This document shows, in pieces, positions 1-46,722 of a stretch of DNA of 46,722 bases. The position numbers were made by a program, and so were the translations under genes. The DNA comes from Acidobacteria bacterium 13_1_20CM_3_53_8 (GTDB taxonomy: Bacteria; Acidobacteriota; Blastocatellia; Pyrinomonadales; Pyrinomonadaceae), in NCBI GenBank assembly GCA_001920415.1, contig MNJR01000093.1:44479-91200 (forward strand), written 5' to 3'. Position 1 is the first letter of the stretch; each line of letters starts with the position of its first letter. The notes below the pieces were generated by a model. That model saw only the letters and a list, made by a program, of their open reading frames with translations, was not told where the DNA came from and made no database searches.

Positions 1-1
1 G

Positions 2-193
2 CAGGCGAAAGATTTTGTTGCAGAGAAAGCGTCTGTCGTAGGCGACAAGATAAAGGATTTGCAGAACGCCGATTTCGGCGAGATGGCGAATCAAGCTAAA
101 GACTACGCTCGACAGAATCCGGGACAGGCGCTGCTAATCTCGGCAGCCGCAGGTTTCCTCCTCGGAATCTTGATTCGCGGCAGCAGGCGATAA
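2..193 (+). CDS. YqjD/ElaB-like DUF883 membrane-anchored protein, 3' end only
   Basis: This is the C-terminal end of a gene entering from the left edge, with its stop at 191-193. About 63 residues are visible. They comprise an amphipathic, lysine-rich stretch followed by ARQNPGQALLISAAAGFLLG and a short Arg-rich tail. The pattern of a charged helix, 'RxNPxxAL' and one glycine-rich C-terminal membrane helix is characteristic of the YqjD/ElaB/YgaM (DUF883) family, whose E. coli members are inner-membrane proteins reported to bind ribosomes in stationary phase. The next two genes encode a YqjE-like holin-superfamily protein and another single-span protein, so the order resembles the enterobacterial yqjD-yqjE-yqjK group. 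The N-terminus lies outside the window. Confidence 0.8.
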   Translation, partial: QAKDFVAEKASVVGDKIKDLQNADFGEMANQAKDYARQNPGQALLISAAAGFLLGILIRGSRR

Positions 194-207
194 AGGGATG
201 AGGGATG

Positions 208-284
208 AGGGATGAGGGATGAATAAGAATTGAGTGAAAGCGTCAACACGCAATCAGCCCAGTTCCTATTCATCCCTCATCCCT
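208..284. repeat. GGGATGA tandem repeat and inverted copy (hairpin)
   Basis: Four tandem copies of the heptamer GGGATGA occupy 195-222. The last two copies plus ATAAGAA (208-229) are matched by an inverted copy at 263-284 with one mismatch. This gives a stem of about 22 bp between the YqjD-like and YqjE-like genes. It is the first of many gap hairpins in this window made from a reiterated short word. Confidence 0.8.
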
Positions 285-304
285 TCCCGAAGGGAGGTTT
301 AGTT

Positions 305-763
305 ATGGCCGAAATAGAGAGGAGAACAGCCGCAGCGCCCGCGCGCATAGAGCCACAGGCAGAGCTTGAGAACTTGCCGTCGCTCTTTAGTCGTCTGGGC
401 GATGACGTGATGGCGCTTCTTGATGCGAAGCTGAATCTCCTGAAGGTCGAAGTCAAAGAGGACGCGACCGCATATGCTCGCGGCGGCGCAATAATCGCCG
501 CAGGCAGCGCTGTGGCGACCGTAGGGTTAACGCTGCTTCTCATCGCAGTCGCGCTTGGAGTTTCCACGTTCTTCGAGGGGATGAACCTGAGCCAGCCAGC
601 CCGTTACGCGCTAGGCTTTGTCACTACAGGCGCTATCTTTCTAATCATCGGCGGCGTCATTGTGATGGTGATGAAGAGCAAGCTGGCTAAGCAGGACATT
701 GTGCCCGGTAGAACCGTGGAGGAACTCAGAAAGGATAAGGAATGGCTGAAGAAAGAACTCTAG
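305..763 (+). CDS. YqjE-like phage-holin-superfamily III membrane protein
   Basis: The 152-residue protein starts at the ATG at 305, preceded by GGGAGG at 292-297 with good spacing. A longer in-frame reading from 230 would translate the upstream repeat and is less likely. An N-terminal acidic/lysine helix is followed by two hydrophobic segments (about residues 60-85 and 100-125) and a charged C-terminus. This is the layout of Phage_holin_3_6/DUF1469 (YqjE) proteins. The name comes from the fold, and chromosomal copies are not lysis genes; they sit with YqjD-type proteins as envelope or stress-linked membrane proteins. It overlaps the next gene by 22 nt, so the two are probably translationally coupled. 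The exact role is unknown. Confidence 0.8.
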   Translation: MAEIERRTAAAPARIEPQAELENLPSLFSRLGDDVMALLDAKLNLLKVEVKEDATAYARGGAIIAAGSAVATVGLTLLLIAVALGVSTFFEGMNLSQPARYALGFVTTGAIFLIIGGVIVMVMKSKLAKQDIVPGRTVEELRKDKEWLKKEL

Positions 764-1584
764 GGTTGGCGCGCGCACCCGAAACTGATGGTGACGACGA
801 TAGCACTAAAGCGGAGCTTCAGCGTCGCATGGAAGAAGCGCGCGAATCAATAACGCAAACCGTCTCGGAAATCAGGGACACAGTTGTGAACAAATACGAA
901 TCTGTAAAAGAGTCTGTCTCGGAAACGCTGGACTGGCGCGAGCAGTATCGCAAGCGCCCCATAGCCTGGAGCGTAGGCGCTGGCGCGGTCGGTCTTATAG
1001 TAGGCTATAGCATCGCAAGCGCCTTCAAGGGTGACGGCGAGGATTACAGCGACGTTTGGAACGAGGATTACGCGCCTGTGCAGAAAGCCTACGCAGGCCA
1101 AGCCATCACGGGCGGCTCTTACGGCTCAAGCGCTCTTGCGGCATCGCCAGCGCGCACTTCGCGCGTAGAGGCCAGCTATCAACCCGCGCCGCAGGCTTAC
1201 GCAGAGAGCGAGGAGAACCTTTCGAGCGCGCCCGATGTTGAGAGCGAAGAGGCAGAAGAAGAGAAGCCCGGATTGATAGAACGCTTCAAGGGCACAAAGG
1301 CTTACGACCGACTGGAAGAAGAGGTCTCGCATCTGGGCGAACGCTTCGTTGACGAACTGTCGCGCACGGCTCAAAGCGTAGTGCTGCCTCTAATCTTCAA
1401 GAAGATCAAGAACTACTTCGGTCTAGACCTTTCCAGCAAGTCGCAGCGCAGTCAACAACCGACGGGCGGCGCACAGCAAGCCGCAAACGCGCCGCAATCT
1501 GGCACGTCTCAAGAAGGTCAGGGACAAAGCTCGACCTCGTACGGCAAAAGCCCGAACGCTCCTTACGGCGCGCAATCGCCGTAA
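742..1584 (+). CDS. DUF3618-like single-span membrane protein with acidic and low-complexity tail
   Basis: This 280-residue protein overlaps the upstream gene. Residues about 20-65 form a charged coiled-coil-like helix. A single transmembrane segment follows, PIAWSVGAGAVGLIVGYSIA, then a disordered acidic region, a second helical patch with an amphipathic 'QSVVLPLIFKKIKNYFGL' segment, and a Gln/Ser/Pro-rich tail. The helix-plus-one-span pattern resembles DUF3618/YtxH-type envelope proteins that co-occur with DUF883 and YqjE proteins, and it may take the place of YqjK. I do not recognise an enzymatic domain. The start at 742 has AAGGATAAGGA just upstream. Confidence 0.65.
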   Translation: MAEERTLGLARAPETDGDDDSTKAELQRRMEEARESITQTVSEIRDTVVNKYESVKESVSETLDWREQYRKRPIAWSVGAGAVGLIVGYSIASAFKGDGEDYSDVWNEDYAPVQKAYAGQAITGGSYGSSALAASPARTSRVEASYQPAPQAYAESEENLSSAPDVESEEAEEEKPGLIERFKGTKAYDRLEEEVSHLGERFVDELSRTAQSVVLPLIFKKIKNYFGLDLSSKSQRSQQPTGGAQQAANAPQSGTSQEGQGQSSTSYGKSPNAPYGAQSP

Positions 1585-1610
1585 ACGAAAGATTGATTTA
1601 TGAATTTGAA

Positions 1611-1649
1611 AAGGGCGAGACTTAAATTTAAGACTCGCCCTTCTTCTTT
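1611..1649. terminator. Rho-independent, probably bidirectional terminator
   Basis: A 16-bp inverted repeat with one mismatch (AAGGGCGAGACTTAAA at 1611-1626 against 1627-1642) is followed by TTCTTCTTT. It lies just after the membrane-protein operon and faces the convergent toxin gene, so it could serve both directions. Confidence 0.8.
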
Positions 1650-1746
1650 AGCGCCGAAATTTAGTTGCCGCGCTGCCAATAGTATCCAGTCCTCGCCGCA
1701 AGGGAAAGCATGAAAAGATTGCTATCGGGCTGGCTCGACTGACTTG

Positions 1747-2085
1747 CTATGCTCCGATTATTTCATTCAGCCCTTCAATGATATTTTCTAATTCCTCTGC
1801 TGTAGCTCTGCCCAACTTCTTCCCTAAGCGTTGCACTGACAATGTGCGGATTTGGCTGATTTTCGCCCACGATTTTTTCGGCAGACTTAGGTCAGAGAGT
1901 TCAAGCGTCAACGGAAATCCAGCGCCAGGCTTTTGGCTTGTCAATGCGATAGCGATCACTGTCCCTGAGCGATCATTGAAAACATTCTGGCTCAATATTA
2001 AAACAGGACGTGAGCCGGATTGTTCATGACCTAGTGTTGGGTCAAGGTTCGCCCAGAGAATATCGCCTCTCAATATTCGAGCCAT
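1747..2085 (-). CDS. MazF/PemK-family mRNA interferase toxin
   Basis: The 112-residue protein opens with the MazF signature RGDILWANLDPTLGHEQSGS followed by RPVLILSQ. The RGDIxW, GHEQxGxRP and later TSQKP segments are the conserved MazF/PemK core that forms the RNA-cleaving site. Length is normal for the family. Its start lies 16 nt inside the end of the antitoxin gene, the usual order and coupling for such pairs. It would act as a sequence-specific endoribonuclease held inactive by the partner protein. The cleavage site cannot be told from sequence. Confidence 0.92.
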   Translation of the reverse strand: MARILRGDILWANLDPTLGHEQSGSRPVLILSQNVFNDRSGTVIAIALTSQKPGAGFPLTLELSDLSLPKKSWAKISQIRTLSVQRLGKKLGRATAEELENIIEGLNEIIGA

Positions 2086-2312
2086 TCCGCCACCTCAGCA
2101 GCCAGTCCTTCATCAGCTAACGCTTGTTCATGCGCCTTGTCGAGTTTGGCACACTCTCGCGCCAGGCGATTTCTATCCAGACGAGCCACTTTCTCTTCAA
2201 CAGCAGATTGAATGGCTTGGCTGCGGTTAGAGAAAACGCGCGCCTTCACAAGATGATCAACCTTTCGGAGCAGACCTGATTCGATGGATATTGTAACCTT
2301 TGCGACACTCAT
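2070..2312 (-). CDS. Ribbon-helix-helix antitoxin of the MazF pair
   Basis: The 80-residue protein has an N-terminal ribbon-helix-helix pattern (VTISIESGLLRKVDHLVK, then SNRSQAIQSAVEE) suited to dimeric DNA binding. A charged C-terminal tail would wrap the toxin. This matches MazE-like RHH antitoxins rather than the AbrB-fold MazE. It is transcribed first, overlaps the toxin gene, and probably autorepresses the promoter upstream at about 2313-2350. There AGTAT...ATACT half-sites are visible, but I cannot call an operator firmly. Confidence 0.88.
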   Translation of the reverse strand: MSVAKVTISIESGLLRKVDHLVKARVFSNRSQAIQSAVEEKVARLDRNRLARECAKLDKAHEQALADEGLAAEVAEWLEY

Positions 2313-2385
2313 GAGTGAGTATTACCATTCGTCATACTACGCCGTCAATGGGGGCAAGCAATAGGGCTAACTACGTCTTTATCAT

Positions 2386-4914
2386 CTACTCACCAGCCTG
2401 CTCCATTCTTCCGTCAACATGGTCGTAATCGAATTCACCCGCTTGCGCTGACGGCCTGATGCTGATAACGACGGACTTCGACGCGGGCGTGTTGCTTCGT
2501 TCGGCTACGTGACCGATGGGCACGAGCACGTTGGCTTCCGGGAAATAGGTTGCGGCTGAGCGGCGCGGGATGCTGTAGGGGATGACTTTGAAATGATGCG
2601 CGGTTCGTTCTTCGCCATCGAAGTGGCTTGTGAGATCAACCGTCTGTCCCTCTGTGAATCCGAACTCCTCCATGTCTTCCGCGTTGAGGAAGATGACGCG
2701 GCGGCCATTATGGATTCCGCGATAGCGGTCGTCCAACGTGTAGACGGTCGTGTTGAATTGGTCGTGGCTGCGCATGGTCATCATCAAAAACTGGTCTGGA
2801 GCAAGCGTGATGGTCGGTAGAGGATGAGCTGTGAAATTCGCGCGACTCGTCGCCGTTTTGAATACGCCTTCGCGTGCGGCGTTTGGAAGATAAAAGCCTC
2901 CGGGTTCACGCACGCGGCGGTTGTAATCATCGAAACCCGGAACGACACGCGAGATGTGATCGCGTATGCGGTCGTAATCTTCGACTAAATAGTTCCAATC
3001 AACATTGCTTCTCTCGCCAAGCGTAGCGTGCGCAAGTCGCGCGACGATCGCAGGCTCGCTCAACAGATGTTTGGACGCAGGCTCCAGCCGCCCGCGTGTA
3101 GAGTGAACTACGCCCATAGAGTTTTCTACGCTGACGAACTGCTCGCCTACGGCCTGCACGTCCCTTTCCGTGCGACCTAGACAGGGAAGAATCAAAGCCT
3201 GTTCGCCTGTTATGAGATGAGCGCGGTTCAGTTTTGTAGCAACATGCGCGGTCAGGCGGCAACGTCTCAATGCTTCAGCCGTGTATTCTGTGTCGGGCGT
3301 TGCCGACAGAAAATTTCCGCCGAGCGCGAAGAAGATTTTTACCTGTCCGTCGTGCATGGCTTTGATTGATTCAACCGTATCGTATCCTTCTTCACGCGGC
3401 GGCTCGAACTGAAACTCTTCTGAAAGACTGTTCAGGAAAGTTTCGGTTGGACGCTCCCATATTCCCATAGTGCGGTCGCCCTGCACGTTTGAATGCCCTC
3501 GAACGGGGCACGCGCCCGCGCCCGGTTTCCCTATCTGCCCGCGCAGAAGAAGAAGATTCACAATCTCCTGAATATTCGCCACAGCATTCTTGTGCTGCGT
3601 GAGTCCCATTGCCCAGCAGATGATCGTTCGCTCTGAATTGATAAAGATTTCCGCAGCCTGACGAATCTGCTCGCGCGCGATACCGCTCTGCTCTACTATC
3701 TCGTCCCAGTTGACTTCACGAAGCGCGCGCGCGAACTCGTCAAAGCCTGCTGTCTTCTCTTCAATAAATTTTCGATCCAAAATTTCGCCCGGTCGCCGCT
3801 CCTCTTCTTCCAGCACCTCCTTCATTATTCCTTTCAGGAGCGGCACGTCTGCGTTGATGCGAACTTGAAGAAAGAGGTCGGAGAGTTTTGTTCCATCTCC
3901 CACCCAGTTCCAGAACTCCTGCGGATGCTTGAAATTTTTAAGACCTGTTTCGGGAAGCGGGTTGATGTGAACGATTTTGCAGCCGCGCCTTTTAGCGTGC
4001 TGCAATGATGTCAGCATGCGCGGATGATTCGAGCCGGGATTCTGGCCTATGACGAAGATGGCTTCGGCCAATTCAAAATCCTCAAGGGTGACAGTTCCTT
4101 TTCCTATGCCGATTGTTTCCGAGAGCGCAGCGCCGCTAGACTCGTGGCACATGTTCGAGCAGTCTGGCAAATTGTTCGTTCCGAACTGCCGTGCGAACAG
4201 TTGATAAAGAAACGCAGCCTCGTTGCTAGTGCGTCCAGAAGTGTAGAAAGCCGCTTCGTCTGGAGATGAAAGCGAGTTCAGTTCGTTCGCTATCATATTG
4301 AAGGCTTCATCCCAATCTATCTGTTCGTAATGAGAAGCCCCGCGACGCAAGACTACCGGATGAGTGATGCGTCCCTGCCGGTTTAGCCAGTAATCAGATT
4401 TTTGAGAGAGGTCTGCAGCAGACCATTTTTGGAGAAACTCCGGCGCGACTCGTTTCGTTGTAGCTTCGTCTGCAACGTGCTTCGCGCCGTTTTCGCAGAA
4501 CTCCGTGTGAGCGCGCTCGCCGTCAGGGTCAGGCCAGGCGCAGCCCGGACAGTCGAAGCCATCCTTCTGATTCAATTCGCTTAAAACTTTCAGGCTGCGC
4601 ACAAAACCCATCTCACCCCACGCGTGCCTGACCGTTGCTAGGATTGCCGGCACGCCACCGGCCACACGGCTCACATCTCTGACTTCCAGCTTCGTGAACT
4701 CTTCCGGCGTCTGCGCAGATACTGAGCCATAGCTTTTTCCCACATCCGTTATTCCAGCGCTCGTTGACTCGCCGCGTCCCACGCGCGTCTCTGTCTCGCT
4801 TTTCCTCTGCGCGTTAATATCGTAGTGGCTGGCCTGCTCGGAACTCTTCTCGTCCGTCGCCCCATCCGCTCGGTTCACAACCGCATCGCTCGTCCGCTCG
4901 CGTCTCTCGCTCAT
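2386..4914 (-). CDS. FdhF/YdeP-family molybdopterin oxidoreductase (formate dehydrogenase-like)
   Basis: This is a large bis-molybdopterin oxidoreductase, strongly like E. coli YdeP over nearly its whole length. In the longest frame (TTG at 4959, 857 aa) shared motifs include GFDCPGCAWPDP (133-144), FYTSGRTSNEAAFLYQLFAR (238-257), PDCSNMCHESS and GHSNVQGDRTMGI. Cys271 of CSNMC-HE sits where formate dehydrogenase H carries selenocysteine, so it is the probable Mo ligand and this is a Cys form. I prefer the ATG at 4914, which has GGAG about 9 nt upstream. Even then about 80 low-complexity, charged residues precede the conserved domain, more than in YdeP. The substrate of this family is not settled; YdeP is linked to acid resistance. 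No partner subunits or FdhD are nearby. Confidence 0.88.
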   Translation of the reverse strand: MSERRERTSDAVVNRADGATDEKSSEQASHYDINAQRKSETETRVGRGESTSAGITDVGKSYGSVSAQTPEEFTKLEVRDVSRVAGGVPAILATVRHAWGEMGFVRSLKVLSELNQKDGFDCPGCAWPDPDGERAHTEFCENGAKHVADEATTKRVAPEFLQKWSAADLSQKSDYWLNRQGRITHPVVLRRGASHYEQIDWDEAFNMIANELNSLSSPDEAAFYTSGRTSNEAAFLYQLFARQFGTNNLPDCSNMCHESSGAALSETIGIGKGTVTLEDFELAEAIFVIGQNPGSNHPRMLTSLQHAKRRGCKIVHINPLPETGLKNFKHPQEFWNWVGDGTKLSDLFLQVRINADVPLLKGIMKEVLEEEERRPGEILDRKFIEEKTAGFDEFARALREVNWDEIVEQSGIAREQIRQAAEIFINSERTIICWAMGLTQHKNAVANIQEIVNLLLLRGQIGKPGAGACPVRGHSNVQGDRTMGIWERPTETFLNSLSEEFQFEPPREEGYDTVESIKAMHDGQVKIFFALGGNFLSATPDTEYTAEALRRCRLTAHVATKLNRAHLITGEQALILPCLGRTERDVQAVGEQFVSVENSMGVVHSTRGRLEPASKHLLSEPAIVARLAHATLGERSNVDWNYLVEDYDRIRDHISRVVPGFDDYNRRVREPGGFYLPNAAREGVFKTATSRANFTAHPLPTITLAPDQFLMMTMRSHDQFNTTVYTLDDRYRGIHNGRRVIFLNAEDMEEFGFTEGQTVDLTSHFDGEERTAHHFKVIPYSIPRRSAATYFPEANVLVPIGHVAERSNTPASKSVVISIRPSAQAGEFDYDHVDGRMEQAGE

Positions 4915-4985
4915 CTTCAATAGCTCCACACCATCTCTTGATGCCGTTTTAGAACTCAACCCGCTTTGCGAGCTTAAGTTTTTAA

Positions 4986-5065
4986 CTTTGCGCCTTTGCG
5001 AGAACCCTCAATTATCTTAAAACTCAAGATTCATGTGAATTGCTGTTTCTCGCAAAGGCGCAAAG
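4986..5065. repeat. Perfect 18-bp inverted repeat in a divergent promoter gap
   Basis: CTTTGCGCCTTTGCGAGA at 4986-5003 is repeated inverted and without mismatch at 5048-5065. Further CGCAAAG copies flank it. It lies between the divergently transcribed FdhF-like gene and the lipid kinase gene, so it may hold regulatory information for either, or be a dispersed repeat. Confidence 0.75.
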
Positions 5066-5174
5066 AAAAGAGCAAAGACCGCAAAGGAGGTTTCGTTATC
5101 GCCTCCTGATTTTACTTCGTCGCGGGGCGCGAAACCAGCGCGGGCAGTGTCAGTCATAGCGCACGGTTTATGGT

Positions 5175-6185
5175 ATGCTCGGCGCAAGAATTTTAAGAAG
5201 GACTTTTTCGAGCGTGCGCATGGTAAACGCTGCGGCGAGCGACAGGCTTTCCCAGGCGTCTGACAAGAAGCTCAGGCCCGCGCGTCTGTCCGTCATCATC
5301 AACGCCGCTTCGGGCGCGAACGATAAGGAAGAGATCGCGGCGCGCCTCATTGAACTTTTCAAATCGAGCGGCGCGGACGCGCGTGTTGAGTTGGCGCGCG
5401 ATGGCGAAGACATAAGAGAGATGGCACGAAGGGCCGCGCGCGAAGAGACTGAGGTTGTGGTGGCGGGTGGTGGCGACGGGACTATTAGCGCGGTCGCTTC
5501 CGTGCTCGCAGGCACGGATAAAATCATGGGCGTGTTGCCGCTCGGCACTCTCAATCACTTTGCGAAAGATTTGAGCATTCCGCTTGATCTGGAAGAGGCC
5601 GTGCGTGTTTGCATCGCCGGCAAGGTCGCGCGTGTTGATGTTGGCGAGGTCAACGGTCATGTGTTCGTCAATAACTCAAGTCTTGGACTCTATCCCAGCA
5701 TAGTTAGGTTCAGAGACCGCCAGCGCGCTCGTCTGGGTTTGAGCAAGTGGCTGGCGTTTGTCTGGGCTACGCTCTCTGTGTTGCGCCGCTACCCGTTTAT
5801 GTACGTGCGACTGAGCACAGATGATGCGAAACTCTTACGGCGCACGCCGTTCGTCTTCGTGGGCAACAACGAATATCAGATGGAAGGCTTAAGCCTTGGC
5901 GCGCGCTCCTGCCTTGATAAAGGAGAGTTGAGTTTGCACGTTGCGCACCGAACGGGAAGATTGGGGCTGCTTCGATTTGCAGTGCGCGCGCTCTTTGGCG
6001 GTCTGCGTAACGAAAAGGATTTCGACTCGCTCTGCACGGAAGAGATTTGGGTTGAGACAAGACGCCGCCGCCTGAGTGTAGCCATGGATGGCGAAGTCAC
6101 AACCATGAACACGCCGCTGCACTATCGCGTTAGGCCAGGCGCATTGCGTGTGCTTGTACCGGGAGGAAAGGTAAATGGTAAATAG
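5175..6185 (+). CDS. YegS/BmrU-type diacylglycerol/lipid kinase
   Basis: The 336-residue protein has the diacylglycerol-kinase catalytic fold. LSVIINAASG opens the nucleotide domain at about residue 39, GGGDGT lies at 98-103, GTLNHFAKDL at about 124-133, and a C-terminal beta-sandwich ends in MDGE and RPGALRVLVP. Such enzymes phosphorylate diacylglycerol or related lipids at the inner membrane leaflet with ATP. The ATG at 5175 is kept, though Met16 (5220) is possible; neither has a strong ribosome site. The last residues, VNGK, and the stop are encoded inside the left arm of the next hairpin repeat. The adjacent phosphoesterase is a frequent neighbour of this family. Confidence 0.88.
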   Translation: MLGARILRRTFSSVRMVNAAASDRLSQASDKKLRPARLSVIINAASGANDKEEIAARLIELFKSSGADARVELARDGEDIREMARRAAREETEVVVAGGGDGTISAVASVLAGTDKIMGVLPLGTLNHFAKDLSIPLDLEEAVRVCIAGKVARVDVGEVNGHVFVNNSSLGLYPSIVRFRDRQRARLGLSKWLAFVWATLSVLRRYPFMYVRLSTDDAKLLRRTPFVFVGNNEYQMEGLSLGARSCLDKGELSLHVAHRTGRLGLLRFAVRALFGGLRNEKDFDSLCTEEIWVETRRRRLSVAMDGEVTTMNTPLHYRVRPGALRVLVPGGKVNGK

Positions 6186-6242
6186 TAAATGGTGAATTGG
6201 AGAAAAGCTTTCTCTATTTACCATTGACCATTTACCATTCAC
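6171..6242. repeat. GTAAATGGTAAATAG-word hairpin overlapping a stop codon
   Basis: Words of the form GGTAAAT/AGTAAAT at 6173-6197 pair with an inverted set at 6216-6240 with about three mismatches. The left arm contains the final codons and the TAG stop of the lipid kinase. The right arm ends about 10 nt before the next start codon. Confidence 0.75.
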
Positions 6243-6251
6243 TAGATTTTT

Positions 6252-7139
6252 ATGAGATTAATCGTTCATCTCTCTGATCTGCATTTCGGGCGGGTGGATT
6301 ATTCTGTGGTTGAGCCGTTGATTGCGACGGTGAATGAGGTGGAGCCGGATGTTGTGGCTGTGTCGGGCGATTTGACGCAGCGCGCACGCTCCGCTCAGTT
6401 CGAAGAGGCCCGAAAGTTTCTTGAAAAGTTGCCGGGGCCGCAGATAGTTGTGCCGGGCAATCATGACGTGCCGCTTCATAACGTCTTCGCGCGATTCGCG
6501 TCGCCATTGAATAAGTACAGGCGCTATATCACGGATGACCTGCAACCTTTCTACGCGGACGAAGAGGTCGCGGTGATGGGCATTAATACGGTGCGCTCGC
6601 TGACGATCAAGTACGGGCGGATTAACCGGGAGCAGATCGAAGGCATACGTGAACGGCTCTGCTCTGTTGAGGACGATGTGATTAAAATAGTAGTCACTCA
6701 TCATCCATTCGACCTGCCGGAAGGGCACAACGAAAACGAGCTTGTTGGTCGCGCCACACTTGCCATGGAGGCGCTAGCGCGTTGCGGCGCTGACGTGCTG
6801 CTAGCGGGTCACATACACGTTGGACACACTGGACATACGACCGAGCGCTATAACATAGAAGGGCACAGCGCGCTTGTTGTATCAGCAGGGACTGCGACTT
6901 CTACGCGTGGGCGCGGCGAGCCTAACTCTTTCAACGTCATACGCACAAACCATCCTTACATCAACGTCGAACGGCTCTCCTGGAACGACGAGCGCAAAGC
7001 TTTCGCGCCCGCCTCGTCCGAGCATTTCAAGTTCACGAAAGAGAAGGGCTGGTCGCGCATGACTGATGAAGCGGCTGCTGGTCTGGTGTATGACAAGAAG
7101 AGCGAGAGCTTGCAGCCTAACGTGCCGGAGGAAGGATAG
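6252..7139 (+). CDS. Calcineurin-like metallophosphoesterase (Icc/CpdA type)
   Basis: The 295-residue protein carries the full metallophosphatase motif series: HLSDLHFG at residues 5-12, SGDLT near 36, GNHDVP near 72, THHPF near 155, and GHIHVGH near 187. These supply the Asp, His and Asn ligands of a dinuclear metal centre. The arrangement is that of class III cyclic-nucleotide phosphodiesterase-like (CpdA/Icc) and related phosphohydrolases. The true substrate (cAMP, phospholipid or other phosphodiester) cannot be read from sequence. It directly follows the lipid kinase, separated only by a hairpin repeat, which hints at phospholipid or phosphodiester metabolism. It has no signal peptide and is probably cytosolic. 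Confidence 0.88.
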   Translation: MRLIVHLSDLHFGRVDYSVVEPLIATVNEVEPDVVAVSGDLTQRARSAQFEEARKFLEKLPGPQIVVPGNHDVPLHNVFARFASPLNKYRRYITDDLQPFYADEEVAVMGINTVRSLTIKYGRINREQIEGIRERLCSVEDDVIKIVVTHHPFDLPEGHNENELVGRATLAMEALARCGADVLLAGHIHVGHTGHTTERYNIEGHSALVVSAGTATSTRGRGEPNSFNVIRTNHPYINVERLSWNDERKAFAPASSEHFKFTKEKGWSRMTDEAAAGLVYDKKSESLQPNVPEEG

Positions 7140-7143
7140 AAGA

Positions 7144-7478
7144 GTTTCAAGTTTCAGGTTTCAGGTTTCAAGTTAAAGAGATTTTCTAACTTACCTTACG
7201 CAAGATTGGATTTCAGCCCGCGCAAGCGGGCGACCGTCTAAAGCCCAGTGCGTTAGCGCTGGGTTAAGTGTTGGCAGAAAGATTATCAAGCCCGCGAGAG
7301 CGGGCGGCAGCGCATGATAATCAAAGGGCTGTCGCTCGTCTTCGATAGCTCTAACTACATTCTTTACACTCTAACCCGGCGCTCACGCACCGGGCTTTAG
7401 ACGGTCGCCGTCTAAAGACGGCTTAAAACTTTTGGCTGCGTAACATGAGCTTTTAACTTGAAACCTGAAACTTGAAAC
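7144..7478. repeat. Nested three-level inverted-repeat element (335 bp)
   Basis: This fills the gap between the phosphoesterase and the TPR gene. The outer arms are GTTTCAAGTTTCAGG words at 7144-7177, inverted at 7451-7478. A second inverted repeat of 37 bp with three mismatches lies at 7230-7266 and 7372-7408. Inside that is a small hairpin closed by GATTATCA/TGATAATC (7282-7321) that contains CCCGC-GAGA-GCGGG. CCCGC...GCGGG palindromes also occur near 7216-7230. No coding sequence is convincing. It looks like a MITE/REP-type composite. Confidence 0.8.
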
Positions 7479-7568
7479 CCTTTTGTTGACACTCACTCGG
7501 ATTGCCAATAGACTTTGAATGGTCTTCTCAGACGGTCTCACAACGAAACTCTTTCGAGGTCACTTCGG

Positions 7569-8402
7569 ATGTCAAAACTAAAACTCCTCTTTTCCGGCAG
7601 GGCATGCTTTGTTCTGCTTACTCCTATATTAATCGTTCTGGCGCTCGGCGCGCCCCGAAGCGTCTGGGCGCAAGACGCGCAGCCGAGAGCATTCTCATTT
7701 AATCGAGAGGCCGAAGCCGCCATGCGCGAGGGCGAGGCGGCGTTTGCGCGCAACGACATGGACGCGGCGCTTAAAGCCTATCAGCGTGCGCTCAGTCTTG
7801 ACCCGACCATATACGAAGCGGCGCTCTTCACAGGCGATGTATATTTTCAGAAGCGCGACATGAAGAAGGCTGGCGAATGGTACGCCAAAGCCATAGCGCT
7901 CAACCCGAACCGCGAGACAGCCTATCGTTACTGGAGCGATGCACTGCTGCGATCAGGACAGATGGAAGAAGCGCTCGACAAAGCTATTGAAGCCATCATA
8001 GCAGAGCCTTACAACCAGATGTCTTATCGCGGCTTGATACAGTGGGCGCAGGTCAACCACGTTCAGCCGGGTCATCCGCAGATTGATTATTCCACAGTGG
8101 AAGCGCTCAATCGCAGCAACACCTTGCGCGAAGCCATCGAGACGCTTCGCGCTCGAATGACGGCTGCGCCGAACAGCACGGCAACGGCGAGCAAGACCGG
8201 CGGCACAACTGATGACACGCAGAACTCGTCCACCGCCGCCACACTCACCAAGCTGAACGACGCCGGACTGCTAGAAGCGTTCGTTCTGCTCGCACACTCT
8301 AACGAGAGGATAGCGCGCGAATATGAAGAGTACCGCAAGAACAACCGCGAGAAACTGCGCCGCTATTTGCGAGAGTTCGTCGTAAAGAGAGAAAGCGCAT
8401 AA
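7569..8402 (+). CDS. Secreted TPR-repeat protein
   Basis: The chosen ATG at 7569 has GAGGT about 8 nt upstream and gives 277 residues. It begins with a clear signal peptide, a basic MSKLK region, then hydrophobic LLTPILIVLALG, ending near VWA-QD. A TTG 54 nt earlier would bury the signal. The mature part carries about three tetratricopeptide repeats (roughly residues 40-150, e.g. AFARNDMDAALKAYQRALSL and DMKKAGEWYAKAIALNP). A low-complexity Thr/Ser linker and a charged helical C-terminus (EEYRKNNREKLRRYLREFV) follow. It is probably a periplasmic scaffold. No enzymatic domain is seen and I cannot name a partner. Confidence 0.8.
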   Translation: MSKLKLLFSGRACFVLLTPILIVLALGAPRSVWAQDAQPRAFSFNREAEAAMREGEAAFARNDMDAALKAYQRALSLDPTIYEAALFTGDVYFQKRDMKKAGEWYAKAIALNPNRETAYRYWSDALLRSGQMEEALDKAIEAIIAEPYNQMSYRGLIQWAQVNHVQPGHPQIDYSTVEALNRSNTLREAIETLRARMTAAPNSTATASKTGGTTDDTQNSSTAATLTKLNDAGLLEAFVLLAHSNERIAREYEEYRKNNREKLRRYLREFVVKRESA

Positions 8403-8403
8403 T

Positions 8404-8526
8404 AAAAAGGCAAAAGTAAAAAGGTAAAAGGCAAAAGTAAGGCTGAAACCATATTTTAATAAAAAGATTGGCTTCCCCTCACTTTTGCCTTTTTACTTTT
8501 ACCTTTTACCTTCCTTTTTGCCTTTC
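8404..8526. repeat. AAAAGGCAAAAGTAAAAAGG-word hairpin (family C)
   Basis: The left arm at 8404-8441 of AAAAGGCAAAAGT and AAAAGGT words pairs with complementary words at 8480-8526. It sits between two convergent genes, where it could terminate both transcripts. The same words recur in the gaps at 26772-26857 and 39458-39573. Confidence 0.78.
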
Positions 8527-8527
8527 T

Positions 8528-10270
8528 TTATCTAAAGCGTGAAGGCTTTCGAGGAATCCTCTCATCCATCATTGCGGCGTTGTAGGCGAAGGCCGCTAAA
8601 ACTGTTGCGGCCTGCTTCATGTCATCCTCTTGAATGCGGTCGAAGACATCCATGTTCGAGTGCCATGTGCGCGTAGTGTACTCAATCTCGTCCTGCATCA
8701 GATTGAAGGCGGGAAGACCTATTGTGTCGAAAGATTCGTGATCCGTGTTCGTATCAATTCTGATTGATAATGTCGAAGCTCCCATGTCGCGGAAAGATTC
8801 AAGCCAGCGGCGGAAGATTGGCCGCACGGCTTCGTTGCCTTGCAGGTAAACGCCGCGCACGCGCCCCGTTCCATTGTCCAGATTGAAATAGACATCGAAA
8901 TTTTCGTAACCGGGTTTCTTGATGAGTCGCGGCGCGGGCGTAGGCGCAGGCGTTGGTGCAACTGCGGGCTGCGCTTCTGGAGTGGGCGAAGCTGCGGGCG
9001 CTGGCGCGGGCGTTGGTTGCGGCTCTAATTCACCAAAATGTTGTTTGACGTAAGCTTCGGAGCCGTACTCGCCCTGCTCTTCACCGCTCCACAATCCAAT
9101 GCGAATGGTGCGTCTGGGTTTTAATCCCAGAGCCTGAATGATACGCACGGCCTCCATCATCACGGCTACGCCCGCGCCGTTATCTGTAGCGCCCGTCGCT
9201 GTGTGCCATGAATCCATATGCGCGCCCAGCATAACTACTTCATTTGGAAAATCGCTGCCCGGAATCTCCGCAACAGTGTTGTAGCCCATAAGGTCTTCGT
9301 CATGAAATTGCACATCCAGGTTCACACTCATGCGCACACGTACGCCCTGCTGTATGAGACGAACCATGCGGTTGTACTGCTCTGCGGCCACAGACACTTG
9401 CGGCAAGATTTTCGGGGCGTTTACAGTCCAGGGGTAAATGCGCTTTGCTGCTGGCGTGTCGAAAGGTTGAGGTACGGAAGCAGATTGAACGAACTGAAGC
9501 GTGCCGTCGTCTCCGGCGCGAGACCCGTCCATTAGAAGCGCCGCGCCCTCTTCGTAATAGAACCTTGTCTTTCTATCATTGAATGCTTCCTGCGCTCTCT
9601 GCTCCGGCGTTCTGGGCGCGCGGCGCGGGCGCGGCGGAACCTGCGCAGGATCAGGCGAGTTGGCAAGGTCAAGCAATTCTCTCTCGCTTAGACGAGTCGC
9701 CTGCGGCTCGAAGCGAGCTTTAAGCTGGCGCGGCGCGCTCGTCAGCACAATCGCGCCTTTCAGCTTCCCTTTGTATTTCTGCAATTGCTCCTCGTTCTGC
9801 GCGTCAACATAAACAGCATTAGCCGTCAGCTTTCCCGCAAGTCCGGGCGACCAAGCGCGCGGGTAAGCGATGAGCGGAGCTTCCTGCGGCTCAATCATCT
9901 CAGCCGAAAATCTTTTCAACTCCCATCCGCGACCGAACGGCCCCCACGCTTCAAGGTGCGCATTTTGCAATCCCCAGTCCGCCAACTTCTGCCGCGTCCA
10001 CTCGTTCGCGCGCTTCATATTCGGCGAAGCGGTCAGGCGTGGCCCAATCACGTCCGTCAAATATTCCAGCGTCTGCATCAACTGCGAATGGTTCAACCCT
10101 TCTGCCTTGATGCGCTCTACAGGATCATTCGCATCTCGCGGCGTGTAAGGCGTTGCTTGCGGCGAAGGTGCGGGCGACGGTGTTGCGCTCGGTTGCTGTG
10201 CGTAGAGATGAAAGCTCTGTACGAGCAGAAGAGATAAGACTAGAACGATTGTTAGTTGACGACGCGGCAT
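8528..10270 (-). CDS. Secreted M28-family zinc metallopeptidase
   Basis: The 580-residue protein starts with a signal peptide (MPRRQLTIVLVLSLLLVQSF, cleavage near YAQ) and a Pro/Ala linker. A GAGG lies 9 nt before the ATG. A PA-type domain occupies about residues 130-330 and is followed by the M28 catalytic domain: GAHMDSWHTATGATDNGAG (first His and bridging Asp), LWSGEEQGEYGS (catalytic and metal Glu), NTDHESFDT, and the final His in TWHSNMDVFD. The zinc ligands appear complete. A Pro/Thr/Ala-rich insert lies within the catalytic domain near residue 420. It is likely an exported aminopeptidase or carboxypeptidase used for protein scavenging. Substrate preference is unknown. Confidence 0.9.
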   Translation of the reverse strand: MPRRQLTIVLVLSLLLVQSFHLYAQQPSATPSPAPSPQATPYTPRDANDPVERIKAEGLNHSQLMQTLEYLTDVIGPRLTASPNMKRANEWTRQKLADWGLQNAHLEAWGPFGRGWELKRFSAEMIEPQEAPLIAYPRAWSPGLAGKLTANAVYVDAQNEEQLQKYKGKLKGAIVLTSAPRQLKARFEPQATRLSERELLDLANSPDPAQVPPRPRRAPRTPEQRAQEAFNDRKTRFYYEEGAALLMDGSRAGDDGTLQFVQSASVPQPFDTPAAKRIYPWTVNAPKILPQVSVAAEQYNRMVRLIQQGVRVRMSVNLDVQFHDEDLMGYNTVAEIPGSDFPNEVVMLGAHMDSWHTATGATDNGAGVAVMMEAVRIIQALGLKPRRTIRIGLWSGEEQGEYGSEAYVKQHFGELEPQPTPAPAPAASPTPEAQPAVAPTPAPTPAPRLIKKPGYENFDVYFNLDNGTGRVRGVYLQGNEAVRPIFRRWLESFRDMGASTLSIRIDTNTDHESFDTIGLPAFNLMQDEIEYTTRTWHSNMDVFDRIQEDDMKQAATVLAAFAYNAAMMDERIPRKPSRFR

Positions 10271-10338
10271 GTTTGTAAACCTCGGAGAGAGTTTTATAGG
10301 AATTCAATTTCTAAAGACACGAAAGTCTCGCACACAAA

Positions 10339-10380
10339 AGAGAAATTTTAAATTTGAAATCTCAAATTTAAAATTTCTCT
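10339..10380. terminator. Perfect 19-bp AT-rich hairpin downstream of topA
   Basis: The arm 10339-10357 pairs without mismatch with 10362-10380 around a 4-nt loop. It lies 33 nt past the topA stop (topA reads leftward) and upstream of the M28 peptidase gene. An A/T-rich stem of this length may terminate topA transcription, but it belongs in style to the gap hairpins found elsewhere here. Confidence 0.6.
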
Positions 10381-10412
10381 TTGGTTGCAAAACAATCACT
10401 TGATCTGTCTCT

Positions 10413-12947
10413 TTAGATTCTTTTCTGCTCGCGCGAAGCATCCGCGCCGCCAGCCGCAATAGGCGCTGGCGCGACGGGCGCGCGATAGCCGCAGCCATCT
10501 CGTGTGCAGTAATGAACTGTGCCTTCCTTCTTCGTAGTCTTCTCAAGAAGGAAAGGCGCGTTGCACTTCGGACAGGGTTCTGCAACGGGTTTGTCCCAGA
10601 ACACAACGTCGCACTTAGGATACTCCGAGCAGCCGTAGAAAATTTTTCCGCGCTTAGATTTCTTCACCACTATCTCGCCCTTGCATCCAGCGCGCGGGCA
10701 AGCGACGCCCGTCGTCTCGCGCTTGATGTAACCGCATTTCGGATAGTTCGAGCAAGAAATGAATTGGCCGAAACGTCCGTGACGAAGAACAAGCTGCGCG
10801 CCGTCAACAGGACATTTTTCGTCCAATGGAACGGGCGCTGGTGCTGGCTGGCCGCTTTTGGCAATCTTGCGAATGTTACGGCATTCGGGATAGCCCGTGC
10901 AGCCCAAAAACTGTCCAAAGCGTCCGCGCTTCAAAGCCATAGGCTTGCCGCACAACTCACAGACTTCAGCTTCTTCCTCGTTTGCACCACTTCCCGTCGA
11001 AGTTCCTACAGTAGTTGGAATCTGTTCCATTGTTGAAGGACTGGGGTCGCGCGTTGCGCCGCAGTTTAAGCATTTAAGGTACTTGCCGAAGCGACCAACC
11101 TTTTCTACCATACCTTCGGTGTTGCATTTGATACAGACTTCATTGGTCGGCTTTTCAACATGCCGAACTCCTTCTAAGTATTTTCGAAATGCTTCAAGGT
11201 CACGCGCGAACTTCTCGTAAAACTCATGCAGCGCTTCAGTCCACTTCAGCTTCCCTTCCTCAATCTGATCAAGTTCCTCCTCCATCCGCGCTGTATATGT
11301 TTCATTGAAAAGATCATCAAATCCGCCGTTGACAAGATGGTCATTAACCGTCATACCAATCGCAGTCGGATGAAAGCGCCCTTCATGCTTTTCCACGTAT
11401 TCACGATCCTGAATCGTCGTCATAATCGCCGCGTATGTGGAAGGTCTTCCGATGCCTTTCTCTTCCAACGCTTTCACCAGCGTCGCTTCCGTGTAGCGCG
11501 GCGGAGGTTCTGTGAAATGCTGCTCCGGCGTGATCTGGTTTAATTTAAGAGGCTCGCCCTTTTCAACTAGCGGCAGACTGCGCTCAGACTCTTCATCATC
11601 TTCAGCCTTCTCGTCTCTACCTTCCTGATAAACTTTCAGGAAGCCGTCAAACTTCAGAACCGAACCTGTGGCGCGGAACAGAAATCGCCCAGCTTCTATA
11701 TCAATCGTCGTTTGGTCAAATACCGCTGGCATCATCTGCGATGCTACAAAGCGCTGCCAGACCAAGCGATAAAGTTTCAGTTCATCACGATTGAGAAATT
11801 TTAACAGAGAATCAGGCGTGCGCGTGACATCCGTCGGGCGAATGGCTTCGTGCGCATCCTGCGCGCCCTTCTTCGAGCGATAATGAACAGCTTTTTCAGG
11901 TAAATACTTTTCGCCGTACTGCTGGCCTACGAACGCGCGCACATCATTGAGCGCCGCCTCAGAGACGCGCGTCGAATCCGTTCGCATGTATGTGATTAGA
12001 CCGACAGAGCCTTCCGCGCCGAGTTCCACGCCCTCGTAAAGTTTTTGCGCAACTATCATGGTCTTCTTCACAGGAAAGCCCAGTTTGCGCGAAGCCTCCT
12101 GCTGCAACTTCGACGTGATGAAGGGCGGCACAGGGTTTCGCTTGCGCTCCTTCGTAGTGACATCAGTGACTACGAAATTCTGCCGCTCGGCTTCAGCGAC
12201 AATCTCGCGCGCCTGCTCCTCGTTGCCGATTAAAATTTCGTTCTTCTTGATCTCCTGATCGAAGTTTGCGGTCTTAACCGTCTGCTCGCCAACCTTGAAA
12301 AGACGCGCGTCGAAAGCAGGAGGAAGTTTCGCTGCGAGGTTCGCAGTGACAGTCCAGTATTCTGTCTTAACAAAAGCCTCAATCTCTCGCTCGCGCTCTA
12401 CGACCATGCGAAGCGCGACCGATTGCACGCGCCCCGCGCTAAGGCGTCCGCCCACAGTGCGACAAAGAAGCGGCGAGACTTTGTAGCCTACCAAGCGATC
12501 AAGAAGACGGCGAGCCTGCTGCGCGTCAACAAGATTTTTGTCAATCTGTTTCGGCTCCTTGAATGCATCCTGCACCGCGCGCTTCGTTATTTCATTGAAC
12601 ATCACGCGATATGATGGTTTTCGCGGGCGCTTCGGAACAATCTCCTCTTCAAGATGTTGACAGATAGCCTCGCCCTCTCGGTCAGGGTCTGCCGCAAGAT
12701 AAATCGCCTCGGCCTCTTTCGCAGCCCTTTTCAGATCGGTGACTATCTTCCTGTTATTTCTCTTCTTCGAATCGGGAATCAACTCGTACGTCGGCTCGAA
12801 ATTATTCTCGACATCAACGCCCAATCCCTTCGACGGCAAATCCTTGATGTGGCCTATAGAGGCCATCACGCGATAGTCCCCGCCCAGATATTTATTAATT
12901 GTCTTAGCCTTTGCAGGCGATTCAACGATAACCAGATTTTTAGCCAT
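10413..12947 (-). CDS. topA: DNA topoisomerase I (type IA) with five C-terminal zinc ribbons
   Basis: The 844-residue protein has the full TopA plan. A Toprim domain begins KNLVIVESPAKAKTINKYLG and includes AADPDREGEAI (acidic metal site, about 85-95). The catalytic tyrosine is Tyr320 in GLITYMRTDSTRVS. The C-terminus carries tandem Cys-rich zinc ribbons (about residues 610-830). Five ribbons can be counted: CIKC...CLNC, CELC...CTGYPEC, CPVDG...CSNYPKC, CPRAGC...CSEYPKC and CPKC...CTRDGC. The third has lost one Cys of its first pair. The enzyme relaxes negative supercoils via a 5'-phosphotyrosine intermediate. It lies upstream of dprA in this orientation's downstream direction (dprA then topA), a common bacterial order. 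Confidence 0.97.
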   Translation of the reverse strand: MAKNLVIVESPAKAKTINKYLGGDYRVMASIGHIKDLPSKGLGVDVENNFEPTYELIPDSKKRNNRKIVTDLKRAAKEAEAIYLAADPDREGEAICQHLEEEIVPKRPRKPSYRVMFNEITKRAVQDAFKEPKQIDKNLVDAQQARRLLDRLVGYKVSPLLCRTVGGRLSAGRVQSVALRMVVEREREIEAFVKTEYWTVTANLAAKLPPAFDARLFKVGEQTVKTANFDQEIKKNEILIGNEEQAREIVAEAERQNFVVTDVTTKERKRNPVPPFITSKLQQEASRKLGFPVKKTMIVAQKLYEGVELGAEGSVGLITYMRTDSTRVSEAALNDVRAFVGQQYGEKYLPEKAVHYRSKKGAQDAHEAIRPTDVTRTPDSLLKFLNRDELKLYRLVWQRFVASQMMPAVFDQTTIDIEAGRFLFRATGSVLKFDGFLKVYQEGRDEKAEDDEESERSLPLVEKGEPLKLNQITPEQHFTEPPPRYTEATLVKALEEKGIGRPSTYAAIMTTIQDREYVEKHEGRFHPTAIGMTVNDHLVNGGFDDLFNETYTARMEEELDQIEEGKLKWTEALHEFYEKFARDLEAFRKYLEGVRHVEKPTNEVCIKCNTEGMVEKVGRFGKYLKCLNCGATRDPSPSTMEQIPTTVGTSTGSGANEEEAEVCELCGKPMALKRGRFGQFLGCTGYPECRNIRKIAKSGQPAPAPVPLDEKCPVDGAQLVLRHGRFGQFISCSNYPKCGYIKRETTGVACPRAGCKGEIVVKKSKRGKIFYGCSEYPKCDVVFWDKPVAEPCPKCNAPFLLEKTTKKEGTVHYCTRDGCGYRAPVAPAPIAAGGADASREQKRI

Positions 12948-13119
12948 TTTCTTTCTCTTAAATCGTCAATAGTGAATCGTAAATAGTGATAAAGACAGAA
13001 GAACCTTCTTGATTCAGGATTAAAGTTATTCTAATCAAGTTCACAGTTTAGATGCGTCAACGGGCGGATTCGCTTGCCAGCTTAAACCGTTCAAGAATAA
13101 AACTTTAGGCCCGCCCCTC

Positions 13120-14250
13120 CTAGATTTTTCTAACAAAACATTTGCCCGGAAGCTGGCGAACAAGCTCGCGCATTTCAAGCCCCAGCAGCGCGCCGGACAA
13201 TTCGGGCACGGTCAGTTTGCTCGTCACAACCAGATCGTCAATGTGCGCCGGCTCGTCCGCAGATAGCAGCTTGAAGATTGTGTGCTCCGTCTCGGTCAAG
13301 TTCTCAGGCACGAGCGATAGCTGGTCAACCAGCGTTGCCTCTTTCTTCTTTTTCGGCTCAGGCGGTAGAAGGCGAGCGGCCACATCAGGCGGCATCTCTG
13401 CGGCTATGTCCTGCCAGGCTTGAACCAATTTTGCGCCCGCTCCCTTTATCAGATAGTTAGTGCCGAAAGAATTTCGGGAAGTTATATTGCCGGGCACTGC
13501 AAAGACTTCCCGATTCTGCTCCATGGCAAGGCGCGCAGTGATTAGCGAGCCGCTGTTTTCGGCAGCCTCTACCAGCAAAACTCCCAGACTCAAACCGCTG
13601 ATGATGCGGTTGCGGTATGGAAAATTCTGCGGCGCTGGCGGCGTGCCCAGCGGGAATTCAGATACGATTGCGCCGCCGCTCGCCAGAATCTCATCAGCCA
13701 GTTTTCTATGATCGCGCGGGTAAACTTCATCAATGCCGGTTCCCAACACTGCGACCGTGCGCCCTGCGGCTTCAAGCGCACCGCGATGCGCCGCAGCGTC
13801 AATGCCGCGCGCAAGCCCCGAAACGATTGTCACGCCGCGCTCGGCCAAGTCGCGCGCCAGCATAGTGGCAGTGTTTTGTCCGTAGGTAGAAGAGCGGCGT
13901 GACCCAACAATTGCAACGCACGGCTGATCGAAACAGGCGTCCCAGGCGCCTTTCACGTAGAGCGTAATCGGTGGATCGAAAATCTCTCGCAGAAGCTGCG
14001 GGTAAACTCCATCGTCAAGCAGAAGTATGTCCGCGCCCATCTCGCGCACGCGCTCTATCTCATCACCGGCAACCTCGAACAGGTCGCGCGCCATGATGCT
14101 CTCAATAGCTTCTGGCTGAAGACGCAGCGTCTCAAAATCCGCGCGCGTAGCAGCGAACACACCTTCCGCCGAGCCGAAACGCTCCAGCAGCCGTGCAGCC
14201 GCACGCGGCCCCACACCCGGCGTCATGTTTAGCGCAACCCACTCCCTCAT
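13120..14250 (-). CDS. dprA: DNA processing protein DprA/Smf
   Basis: The chosen start is the ATG at 14250 (MREWVALNMTPGVGPRAAAR), giving 376 residues. A longer frame to 14307 would translate the adjacent repeat. An N-terminal helix-hairpin-helix/SAM-like region (GVGPRAAARLLERFG) precedes the Rossmann core with VAIVGSRRSSTYG, SGLARGIDAAAHRGAL, VLGTGIDEVYP, SEFPLGTPP and NFPYRNRIISGLS. A C-terminal winged-helix (DML1-like) domain ends the protein. DprA binds ssDNA and loads RecA during natural transformation. No clear ribosome site precedes the ATG. topA follows it on the same strand after about 170 nt. Confidence 0.95.
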   Translation of the reverse strand: MREWVALNMTPGVGPRAAARLLERFGSAEGVFAATRADFETLRLQPEAIESIMARDLFEVAGDEIERVREMGADILLLDDGVYPQLLREIFDPPITLYVKGAWDACFDQPCVAIVGSRRSSTYGQNTATMLARDLAERGVTIVSGLARGIDAAAHRGALEAAGRTVAVLGTGIDEVYPRDHRKLADEILASGGAIVSEFPLGTPPAPQNFPYRNRIISGLSLGVLLVEAAENSGSLITARLAMEQNREVFAVPGNITSRNSFGTNYLIKGAGAKLVQAWQDIAAEMPPDVAARLLPPEPKKKKEATLVDQLSLVPENLTETEHTIFKLLSADEPAHIDDLVVTSKLTVPELSGALLGLEMRELVRQLPGKCFVRKI

Positions 14251-14251
14251 A

Positions 14252-14368
14252 ATTTTGGATTTTCGATTTTGGATTTTGGATTGCGAGATTCGTATGTTGA
14301 GAGACAAAATTCAAGTCGAATAAGCTCTCAACCCTAATCCAAAATCGGCAATCTAAAATCCAAAATCG
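14252..14368. repeat. TTTTGGATTTTCGATT-word hairpin (family B) upstream of dprA
   Basis: The left arm at 14252-14287 of GATTTTGGATTTT words pairs with complementary TAATCCAAAATCGGC words at 14335-14368. One edge touches the dprA start codon and the other ends 4 nt before the tRNA-Sec CCA end, so it separates tRNA from dprA. The same words recur at 21932-22057 and 36943-37068. Confidence 0.78.
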
Positions 14369-14371
14369 TCT

Positions 14372-14470
14372 TGGCGGAGGCGTGTAGGAATCGAACCTAC
14401 CTGAGCCTGCTCTCACAGGCTCACAGACGATTTTGAAGACCGCGCCGCTCACCAGAACGGATGCGCCTCC
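14372..14470 (-). tRNA. selC: tRNA-Sec (anticodon UCA)
   Basis: Read on the minus strand, the gene begins GGAGGCGC and ends CGCCTCC-G-CCA with CCA encoded. The anticodon loop is CTTCAAA with anticodon TCA (plus-strand positions 14434-14436), which reads UGA. Features special to bacterial tRNA-Sec are visible. The D stem is 6 bp (CCGTTC/GAGCGG) around a 4-nt loop. The long variable arm is an 8-bp stem TGAGCCTG/CAGGCTCA. The acceptor is extended to seven or eight pairs (the eighth would be C-A), and the T arm is GTAGG-TTCGATT-CCTAC. Total length of 99 nt fits. It implies that the organism inserts selenocysteine. selA, selB, selD and an obvious selenoprotein are not in the window. Confidence 0.95.
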
Positions 14471-14539
14471 GCTGTTTCGGTGCCAAAGCTCAAAACCCTA
14501 CGCGCCACAAGCCATGCCTGTCAAGCGCTCTCCCACTGC

Positions 14540-14590
14540 TTGACCCTATTGCTTATTACGCGCTACCATAATCGAACGAACGTTCGAACG
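14540..14590 (+). promoter_or_regulatory. Candidate boxC promoter with overlapping palindromic operator
   Basis: TTGACC (14540-14545) and TACCAT (14564-14569), 18 nt apart, resemble a -35/-10 pair. Immediately downstream CGAACGAACGTTCGAACG (14573-14590) contains two overlapping perfect 10-bp palindromes, CGAACGTTCG (14577-14586) and CGTTCGAACG (14581-14590). The site is placed to block transcription and is the best candidate for the TetR-family regulator encoded at 17856. A second inverted pair, GGCCAGC/GCTGGCC, lies at 14590-14596 and 14632-14638. All of this is inferred from sequence only. Confidence 0.5.
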
Positions 14591-14677
14591 GCCAGCCGAT
14601 TTTCATTTTATGCCGATAAATGCTGGCCGATTTTGAGCGCTCTTGATATTTTCGATCAATGCCGGGACTAAAGTTTA

Positions 14678-16309
14678 ATGGTTAATTTCGAGACTTCGCC
14701 GGAGCGGTACAACCACTGGAAACTGAATGTGGACGGAGCGGTCGCCACGCTCTCTATGGATGTTAAGGAAGACGAGACGCTGGGCGATGGCTACAAGCTC
14801 AAGCTCAACTCTTATGATCTGGGCGTTGATATTGAACTCGCGGACGCGGTTCAGCGCCTCAGATTCGAGCACCCGGAGGTGCGCGTCGTAGTCATTACCA
14901 GCCTGAAACCCAGAATCTTCTGCGCTGGCGCCAACATATACATGCTTGGCACATCGCCTCATGCCTTCAAAGTAAATTTCTGCAAGTTCACTAACGAGAC
15001 GCGCTGCGCCATTGAGGATGCTTCTCATCATTCGGGACAAAAATATATCGCGGCGATAAATGGCACGGCTTCGGGCGGCGGCTACGAACTCGCCATCGCT
15101 TGCGATGAGATTTATCTGGTTGATGATGGGAACTCCGCTGTTTCGCTTCCTGAAGTTCCTTTGCTGGGCGTATTGCCCGGCACGGGCGGACTGACCCGCC
15201 TCGTTGACAAGCGCAAGGTGCGCCGCGACCGCGCTGATGTTTTCTCTACACTCGCGGAAGGGTTGAAGGCAAAGCGCGCGAAGGATTGGGGACTGATTGA
15301 CGACTTTTTCCCTACGAGCAAGTTTGAAGAATCAATCGTTGCGCGCGTCGAGAAGCTTGTCGAAGCTAATGGACAAAAGAACGCGAGCGCTGGCATCAAG
15401 CTCAACCCGCTTCAGGTCGAAGCGAGTGAAGCGGGGCGCGAGTACAAGTACGTTAGCTTGAAATACAACCGCGATAAGCGTTACGCGGATTTGACCGTGC
15501 GCGCCCCCGAAGAGAATCTGCCGCAAGCGCTGGAAGAGATAGAGAAGCTTGGCGATTCTTACTGGCCTCTTCAAGCTTATCGTGAGTTGGACGACGCGCT
15601 CTTGAATCTGCGCGTCAACGAATTAGAGATTGGACTCGTTTGCATTCGCACAGAAGGCGACATTGATAACGTGCTCGCTGTTGATGAAACGCTCGCTCGC
15701 AACCGTGACCACTGGCTGGTGCGCGAAATTCTGCTCAACATGGCGCGCTGCCTGCGCCGTCTTGATCTGACGGCGAAAAGCTTCTTCGCTTTGCTCGAAC
15801 CCGGTAGTTGTTTTGTCGGGAATCTGCTCGAACTCGCGCTGTCTGCCGACCGAACGTACATGCTTAACAACGCGGATGAAAAAGTTGAGATTGCCGTGAG
15901 CGAGTTGAACGCGGGCGCGTTTCCTATGAGCAACGGGCTGACCCGTCTGCAATCTCATTTCCTTGCCGAGCCTGAAAAGGTCGAAGAAGTTCTCAGCCAC
16001 AAAGATAGGTTCGACACGGAAGAGGCGGAAGCGGTCGGCCTTGTAACTTTCGCGCCCGATGACCTTGATTGGGAGGACGAAGTTCGCGTTGCGATTGAAG
16101 AGAGAACCTCTCTATCGCCTGACGCGCTAACAGGAATGGAAGCGTCTCTGAGATTCGCAGGGCCTGAAACACTCGATACGAAAATTTACGGGCGATTGAC
16201 CGCGTGGCAGAACTGGATTTTCCAGCGCCCCAACGCAGTCGGCCCGCAAGGGGCATTAACAAACTACGGCAAGCCAACTCAGCCGCAGTTCGATTACAAA
16301 CGGACGTGA
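14678..16309 (+). CDS. boxC: Benzoyl-CoA-dihydrodiol lyase (2,3-epoxybenzoyl-CoA dihydrolase)
   Basis: The 543-residue protein has the length and double-crotonase layout typical of BoxC. The first crotonase half contains RIFCAGANIYMLG (oxyanion-hole region, about residue 80), INGTASGGGYELAIACDEI, and LPEVPLLGVLPGTGGLTRL with a catalytic-site Glu. A diverged second half follows. BoxC opens the ring of 2,3-epoxybenzoyl-CoA hydrolytically to 3,4-dehydroadipyl-CoA semialdehyde and formate. boxB follows directly after a hairpin repeat. The start follows a candidate regulated promoter at 14540-14590. The reductase partner BoxA and the semialdehyde dehydrogenase are not in this window. Confidence 0.94.
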   Translation: MVNFETSPERYNHWKLNVDGAVATLSMDVKEDETLGDGYKLKLNSYDLGVDIELADAVQRLRFEHPEVRVVVITSLKPRIFCAGANIYMLGTSPHAFKVNFCKFTNETRCAIEDASHHSGQKYIAAINGTASGGGYELAIACDEIYLVDDGNSAVSLPEVPLLGVLPGTGGLTRLVDKRKVRRDRADVFSTLAEGLKAKRAKDWGLIDDFFPTSKFEESIVARVEKLVEANGQKNASAGIKLNPLQVEASEAGREYKYVSLKYNRDKRYADLTVRAPEENLPQALEEIEKLGDSYWPLQAYRELDDALLNLRVNELEIGLVCIRTEGDIDNVLAVDETLARNRDHWLVREILLNMARCLRRLDLTAKSFFALLEPGSCFVGNLLELALSADRTYMLNNADEKVEIAVSELNAGAFPMSNGLTRLQSHFLAEPEKVEEVLSHKDRFDTEEAEAVGLVTFAPDDLDWEDEVRVAIEERTSLSPDALTGMEASLRFAGPETLDTKIYGRLTAWQNWIFQRPNAVGPQGALTNYGKPTQPQFDYKRT

Positions 16310-16312
16310 GGA

Positions 16313-16387
16313 CAGTTTTCAGTTTTTAGTTTTCAGTTTTAAGAAAAACATCCAGGCTGAAAACTAAAAACTGAAAACTGAAAACTG
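16313..16387. repeat. GTTTTCAGTTTTTAG-word hairpin (family A) between boxC and boxB
   Basis: CAGTTTTCAGTTTTTAG words at 16313-16342 pair with complementary CTGAAAACTAAAAACTG words from 16357. The right arm ends 3 nt before the boxB ATG, so no Shine-Dalgarno site is possible in the usual place unless the hairpin opens. Confidence 0.82.
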
Positions 16388-16390
16388 ATT

Positions 16391-17788
16391 ATGGAATTAT
16401 ACGAACGCATTCCTAACAACGTGAATCTTTCGGAAGACAAAGGGCTTCTGCGCGCTTTGGAGAAATGGCTGCCGAATTATTTGAGTTGGTGGCGCGAGAT
16501 GGGGCCTGAAGGTTTTCAGGAGAAGGACGTTTACCTGCGCACAGCCGTTAGCGTTGAGCCTGAAGGCTGGGCGCATTTCGATTACGTGAAGATGCCGGAT
16601 TACAGGTGGGGAATATTTTTGAAACCTGCGGACGCGGATGCGCGCGTTGGATTCGGCGACCACCTGGGACAGCCCGCTTATCAGGAAGTGCCCGGAGAAT
16701 TTCGCAACGCCTTGCGCCGCATCATAGTCACGCAGGGCGACACAGAGCCTGCATCCGTAGAGCAGCAGCGTCAGCTTGGCAAGACGTGTCCTTCGCTCTA
16801 CGACATGCGAAATCTTTTTCAGGTGAACGTGGAAGAAGGGCGTCACCTGTGGGCTATGGTCTATCTGCTCCAAAAATATTTCGGGCGAGACGGGCGCGAG
16901 GAAGCAGAGGCTATGCTTGAGCGTCGCAGCGGCAACCCGGACAAGCCGCGCATACTGGAGGCATTCAACCAGCCCTGCGATGATTGGCTAAACCTCTTCT
17001 GCTTCACTATGTTCACAGACCGCGATGGGAAATATCAATTAGCGGCTCTGGCAGAATCCGGTTTTGAGCCGCTTGCGCGCACCTGTCAATTCATGTTGAC
17101 GGAAGAGGCGCATCACCTGTTCGTGGGCGAGACAGGGGTGGGGCGCGTGGTCAAACGTACGGCTCAGTTAATGAAAGAGGGCGATGTGCGAGAGCTTGGC
17201 GGCATACCTCTGGACATCATTCAAAGATATATCAACTTCTGGTTCAGCTACTCGCTCGATCTATTCGGCGGCGAGATAAGCTCGAACTCCGCTGACTTCT
17301 TCGCCGCAGGATTGAAAGGACGTTATCAAGAGCAGAAGAAGTACACGGAGCACTCGGCAGCAAACGAGATTTTCACTTTGATGGTTGTAGAAGACGGCCA
17401 TCTCGTGCCGCGAGAGATTCCGCTTCGCAACGCTCTGAACGAAGTGCTTCGGGGCGAGTACGTGCGCGACTGCGAGCGCGCCATGAAGCGTTGGAACAAG
17501 TACCTTGAAGATGAAGGCCAGACGGAACAGCTTTATCTTCCGAGCACTCGCTTTCACCGTCACGTTGGCGAATACGCCGGACACTACTTCGACGTTGAAG
17601 GAAATCTCATCTCGAAAGATGAGTTCGAGAGAAGACGAAACGAATGGCTTCCAACAACTGAAGACCGCGAGTATGTGCGAAGCCTCATGCACGCGGTAAC
17701 AGAACCCGGCAAGATAGCCAACTGGATCGCGCCGCCGACTGCCGGAATTAAGGGGCTGCCGTTTGAGTTTGAGTACGTGAGACTGTGA
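16391..17788 (+). CDS. boxB: Benzoyl-CoA 2,3-epoxidase, diiron oxygenase component
   Basis: The 465-residue protein matches BoxB in length and motifs. Candidate diiron ligands are E119, the pair E149/H152 in VNVEEGRHLWAMV, D210, and E239/H242 in MLTEEAHHLFVGETG. The spacing fits the known BoxB centre. With electrons from BoxA, BoxB inserts one oxygen atom into benzoyl-CoA to form the 2,3-epoxide, the step before BoxC. Gene order boxC-boxB is common in box clusters. It acts in the cytosol on CoA thioesters made by a ligase such as the one at 37926. Substituted benzoyl-CoAs may also be accepted, but sequence cannot decide this. Confidence 0.95.
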   Translation: MELYERIPNNVNLSEDKGLLRALEKWLPNYLSWWREMGPEGFQEKDVYLRTAVSVEPEGWAHFDYVKMPDYRWGIFLKPADADARVGFGDHLGQPAYQEVPGEFRNALRRIIVTQGDTEPASVEQQRQLGKTCPSLYDMRNLFQVNVEEGRHLWAMVYLLQKYFGRDGREEAEAMLERRSGNPDKPRILEAFNQPCDDWLNLFCFTMFTDRDGKYQLAALAESGFEPLARTCQFMLTEEAHHLFVGETGVGRVVKRTAQLMKEGDVRELGGIPLDIIQRYINFWFSYSLDLFGGEISSNSADFFAAGLKGRYQEQKKYTEHSAANEIFTLMVVEDGHLVPREIPLRNALNEVLRGEYVRDCERAMKRWNKYLEDEGQTEQLYLPSTRFHRHVGEYAGHYFDVEGNLISKDEFERRRNEWLPTTEDREYVRSLMHAVTEPGKIANWIAPPTAGIKGLPFEFEYVRL

Positions 17789-17927
17789 CGAATGCGGATT
17801 TCGGATTGCGGATTGTAAAAAGTGTAGAAGAAAGTTTGACTCACGCGATCAAGCCATGAAACAAGAGCGAGCAAAACCAAACTCAACGCCCGGCAATCCG
17901 CAATCCGAAATCCGCATTCCGCATTCG
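17789..17927. repeat. ATGCGGATTTCGGATTGCGG-word hairpin (family D), right arm inside a coding frame
   Basis: The left arm at 17789-17815 begins at the boxB stop. The right arm at 17894-17927 is made of complementary AATCCGCAATCCG and AATCCGCATTCCG words and lies inside the TetR-family reading frame. There it encodes roughly residues 13-24 (NPQSEIRIPHS). Similar words recur at 42966-43066. Confidence 0.8.
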
Positions 17928-18605
17928 GATGGTTTTTCGCGCCACGACCAGAAGCTTGAGTTTATCTTGCGCATTGCGGCGCGCATCTTTGCGGAGAAGA
18001 GTTATCATTCAACCTCCATGCGCGACATCTCGCGTGCGACGGGCGTGAGCCTCGCGGGGCTTTATCATTATTGCAAATCGAAAGAGGAGCTTCTCTTCTT
18101 AATTCAGGACAACTGTTTCGGGCGCGTTCTTGAACGACTCGAAGAGAGATTGAAAGAAGTAGACGAACCTGTTGAGAGGCTGCGTCTTTTTATCGAGAAC
18201 CATCTGGCATTCTTCGCAGCGAACATGGCGGAGATGAAGGTGCTGTCGCACGAGGCGGAATCTCTTGCGGGCGAGATGCACGAAAGAGTTTCCGGCAAAA
18301 AAGAGAAATACACCAGGCTCGCACGAAAAATTCTTGGCGATGTTCAGCGTAAAGCGACGGCGGAAGATAAAGTAGATGCTGAAATCAATCTGACCGTGGC
18401 GACATATGCGCTCTTCGGTATGATGAACTGGATTTACAACTGGTACGACCCGGCGGGCGCGCTCACCGTCTCAGAACTCGTTGAATCCATCACGCGCCTT
18501 TTCCTCTCAGGCTTTCTTGGCAGCGGGCGCGCAGAGAAGTTAAACTTTGCGCAGAGCGGCACGACGGAACCTTTGAGCGTCTGGCGAGCGCCAACAAGAC
18601 AGTGA
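17856..18605 (+). CDS. TetR/AcrR-family transcriptional regulator
   Basis: The open frame gives 249 residues. A TetR N-terminal helix-turn-helix domain lies at about residues 30-75 (AARIFAEKSYHSTSMRDISR, then ATGVSLAGLYHYCKSKEEL). The all-helical ligand domain has the NHLAFFAANMAEMKVLSHEA style seen in regulators that sense acyl- or aryl-CoA esters. It sits right after boxCB and is the likely local repressor; the palindromes at 14573-14590 are a candidate operator. The first about 28 residues are partly encoded by a hairpin repeat and look unstructured. No alternative in-frame start exists between that stretch and the HTH, so either the repeat is translated or a non-standard start is used. 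Confidence 0.88.
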   Translation: MKQERAKPNSTPGNPQSEIRIPHSDGFSRHDQKLEFILRIAARIFAEKSYHSTSMRDISRATGVSLAGLYHYCKSKEELLFLIQDNCFGRVLERLEERLKEVDEPVERLRLFIENHLAFFAANMAEMKVLSHEAESLAGEMHERVSGKKEKYTRLARKILGDVQRKATAEDKVDAEINLTVATYALFGMMNWIYNWYDPAGALTVSELVESITRLFLSGFLGSGRAEKLNFAQSGTTEPLSVWRAPTRQ

Positions 18606-18615
18606 CGAGCAAGAA

Positions 18616-18712
18616 ACAGTTTACAGTTTTTAGTTTTCAGTTTTTAGTTTTCAGTTTTCAGTAAAAAGCAGGTTTCTTCTTTCTGAAAACTGAAAACTAA
18701 AAACTGTAAACT
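18616..18712. repeat. GTTTTCAGTTTTTAG-word hairpin (family A)
   Basis: The left arm at 18616-18661 of ACAGTTTTTAG and GTTTTCAG words pairs with CTGAAAACTGAAAACTAAAA words at 18683-18712. It lies after the TetR gene and before the lipoprotein gene. Confidence 0.82.
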
Positions 18713-18742
18713 ATCTTTAAATATACAGGAGACAAACAGACG

Positions 18743-19234
18743 ATGCGATTCGTATGCATTACGGTTATTCTTTCCGCACTTCTCTTCTCGCTCGCAGGCT
18801 GCAAAAGCAACAACGCAGCCAACACTGGCGCGCGGACTTCGCCTGCTGCGCAGAAGGCTGCGATGGATCAGCAGTTGATAGAGGCTTCCATCAGCGGCGA
18901 CGCGGCGCGTGTGAAAGCGCTGCTGGATCAGGGCGCGAACCCGAACGCGCGCGACGCGGACGGGCGCAACCCTCTGACCGAAGCAGCATGGCGCGGCCAC
19001 GTTGAAATCATCAAGCTGCTTCTTCAAAAAGGCGCTGACCCAAAGCAGAAGAAGAACGACGGCCAGGACGCCATCTCGATTGCCAAAGCACGCGGCCAGC
19101 AGGAAGCGTTGTCGCTGCTGGCACCCGGCGAGACAATAAGTTCGCCAAACTCTTCTAACTCGTCCAATGCAGCGAAGCCGCAGGCCAACGCAAACGCAAA
19201 GCCCTCGCCTACGGCAAACCACAATCGAAGATAG
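18743..19234 (+). CDS. Ankyrin-repeat lipoprotein
   Basis: The 163-residue protein has a lipoprotein signal (hydrophobic ILSALLFSLAGC, lipobox LAGC, lipidated Cys20) and AGGAG about 11 nt before the ATG, a clear ribosome site in a region that mostly lacks them. Two to three ankyrin repeats span about residues 40-125 (DGRNPLTEAAWRGHVEIIKL, then LLQKGADPKQKKNDGQDA). A low-complexity Asn/Ser/Ala/Pro tail follows. It is probably anchored in the envelope and mediates protein contacts; its partner is unknown. The gene lies between the box genes and a crotonase, and whether it serves aromatic uptake or is incidental cannot be judged. Confidence 0.82.
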   Translation: MRFVCITVILSALLFSLAGCKSNNAANTGARTSPAAQKAAMDQQLIEASISGDAARVKALLDQGANPNARDADGRNPLTEAAWRGHVEIIKLLLQKGADPKQKKNDGQDAISIAKARGQQEALSLLAPGETISSPNSSNSSNAAKPQANANAKPSPTANHNRR

Positions 19235-19289
19235 GAATCCTTCGATTCAGAATTTTTGGGAAAGAATTTTTTTTGAGGAGCAAATCACA

Positions 19290-20123
19290 GTGGCCGAAGC
19301 TGAAGCGAAAGTTCAAGACGACGAGACCGCAGGCAATCTAGTCGAGTACAGCGCGCGTGATGGCGTGGCGATCTTGACGCTCAACGACCCGCCGTCGAAT
19401 GCCTACTCTTATGAGATGATGCAGGAGCTTGACCGCTCAATACTTGCGGCGCGCATGGACGAAGCCGTGCAGGTCATAGTCATCACAGGTCAGGGCGAGA
19501 AATTTTTCTGCGCGGGCGCAAACATTCGCATGCTCTCCGAGATGACGCCAGAATTCAAATACTATTTCTGCCTGCACGCGAACGAAACTCTCTCGCGGCT
19601 TGAGCAAACGCCGAAGCTCGTCATCGCTGCAATCAACGGCCACTCGGTAGGCGGCGGTTTAGAAGTAGCTATGGCCGCAGACATTCGCGTCGCGCGTCGC
19701 AATGCTGGCAAGATGGGTTTGCCGGAAATCACTCTGGGCGTTCTGCCCGGCACTGGCGGCACGCAACGTCTGGTGCGCATCGTAGGCAAATCGCGCGCGA
19801 TTGAATTGATGACGACGGGCGAGCTTTTCAGTTTCGAGAAGGGGCAGGAGATAGGACTCTTGAATCACATCTTCGACGCGGACACAGCCGAAGATTTTTT
19901 CAATCAGGTGATGGAGTACGCCCGAAAATTCACTACGCCGGGCAAAGCCGCGCGCGCTGTCGGTCGCATTAAGCGAAGCGTGCAATCCGGCGCAGAGATT
20001 CCCTTTGAATACGCGCTCGCGCTCGAACGCGAACTGCAACAACAGCTCTTCCAGTCCGAGGACGCACGCGAAGGACTAGACGCCTTCGTCAACAAACGCG
20101 CGCCAAAGTTTAAAGGAAAGTGA
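19290..20123 (+). CDS. Enoyl-CoA hydratase/crotonase-family protein
   Basis: I choose the GTG at 19290 because GAGGAG lies 9 nt upstream at 19275-19280. The longer frame from 19167 would overlap the lipoprotein gene. This gives 277 residues. Crotonase motifs are complete: EKFFCAGANIRMLSE (first oxyanion-hole loop), INGHSVGGGLEVAMAADIRV, and the catalytic Glu region GLPEITLGVLPGTGGTQRL, which fits true hydratases with two Glu. It would hydrate an enoyl-CoA in the degradation of ring-cleavage products such as 2,3-didehydroadipyl-CoA from the box pathway. The substrate is inferred from position beside boxCB. Confidence 0.88.
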   Translation: MAEAEAKVQDDETAGNLVEYSARDGVAILTLNDPPSNAYSYEMMQELDRSILAARMDEAVQVIVITGQGEKFFCAGANIRMLSEMTPEFKYYFCLHANETLSRLEQTPKLVIAAINGHSVGGGLEVAMAADIRVARRNAGKMGLPEITLGVLPGTGGTQRLVRIVGKSRAIELMTTGELFSFEKGQEIGLLNHIFDADTAEDFFNQVMEYARKFTTPGKAARAVGRIKRSVQSGAEIPFEYALALERELQQQLFQSEDAREGLDAFVNKRAPKFKGK

Positions 20124-20128
20124 TAAGC

Positions 20129-20279
20129 GACAAATGACGGGTGACAAGAACAATTTTTAATCTTTAATTCAATATTAAGTTTTCAGTTCTTAGTATTAAG
20201 AAGAGACTAAGCGCTTTTATTAAAACTATGAATTAAAGATTAAAAATTCTTTCTTGCTCGTCACTTGTCACTCGTCACT
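20129..20279. repeat. Composite hairpin of GTGACAAG and TTTTTAATCTTTAATT words
   Basis: Left words GACAAATGACGGGTGACAAG and TTTTTAATCTTTAATT (20129-20172) are matched by inverted AATTAAAGATTAAAAA and CTTGCTCGTCACTTGTCACT words at about 20228-20279. The right arm ends 6 nt before the next ATG. GTGACAAG/CTTGTTAC words also flank the family A hairpin at 23366-23474. Confidence 0.75.
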
Positions 20280-20285
20280 GTAGTT

Positions 20286-21071
20286 ATGGACCATATAATA
20301 ATCAGCGAAGAGCCGGGCATCTTGACGATTACGTTGAATCGCCCGGAGAAGCTGAACGCTTTCGTGGGGCACATGCGGCGCGATCTGGCCGAGGCGCTTG
20401 AGCACGCTGGGAGCGATAGAGGCGTGCGTGTGGTTGTCATCACGGGCGCGGGGCGCGCCTTTTGCGCGGGCGGCGACGTGACGTACATGAACGAGCTTGC
20501 CGAGCGTGGCGATGCGGAAGAGTTCGCGCGATTGCTGGGCGCTGGCCGTCGCGTCGTTCTGGCTATACGCGAGATGACTAAGCCTGTGCTGGCTTCTATA
20601 AACGGCGCGGCTGCGGGCGCTGGCTTCAATCTGGCGCTCGCGTGCGATTTGCGCATAGCCTCGCGCGACGCGACCTTCGCGCAGTCGTTCGCCAAAGTCG
20701 GCCTGCACCCGGACTGGGGCGGGACATATTTTCTGCCTCGCATAGTCGCGCCGAACAAAGCGCTTGAGATGTTCTTCCTGGGAGACAGTATTGACGCGGA
20801 CGAAGCGCTGCGTCTGGGAATTGTTAACCGAGTGGTTGCGCCGGAAGAGTTAGAAGCGGAGACGCGAAAAATTGCGGAGAGATTGCGCGATGCGCCGCCC
20901 GTATCGGTCGCGGCTGCGAAGCATGCTGTTTACATGAGCGGCGACGCGAGCCTGGACGAGATGCTTCAGTACGAGACGGAATCACAACTGCGCTGCTTTC
21001 AATCGAAAGACGGGCGCGAAGGCTTAAGGGCTTTCATGGAAAAACGCAAGCCACGATTCACTGGAAGATAA
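20286..21071 (+). CDS. PaaG-like enoyl-CoA hydratase/isomerase
   Basis: The ATG at 20286 gives 261 residues (MDHIIISEEPGILTITLNRP). An in-frame TTG at 20265 lies in the repeat arm and is unlikely. Crotonase loops are GAGRAFCAGGDVTYMNE and INGAAAGAGFNLALACDLRI. The second active-site region is FAKVGLHPDWGGTYFLPR, with Asp rather than Glu, as in PaaG-type isomerases. It may isomerise or hydrate a cyclic or linear unsaturated CoA ester. It is the first gene of a set (crotonase, SDR, RidA, crotonase, acyl-CoA dehydrogenase) that ends with a 2-aminobenzoyl-CoA monooxygenase-like gene, so a role in anthraniloyl-CoA breakdown is plausible. Confidence 0.88.
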   Translation: MDHIIISEEPGILTITLNRPEKLNAFVGHMRRDLAEALEHAGSDRGVRVVVITGAGRAFCAGGDVTYMNELAERGDAEEFARLLGAGRRVVLAIREMTKPVLASINGAAAGAGFNLALACDLRIASRDATFAQSFAKVGLHPDWGGTYFLPRIVAPNKALEMFFLGDSIDADEALRLGIVNRVVAPEELEAETRKIAERLRDAPPVSVAAAKHAVYMSGDASLDEMLQYETESQLRCFQSKDGREGLRAFMEKRKPRFTGR

Positions 21072-21073
21072 AA

Positions 21074-21146
21074 GCAGTTTTCAGTTTTTAGTTTTCAGTT
21101 TTCAGTGAAAAGCTTTTCCGGCTTGAAATCTTAAACCTGAAACTCT
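21074..21146. repeat. Family A words, one arm only (degenerate)
   Basis: AGCAGTTTTCAGTTTTTAG-type words at 21074-21105 lack the usual complementary arm. Instead the right side carries GCTTGAAATC and ACCTGAAACT, words of the 7144-7478 type. It looks like a decayed or recombined member of the gap-repeat group. Confidence 0.6.
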
Positions 21147-21150
21147 ATTG

Positions 21151-21933
21151 ATGAAGCTCGCAAACAAAATCGCTTTGATTACGGGCGGCGGACGAGGCAT
21201 AGGTCGCGCCATTGCTTTCGCGTTTGCGCGCGAGGGCGCGAAGCTGGTCGTCGCTGCTCGCACGACTGAGCAGGTTGAGAAAGTCGCTGAAGAGATTAAA
21301 GCGGAATGCGACGTTGAGGCTCTGCCCGCATCGTGCGACGTTTCAGACAGAGAAGCGGTCGAGCGACTTTTTCAGATTTTAGGGAAAGAGTTCGGGCGCG
21401 GCGTGGATATTCTGGTCAACAACGCTGGCATTGCCGAGAGCGCGCCGCTCGTGAAGACTGATGATGAACTTTGGAACCGGCATCTGGCAATTAATTTGAC
21501 GGGCACGTTCTACTGCACGCGCGCCGCGCTGCCCGCAATGCTGGAGCGCGGCTGGGGACGCATCATCAACGTTGCGTCAATCGCAGGGAAAACCGGCGCG
21601 CCATACATCGCTGCTTATTCCGCGTCTAAGCATGGGGTCTTGGGTTTGACGCGCTCGGTCGCGCTGGAAGTTGCTACGAAAGGCATCACGGTCAATGCAA
21701 TCTGTCCGGGCTATGTTGAAACGGATATGACCACGCGCGCCATAGAGAGCATCACGGCGAAGACGGGCAAGAGCGAGGCCGAAGCAATCGCAGCAATCAG
21801 TCGCATGAGCGCGCAGAACCGTCTCATTACGCCCGAAGAGATCGCTTCGGTAGCTCTCCTTTTAGCTTCTGAAGACGGGCGAGGCATCACAGGACAAGCA
21901 ATCAACGTTGACGGCGGAAGCCTGTTGTTTTGA
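21151..21933 (+). CDS. SDR-family 3-hydroxyacyl-CoA dehydrogenase-like oxidoreductase
   Basis: The ATG at 21151 gives 260 residues (an overlapping TTG is one codon earlier). The classical SDR motifs are intact: TGGGRGIG at 11-18 for NAD(P), NNAG at 90-93, and the catalytic Ser143, Tyr156 and Lys160 in VASIAGKTGAPYIAAYSASK. The C-terminal CPGYVETDMT is typical. In this setting it probably oxidises a 3-hydroxyacyl-CoA or cyclic hydroxy-CoA ester between the crotonases and a later thiolytic step. FabG-like activity is possible in general, but the catabolic context argues against a biosynthetic role. Confidence 0.88.
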   Translation: MKLANKIALITGGGRGIGRAIAFAFAREGAKLVVAARTTEQVEKVAEEIKAECDVEALPASCDVSDREAVERLFQILGKEFGRGVDILVNNAGIAESAPLVKTDDELWNRHLAINLTGTFYCTRAALPAMLERGWGRIINVASIAGKTGAPYIAAYSASKHGVLGLTRSVALEVATKGITVNAICPGYVETDMTTRAIESITAKTGKSEAEAIAAISRMSAQNRLITPEEIASVALLLASEDGRGITGQAINVDGGSLLF

Positions 21934-22057
21934 TTTTGGATTTTAGATTTTGGATTTTGGATTAACTCAACAGCGAAAGTTTAATTTCCAAATTCCGAAG
22001 CACAAGCGGCACTGCCACTCCAATCTAAAATCTAAAATCTAAAATCTAAAATCTAAA
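21932..22057. repeat. GATTTTGGATTTTAGATT-word hairpin (family B)
   Basis: The left arm begins in the SDR stop codon at 21932 and runs to 21963. The right arm at 22021-22057 is at least four tandem AATCTAAA words abutting the RidA ATG at 22058. With no space left for a Shine-Dalgarno site, the arm itself forms the 5' leader of the next gene. Confidence 0.82.
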
Positions 22058-22456
22058 ATGTCCCTTAAGTCCATCAACCCGCCATCGCTAGGCAAACCCA
22101 GCGGCTATAACAATGGTCTGCTCACAATGCCGGGCGTGCGATTGCTTTTCATCGCGGGGCAAATCGCATGGGACGAGCAGCACGAGATTGTAAGCGACGA
22201 TTTCGTAGAGCAATTCGACCGCGCGTTAAAGAACGTGCTGGCGGTGGTCAGGGAAGCAGGCGGAGCGCCGGGCGGCATCGCACGCCTTGTCATTTATGTA
22301 ACCGACAAGCGTGAATACCTCGCACGCACGCGCGAGATTGGCGAGCGATGGCGAGCGTTAATGGATCGCAACTATCCCGCAATGACGCTCGTCGAGGTCA
22401 AGAGTCTCCTTGAAGATCGGGCTAAAGTCGAAATTGAAGGAATAGCTGTTCTTTAG
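22058..22456 (+). CDS. RidA/YjgF/YER057c-family protein lacking the canonical Arg
   Basis: The 132-residue protein has the compact YjgF fold markers: LLFIAGQIAWDE (29-40), NVLAVVREAGG, VIYVTDKREY and the C-terminal VEIEGIAVL. Classical RidA deaminates enamine/imine intermediates with an Arg placed two residues after 'VEV' in VEVARLP. Here the segment is VEVKSLL, so Ser116 replaces that Arg and simple RidA activity is doubtful. Non-Arg Rid subfamilies exist, with mostly unknown roles. Its place among anthraniloyl-CoA-type genes suggests action on an amino-substituted enoyl-CoA, where an enamine must be hydrolysed. It starts immediately after a hairpin arm. Confidence 0.88.
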   Translation: MSLKSINPPSLGKPSGYNNGLLTMPGVRLLFIAGQIAWDEQHEIVSDDFVEQFDRALKNVLAVVREAGGAPGGIARLVIYVTDKREYLARTREIGERWRALMDRNYPAMTLVEVKSLLEDRAKVEIEGIAVL

Positions 22457-22565
22457 TGATAAGAGAAAAGAGCAGTTTTCAGTTTTTAGTTTTCAGTTTT
22501 CAGCAAGAAGCGAAAAGCTTTTATCTGAAAACTGAAAACTAAAAACTGAAAACTGCTCTTATCAC
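22456..22565. repeat. Family A hairpin with GTGATAAGAG ends
   Basis: GTGATAAGAG plus CAGTTTTCAGTTTTTAG words at 22456-22503 pair with the inverted set ending CTCTTATCAC at 22525-22565. The left end begins in the RidA stop codon and the right end stops 7 nt before the next ATG. Confidence 0.82.
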
Positions 22566-22572
22566 CGCTTTT

Positions 22573-23370
22573 ATGTTTCAACCCAAGAGTTTCATTTATG
22601 AAGTTAGCGACGGCGTGGGCTGGATAACTCTGAACCGCTCCGAACGATTGAACGCGCTGACGTTCGAGGTTTATAGAGAGTTGACGGACACTTTCGCGGC
22701 GCTGCGAGATGAAAGAGAGGTGCGCGCCGTTGTAATCACGGGCGCGGGTCGCGCGTTCTGTTCGGGCGGAGACGTGCAGGACATCATTGGGGAACTGTTC
22801 AAGCGAGACATGCAAGGTCTTCTGGAGTTCACGCGGCAGACGTGCGAGCTTGTCAGAAACATTCGCATGTTGCCCAAACCCGTAATAGCAAGTCTTAACG
22901 GCACGACTGCGGGCGCTGGCGCGTGCATAGCTCTGGCTTCGGACATACGCATAGCAAGCCGCGCAGCGAAGATTGCTTTCCTCTTCGTGCGCGTTGGTCT
23001 ATCAGGTGCTGACATGGGCGCGGCACATCTTCTGCCTAGAATGGTCGGCCTTGCTAAGGCGACGGAGCTTCTCTACACGGGCGATTTTATCTCTGCGGAA
23101 GAGGCCGAACGAATTGGTCTCTACAACCGTGTCATCGAGCCGGAAGAACTGGAAACGGTGACGCGCGAGTTGGCCCAACGTCTTGCGCGTGGGCCTGCCT
23201 TTGCGCTCATGATGACGAAAGAGATGCTCAACCGAGAGATGAATGTTGATTTGCAAACCGCGCTCGAATGGGAAGCGCAGGCGCAGGCCATCTGCATGCA
23301 GCACCCGGATTACCGCGAAGCCTACGAAGCGTTTGTAGAGAAGCGCGAACCTAGGTTTGAAAAGCAGTGA
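22573..23370 (+). CDS. Enoyl-CoA hydratase-family protein (aromatic-CoA cluster type)
   Basis: The 265-residue crotonase carries GAGRAFCSGGDVQDIIG, LNGTTAGAGACIALASDIRI and FVRVGLSGADMGAAHLLPR. The 'LSGADMGA' variant of the catalytic loop differs from the common 'PEIxLGxxPG' and is the kind I associate with crotonases encoded beside salicylyl-CoA/2-aminobenzoyl-CoA hydroxylases (from memory, not searched). It could act on the cyclohexene-carbonyl-CoA formed from anthraniloyl-CoA, for example in hydration or ring opening. The last residues overlap the beginning of the next gap repeat by a few nucleotides. The two crotonases at 19290 and 20286 are clearly different paralogues. Confidence 0.87.
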   Translation: MFQPKSFIYEVSDGVGWITLNRSERLNALTFEVYRELTDTFAALRDEREVRAVVITGAGRAFCSGGDVQDIIGELFKRDMQGLLEFTRQTCELVRNIRMLPKPVIASLNGTTAGAGACIALASDIRIASRAAKIAFLFVRVGLSGADMGAAHLLPRMVGLAKATELLYTGDFISAEEAERIGLYNRVIEPEELETVTRELAQRLARGPAFALMMTKEMLNREMNVDLQTALEWEAQAQAICMQHPDYREAYEAFVEKREPRFEKQ

Positions 23371-23474
23371 CAAGAAACAGTTTTTAGTTTTTAGTTTTCA
23401 GTTTTCAGAAAGAAGATTGAAAAGCCTTTTACTGAAAACTGAAAACTAAAAACTAAAAACTGTTTCTTGTTACT
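23366..23474. repeat. Family A hairpin with AGTGACAAGAAACAG ends
   Basis: The left arm 23366-23408 (AGTGACAAGAAACAG plus TTTTTAG/GTTTTCAG words) pairs almost perfectly over about 43 bp with 23432-23474. It starts over the preceding stop codon and ends 13 nt before the acyl-CoA dehydrogenase ATG. It is one of the longest stems in the window. Confidence 0.85.
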
Positions 23475-23487
23475 CGTCACCTCTTTT

Positions 23488-24654
23488 ATGGATCATTTCA
23501 TACAGCAGACTCCTTTCTTTACGGACGAGCAGCGCGATTTGGCTGCTAGCGTGGAGAGTTTCGTGGCGCGCGAGGTTGAACCGCGCGCAAGTCTGGAAGC
23601 AGAGACGGACGCGCAGTTTCGCGGCTTCGTTGACGCTCTGGCGCAGGCAGGTTTCCTGCACTACGCGGTTGCCTATGCGGACAAGCCTCTTGACGTGCGC
23701 TCGCTCTGCATGGTGCGCGAATCGCTCTCTTACTCTTCATCGCTCGCAGACCTGGCATTCGTCATGCAGGGGCTTGGCACTTATGCCATAAGCCTAGCAG
23801 CGCCTGAGCACGTGCGCGATTTCTGGCTCTCGCGCGCCGCGCAAGGAAAAGCCGTAGCGGCTTTCGCACTGACAGAGCCTGATGCCGGTTCGGATGTCGC
23901 TGCGATAAAGACAACTGCGCAGCGAGAGCGCGCCAGTGATGGCAGCGAGTTTTATGTCATCGAGGGGCGCAAGCGTTTTATCTCGAACGCTGGCGTAGCA
24001 GATTTTTATACTGTCTTCGCTCGCACAGGAACTAAGCCGGACGGGCGCGCAGAGCTTTCGGCCTTCGTCGTTGGCGCGCGCATGCCCGGCTTCACAGTGC
24101 GCCAGCGCACAGAGATGATAGCGCCGCATCCCATTGGCGAGATCGAATTCGACAACTGTCGCGTGCCGGCAGAAGATCGTGTGGGAAACGAAGGCGACGG
24201 TTTTCGTCTTGCCATGCAGACGCTGGATACTTTCCGCGCGAGCGTAGGCGCTGCCGCTTGCGGCATGGCTCGCCGCGCGTTGGATGAAGCCATTGCTTAC
24301 TCAAAAACACGCCAGCAATTCGGTCGCCCTCTGGCACAACACCAGATGATTCAAGCGAAGCTTGCAGACATGGCTACGGAACTGGACGCCGCTCGCCTGC
24401 TGGTCTATCGCGCAGCTTACTTGAAAGACACTGGCGCGCAATCCGTCACACGCGCTGCGAGTGAAGCCAAACTCTTCGCAACAGAATCTGCCTGCCGCAT
24501 CATTGATCAGGCGCTACAGATTCACGGCGGCGTAGGGTTATTGCGCGGCCACATCATCGAACGCCTCTACCGCGACGTGCGCGCCCTTCGCATCTACGAA
24601 GGGACAAGCGAGATTCAGAAACTGATAATCGCCAACCAGCTTTTGAAAGAATAA
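23488..24654 (+). CDS. Acyl-CoA dehydrogenase
   Basis: The ATG at 23488 gives 388 residues, normal for the family. FAD/substrate motifs are present: FALTEPDAGSDVAAIKTTA, RKRFISNAGVADFYTVFART, the helical domain with SKTRQQFGRPLAQHQMIQ, LQIHGGVGLLRGHIIERLYR, and the terminal catalytic-base region RIYEGTSEIQKLI with the Glu expected in short/medium-chain enzymes. It would introduce a double bond alpha-beta to the CoA carbonyl, passing electrons to ETF. Within this cluster it most likely handles a saturated or partly reduced ring-derived CoA ester. The next three genes follow at gaps of only 5-9 nt, so they are probably co-transcribed. Confidence 0.92.
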   Translation: MDHFIQQTPFFTDEQRDLAASVESFVAREVEPRASLEAETDAQFRGFVDALAQAGFLHYAVAYADKPLDVRSLCMVRESLSYSSSLADLAFVMQGLGTYAISLAAPEHVRDFWLSRAAQGKAVAAFALTEPDAGSDVAAIKTTAQRERASDGSEFYVIEGRKRFISNAGVADFYTVFARTGTKPDGRAELSAFVVGARMPGFTVRQRTEMIAPHPIGEIEFDNCRVPAEDRVGNEGDGFRLAMQTLDTFRASVGAAACGMARRALDEAIAYSKTRQQFGRPLAQHQMIQAKLADMATELDAARLLVYRAAYLKDTGAQSVTRAASEAKLFATESACRIIDQALQIHGGVGLLRGHIIERLYRDVRALRIYEGTSEIQKLIIANQLLKE

Positions 24655-24659
24655 AAGGC

Positions 24660-24920
24660 ATGAAACCACTTTCGCCAGACACTACGCCCGAAGAGCAAGA
24701 GAAACAGTTTGAGTTGCTGCGCCGCATGCCTATCTGGAAACGCGCAGAACAACTTTCCAATCTAATTCAATCTGAGCGCGCTTTGATTCTGGCTGACCTA
24801 CGACACCGTTACCCTCAAGCAAGCGAAGAGGAATTACGACGCAGATTCATCGCCAAGATTCTGACGCGCGACGAAGTGATAAGCGCTTACGGATTCGACC
24901 CGGAAGATTATGCTGAGTGA
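24660..24920 (+). CDS. Small charged helical protein of unknown function
   Basis: The 86-residue protein starts 5 nt after the acyl-CoA dehydrogenase. It is highly charged and helical, with ERALILADLRHRYPQASEEE and LRRRFIAKIL. The 'LRxRYPxAxExEL' pattern is common in small proteins often found near nucleotidyltransferases or toxin-antitoxin-like pairs, but I cannot assign a function and no such partner is adjacent. No signal peptide or membrane span is visible. Coding reality is supported by tight spacing on both sides and by an ATG shared with neighbours' strand and direction. Confidence 0.65.
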   Translation: MKPLSPDTTPEEQEKQFELLRRMPIWKRAEQLSNLIQSERALILADLRHRYPQASEEELRRRFIAKILTRDEVISAYGFDPEDYAE

Positions 24921-24929
24921 GCAAGAGTG

Positions 24930-25640
24930 ATGAAAAATCCGCTCTCAGTTTTATTGCAGATGAAGAATCTCGTAGTTCTATTTTATGTTTGCATTGCTAT
25001 CATAGCTTTTCCGTCGAAGTCGCTAGCGCAGCAAGAGCCTCTGGTATGTCCTACCATCATGATTAGCGGCCCCGAGAATGCAGACCTTAATATTGTCAAA
25101 TTTTCAGCAAGTGTCTCAAGTAAGCCTTCAAATTCCGCTTTGAAGCACAAGTGGTCTGTTTCAATAGGAAATATTATCAGTGGACAGGGAACGCCTATCA
25201 TTGAAGTTGATATTAGCGGCTTTATTCAAAACTGCCTGAAAGTAACAGTTGAGATTGACGGCCTTCAACCCGGCTGCTCGAACAATGTGTCCGCCATGAG
25301 GGAAGTTTCCGGGTGCTGTATTGATCCTCGCCTGTTCGATAGATATGGCTCGATCTCCTTTAGAGAAGAAAGGATGAGGCTCGAAAATTTAGCCGCTCAA
25401 TTAGAACAAGAGCCTAGCACGGAGGCACGTATTATTCCTACGGATGGGCGCAGAAATAGAAGTGGACTAGCGCTTCGGCGCGCAGAACGCGCAAGAGCTT
25501 ATTTGATAAAAAAACTTAAGATTGATCCGGCGCGAGTTATTATTGAAACCCGTAGAATGTTTCAGCCTGAGCCACAGCCAGAGCGGATGGTTTTTGATCT
25601 ATACATCATGCCTATAATTCACGAGACTCCCTGCAACTGA
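24930..25640 (+). CDS. Secreted protein with OmpA-like C-terminal region
   Basis: The ATG at 24930 gives 236 residues (a GTG one codon earlier is possible). A signal peptide is clear (hydrophobic LVVLFYVCIAIIAFP, cleavage near SLA-QQ). The middle is a beta-rich, Cys-containing domain. The C-terminal part (IPTDGRRNRSGLALRRAERA, then RAYLIKKLKIDPARVIIETR) resembles the OmpA/MotB pattern in which RAE-xR-AxYLxxxxGIdxxRI follows a short loop. Such proteins are frequent in acidobacterial genomes in my memory. Envelope location is likely and function unknown. Its codon use looks more AT-rich than its neighbours (many AAT, ATT and TTT codons), and its position inside a catabolic operon is odd. Confidence 0.7.
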   Translation: MKNPLSVLLQMKNLVVLFYVCIAIIAFPSKSLAQQEPLVCPTIMISGPENADLNIVKFSASVSSKPSNSALKHKWSVSIGNIISGQGTPIIEVDISGFIQNCLKVTVEIDGLQPGCSNNVSAMREVSGCCIDPRLFDRYGSISFREERMRLENLAAQLEQEPSTEARIIPTDGRRNRSGLALRRAERARAYLIKKLKIDPARVIIETRRMFQPEPQPERMVFDLYIMPIIHETPCN

Positions 25641-25645
25641 ATTTT

Positions 25646-26773
25646 ATGAGAATCAATATCATAGGTGGCGGGCCAGCAGGGTTGTATTTCGCGCTGTTGA
25701 TGAAGAAAGCGAATGCGGCTCACGAGATTGTTGTTTACGAAAGGAACGCGCCGGACGATACGTTCGGGTGGGGCGTGGTCTTTTCGGACAAGACTCTATC
25801 TTACTTGCAGAGGAATGATGAAGAGACATTTCTAAAAATAACGGACAGTTTTGAGATGTGGGATAACGTTGATGTAGTGCATCGTGACGAGAAGGTAACG
25901 ATTCGCGGAAACAAGTTTTCGGGAATTGCGCGCATAAAGCTCCTAAATATCTTGCAGGAGCGGTGCGAGCAGCTTGGCGTTGACGTGCGCTTTCGCACGG
26001 AAGTTTCTGAGGTTGAAGAGTTGAGAAAGACGTGTGACCTGTTTGTTGGCGCGGACGGTATCAATTCAACCGTCAGGCAGAGATACAATCAATTTTTCCA
26101 ACCTTCTCTGGACGTGCTTCATAACAAGTACATATGGTACGGCACGCGCCAGCTTTTTCACGGGCTGACGCTTACATTCCACGCGAACGAGGCTGGCGTG
26201 TTCGCTGCTCACTCCTACAAGTTCAACGAGACGACCAGCACCTTTATAGTCGAGTGCGACCCAGAGACTTGGAGCAACGCAGGATTTGGAAGTATGTCGG
26301 ACGCAGAGACGCGTGAGTATTTAGAAAAAGTTTTTGCCAACGACCTACACGGCCATCAGCTTCTTTCCAATAATTCCAGATGGATAAATTTCGTCAACGT
26401 GCGAAACGCTCATTGGAGTTACGAGAATACTGTGCTCTTGGGCGACGCTCTGCACACTGCGCATTTCTCCATAGGCTCGGGCACGAAACTCGCGCTCGAA
26501 GACGCGATTGCGCTTAACGATTGCTTCAAGAAGACGGACGATGTGAAAGAGGTTTTAGAAGAGTTTGAGAAAGCGCGCAAGCCAGTGATTGAAGAATATC
26601 AAGAAGCCGCTTACGAGAGCCTGCACTTTTTCGAGAACGCGCGCGACCTGATGCACCTTGAGCCGTTGCCTTTCGCGTTCAAGCTGATGACGAGAAGCAA
26701 GCGAATTGATTACGAGAATCTGAAGCGGCGCGACCCGCAGTTTATAGCGGCATACGAAGCCAGTGGAGGGTGA
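25646..26773 (+). CDS. FAD monooxygenase matching the N-terminal half of 2-aminobenzoyl-CoA monooxygenase/reductase (salicylyl-CoA 5-hydroxylase type)
   Basis: The 375-residue flavoprotein begins MRINIIGGGPAGLYFALLMK, then FGWGVVFSD, ADGINSTVRQRY and LLGDALHTAHFSIGSGTKLA, which provide FAD binding and the group A hydroxylase fold. The MKK-ERN-FGWGVVFSD pattern is that of the hydroxylase domain of bifunctional salicylyl-CoA/2-aminobenzoyl-CoA enzymes of about 770 residues. Those have an Old Yellow Enzyme domain fused at the C-terminus. Here the protein ends (RRDPQFIAAYEASGG) where the linker to that domain would begin, and a hairpin follows rather than a reading-frame remnant. It would hydroxylate the ring of an ortho-substituted benzoyl-CoA at C5. 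A separate OYE protein is encoded at 30946-32427. Confidence 0.88.
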   Translation: MRINIIGGGPAGLYFALLMKKANAAHEIVVYERNAPDDTFGWGVVFSDKTLSYLQRNDEETFLKITDSFEMWDNVDVVHRDEKVTIRGNKFSGIARIKLLNILQERCEQLGVDVRFRTEVSEVEELRKTCDLFVGADGINSTVRQRYNQFFQPSLDVLHNKYIWYGTRQLFHGLTLTFHANEAGVFAAHSYKFNETTSTFIVECDPETWSNAGFGSMSDAETREYLEKVFANDLHGHQLLSNNSRWINFVNVRNAHWSYENTVLLGDALHTAHFSIGSGTKLALEDAIALNDCFKKTDDVKEVLEEFEKARKPVIEEYQEAAYESLHFFENARDLMHLEPLPFAFKLMTRSKRIDYENLKRRDPQFIAAYEASGG

Positions 26774-26857
26774 AGAAGTCAAAAGTAAAAAGGCAAAAGG
26801 AAAATAAAAAGCTTGGCTTCTTCTCACTTTTTACTTTTACCTTTTTCCTTTTGACTT
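26772..26857. repeat. AAAAGGCAAAAGTAAAAAGG-word hairpin (family C)
   Basis: GAAGAAGTCAAAAGTAAAAA and AGGCAAAAGG words at 26772-26800 pair with inverted words at 26825-26857. It lies between the convergent monooxygenase and S41-like genes, so it may serve as a two-way terminator. Confidence 0.78.
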
Positions 26858-26870
26858 TGCTAACAGATCG

Positions 26871-28247
26871 CTACCTTTGTGCGATTATAGATTCAAGAGC
26901 GAGATCACGCCCAGCGAAATAGTCCCTTGAAGAGAGCTTCAGAAGCAGTTTGGGATTAAGGCTATCAATGTTCAGGTCAGCATCAAGGAAGGGCTTAACT
27001 TCCGGTCTTTCAATCCTTGAGTAGCTATGGAATCGGTCGGCGTAATGCAGGGTCAGTTTGGAGTTCGGCATCAACAGGTTTCCGCCCTCCGACCAGAAAT
27101 CCAGAACTTCCCCTGCGGGTTCGCCTACTATGATTGCATTCGCATCCTGCCGTAACTGCGCTGCATGGTACAGCCCCGCCGAGAAGGTTGCCGGGCCCGT
27201 TATGACATAGGGTCTGATTCCCATAGCTCTACAGGCGGACGCAAGATTCTGTAGAAAAGATCTCGCGACCTGTAGATTGCCGCCTGTGTTGAGTCGTAAA
27301 TCAACTACAACCTTCTTCGCTCGCTTGGTTTGAAGTTCTTCGAGAAATCGTTTTCCGAACGCGGCTAAGGGTTCTCCACCGGGCTGATTATCCGCGCGAT
27401 TGTACTGTAGATAAAGAAGCTCGGAATCGGGCAGATACTCTGACCAGTACTGCTGCACAGGATTCCGCAGATACAGAGGCAGCCTTGAGGCATCAGCGGG
27501 AAGCGCGCTTTGCCATGGGCCATCAACGCCTGGATGCAGCGGTGATAAGTCCCACCATGCTTCCGTCGGCTGATTCGACTTGCGAAGCGGTAGCGGCGAT
27601 ATTGTCCGCTTACTCTTACGTCCGTCACGACCTAGAAACTCTATTTCCGTTAGCCCATCAGCACCGACCAACCCCAGCCCGTAAAGCACATCGGGGCTTG
27701 TCATAGTATAGGTGCTGATATATTTCAGCCACGGGCCGTTACCGGCGTAAAGCGGATCAACCGCCTTTTTAACCTGCTCGGGAGTATGCCCCCCTATCCT
27801 GAGCACTTTCGCGCCGAGCATCTCGGAATACTCAGCCCTGGCCTTTATGACATATAGCCCGTCGGAGAACCACCATACTCTGATTGGATAGCGCCTCAGT
27901 TCGCTACGGTTGCGAAGCAGGTAAAGACGCGTGTGCGCGTTATCAGAGATTGCCACGGCGCGCGCCAGCCCGACAATAATCTGCATCCCTGTTTTCGTCT
28001 GAGCAGACTCTTGAAGAGCGGCTATCATTTCTCGGAATCTCTTCCTCTTTTGTGGGCTGAAGCTTCGGTCATGAGCCAGGAATGAATCTACGGCGAACTG
28101 CAAGTCCTGTCGCCATTGTTCCGGCGTTAGGTTGAATTGCGTAGTGGTTTGTGATGATTGAACGAGTTGCGCACGCGCCCCTGAGCTAAGCTGAAGGACG
28201 CTAATGATAAGAGTCAGCGAAAGAAGGAACAGAACAGATTTAATCAT
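26871..28247 (-). CDS. Secreted S41-like (C-terminal-processing-type) peptidase homologue
   Basis: The 458-residue protein has a signal peptide (SVLFLLSLTLIISVLQLSSG, cleavage near ARA). The C-terminal half has the S41 fold signature: KKVVVDLRLNTGGNLQVARS (about residue 315), then ITGPATFSAGLYHAAQLR with the candidate catalytic Ser in TFSAG, and IIVGEPAGE. An obvious PDZ domain is missing. The middle (YVIKARAEYSEMLGAKVLRI) may be a reduced PDZ-like insert. It is probably a periplasmic or secreted protease of unclear substrate. It reads against the catabolic operon and does not seem related to it. Confidence 0.8.
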   Translation of the reverse strand: MIKSVLFLLSLTLIISVLQLSSGARAQLVQSSQTTTQFNLTPEQWRQDLQFAVDSFLAHDRSFSPQKRKRFREMIAALQESAQTKTGMQIIVGLARAVAISDNAHTRLYLLRNRSELRRYPIRVWWFSDGLYVIKARAEYSEMLGAKVLRIGGHTPEQVKKAVDPLYAGNGPWLKYISTYTMTSPDVLYGLGLVGADGLTEIEFLGRDGRKSKRTISPLPLRKSNQPTEAWWDLSPLHPGVDGPWQSALPADASRLPLYLRNPVQQYWSEYLPDSELLYLQYNRADNQPGGEPLAAFGKRFLEELQTKRAKKVVVDLRLNTGGNLQVARSFLQNLASACRAMGIRPYVITGPATFSAGLYHAAQLRQDANAIIVGEPAGEVLDFWSEGGNLLMPNSKLTLHYADRFHSYSRIERPEVKPFLDADLNIDSLNPKLLLKLSSRDYFAGRDLALESIIAQR

Positions 28248-29505
<1,258 letters not shown>

Positions 29506-29603
29506 GCGGCAAAAAATGTGTTCTCTGGTTGCATTACGGCCCCCGCAGCAGGCTACAAACGCGAGGCAAACGACTGCTACCATCAAGTGAAGGAATTCAG
29601 AAA

Positions 29604-30014
29604 ATGGACATCAAAAGAAATGGCTCACAGCCTTCCGGCAAGGGGCCGGACGAGTATTTCACCGGCATTGTACGCATTGACCCACTGTTCGAGACACCCG
29701 ATCCGGCGCGCGCGCGTGGGGCGAGTGTGACGTTCGAGCCTGGTGCCCGTTCCGCGTGGCATACGCATCCGCTCGGGCAGACGCTGATCGTCACTTCGGG
29801 GTGTGGGTGGGTGCAAAGCGAGGGCGGCCCGAAAGTGGAGATTCGACCGGGCGACGTGGTCTGGTGCCCGCCGAATGAGAGGCATTGGCACGGCGCCACG
29901 CCGACCACGGCAATGACGCACATCGCCATTCAGGAGGCGCTCGACGGCAAGGTCGTCGAATGGATGGAGAAGGTCAGCGACGAACAATACCAAGCCGAAT
30001 TAAGTGCCGAATAA
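29604..30014 (+). CDS. Small manganese-type cupin, GtHNL-like (hydroxynitrile-lyase family)
   Basis: The ATG at 29604 with GAAGG upstream gives 136 residues. Motifs agree closely with my memory of the Granulicella tundricola cupin hydroxynitrile lyase: [10 protein letters not shown] near the start, [20 protein letters not shown] with H53, H55 and Q59, and [15 protein letters not shown] with H94, H96 and H106. The first three with H94 form a Mn(II)/Fe(II) site. Family members were first annotated as cupin carboxymuconolactone-like proteins, and their natural role is not certain; cyanohydrin cleavage may be a side activity. It lies 98 nt after the aldo/keto reductase and probably shares its transcript. 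Confidence 0.88.
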
Positions 30015-30034
30015 ACGGATGGTTCGTTCTGTAT

Positions 30035-30577
30035 ATGACAGCATTCGCCGAATGGGAGAACTTCTACGTAATCGTCGGGTCGTCTGCCGGCGCGCTGATC
30101 GGGTTGCAGTTTGTCGTCATAGCCCTCATTGCCGAAATGCCGACCGCACGCGCTGACGCGCAAGCGGGAGACGCCTTTTCGACGCCGAGCGTTGTTCATT
30201 TCGGAGTCGTGCTGTTGCTGTCAGCGGTTGTGAGCGCTCCGTGGTACGGGATCGGCGCCGTCGCACTTCTTTGGGGCTTAGTGGGCTTCAGCGGGATAGT
30301 GTACGCCGTCGTCGTGGCTCGGCGTATGCGAGTGCAAACCGCCTACCGGCCCGTATTCGAGGACTGGTTGTTTCATGCGCTGCTTCCATTCGCGGCATAC
30401 GCAATGCTAGCTGGATCGGCATTCGCGGCTTACTCCCATGCGCGCCCGGCCCTGTTCATCGTCGGCGCTGCTGCGCTGCTGCTCCTCTTTGTTGGCATTC
30501 ACAATGCGTGGGACGCTGTCACGTACTACGTCTTTGTCAGGAGACGGGGACAGCGAGAGGCCGAGCGGAATCGCTGA
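30035..30577 (+). CDS. Polytopic membrane protein of unknown function
   Basis: From the ATG at 30035 the protein has 180 residues and four to five hydrophobic spans: VIVGSSAGALIGLQFVVIAL, HFGVVLLLSAVVSAP, WGLVGFSGIVYAVVVA, LLPFAAYAMLAGSAFAAY and LFIVGAAALLLLFVGIHNAW. The start 'FAEWENFYVIVGSSAGALIG' is a pattern of small bacterial membrane proteins without assigned function. A longer frame from 29885 would overlap the cupin gene and is rejected. It is 20 nt downstream of the cupin and probably in the same operon. Base composition of this three-gene run seems higher in GC than its surroundings by eye. Confidence 0.75.
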   Translation: MTAFAEWENFYVIVGSSAGALIGLQFVVIALIAEMPTARADAQAGDAFSTPSVVHFGVVLLLSAVVSAPWYGIGAVALLWGLVGFSGIVYAVVVARRMRVQTAYRPVFEDWLFHALLPFAAYAMLAGSAFAAYSHARPALFIVGAAALLLLFVGIHNAWDAVTYYVFVRRRGQREAERNR

Positions 30578-30720
30578 GCTGGCATTTGTGTGACCTTACA
30601 CCAAGTGGTTCTTGAAGCTTAAAAGTTTGCCCAACGACTGGCCCAACGAATCACCGACATGTCTGCCGTGGGAGGCCTTTCCATCACAAGTCACTGACTC
30701 GTGATTATTTTGGACAAAAT

Positions 30721-30871
30721 CTATAGCAATTCTCAGTTGAGTGCGACTAAAGTCAGTACCGCCTGCGGTAGCGGGCGGGTCATCGTCGCAGCATCACCCG
30801 CCCGCTACCGCAGGCGGTACTGACCTGACCGCTTTGCCGCAGCATTCGCATTCAAGTGAGAACCGCTATAG
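30721..30871. repeat. 151-bp palindromic MITE-like element
   Basis: Terminal arms of 26 bp (CTATAGC...TGCGA at 30721-30746 against 30846-30871) match with four mismatches. Inside, a perfect 29-bp inverted repeat (30752-30780 against 30796-30824, core CCGCCTGCGGTAGCGGGCGG) encloses a 15-nt loop. The whole gap 30578-30945 has no credible gene. The nested design with ends of its own suggests a mobile non-coding element, but no flanking duplication is clear. Confidence 0.82.
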
Positions 30872-30945
30872 GACATAAGAATGATTACCAGATGCCTTGT
30901 ATACAGTTCGACCAGAAGCACTTTATTTAACTTCAACGCTTGCCT

Positions 30946-32427
30946 TTATACTTCTCCCTCCCATCGCGGTGCGACAAGGCGTCTGCGCCCGTCTTCGCTG
31001 AAAGTGATTCCTTCTTCGTCCAGGTCAACCCTGTCCCAGAGCTTGCAGGTCACCTGTTTGTGTGTTTGATCCAGACCTTCGCAGTAGTTGGTGTAGGTGC
31101 AGCGGCGAACTTCCTGGCCGCGCCCGGCTTTCACTTTCAGAAACCAGTCGGGGTCTGCAAGGGCTTGTCGGGCGAAGCCTATGATGTCTGCTTCGTTGCG
31201 TTGAAGGATTGCTTCTGCCTGCTCGAAAGTGGCTATGCCGCCGGTGGCGATAAGAGGCGTGCTGAATCCGGCGCTGTTGACGGCGCGCTTAATCTGGGCT
31301 ACGAGCGGGACGTTGCGACCGAATGGGCCAACGGCGTCCGAGATAACGGTTGGCATGCACTCGTAACCGCTTCGTCCAGTGTAAGGATAGACAGCCCAAC
31401 CAACTTTCGGCTGCTTCGCGTCCTCGAACTTTCCGCCTTTTGAGATGGAGAGAAAATCAAAGCCTGCGCGTGCGAACTCTACGCCGAAATGAACGGCGTC
31501 TTCTATGTGGCTGCCGCCTGCTATGACTTCATCAGCGAGAAAGCGCACGCCTACAGTGTAATCGTGGCCGACGCGCTCGCGCACACGTCTGTAAACTTCT
31601 AGCGGCAGTCGCACACGATTCTCTCTGGTTCCGCCGTAGCCGTCCTCGCGAGTATTTCGCGCGCTCAGGAATGAAGCCATAGTGTAGGCGTGCGCGTAGT
31701 GAAGCTCAACGCCATCGAATCCTGCACGCTGTGCACGCTCCGCCGCGTCTGCGAAAATTTCGGGCATGACTTCAGGCAGATTTCTTATGTGCGGAAGATG
31801 CGTGTCCGTTACGCGCTCACGATAGCCGAAACGCAAACTCTCTATCTCGCGCTCATCCAGAACCTGATCCAGCAACTCAGCGGGCGCGTCTTTCAGAAAC
31901 GCGAGCACATCCGTCTCATTCCTATGAAGCCACGATTCATCATCGGTTATTTGCGTAAGCGCTTCACGATGGTTTCGATTCAATTTAAAGAAGCGCTCGA
32001 AGAATTTCGATTTTTCGGGGCGGCGCTTGACCGTGAGGAAATCTATTATCTGAATGAAGAGGCGCGTGCGCCCCAGGCTTGCTTGCCTGACGGTTTCAAC
32101 CAGTTCTCGCAATCCGGGAATGAATCGGTCATGGCCTATGCGCAGCAGCGGCCCCGACGGAATATCCCGAACACCCGTAGCTTCTACTACAATCGCGCCC
32201 GGCTGACCTTCTGCGAAACGTCTGTACCAATCTAAATTGTCGCGCGTGACAAATCCGTCTTCGGTCGCGCGCCACGGAACCATCGCGGGAACCCACGTTC
32301 GGCTCTCAAGCTCTATTGGCCCAATGTGAATCGGCTGGAAAAGGAGAGACGACGCAGCCTCCTTCGCAGTAGGCCAGCGAGTTTCTGGAATCTGATAGCG
32401 AACGGGGTTCTGAGGATGCCATGTCAT
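30946..32427 (-). CDS. Old Yellow Enzyme-family NADH:flavin oxidoreductase (2,4-dienoyl-CoA reductase-like)
   Basis: The 493-residue protein has an OYE barrel. LLFQPIHIGPIELESRTWVP opens it at about 28. The substrate-anion pair is H243/H246 in GVELHYAHAYTMASFLS, followed by NTREDGYGGTRENRVRLPLE, and ATGGIATFEQAEAIL and DIIGFARQALADPDW bind FMN. An insert of about 80 residues (130-215) is unusual. Near the C-terminus CTYTNYC with a further Cys 12 residues later recalls the Fe-S site of 2,4-dienoyl-CoA reductase, but only three of four Cys remain and the C-terminal FAD/NADPH domain is absent. It may supply the ring-reducing activity normally fused to the hydroxylase encoded at 25646. That link is inference. 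Confidence 0.85.
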   Translation of the reverse strand: MTWHPQNPVRYQIPETRWPTAKEAASSLLFQPIHIGPIELESRTWVPAMVPWRATEDGFVTRDNLDWYRRFAEGQPGAIVVEATGVRDIPSGPLLRIGHDRFIPGLRELVETVRQASLGRTRLFIQIIDFLTVKRRPEKSKFFERFFKLNRNHREALTQITDDESWLHRNETDVLAFLKDAPAELLDQVLDEREIESLRFGYRERVTDTHLPHIRNLPEVMPEIFADAAERAQRAGFDGVELHYAHAYTMASFLSARNTREDGYGGTRENRVRLPLEVYRRVRERVGHDYTVGVRFLADEVIAGGSHIEDAVHFGVEFARAGFDFLSISKGGKFEDAKQPKVGWAVYPYTGRSGYECMPTVISDAVGPFGRNVPLVAQIKRAVNSAGFSTPLIATGGIATFEQAEAILQRNEADIIGFARQALADPDWFLKVKAGRGQEVRRCTYTNYCEGLDQTHKQVTCKLWDRVDLDEEGITFSEDGRRRLVAPRWEGEV

Positions 32428-32678
32428 GCCAACAGAAGTTTATCAGGTTTGCACGGGCGTGAGTAATCGTAGACAGATTCAGGAAGAAGGGTTTCGGCTG
32501 ACTTCAAGAATCTATCGAAAATCAGAATAAGTTGTTAAGATTAGCGTCCGTTAGTTTCAGGCTCGCCAAGGCCGTCGTGCCACGCATTCTGTCATCGAGC
32601 TGAAACCAGATTGACCTGATGGCTCGTATCTTCTCGCGGTAATTTTAAGATAAGCAACTTCGGTTTAACTCATAGATA

Positions 32679-35537
32679 ATGGTCGCATCTTCCGAGCAAT
32701 ACAGTATGAATAAAAGGCTAAGGCTGCGGCTCATCCTGGTCTCTCTCTTCTACGCCCTGATGTTCACCTACGCGGGCGTGAACGCCTATCAGATTTTCAA
32801 GTTGACGCGCAGCGATCCGGGATGGGCGGCCAGACGTGCGGGCACTCGCGTGCGTATCAGTCGCGTGACGCCCGGCGGTTCCGCGTCTGCACTTCACACT
32901 GGCGACGATGTCATCTCAGTTAACGGCCAGCCAGATGAGCATGCGTCGCTAGCCTCCACATACAGCCTCAACCCAGGAGAACCCTACACGATGGTCGTCG
33001 AGCGAGACGGGCAGAGGCTTGAATTTAATTTTCGGACTGTGACCGTTTCCCTCAGCCTCTGGCTCATCCTGCTCACGCTGGCCGCGTTTCTCCCCGCAAT
33101 ATTTCTTTCGACCGGGCTGACGGTCTTCCTGCTCAAGCCTTTTAATAAGCAGGCGTTGCTGCTTGCTCTCACGTTCGGCCTATTCGTTCCGCCAATGGCC
33201 TATCACTGGTTCAATGGCTTGCCCGCGCTATTGGCCGCAGTGTTGTACGTCGGGCCACTCGTCACGCCGCTCGCGTTCTTTCTAATACTCCATTTCTTCC
33301 TGATTTTCCCGGAGCCTTCGCCCGTCTTGCGCCGTTTCCCGCGACTTGAGTGGTCTCTTTATCTGCCATATTTTCTGCTGATTCTGCCTAGTGACTTAGC
33401 GGGCGCGCTGCCCCGTGGAATAGCGGAGAGGTACGCTCAGATTGATAATTTGGGATGGCTTGTAATCAACCTGAACTTCGCTTTCGCATTCCTCTCGCTG
33501 ATAGTCAATTATCGTCGAGCTAACAAAGTAGCAAAGCGAAAGATGCGCGTAGTTGTCGCAGGCATGATCGCTGGAATGCTGCCCGGCATCATAGTCTTTT
33601 TCACTTTGCCTTGGTTTGACTTCTCCAGAATTAGTCCAACGGTTGGTGAATGGCTCCCTGTTGTTGCGGCATTGGCGTTCTCGCTCATGCCGCTCTCGTT
33701 CGCCTACGCCATAGTCCGCCATCAGGTGATTCCCGTCAGCCTGATGATTCGCCGCAGCGTTCAATACCTGCTTGCTAAAAACGCGCTGCGCATACTTCTC
33801 GCTCTGCCAGCCATCGGCATCATTCTTACAATCTACTCGAACCCGAACCGCACGCTCTCTGAAATAATCTTTCATAACTCGCTCTACTTCTACCTGCTCG
33901 TCATCGCAGCAGCCGCCGTCGGCTTGCGTTACAGAAAGAAGTTGACCATATGGATTGATCGAAAATTTTTCCGCGAGCATTACGACCGGGACAAAATCCT
34001 GCGCGACCTTGTTGACGAAGTGAAGAGGGCGGATTCTATTTCAGAGATGTCCAGACGAGTGAGCGAGCAGGTTGAGCGCTCGCTGCATCCTGAGCACCTT
34101 TATCTATTCTATCGCGAAGAAGAACGACCCGAATTCTCGCTTGGCTATTCGTCTGGTGGTTCTACGCAGCGGTTGAGCATCCCTGAAGAGTTCCGCCTGC
34201 TTCGCTTCATGGAGGATCAGGGCGGGGCGCTGGATTTTCCTTTTCCCCAAAAAAACAATTTGCCGCAGGGCGAGAAGGAATGGCTCGCACGTCTGGGAAC
34301 GAATCTAATTGTGCCTATGACGGGCACGGACAATCGCCTTGCGGGACTCTTTCTTCTTGGGCCAAAAAAATCGGAAGTGCCTTACACTGCAAATGACCGC
34401 GAGCTATTGGAAACGCTCGCAGACCAGATAGCAATCGTTTACGAGAACGTGCGTTTGAAAGAGCGTGTTGACCGCGAGCGTAAAGTGCGGTACGAAGTTT
34501 TGACGCGAATCGAGAAACAGAATATTTCTCTTCTGAAAGAGTGCCCCACATGCGGCGCTTGCTTTGACGGCCCCGTTCAAACTTGCCCGAACGACCGAAG
34601 CGAATTAACTTTGACTCTTCCCGTAGAGAGAACTATAGAAGGTCGTTACAGGCTAGACCGTCTTCTTGGACGTGGCGGCATGGGCGCTGTTTACGAAGCT
34701 ATGGATTTGAGATTAAGCCGCCGTGTCGCAATCAAGATTCTTACAGGCAGCATGTTTGGCAACCGCGACGCGCTTCGCAGATTCGAGCGTGAAGCTCAGG
34801 CGAGCGCTCGCTTGAGTCACAGGAACATCATAACGGTTTACGATTACGGCGTGCTCTCTACAGAAGGCGCTTATCTTGTGATGGAGCTTGTGCGAGGCCA
34901 GACATTGAGCGCCGCGATTAAAAGAGGCGGGCAAATTCCCAAAAACGTGGCCGCAGATTTGTTCGACCAGATTCTTGAAGACGTGAAGGCCGCGCACCAG
35001 GCCAGCATAGTGCACCGCGACCTGAAGCCCGAAAATATTTTCATCACGCAGGATGACGATGGCCGCCTGCACGTCAAGATTCTTGATTTCGGTCTGGCAA
35101 AGATTACGCAGCCGGAGGTCGTCGGCACGAGCGACGGACTCGCGCCCGTGACCACGCCCGGAACTATCATGGGCACGTTCGGCTACATGTCGCCTGAGCA
35201 GTTGACGGGCGCGCACGTTGACCATGGTGCGGACATCTTTTCGCTCGGCGTGATTGTCGTCGAAGCTCTGACCGGGCAGCGACCCTTCACAGGCAGAACC
35301 TATCACGAACTTTTGTCCAATATTCTACAGAGCGAATTTCACATTCGCGGCTCTTCGCCTGAAATTCGGCAACTCGATGAAGTTCTCCAAAAATGTCTGG
35401 CGAAGGAGCGCGAGCGCCGTTATTCCTCCGCCGTAGAGATGCAGAAAGATTTAATTCCCGCGATTCGCCGATGCCCCACGCTCTCATCTCACGAACCGAC
35501 CAATCCCGAAGCGGAGACATTCATCTTCGAGAGTTAA
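32679..35537 (+). CDS. Membrane sensor Ser/Thr protein kinase: PDZ, multi-span, GAF, zinc-ribbon, kinase
   Basis: In this 952-residue protein the kinase is last. A first span (about 16-35) leads to a PDZ-like domain outside the membrane (about 48-120, RVTPGGSASALHTGDDVISV). About eight further spans follow (125-415), then a GAF-like domain (about 440-595), a Cys4 zinc knuckle (CPTC...CPND, 622-640) and a full Hanks-type kinase (657-930). Key residues are GRGGMGAVYE, Lys686, HRDLKPEN with Asp781, DFG 803-805 and GTFGYMSPEQ. All catalytic residues are present. Most bacterial PknB kinases have the reverse order, with kinase first and outer sensor last. It lies between the OYE and kynureninase genes, but no link to catabolism is shown. 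Confidence 0.9.
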   Translation: MVASSEQYSMNKRLRLRLILVSLFYALMFTYAGVNAYQIFKLTRSDPGWAARRAGTRVRISRVTPGGSASALHTGDDVISVNGQPDEHASLASTYSLNPGEPYTMVVERDGQRLEFNFRTVTVSLSLWLILLTLAAFLPAIFLSTGLTVFLLKPFNKQALLLALTFGLFVPPMAYHWFNGLPALLAAVLYVGPLVTPLAFFLILHFFLIFPEPSPVLRRFPRLEWSLYLPYFLLILPSDLAGALPRGIAERYAQIDNLGWLVINLNFAFAFLSLIVNYRRANKVAKRKMRVVVAGMIAGMLPGIIVFFTLPWFDFSRISPTVGEWLPVVAALAFSLMPLSFAYAIVRHQVIPVSLMIRRSVQYLLAKNALRILLALPAIGIILTIYSNPNRTLSEIIFHNSLYFYLLVIAAAAVGLRYRKKLTIWIDRKFFREHYDRDKILRDLVDEVKRADSISEMSRRVSEQVERSLHPEHLYLFYREEERPEFSLGYSSGGSTQRLSIPEEFRLLRFMEDQGGALDFPFPQKNNLPQGEKEWLARLGTNLIVPMTGTDNRLAGLFLLGPKKSEVPYTANDRELLETLADQIAIVYENVRLKERVDRERKVRYEVLTRIEKQNISLLKECPTCGACFDGPVQTCPNDRSELTLTLPVERTIEGRYRLDRLLGRGGMGAVYEAMDLRLSRRVAIKILTGSMFGNRDALRRFEREAQASARLSHRNIITVYDYGVLSTEGAYLVMELVRGQTLSAAIKRGGQIPKNVAADLFDQILEDVKAAHQASIVHRDLKPENIFITQDDDGRLHVKILDFGLAKITQPEVVGTSDGLAPVTTPGTIMGTFGYMSPEQLTGAHVDHGADIFSLGVIVVEALTGQRPFTGRTYHELLSNILQSEFHIRGSSPEIRQLDEVLQKCLAKERERRYSSAVEMQKDLIPAIRRCPTLSSHEPTNPEAETFIFES

Positions 35538-35551
35538 CAGTTAAAAGTGGA

Positions 35552-35662
35552 AGCGGGGGCAAGCCCACCTTCCAGACCTATGAGATTAAGGGGCTTGAGT
35601 TTTCGGTCCTAACTGCTCAACTCTATTCATCTCATGGTCAGGAAGGCGGGCTTGCCCCCGCT
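35552..35662. repeat. AGCGGGGGCAAGCCCGCCTT hairpin
   Basis: The arm 35552-35586 pairs with 35629-35662 with a few mismatches and one offset. It is GC-rich at the base, unlike the AT-rich word hairpins. It lies between the kinase stop and the kynureninase gene and may terminate the kinase transcript. Confidence 0.75.
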
Positions 35663-35748
35663 CTTTTGTTATGCAGATGGACGAAGCCCGCGCATATGAA
35701 TATACTGCTTTTGAAAAGTAGCTTACATATTGTTCGGAGGAGCGGTTT

Positions 35749-36939
35749 TTGGCGGACGACCTTCTAAAGTGGCGCAACCACTTTCCTATCTTGGAGAAGA
35801 CTGTGTATCTGATCTCGCACAGTCTGGGCGCAATGCCGCGCGAGACTTACGAGAGCTTGCACGAGTACGCAGAGGCTTGGGCGACGCGCGGCGTGCGCGC
35901 ATGGGCAGAAGGCTGGTGGGACATGCCCGTGACTCTGGGCGACGAAGTAGCGCGCATCATAGGCGCAAGCCCCCAGACGGTCGTCATGCACCAGAACGTT
36001 TCTATCTGCCAGTCGCTCATACTCTCCTGCTTCGACCCAACTCCGAAGAGAAACAAGATAGTTTATTCGGAACTGAACTTCCCTTCTGTGATGTATGTGT
36101 ATGAAGCTCACGCGCGCGAAGGAAGATTCCGCATAGAGACTGTAAAGTCGGATGACCGTATGACCGTTCCGCTCGAACGAATGCTCGCAGCGATTGACGA
36201 AGAGACGCTGATTGTTCCCATCTCGCACGTGCTATTTAAGAGCGCATTTTTGCAGGACGTTCGGGCGATTACAGAAAGAGCGCATGAGGTCGGCGCGCAT
36301 GTCGTGCTTGATACTTATCAGTCGGCGGGCACAGTTCCATTTAGCGTCAAAGATTTGAATGTTGATTTCGCAACGGGCGGCTCAGTGAAATGGCTGTGCG
36401 GAGGCCCCGGCGCTGGCTATCTTTACGTGCGGCCTGACCTGCAAACGAAATTGGAGCCGAAGACTACTGGCTGGATGGCTCACGAATCGCCTTTCGCTTT
36501 TGAAGGCGGCGCGATTCGTTACGCGCCGAACGTCGCACGTTTCTTGCACGGCTCGCCCGCAATCCCTGCGCTTTACGCAGCGCGCGCGGGCTACCGCATC
36601 ATCAATGAAATCGGAGTGCCAGCCATACGCGAGAAGAACATGCGTCAAACGCAGCTTCTCATAGAGATGGCGGAAGAAGCCGGGTTCAGAGTGAGCAGCC
36701 CGCGCGATCCTGTGAGGCGCGGCGGCACAATAACAGTCGCAATCGATCACGCTGCGGCTGTTACCAAAGAACTAATCCGCCGCGAATTCATAGTTGACTA
36801 TCGCCCCGGCGCAGGCGTGCGCATCTCGCCGCACTTCTACACAAAGGACGAAGAACTCGAACTCATCATAAAAGAGATGCGCAAGATAATTGACACACGC
36901 GCCTACGCCGAGCACGAAGCTGCGGGAGCAGCGTTTTAA
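35749..36939 (+). CDS. kynU: Kynureninase-like PLP enzyme (class V fold)
   Basis: I accept the TTG at 35749 because GGAGGAG lies 6-7 nt upstream at 35736-35742. This gives 396 residues. The PLP site is clear: Asp188 in VVLDTYQSAGTVPF and Lys214 in GGSVKWLCGGPGAGYLYVRP, the SxKWxxGGPG form typical of kynureninases. C-terminal motifs RGGTITV and VDYRPGAGVRISPHFY agree. It would cleave kynurenine to anthranilate and alanine. The next gene is tryptophan 2,3-dioxygenase and then an aryl-CoA ligase, which supports this over a cysteine desulfurase role. Formamidase (KynB), the step between, is not present here. Confidence 0.85.
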   Translation: MADDLLKWRNHFPILEKTVYLISHSLGAMPRETYESLHEYAEAWATRGVRAWAEGWWDMPVTLGDEVARIIGASPQTVVMHQNVSICQSLILSCFDPTPKRNKIVYSELNFPSVMYVYEAHAREGRFRIETVKSDDRMTVPLERMLAAIDEETLIVPISHVLFKSAFLQDVRAITERAHEVGAHVVLDTYQSAGTVPFSVKDLNVDFATGGSVKWLCGGPGAGYLYVRPDLQTKLEPKTTGWMAHESPFAFEGGAIRYAPNVARFLHGSPAIPALYAARAGYRIINEIGVPAIREKNMRQTQLLIEMAEEAGFRVSSPRDPVRRGGTITVAIDHAAAVTKELIRREFIVDYRPGAGVRISPHFYTKDEELELIIKEMRKIIDTRAYAEHEAAGAAF

Positions 36940-36942
36940 GAT

Positions 36943-37068
36943 AAGTCTGGAGCCCGGTTATTTTCGATTTTAGATTTTGGATTTTCGATTGGAAGAAGCG
37001 GAAAAGCTCTTTAATCGAAAATCGCAAATCTAAAATCGAAAATCAATCTGACTCCAGACTCCAGACTT
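36943..37068. repeat. TTTTCGATTTTAGATT-word hairpin (family B) with AAGTCTGGAG ends
   Basis: AAGTCTGGAG (36943-36952) pairs with CTCCAGACTT at 37059-37068. Inside, TTTTCGATTTTAGATTTTGG words pair with AATCGAAAATCGCAAATC words from 37013. It starts just after the kynureninase stop and ends 3 nt before the dioxygenase ATG. Confidence 0.82.
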
Positions 37069-37071
37069 TTT

Positions 37072-37929
37072 ATGAAAGATTACGGAACCAATCCACCGCT
37101 CTCATATAACAAATACCTGCGCGTGCCGGATTTGATTAACTTGCAGGATTGCTTGTCCGACCCTGCGCATCATGACGAACTATTGTTCATAACGATTCAC
37201 CAGACTTATGAATTGTGGTTCAAGCAGATTCTTCACGAGGTTGATGCTGCAATCGTTCACATGAACGAAGACCGTGCGATTCGTGCTTCGCGTGCGCTTG
37301 CTCGTGTGGTCGAAATTGAAAAGGTTCTGATCGCGCAGATTCACATTCTTGAAACGATGACGCCTATAAGTTTTCTGGCTTTTCGTGACGAACTGAACCC
37401 TGCGAGCGGTTTTCAGTCAATGCAGTTCCGAGAAATTGAGTTCTCTTCAGGTCTGAAATCGAAAAACATCCTGCATGAATTTCAAAATGATGAGTTTGCG
37501 CAAGCGCGATTACGTGCCCGTCTTGATGGCCCAACACTTGGCGAAGCTTTTTATGTTCTACTCAGTCGGCGCGGCTTCGATGCGCCCGCCGATTGCGCCA
37601 CACTTGATGAAGAAGAGCGCCGAAAACTTTACGGCAAGCGCACGCGCGCCATCCTGGAAGTTCTCACACACTTCGAGGAACGCTTTGAAGAATTCCAGCT
37701 TGCGGAAAAGATGATTGAGCACGATGAATATTTCTCGCTCTGGCGCTCTCATCACGTGAAGATGGTTGAACGCATGGTCGGCTCAAAGCGCGGCACGGGC
37801 GGCTCGGAAGGTGTAGGCTATCTTCGCACCACGCTCGACAAAAAATTCTTTCCCGAATTGTGGGAAGCACGCACCTACTTGGACATACGTCACGGCGAGG
37901 CGGGCTGTCCTTTCACAGGCCATGAATGA
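37072..37929 (+). CDS. kynA: Tryptophan 2,3-dioxygenase
   Basis: The 285-residue protein matches the bacterial heme dioxygenase family closely. Motifs are FITIHQTYELWFKQILHEVD with the distal His43, ASGFQSMQFREIE, and the proximal heme ligand His228 in WRSHHVKMVERMVGSKRGTG followed by GSEGVGYL. It oxidises tryptophan to N-formylkynurenine with O2. The stop TGA overlaps the next ATG (ATGA, 37926-37929), so it is translationally coupled to the aryl-CoA ligase. This ties tryptophan breakdown to CoA activation of an aromatic acid, most simply anthranilate. Confidence 0.96.
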   Translation: MKDYGTNPPLSYNKYLRVPDLINLQDCLSDPAHHDELLFITIHQTYELWFKQILHEVDAAIVHMNEDRAIRASRALARVVEIEKVLIAQIHILETMTPISFLAFRDELNPASGFQSMQFREIEFSSGLKSKNILHEFQNDEFAQARLRARLDGPTLGEAFYVLLSRRGFDAPADCATLDEEERRKLYGKRTRAILEVLTHFEERFEEFQLAEKMIEHDEYFSLWRSHHVKMVERMVGSKRGTGGSEGVGYLRTTLDKKFFPELWEARTYLDIRHGEAGCPFTGHE

Positions 37930-39479
37930 AGATTGAGTTCCCTGAAAAATTTAATATGAGCGACTATTTCCTCTATCACAACGTGGAGGAAGGGCGCGAG
38001 ACGAAGACCTGTCTCTATTACAACGACGAACGGTACACGTATGCCGAAGCTGTGCGTATGTCCAATCGCGCGGGGAACGCTCTGCGCGAGGCTGGCGCAA
38101 GGGTAGAAGACCGCGTGCTGATTGTGCTGCCGGATTGTCCGCAGTTCGTGTGGACATGGTTTGGCGCGAGCCGCATAGGCGCAGTCATCACAATGGTCAA
38201 CCCGCTGCTTCCAGCCGACGATTACAAATATTATCTCGAATACACAAGGGCGCGCGTAGCGGTCATTCACGAATCGGTTCTTAAAAATTTCGCTGAAGCC
38301 GCAGAAGATGCAAGATACCTTCGCAATGTTCTGGTGGTAGGCCGAGAGTGCGGAGGCTTTTACTCTTTCGATAAAGTTCTCTCTGTAATGCACGAGTGGT
38401 TGACGCCCGCAGACACGCATCGTGACGATATAGCCATCTGGCTCTTCACCTCCGGCTCTACGGGTCATCCGAAGGGCGCAGTGCATTTGCAGCACGACCT
38501 TCCCTACAACACTGAGGCTTATGCGAAGCGAGTTCTGGGGATGAACGAGAACGATTTGACAGTTTCTGTGCCGAAACTCTTCTTCGGTTACGCTACGGGC
38601 ACGAACCTGCTCTTCCCTTTCGCCGTTGGCGGCGCGACGGCGCTATTTAGCGAGCGCTCTACGCCTGAAAAAATTTTTGAAGTCATAGAAAAATTTCGTC
38701 CGACTGTGTTGACCAGCGTGCCTACGATGATAAATGCTATGTTGAATACGGAAGCAGCGAGCGCTTCGAGTTTATCCAGCTTGCGCTTCTGTCTTTCGGC
38801 TGGCGAGGCTCTGCCCGTAGAGCTTTACGAACGATGGGTGAAGACTTTCGATGTAGAAATCCTGGACGGCATAGGTTCGGCTGAGATGTTTCATATCTAC
38901 ATCACGAACCGTTTGGGCGATGTGAAGCCCGGAAGTTTGGGAAAAATCGTTGATGGTTATGAAGCCGTGGTCGTTGACGCTGATGGCAAAGAAGTTCCTG
39001 CGGGCGAGATGGGGACGCTGAAAGTTAAGGGCGACTCGGCTGCGCTCTGCTACTGGAACGCGCACGAAAAATCTAAAGAGACTTTCGCGGGCGACTGGTG
39101 CACTACAGGCGATCAATTCCACGTGGACGCGGACGGCTATTACTGGTATCACGGGCGCACGGACGACATGCTCAAAGTTTCTGGCATCTACGTTGCGCCC
39201 GCAGAGATTGAGAATTGCCTGCTGCAACATGAAGCCATTTTGGAAGCTGCGGTCGTAGGCCACTACGAGGGCGACGGTCTAACAAAACCAAAAGCTTTTA
39301 TAGTCGTGCGCGATCAATTCACGCCCGATGATGAGTTGGCTCAGGAGATTAAAGAGTTCGTCAAAACAAGAATCGCCCTCTACAAATACCCGCGCTGGAT
39401 CGAGTTCGTTTCTTCGCTGCCGAAGAACGACCGGGGAAAGATAGATAGAAAAGCACTAAAGGTAAAAAGGCAAAAGTAA
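37926..39479 (+). CDS. Benzoate/2-aminobenzoate-CoA ligase family protein
   Basis: The 517-residue ANL-superfamily ligase has the P-loop IWLFTSGSTGHPKGAVHLQH (171-190), LDGIGSAEMFHIYITNRLGD as the A5 region, the hinge YYWYHGRTDDMLKVSGIYVA, and the C-terminal catalytic Lys in LPKNDRGKIDRKALK. Length and motifs fit benzoate-CoA ligases, which include anthranilate-activating members. It activates an aromatic acid with ATP and CoA. The 4-nt overlap with tryptophan dioxygenase and the nearby kynureninase favour anthranilate. The boxCB genes show benzoyl-CoA is also used, so it may serve both. The final residues KVKRQK and the stop are encoded by a hairpin arm. Confidence 0.88.
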   Translation: MKIEFPEKFNMSDYFLYHNVEEGRETKTCLYYNDERYTYAEAVRMSNRAGNALREAGARVEDRVLIVLPDCPQFVWTWFGASRIGAVITMVNPLLPADDYKYYLEYTRARVAVIHESVLKNFAEAAEDARYLRNVLVVGRECGGFYSFDKVLSVMHEWLTPADTHRDDIAIWLFTSGSTGHPKGAVHLQHDLPYNTEAYAKRVLGMNENDLTVSVPKLFFGYATGTNLLFPFAVGGATALFSERSTPEKIFEVIEKFRPTVLTSVPTMINAMLNTEAASASSLSSLRFCLSAGEALPVELYERWVKTFDVEILDGIGSAEMFHIYITNRLGDVKPGSLGKIVDGYEAVVVDADGKEVPAGEMGTLKVKGDSAALCYWNAHEKSKETFAGDWCTTGDQFHVDADGYYWYHGRTDDMLKVSGIYVAPAEIENCLLQHEAILEAAVVGHYEGDGLTKPKAFIVVRDQFTPDDELAQEIKEFVKTRIALYKYPRWIEFVSSLPKNDRGKIDRKALKVKRQK

Positions 39480-39573
39480 AAAGGTAAAAGGGATAAGGAC
39501 TAAAGCATTTAATTAAAAATTTAAAATTGGTTTCAGCTTCACTTTTACCTTTTGCCTTTTTACTTTTGCCTTT
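39458..39573. repeat. AAAAGGCAAAAGTAAAAAGG-word hairpin (family C) covering a stop codon
   Basis: The left arm 39458-39492 includes the last codons and TAA of the ligase. The right arm 39541-39573 consists of complementary ACTTTTACC and TTTTGCC words and ends 6 nt before the thioesterase ATG. Confidence 0.8.
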
Positions 39574-39579
39574 ATTCTT

Positions 39580-39993
39580 ATGCCCTTTTCCACACGCATC
39601 ACCGTGCGCTTCGGCGACGCAGACCCGGCTGGGTTGGTTTACTATCCTGTCATCTTTCATTACCTGCACGTCGCAATGGAAGAATTTTTCGCGGCGCGTT
39701 GCGGAATTGCTTACCAGAAGATGATTGAAGAAGAGCGGCTGGGGTTTCCTACGGTGAATGTGAAGATGGAATTTTTCGCGCCTCTTGTTTACGGCGACGA
39801 GGCCGAGATAGAGCTTTACGTTTCGAGCGTAGGCATGAGTTCCGCAGTCTTCGAGTACAGTGTGCGCCGCGCGAGCGATTTGAAGCTATGCGCGCGTGCT
39901 ACGTATGTGCAGGTGGCTATGAACCTGTACGAGCGGCGCGCAGTGACCATTCCAGACAAATACCGCGACGCCTTCGCGCGTAGCGCGGAATAA
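39580..39993 (+). CDS. 4-hydroxybenzoyl-CoA-thioesterase-family hotdog thioesterase
   Basis: The 137-residue hotdog-fold protein opens TRITVRFGDADPAGLVYYPV. Asp15 aligns with the catalytic Asp of Pseudomonas 4-hydroxybenzoyl-CoA thioesterase (GDxDPAGxVxYP). It would hydrolyse aryl- or acyl-CoA esters. In a cluster that makes anthraniloyl- and benzoyl-CoA, the likely role is a safety valve that frees CoA when a non-metabolisable aromatic thioester accumulates. It is last in the kynureninase, dioxygenase, ligase, thioesterase set. About 550 nt without a gene follows, so it probably ends the operon. Confidence 0.9.
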   Translation: MPFSTRITVRFGDADPAGLVYYPVIFHYLHVAMEEFFAARCGIAYQKMIEEERLGFPTVNVKMEFFAPLVYGDEAEIELYVSSVGMSSAVFEYSVRRASDLKLCARATYVQVAMNLYERRAVTIPDKYRDAFARSAE

Positions 39994-40117
39994 AAGCCCA
40001 CGTGCGTGTCGTCTGAGATACACACCTGAGACTGCCGTGTGTCCATTACTGTGAACACATGACACACTTTGAAAGCCCGCATACGAATCCAGATTACAGC
40101 CCGCCGTGACGGGAAGT

Positions 40118-40225
40118 AATGCGCCGGGCGAACCATTGCACCCCTCAAAAGCTCTGATTTTTTAATGTTTCCGCCTGGCGTTTTGCCGATGACTCTATCT
40201 TTTGCCACAGTTCGCCCGGCGCATT
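40118..40225. repeat. AATGCGCCGGGCGAAC inverted repeat
   Basis: AATGCGCCGGGCGAAC at 40118-40133 is repeated inverted without mismatch at 40210-40225, with a 76-nt interior. It resembles termini of a small non-coding element and lies between the thioesterase and histidine kinase genes. Confidence 0.75.
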
Positions 40226-40332
40226 CTCCCTAAAATGTTTTCCAGCACGTTACTTGCTTGAAAGTAGCGGTTCAGTTTGAAATTGAAGAGCAGTAACATG
40301 TTGGCTTTAATTCTCAAACTGACTTACTATCC

Positions 40333-40363
40333 TTGAAATGCATAATGCATTGAAATATATAAT
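40333..40363 (+). promoter_or_regulatory. Candidate promoter with ATGCAT palindrome upstream of the histidine kinase
   Basis: TTGAAA (40333-40338) and TATAAT (40358-40363) are 19 nt apart. Between them ATGCATAATGCAT is a two-arm palindrome placed as a repressor or activator site. A further AATGCG half-site follows the -10. It lies about 185 nt before the sensor kinase start and is the best promoter seen in this gap. Confidence 0.45.
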
Positions 40364-40547
40364 GCGTTTCTGACATAAGGTATAAGATCATAGCTACTAA
40401 TCGCTGGTGATAGTGATTCAACCGTCGCTCAATAAGTAACTCGGAATAACTCGCCAGAAGTGATAGCTTGTAGGCCGCATTTTTCTCGATTTCGAATCAG
40501 GGTTAGTCTCAGGTACGCCCGGAGACCGTTGGGACGAGAATTCTCTG

Positions 40548-42227
40548 ATGCGCGTTCTCCCATTAAATGTATCAGTTGAGGATCGTATGATCTGTCTGAT
40601 GAGGCTAATTCTGGCCTCGTCGGCGCTGCTCATCATCTACATAGACCCCGCAGAGCCTGATCGCTATGTGGGGATCACTTATGGCGCGCTCGTCCTCTAC
40701 ACAATCTACAGCGCAGCCCTCTACATCATCTCGGTACGCTGGAATTCGCTCCTGGGCGCTTTCCGGCAGTGGTCGCACTGGGTGGACGTAGCGTGGTACT
40801 TGCTCTTTATAGCCCTCAGCAGTGGGACAAACAGCCTCTTCTTTTTCTTCTTCTTCTTTCCGATTCTTGTGGCCTCTTTCAGGCATGGATTCAAGTCCGG
40901 CCTCAGCGTAAGCGTCGTCTCCACCGTGTTCTTCATCGTCGTCGGCTACGCCGCAGCGCCCGGCGGATCAAAGTTTGAATTGAACCGCTTCCTGCTGCGA
41001 CCGATTTACCTGCTCGTCCTGAGTTACATGATGGCTTACTGGGGCGGTTTCGAGATTATGCTTAAGCGCAGGCTCGCGCTCCTCAAAGAAGTTATGACGC
41101 TCTCAAACCCGCGCTTCGGAATTAGCCGTACAATAGGCTCGATAATGAAGCGCCTGTGCGAATTTTATGATGCAGACCACTGCTTGGTCATTTCGCATGA
41201 TGAATCCTCGGACGGATACATTATGCGTCGCGTTGACAGATGGGACGACGGTGAAGCCACGCGACCCGAACCGTTAGCGCCGGAACTCGCGCGGCTGCTT
41301 CTCTCCATCCCGCAAGAGAGCGCTATTATTTACAAGCGCGCGCGCGACAAGTGGATGGGCAGAGGCTCAGGCTACTACGCGTATGATACCGAAAAGTGCG
41401 AGCGAGTGATGGGAGGAACAGACGCGTGCGAATTGCTGGCGACGACCCTCGACGCAGAATCTTTCATCACTGTGCCGCTACGCTACCGCGACCAAATAAT
41501 AGGGCGGCTTTATCTAGCCTCACGCCATGCCGCGTTCAACGAATCGGATGTAGACTTCCTTTTACATGTCATAGAGCAAGTCGTCCCCATTATTGACAAC
41601 ATACGCCTGGTTGACCATCTGGCTTCGGACGCCGCGCGAGAAGAGCGCCAGAAGATAGCGCGCGACATTCACGATAGCGTCGTACAGCCTTACATAGGGC
41701 TGCAACTCGGGCTGGCCGCAATAAACGAGAAACTCTCCGTAGGCGGCTTTAATATCAGGAACGATGTCGCGCGCCTGTTCGATTTGACGAACACAGAGAT
41801 TGCGGAGATGCGCAGCTATATTAAAGGGCTGCGCGGCGAGGATAATAAAGTTGAATCAAGCCTGCTCCTGGCTGTGCGCCGCTACGCGGCAAAACTCTCT
41901 GAGGCAACGGGTCTTCCCATTGAAGTCGAAGCACCTGCGACGGGGATTCATATTAATGACCGGCTCGCCGCCGAAGCGTTTCAGATGGTGACCGAAGGCT
42001 TGAGTAACATCAGACGGCACACGCGTTCCAAGAGCGCGCGGCTGGGCTTTAACTTCACGGAGGAGCATTTCTTGATTGAGATAGAGAACGTAGTGGAGAG
42101 TGCTGGCGCGACCAATCCCTTTACGCCGCGCTCTATCATGGGACGCGCCGAAGCGCTCGGCGGTCAGGCGCGCGTCGAGCGAAAAGAGAGCGGCGCGACG
42201 CTTATACTGATTGAAATCCCACTCTGA
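40548..42227 (+). CDS. NarX-like sensor histidine kinase (HisKA_3) with membrane and GAF domains
   Basis: The 559-residue protein has about six N-terminal membrane spans (15-175) including a run of seven Phe at 98-104. A GAF-like domain follows (about 185-350, e.g. SFITVPLRYRDQIIGRLYLA). The HisKA_3 dimerisation helix has phospho-acceptor His375 in EERQKIARDIHDSVVQPYIG, and the HATPase domain has MVTEGLSNIRRHTRSKSARL and a late glycine-rich IMGRAEALGGQARV. It phosphorylates the response regulator starting 25 nt downstream. The signal is unknown; membrane and GAF inputs suggest small-molecule sensing. Met14 (40587, with GAGGA before it) is an alternative start. Confidence 0.9.
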   Translation: MRVLPLNVSVEDRMICLMRLILASSALLIIYIDPAEPDRYVGITYGALVLYTIYSAALYIISVRWNSLLGAFRQWSHWVDVAWYLLFIALSSGTNSLFFFFFFFPILVASFRHGFKSGLSVSVVSTVFFIVVGYAAAPGGSKFELNRFLLRPIYLLVLSYMMAYWGGFEIMLKRRLALLKEVMTLSNPRFGISRTIGSIMKRLCEFYDADHCLVISHDESSDGYIMRRVDRWDDGEATRPEPLAPELARLLLSIPQESAIIYKRARDKWMGRGSGYYAYDTEKCERVMGGTDACELLATTLDAESFITVPLRYRDQIIGRLYLASRHAAFNESDVDFLLHVIEQVVPIIDNIRLVDHLASDAAREERQKIARDIHDSVVQPYIGLQLGLAAINEKLSVGGFNIRNDVARLFDLTNTEIAEMRSYIKGLRGEDNKVESSLLLAVRRYAAKLSEATGLPIEVEAPATGIHINDRLAAEAFQMVTEGLSNIRRHTRSKSARLGFNFTEEHFLIEIENVVESAGATNPFTPRSIMGRAEALGGQARVERKESGATLILIEIPL

Positions 42228-42252
42228 CAAGGACGTAGAAGCGGAAGGTCTC

Positions 42253-42963
42253 ATGCTCCCACAAGAGACAAAACCCATACGCATCTTGCTCGTTGACGAT
42301 CAAAGAAGCATACGTGAAGGCTACAGAATGCTTCTTGAAGTCCAACCTGACATAAAAGTTGTGGCCGAGACCGGGAGAAGCGACGAGGCACTGGAGTTGG
42401 CCTCGCGCGAGGCCGTTGACATCATTCTGCTTGACCTTGACCTGGGCGCTCAAAGTCCTGAGAGCGGGTTGGACATTATTACGAAACTGAGGGCTGCCAA
42501 TACGGAAGCTCTCATACTCATACTGACCGGAGCCTCCGATCTTGAAACGCATCAGGAGGCCGCCAGGCGCGGAGCTATGGGTCTGGTCAACAAGGATCAG
42601 TCGTTTCAATTCATAGTCAAGGCCATCAGAAAAGTTCACGCCGGAGAGGCATGGTTCGACCGCGCGCTATTCGGCGCTATTCTGACGGAAAGGGGCGACG
42701 CGGCGCGCAAGGCAGAAAACCCCGAAGTCATAAAGATAGCCTCGCTCACCGAGCGCGAGTTGGAGATCATTAAGCTGGTAGGCCACGGCCTGAAGAACAA
42801 GGAGATAGGACAGCAGCTTAATCCTCACATAGGCGAGACGACCGTGCGCAACCACCTGAACACCATCTTCAACAAGCTGGAAATCAAGGGTGGACGGTTC
42901 GAGTTGCTCATCTACGCCTACCGCCACGGACTTGCCTCTCCTCCTATACTGGAAAACAACTGA
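42253..42963 (+). CDS. NarL/FixJ-family response regulator
   Basis: The ATG at 42253, with GGAAGG just upstream, gives 236 residues. An in-frame TTG at 42211 would overlap the kinase. The receiver domain has acidic residues D15/D16 in ILLVDDQRS and the phospho-acceptor D61 in IILLDLDLG. The C-terminal LuxR-type helix-turn-helix is LTERELEIIKLVGHGLKNKE followed by IGETTVRNHLNTIFNKL. It is paired with the upstream HisKA_3 kinase, whose class normally partners this regulator class. Target genes are unknown; the PilZ protein downstream may share its transcript. Confidence 0.92.
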   Translation: MLPQETKPIRILLVDDQRSIREGYRMLLEVQPDIKVVAETGRSDEALELASREAVDIILLDLDLGAQSPESGLDIITKLRAANTEALILILTGASDLETHQEAARRGAMGLVNKDQSFQFIVKAIRKVHAGEAWFDRALFGAILTERGDAARKAENPEVIKIASLTERELEIIKLVGHGLKNKEIGQQLNPHIGETTVRNHLNTIFNKLEIKGGRFELLIYAYRHGLASPPILENN

Positions 42964-42965
42964 TC

Positions 42966-43066
42966 CAATTGCGGATTGCGGAATATTAAGGATTGATTCA
43001 TTGGTTCATTGGCTCATTGAATCAATGAATCAATCTATTAAATCCGCATTCCGCAATCCGCAATTG
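42966..43066. repeat. CAATTGCGGATTGCGGAAT-word hairpin (family D)
   Basis: CAATTGCGGATTGCGGAA, GATTGATTCATTG and related words at 42966-43003 pair with inverted words at 43023-43066 ending CAATCCGCAATTG. It begins 3 nt after the response regulator stop. The GCGGATTGCGG words also occur at 17789-17815. Confidence 0.82.
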
Positions 43067-43198
43067 AGTAGGTTGGTACAAATGTACTACTGCGCGGGTA
43101 ACAGTTATCACCTCAAGAAAGGGACTACCTTCTCATGCGCCAGAGCGGAGCGTTCATGTATCTTGCGACTATTAAAGTCGGCAAGAAAAGAGTGGAAT

Positions 43199-43579
43199 AT
43201 GCTCACCCCCATGACAGAGATCATTGAAGAGAGGTTTGCTGACCAGAATTCGTTGACAATCTACGCGGACGAGCGACGCTCTCATCCACGCGTGCAGATT
43301 CGCTTCCCCGCCACTGTCAAAGGCGTGGACGCAAACGGCAAGGCTTTTGAGACCGAGACCTTGCTGAAAGACTTGAGCGTCAACGGTCTTTTCTTGAAAT
43401 TGGAGCAGCAAGTCAGCGAGGGCGTAGAGGTTTGGGTCACCATCCAACTTGCGCTCGGCCCGACCACTGGCTTACGCGTACCGCGTGTGGTCGTACGTGG
43501 CTTCACCAAGCGAGCCGAACCACAGCCAGATGGCAAGACCGGACTGGCCGTCTCAATCACTCATCACAAATTTCTCTAA
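43199..43579 (+). CDS. PilZ-domain protein
   Basis: From the ATG at 43199 the protein has 126 residues. ERRSHPRVQIRFPATVKG gives the RxxxR part and LLKDLSVNGLFLKL the D/NxSxxG part of the PilZ c-di-GMP site. The C-terminal strand VVVRGFTKR fits the barrel. Single-domain PilZ proteins act as c-di-GMP-dependent adaptors in motility, exopolysaccharide or secretion. The frame stays open upstream to 42890 across the hairpin and into the regulator gene; that part has no domain and is not included, though ATG 43082 cannot be excluded. Confidence 0.82.
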   Translation: MLTPMTEIIEERFADQNSLTIYADERRSHPRVQIRFPATVKGVDANGKAFETETLLKDLSVNGLFLKLEQQVSEGVEVWVTIQLALGPTTGLRVPRVVVRGFTKRAEPQPDGKTGLAVSITHHKFL

Positions 43580-43680
43580 GAGCTTAAGCTCCAGAGAATC
43601 CGCTTAAGGCAATCATTATCCGAAAGATTTCCGAAAGCTGACCCAGATAACCTAACAGTAGCTAGAAAGGATCGCCCCCT

Positions 43681-45684
43681 ATGAGAACGAACTCCTCCCC
43701 CGATTCAACCTTTGTCAGTAGTGTCCTAAGCAGATTGCATCTCACGAGCGCACGTGCACGTCTCGCAGCACTGTTCGCGCTCGTTATCTTGGCAAGCACC
43801 GTAGCTCTCTCATCTACCTCTTCAGCGAGTTCGGTGATAGGCAAGCTCTTTGGCGCCTCCCCTAAGGCTACCCAGTCTGTCAAACACAGGAACGGCGGCG
43901 CGCCTGCTGCCAATAGCGCGGGCGCTATGTTGGCAAACATAGCGGCGAGCGCTTCTCTCAGTATCGCGCGCCATGGACATACGGCAACCCGGCTTGACAG
44001 CACACATGTGCTGATCGCAGGCGGCGACGCGAGCGGAACTGCAGAAATCTTCGATTCGAGCAGTGGCACATTCTACGCGACGGGCAGCATGAGCATTCCC
44101 AGGACTGACGCGGCGGCTGTCAGCCTTGGGGACGGGCGAGTGCTCATATCGGGCGGGCAGAGCAACGGCGAGGCAGTAGCCTCCGCAGAGATATATGACC
44201 CGGCAAGCGGCACCTTCAGCAATGCTCCTGACATGAGCACGGCACGTGCGGGGCACAGTGCTACGGCTCTCTCGGGCGGCAGCATTCTGATGGCGGGCGG
44301 CGACGCCGATGGCAGCGCGGAGATTTATATCCTGTCTTCGAACAACGGCGACATAGGTGGGGCACGCTCCAAGCGAGCCGTTTATCCTATGGACGCGGCT
44401 CGCTTCGGGCACTCGGCGGCTCTTATGCTGGACGGTAAGGTCTTGATAGTCGGCGGACGTGACGCCGACGGCAATGCCCTCTCTTCGGGCGAGGTTTTTG
44501 ATTCCGGGAAGCAAAGGTTCTTTGCAGCGGGCGAGATGCAGGATGCGCGCGTGCGCGCCACGATGCACGTGCTGTTCGACGGTAAGGTTCAGATCATAGG
44601 CGGCAACGACCATCGCTCGATGGAGCTTTACGACCCGGCAGTGGGCAACTTCGGCGGGCACGCACATCTGCCGCCCGACGGTGATGAGCACGCCAACCTA
44701 ATCAACCAGATCATGAATACGCCGTCTCGCGCGGCGCTCTTCAACAGCGGGCAGACCATAACGGAGATTCCCTCCGCGGGTCAGGCGCTGGTCGCAGGCG
44801 GCGTTGACGGCAACGGCAACCCAAGCAACTCTGCATCCATTTACAATAGCTCTCCCGCAAGCGTAACGACTGACAGGCTCGACTACGCGCCGGGCACGCC
44901 CGTACATGTCTCCGGGCGTGGCTTCCAGGCGTACGAGTCGGTCACCGTAATGCTGCACGAAGACCCGCATATTGATACCGAGAATCCGCATACTTTTAAT
45001 GTCCAGGCCGATGCAGAAGGTAGCTTCGAGTTTTCAGAGTATGCGCCTGAGGACGCAGATGTTGGCGTGACCTACGTTCTGGCCGCGGTGGGTCAGACTT
45101 CCGGTCGGGCAGCGCAAACTACGTTTACTGACGGCAATCTAAAAGTCATAGTACTGCCGGCCCCGGCGTCAGGGACTAGTCCTGACCTCTTCGCCACCGT
45201 TACTGCTGTGAGCTACTCCACACTCGACTGTGCTACTGGCGGCGGTACCGTGACCGGCACGACCACCGTCAATGTTGATAATAAGCAGAGCGGTGGTGGC
45301 ACTATTGTTACCTCTGGTAATAACAGTTCCGCGCTAATTACAGCTTCCGCTACATCGGGCACGGCTCAGGGGCTAACCAACGGTCCTGCATTCAAAGCGT
45401 GGTACGCCGCCATTGGCGGGACGCCGACCACCAACGCCTCAGTCTGCGTTAACTTCACGAGCTCAAGCACCCAGACTTGGTACGCGGCCTACGGCGGCCC
45501 GACCAAGTTGGTCTTTATCAATCTACCAAGGACTACGGTTGTAAACCAGTGCAGCGGTTCGCTACAGATCCAAGCACTGGAACTTTCTACAGCGATAGCA
45601 ACTGCACCACGCCGATTACCAGCACGCCTATCGCCGCGACCGGAAATACCACGTCCCTGTTCTACTATAGGGACAACACCGTAG
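43681..45684 (+). CDS. Secreted Kelch-repeat/Ig-like surface protein, first part (frame ends early)
   Basis: The frame gives 667 residues. The N-terminal signal/anchor is ARLAALFALVILASTVALSS. Kelch-type repeats then span about 95-400 (RHGHTATRLDSTHVLIAGGD, GDGRVLISGGQSNGE, DGKVLIVGGRDADGNA), each with the GG doublet and a downstream EIYDP or equivalent. Ig-like/filament-type domains begin near 400 (TDRLDYAPGTPVHVSGRGFQ). The last about 35 residues before the stop are Arg/Pro-rich and out of character, whereas the same region in another frame continues a normal Ig-like sequence. I therefore read the stop at 45682 (TAG) as the result of a frameshift. AAAGGA upstream supports the start. Confidence 0.82.
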   Translation: MRTNSSPDSTFVSSVLSRLHLTSARARLAALFALVILASTVALSSTSSASSVIGKLFGASPKATQSVKHRNGGAPAANSAGAMLANIAASASLSIARHGHTATRLDSTHVLIAGGDASGTAEIFDSSSGTFYATGSMSIPRTDAAAVSLGDGRVLISGGQSNGEAVASAEIYDPASGTFSNAPDMSTARAGHSATALSGGSILMAGGDADGSAEIYILSSNNGDIGGARSKRAVYPMDAARFGHSAALMLDGKVLIVGGRDADGNALSSGEVFDSGKQRFFAAGEMQDARVRATMHVLFDGKVQIIGGNDHRSMELYDPAVGNFGGHAHLPPDGDEHANLINQIMNTPSRAALFNSGQTITEIPSAGQALVAGGVDGNGNPSNSASIYNSSPASVTTDRLDYAPGTPVHVSGRGFQAYESVTVMLHEDPHIDTENPHTFNVQADAEGSFEFSEYAPEDADVGVTYVLAAVGQTSGRAAQTTFTDGNLKVIVLPAPASGTSPDLFATVTAVSYSTLDCATGGGTVTGTTTVNVDNKQSGGGTIVTSGNNSSALITASATSGTAQGLTNGPAFKAWYAAIGGTPTTNASVCVNFTSSSTQTWYAAYGGPTKLVFINLPRTTVVNQCSGSLQIQALELSTAIATAPRRLPARLSPRPEIPRPCSTIGTTP

Positions 45685-46722
45685 GCGCTCCTCTCCTCAA
45701 GGGGCACGGCGACCAGACTTCACTGACTGACGCCACCCAGGCCACGACCATAATAGCCTCCTGCGTCCCGCCCAGCGGCATCAGCATCAGTGGCGGCGGC
45801 CCCTACAAGGTTGGGGACTCGTTGACCCTTACGGCCAACGTGACCGCTGGTACACTGCCTCTTACCTACACATGGAAGAAAGGCAGCACTACCATCGCTA
45901 CCCACACCAACGTCAACTCGCTCAGCGACACGTACACCATCAACTCGCTCGTAAGTGGGGATGCAGGTACATACACGGTACAGGTTTCCAACAGTTGCGG
46001 CACGGGCATCGCCTCGGACAACAGCACCAGTGTGACCGTTAGTCTGCGATTGGCTTCCATCGCCGTGAGCTTCGCTTCAAACCCAATTACCTACGGCGGC
46101 AACACTTCGGCTACGGCCACTGTTACTGATACCGACACCGGTACGAAAATTACCCCTAGCGGTACAGTGACCTTCAGCAGCGACAGCAGCGACAGCTTCT
46201 CCAGCACAACTTGCTCTCTAGTGGCGGGCGTGCTGGGCACAGCCACGTGCAGCGTCACGGTGACGCCAACGCACGCCAGCATTCACAACATCAGCGCCGG
46301 TTGGCCGGGCGATAGTTCGCACAGCGCGCCTTCTAACGGGAGCAGCCCACTGACGGTTAATCCGAAGACTGTAACGGCGTCTGTGACAGCGACGAATAAG
46401 ACGTATGACGGCAACAATTCGGCTACGATTAATAGCTGCGCTCTGAGCGGCGTGATTAATAGCGATGTCGTGACCTGCTCGGCGGCGGGTCCGAACACGT
46501 TCGACAACAAGAACGTGGGTACGGGCAAGACTGTGACGGCAACGAACATCAGTCTAGGCGGCGCGAATTCGGGCAATTACACGCTCAGTTCGACCTCCGC
46601 CGCGACCACAGCCAACATCACTGCGCTGCATATCACTGGCAGCTTCACGGCCAGCAACAAAGTGTATGACGGTAACAACTCAGCCACAGTGCTGACCCGC
46701 TCACTCAGCGGTGCAATCGGCG
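45552..46722 (+). CDS. Continuation of the Kelch/Ig surface protein in another frame, with MBG/YDG repeats; runs off the window
   Basis: From about 45570 the frame beginning at 45552 encodes normal surface-protein sequence to the window end without a stop. STGTFYSDSNCTTPITSTPI is an Ig-like strand set, then an immunoglobulin I-set-like module (GTYTVQVSNSCGTGIAS), a big-Ig module (ITYGGNTSATATVTDTDTG), and at least one full MBG/YDG repeat (ATNKTYDGNNSATINSCALS) followed by the start of another (TASNKVYDGNNSATVLT). It lacks its own start and joins the preceding frame near 45555-45580. A short segment may be missing there as well as the frame change. Either a sequencing or assembly error or a real inactivating mutation would explain it. 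Confidence 0.7.

Follow-up and report, generated by a model that had tools for sequence, protein, structure and literature searches.

A selenocysteine tRNA gene beside dprA in a member of the Pyrinomonadaceae and a candidate selenoprotein family in its relatives

Introduction

The tRNA for selenocysteine (tRNA-Sec) is distinguished by a D stem of 6 bp with a loop of 4 nt and by a long variable arm, and its D arm is a recognition feature for SelA (both in the accessible part of PMC7609411). As a further rule, the discriminator base is G73, and in most bacteria the CCA end is encoded in the gene (PMC5330540, in its accessible part). Besides the 8/5 type of bacterial tRNA-Sec, as found in E. coli, a 7/5 type with 12 bp in the acceptor and T stems occurs in bacteria, according to the same part of PMC5330540. 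There, the presence of multiple tRNA-Sec genes per genome, also in bacteria, is described and the meaning of the copy number is called unclear. Use of selenocysteine (Sec) in Acidobacteriota is already known since one genome of this phylum encodes three known selenoproteins (PMC12013277).

Here we describe a tRNA-Sec gene in a stretch of 46,722 nucleotides, called the window throughout, which corresponds to positions 44479-91200 of contig C62 in the genome G000 of an acidobacterium from the family Pyrinomonadaceae. The genome comprises 6.10 Mb in 155 contigs and is 95.9% complete and 3.9% contaminated.

Results and Discussion

The selC gene for tRNA-Sec is located at positions 14372..14470 on the minus strand of the window. 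ARAGORN calls exactly 14372-14470 as tRNA-SeC with the anticodon tca, and the covariance-model search, a check that had been set beforehand, matches Rfam RF01852 to 14376-14470 (minus strand) over the full length of the model with 69.8 bits (E = 2.4e-12; gathering score 47). This is the sole Rfam match at gathering thresholds in the whole window. The gathering score of RF01852 is lax, being exceeded by 5 of the 14 controls; at E ≤ 1e-10, which the window gene passes, only E. coli and M. jannaschii are positive among these 14. The CCA is encoded at 14372-14374 and is preceded by the discriminator G (G73). A simple scan of the minus strand for a sigma-70-like promoter and for a terminator-like site detected neither. 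ARAGORN, Rfam and the fold agree with the original prediction of a complete minus-strand tRNA-Sec with UCA anticodon, 6-bp D stem, long variable arm and encoded CCA, and 14372-14470 is confirmed as a genuine tRNA-Sec gene.

Folded as a single strand, the sequence forms the cloverleaf at -46.7 kcal/mol (z = -3.52), and none of 200 shuffles folds as well (all positions that follow are on the minus strand). In this fold, the 5' strand of the acceptor stem (14464..14470) is paired at 7 positions with 14376-14382, and the eighth acceptor position is unpaired with C 14463 facing A 14383, a C·A mismatch that is absent from the original prediction. The D arm (14445..14460) consists of a 6-bp stem and a 4-nt loop, the anticodon UCA (14434..14436; ARAGORN and fold) belongs to a stem of 5 bp, and the long variable arm (14402..14423) contains 9 pairs, 7 of which are changed on both sides in relatives. 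The T arm (14384..14400) has a 5-bp stem, which is seen in the fold and in the covariation. In an alignment of 17 copies from the family and the class, 97.4% of the pair cells are standard and 16 of 32 pairs are changed on both sides, which 0 of 500 shuffles reach; the structure applied to this alignment is the window's own fold, which biases the slide control towards it.

The mismatch at the eighth acceptor position was considered as a peculiarity of G000 and this idea is rejected, as it occurs in all 44 family copies examined (C·A in 28 and A·A in 16) and in 15 of the 30 best-scoring phylum copies. The 44 family copies were called locally with ARAGORN on 45 loci, two of which were without any call. 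Occasional mismatches in the acceptor are described as leaving the helix undisrupted (PMC7609411, in its accessible part). Compared to the 8/5 type of E. coli, the window gene is alike in the UCA anticodon, the 6-bp D stem, the long variable arm, G73, CCA, and an acceptor/T domain of 8 nt plus 5 bp, which are also the features by which it belongs to RF01852, but it differs by the C·A mismatch at acceptor position 8. With the 7/5 type of PMC5330540, as presented in the accessible part of that source, it shares that just 12 pairs are formed in acceptor and T stems, whereas 7 residues lie between T stem and G73 in that type and 8 in the window gene, the extra one being unpaired.

It is most improbable that the window gene is a look-alike of tRNA-Sec instead, i.e., a selC* tRNA-Cys, an allo-tRNA, or a tRNA-Ser or opal suppressor. 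Look-alike tRNAs do exist, and allo-tRNAs are known from Acidobacteria as well (PMC7609411, in its accessible part). In the same account, however, selC* tRNA-Cys are characterized by U73, an 8/4 form and often a GCA anticodon, and allo-tRNAs by 12-bp domains of the 8/4 or 9/3 form, whereas the window gene has G73, a 5-bp T stem, 8 nt from T stem to G73, and UCA, so that it has neither U73 nor an 8/4 or 9/3 domain. The presence of selA, selB, selD, and Sec genes in G000 also argues against a look-alike.

In G000, selA, selB, selC, and selD occur together, each above its curated cut-off. The selA gene is encoded on contig C75 (559.6 bits, cut-off 267.9), selB at C62:8860-10755, on the tRNA-Sec's own contig at a distance of about 48 kb (368.3 bits, cut-off 242.25), and selD on C5 (356.2 bits, cut-off 125). 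A lack of selA, selB or selD in the genome had been named in advance as evidence against the original prediction, and all three are found. The selD gene itself contains a single in-frame TGA, read as SCAGUAAK, which we take to be the active-site position of SelD, and a hairpin of 7 bp with the loop GGTGT follows 3' of this TGA. On C154, the reading frame of fdnG contains a UGA at the position of Sec (QARVUHGPTV), and the gene forms part of a formate dehydrogenase operon with fdhE-like, alpha, beta, and gamma genes, the names of the neighbours of alpha being assigned by eye. This contig carries a run of 71 N followed by a frame break, and the gene is not whole in the record. A second formate dehydrogenase alpha subunit, on C14, scores above the cut-off (675.9 bits) and has Cys at the Sec site. 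The genes for two peroxiredoxins, one on C98 and one on C69, carry UGA at the Sec position of a TxxU motif, which is listed for Sec-Prx in the accessible part of PMC13188914. The search for selenoproteins in G000 covered three families (selD, TIGR01591, and PF00578) and yielded at least four UGA-bearing genes. Hairpins as stable as those after the UGA were obtained by synonymous recoding in 54 of 1000 cases for SelD, 290 of 1000 for FdnG, 6 of 1000 for the peroxiredoxin of C98, and 130 of 1000 for that of C69, and among these four only the peroxiredoxin of C98 stands out from its recodings. For tRNA 2-selenouridine synthase, the best score in G000 is 21.8 bits and none is above the cut-off, so that there is no evidence for the selenouridine trait in this genome.

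The window tRNA-Sec is therefore almost certainly the single chromosomal selC of a bacterium that uses Sec. The full gene set and the genes with UGA at known positions of Sec bear out, at the level of the genome, the prediction that this organism decodes UGA as Sec, and its selenoproteins, i.e., SelD, FdnG, and the two peroxiredoxins, lie outside the window as had been expected. We infer that in G000 selC is expressed, that the UCA tRNA is charged, and that Sec is inserted at the UGA of these four gene products, with the hairpins putatively functioning as SECIS elements. The alternative explanation that selC is left over from a Sec trait since lost has hardly any probability. In 15 of 119 family genomes no tRNA-Sec is detected at E ≤ 1e-10, indicating that loss happens or that genomes are incomplete, and G441, which is among these, has a Cys form of SelD. 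In contrast, G000 possesses selA, selB, selD, and the UGA-bearing genes at known Sec sites, and the structure of its tRNA-Sec is intact and covaries in relatives. As this lineage is equipped to read UGA as Sec, annotation that halts at UGA shortens SelD, formate dehydrogenase, and peroxiredoxins.

At E ≤ 1e-10, tRNA-Sec is present in 104 of 119 family genomes (61 of 69 of good quality) and in 236 of 396 genomes of the phylum (199 of 338 of good quality). The phylum count at the gathering score (302 of 396) was set aside because 5 of the 14 controls also pass that score. The original statement that reading of UGA as Sec is patchily distributed in bacteria agrees with the literature, but needs to be modified here, since tRNA-Sec is near-universal in the family and common in the phylum. 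SelD is found at E ≤ 1e-60 in 96 of 119 family genomes, and 94 of 97 matches contain a single TGA inside. When 31 SelD loci were checked by motif, 28 had Sec and 2 had Cys, and 1 was assigned to neither. The two Cys forms, at L202 (G441, in which no tRNA-Sec was found) and at L210 (G468, which has tRNA-Sec), provide a natural Sec-to-Cys comparison.

More than one tRNA-Sec gene occurs in 5 of 119 family genomes, with four copies in G466 and two each in G427, G428, G477, and G197. Some relatives of G000 thus resemble, with 2 to 4 copies, the multi-copy genomes described in the accessible part of PMC5330540, whereas G000 has a single copy. In G197 (L174 and L175) and G477 (L176 and L177) the two copies of each genome are not identical and all are situated beside dprA, those of G197 near contig ends. 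These second copies could be duplicated loci or stem from mixed strains.

Directly downstream of the window tRNA-Sec and on the same strand lies dprA (13120..14307, minus strand), coding for a DNA-processing protein (TIGR00732, 252 bits, cut-off 191), whose true start is probably an ATG near 14250. Upstream, boxC (14678..16309, plus strand; TIGR03222, 824.5 bits, cut-off 712.3) is transcribed divergently. The pairing of dprA with tRNA-Sec recurs at 29 of 30 family loci, L144 being the exception. Of the 30 best phylum loci, none has dprA beside tRNA-Sec; G377, from another family of the same class, has dprA together with topA beside its tRNA-Sec. With its near-universal presence in the family and its place linked to dprA, tRNA-Sec provides a stable marker.

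That selC lies beside the cluster of box (benzoyl-CoA) genes, as originally noted, holds for the distance, but there is no sign of a functional meaning; although boxC starts about 0.2 kb from selC, a functional part of selC in this cluster is rejected on synteny as exceedingly unlikely, because boxC (≥78% identity) adjoins tRNA-Sec in only 6 of the 30 family loci, against the 29 for dprA, and because none of six TGA-joined pairs of frames in the window looks by eye like a selenoprotein in a crude read-through scan, a weak one whose filter missed fdnG.

The formate-dehydrogenase-like protein of the window (2386..4959, minus strand) is an oxidoreductase of the FdhF/YdeP family (TIGR01701, 970 bits), which with the Fdh-alpha model scores 264.7 bits, far below the cut-off of 666.25. 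The original observation that it has Cys in place of Sec is correct, as Cys is aligned where FdnG has Sec, and a Sec role for this YdeP-like protein was rejected on these grounds.

Between dprA and tRNA-Sec there is an inverted repeat (14252..14366) with 31-nt arms that are 87% complementary and separated by 53 nt. It is one of three intergenic palindromic repeats of GATTTTGGATTTT units in the window, at 14252-14366, 21932-22053, and 36966-37044, and the units have 13 matches in the window compared to 0.16 expected. Letters resembling the GATTTTGGATTTT repeats were noticed by eye, from the translation, in L132 near 10009.

The window selC itself is ordinary, and the interest lies mainly in a candidate selenoprotein of relatives. 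G466 has one tRNA-Sec at the dprA/boxC place and three in two similar clusters, in which a reading frame runs through TGA (...GFPWVVUPVIPDP), the two paralogues being 84% identical. Searches for this family identify 17 places in 13 of 119 family genomes and 7 places in 5 of 396 phylum genomes, three of the latter (G353) repeating earlier places, and in both searches no match was obtained in G000. Six genes have TGA at the site (two in G466 and one each in G427, G428, G377, and G246), at L171:2981-4036 (minus strand), L172:3505-4566 (minus), L248:5616-6551 (minus), and L249:3451-4347 (plus) as well as in L266 and L268. Five homologues have Cys at the site (two in G472 and one each in G419, G477, and G353:C28), and more distant ones have another residue, often Ala. 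The protein looks secreted, comprises about 300-350 residues, and has its putative Sec mostly in the motif GFPWV[VIF]UPVI.DPR. After the UGA, four Sec forms show CCCCCGG..CGGGGG, variants of which exist in G377 and G246, and which is missing from the five Cys forms. The energies of these C-rich/G-rich, SECIS-like hairpins are not extreme, as 44 to 122 of 1000 recodings are as stable in the four tested. Comparisons of the candidate with Pfam and NCBIfam gave no match, and those with sequences of solved structures gave seven matches at chance level (E 0.33 to 0.99), all of them prion-protein chains. Judged by sequence, the candidate is very probably a true selenoprotein.

Four of the six Sec genes are preceded on their own strand by a tRNA-Sec gene, at a distance of 372, 612, 665 or 702 nt. 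For G377 and G246, of which regions of 20 kb and 9 kb were covered, none was found near the Sec gene, nor is one present at any of the seven loci of non-Sec homologues included. The order of genes in G428 is selA, tRNA-Sec, candidate selenoprotein, and ABC transporter. The binding protein of this transporter (L248:1036-2031, minus strand) exceeds the cut-off of 250 for TIGR04553, a putative selenate transporter, with 256.0 bits, as does its counterpart in G427 (L249:4747-5637, plus strand) with 261.9 bits. A multihaem cytochrome is a neighbour of the candidate in G466 (twice) and in G427. The cassette tRNAs of G427 and G428 start with GGAGGTG, found in only these 2 of the 44 family copies, and differ there from the copies beside dprA in their own genomes; this shared start hints that the cassette might have descended as a unit. 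The cassette tRNAs of G466, in turn, resemble its own chromosomal copy.

Extra tRNA-Sec and new selenoprotein might form a conserved module in relatives, with the tRNA as a dedicated or co-transferred partner, a tentative reading whose chances we consider somewhat short of even. The gene for the tRNA may move together with that for the candidate and would raise the supply of Sec-tRNA for it. If true, both the idea of a Sec cassette and the role of the number of tRNA-Sec copies could be put to the test here. The copies of G477 and G197 do not fit a cassette because in both genomes they adjoin dprA, and those of G197 are near contig ends. Extra copies beside a candidate selenoprotein gene, as in the three relatives, are not described in the accessible part of PMC5330540, and the literature on Sec use in Blastocatellia and Pyrinomonadaceae and on tRNASec gene clusters, their duplication and selenate ABC transporters, mostly non-subscription papers, yielded no description of such a module. 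Close to an extra tRNA-Sec of G466, a redoxin-like frame with GYWUPYC was observed (L172:6322-6900 and 7293-8857, minus strand), which adjoins genes for ArsS-like radical SAM and AhpD-like proteins (TIGR04167 and TIGR04169).
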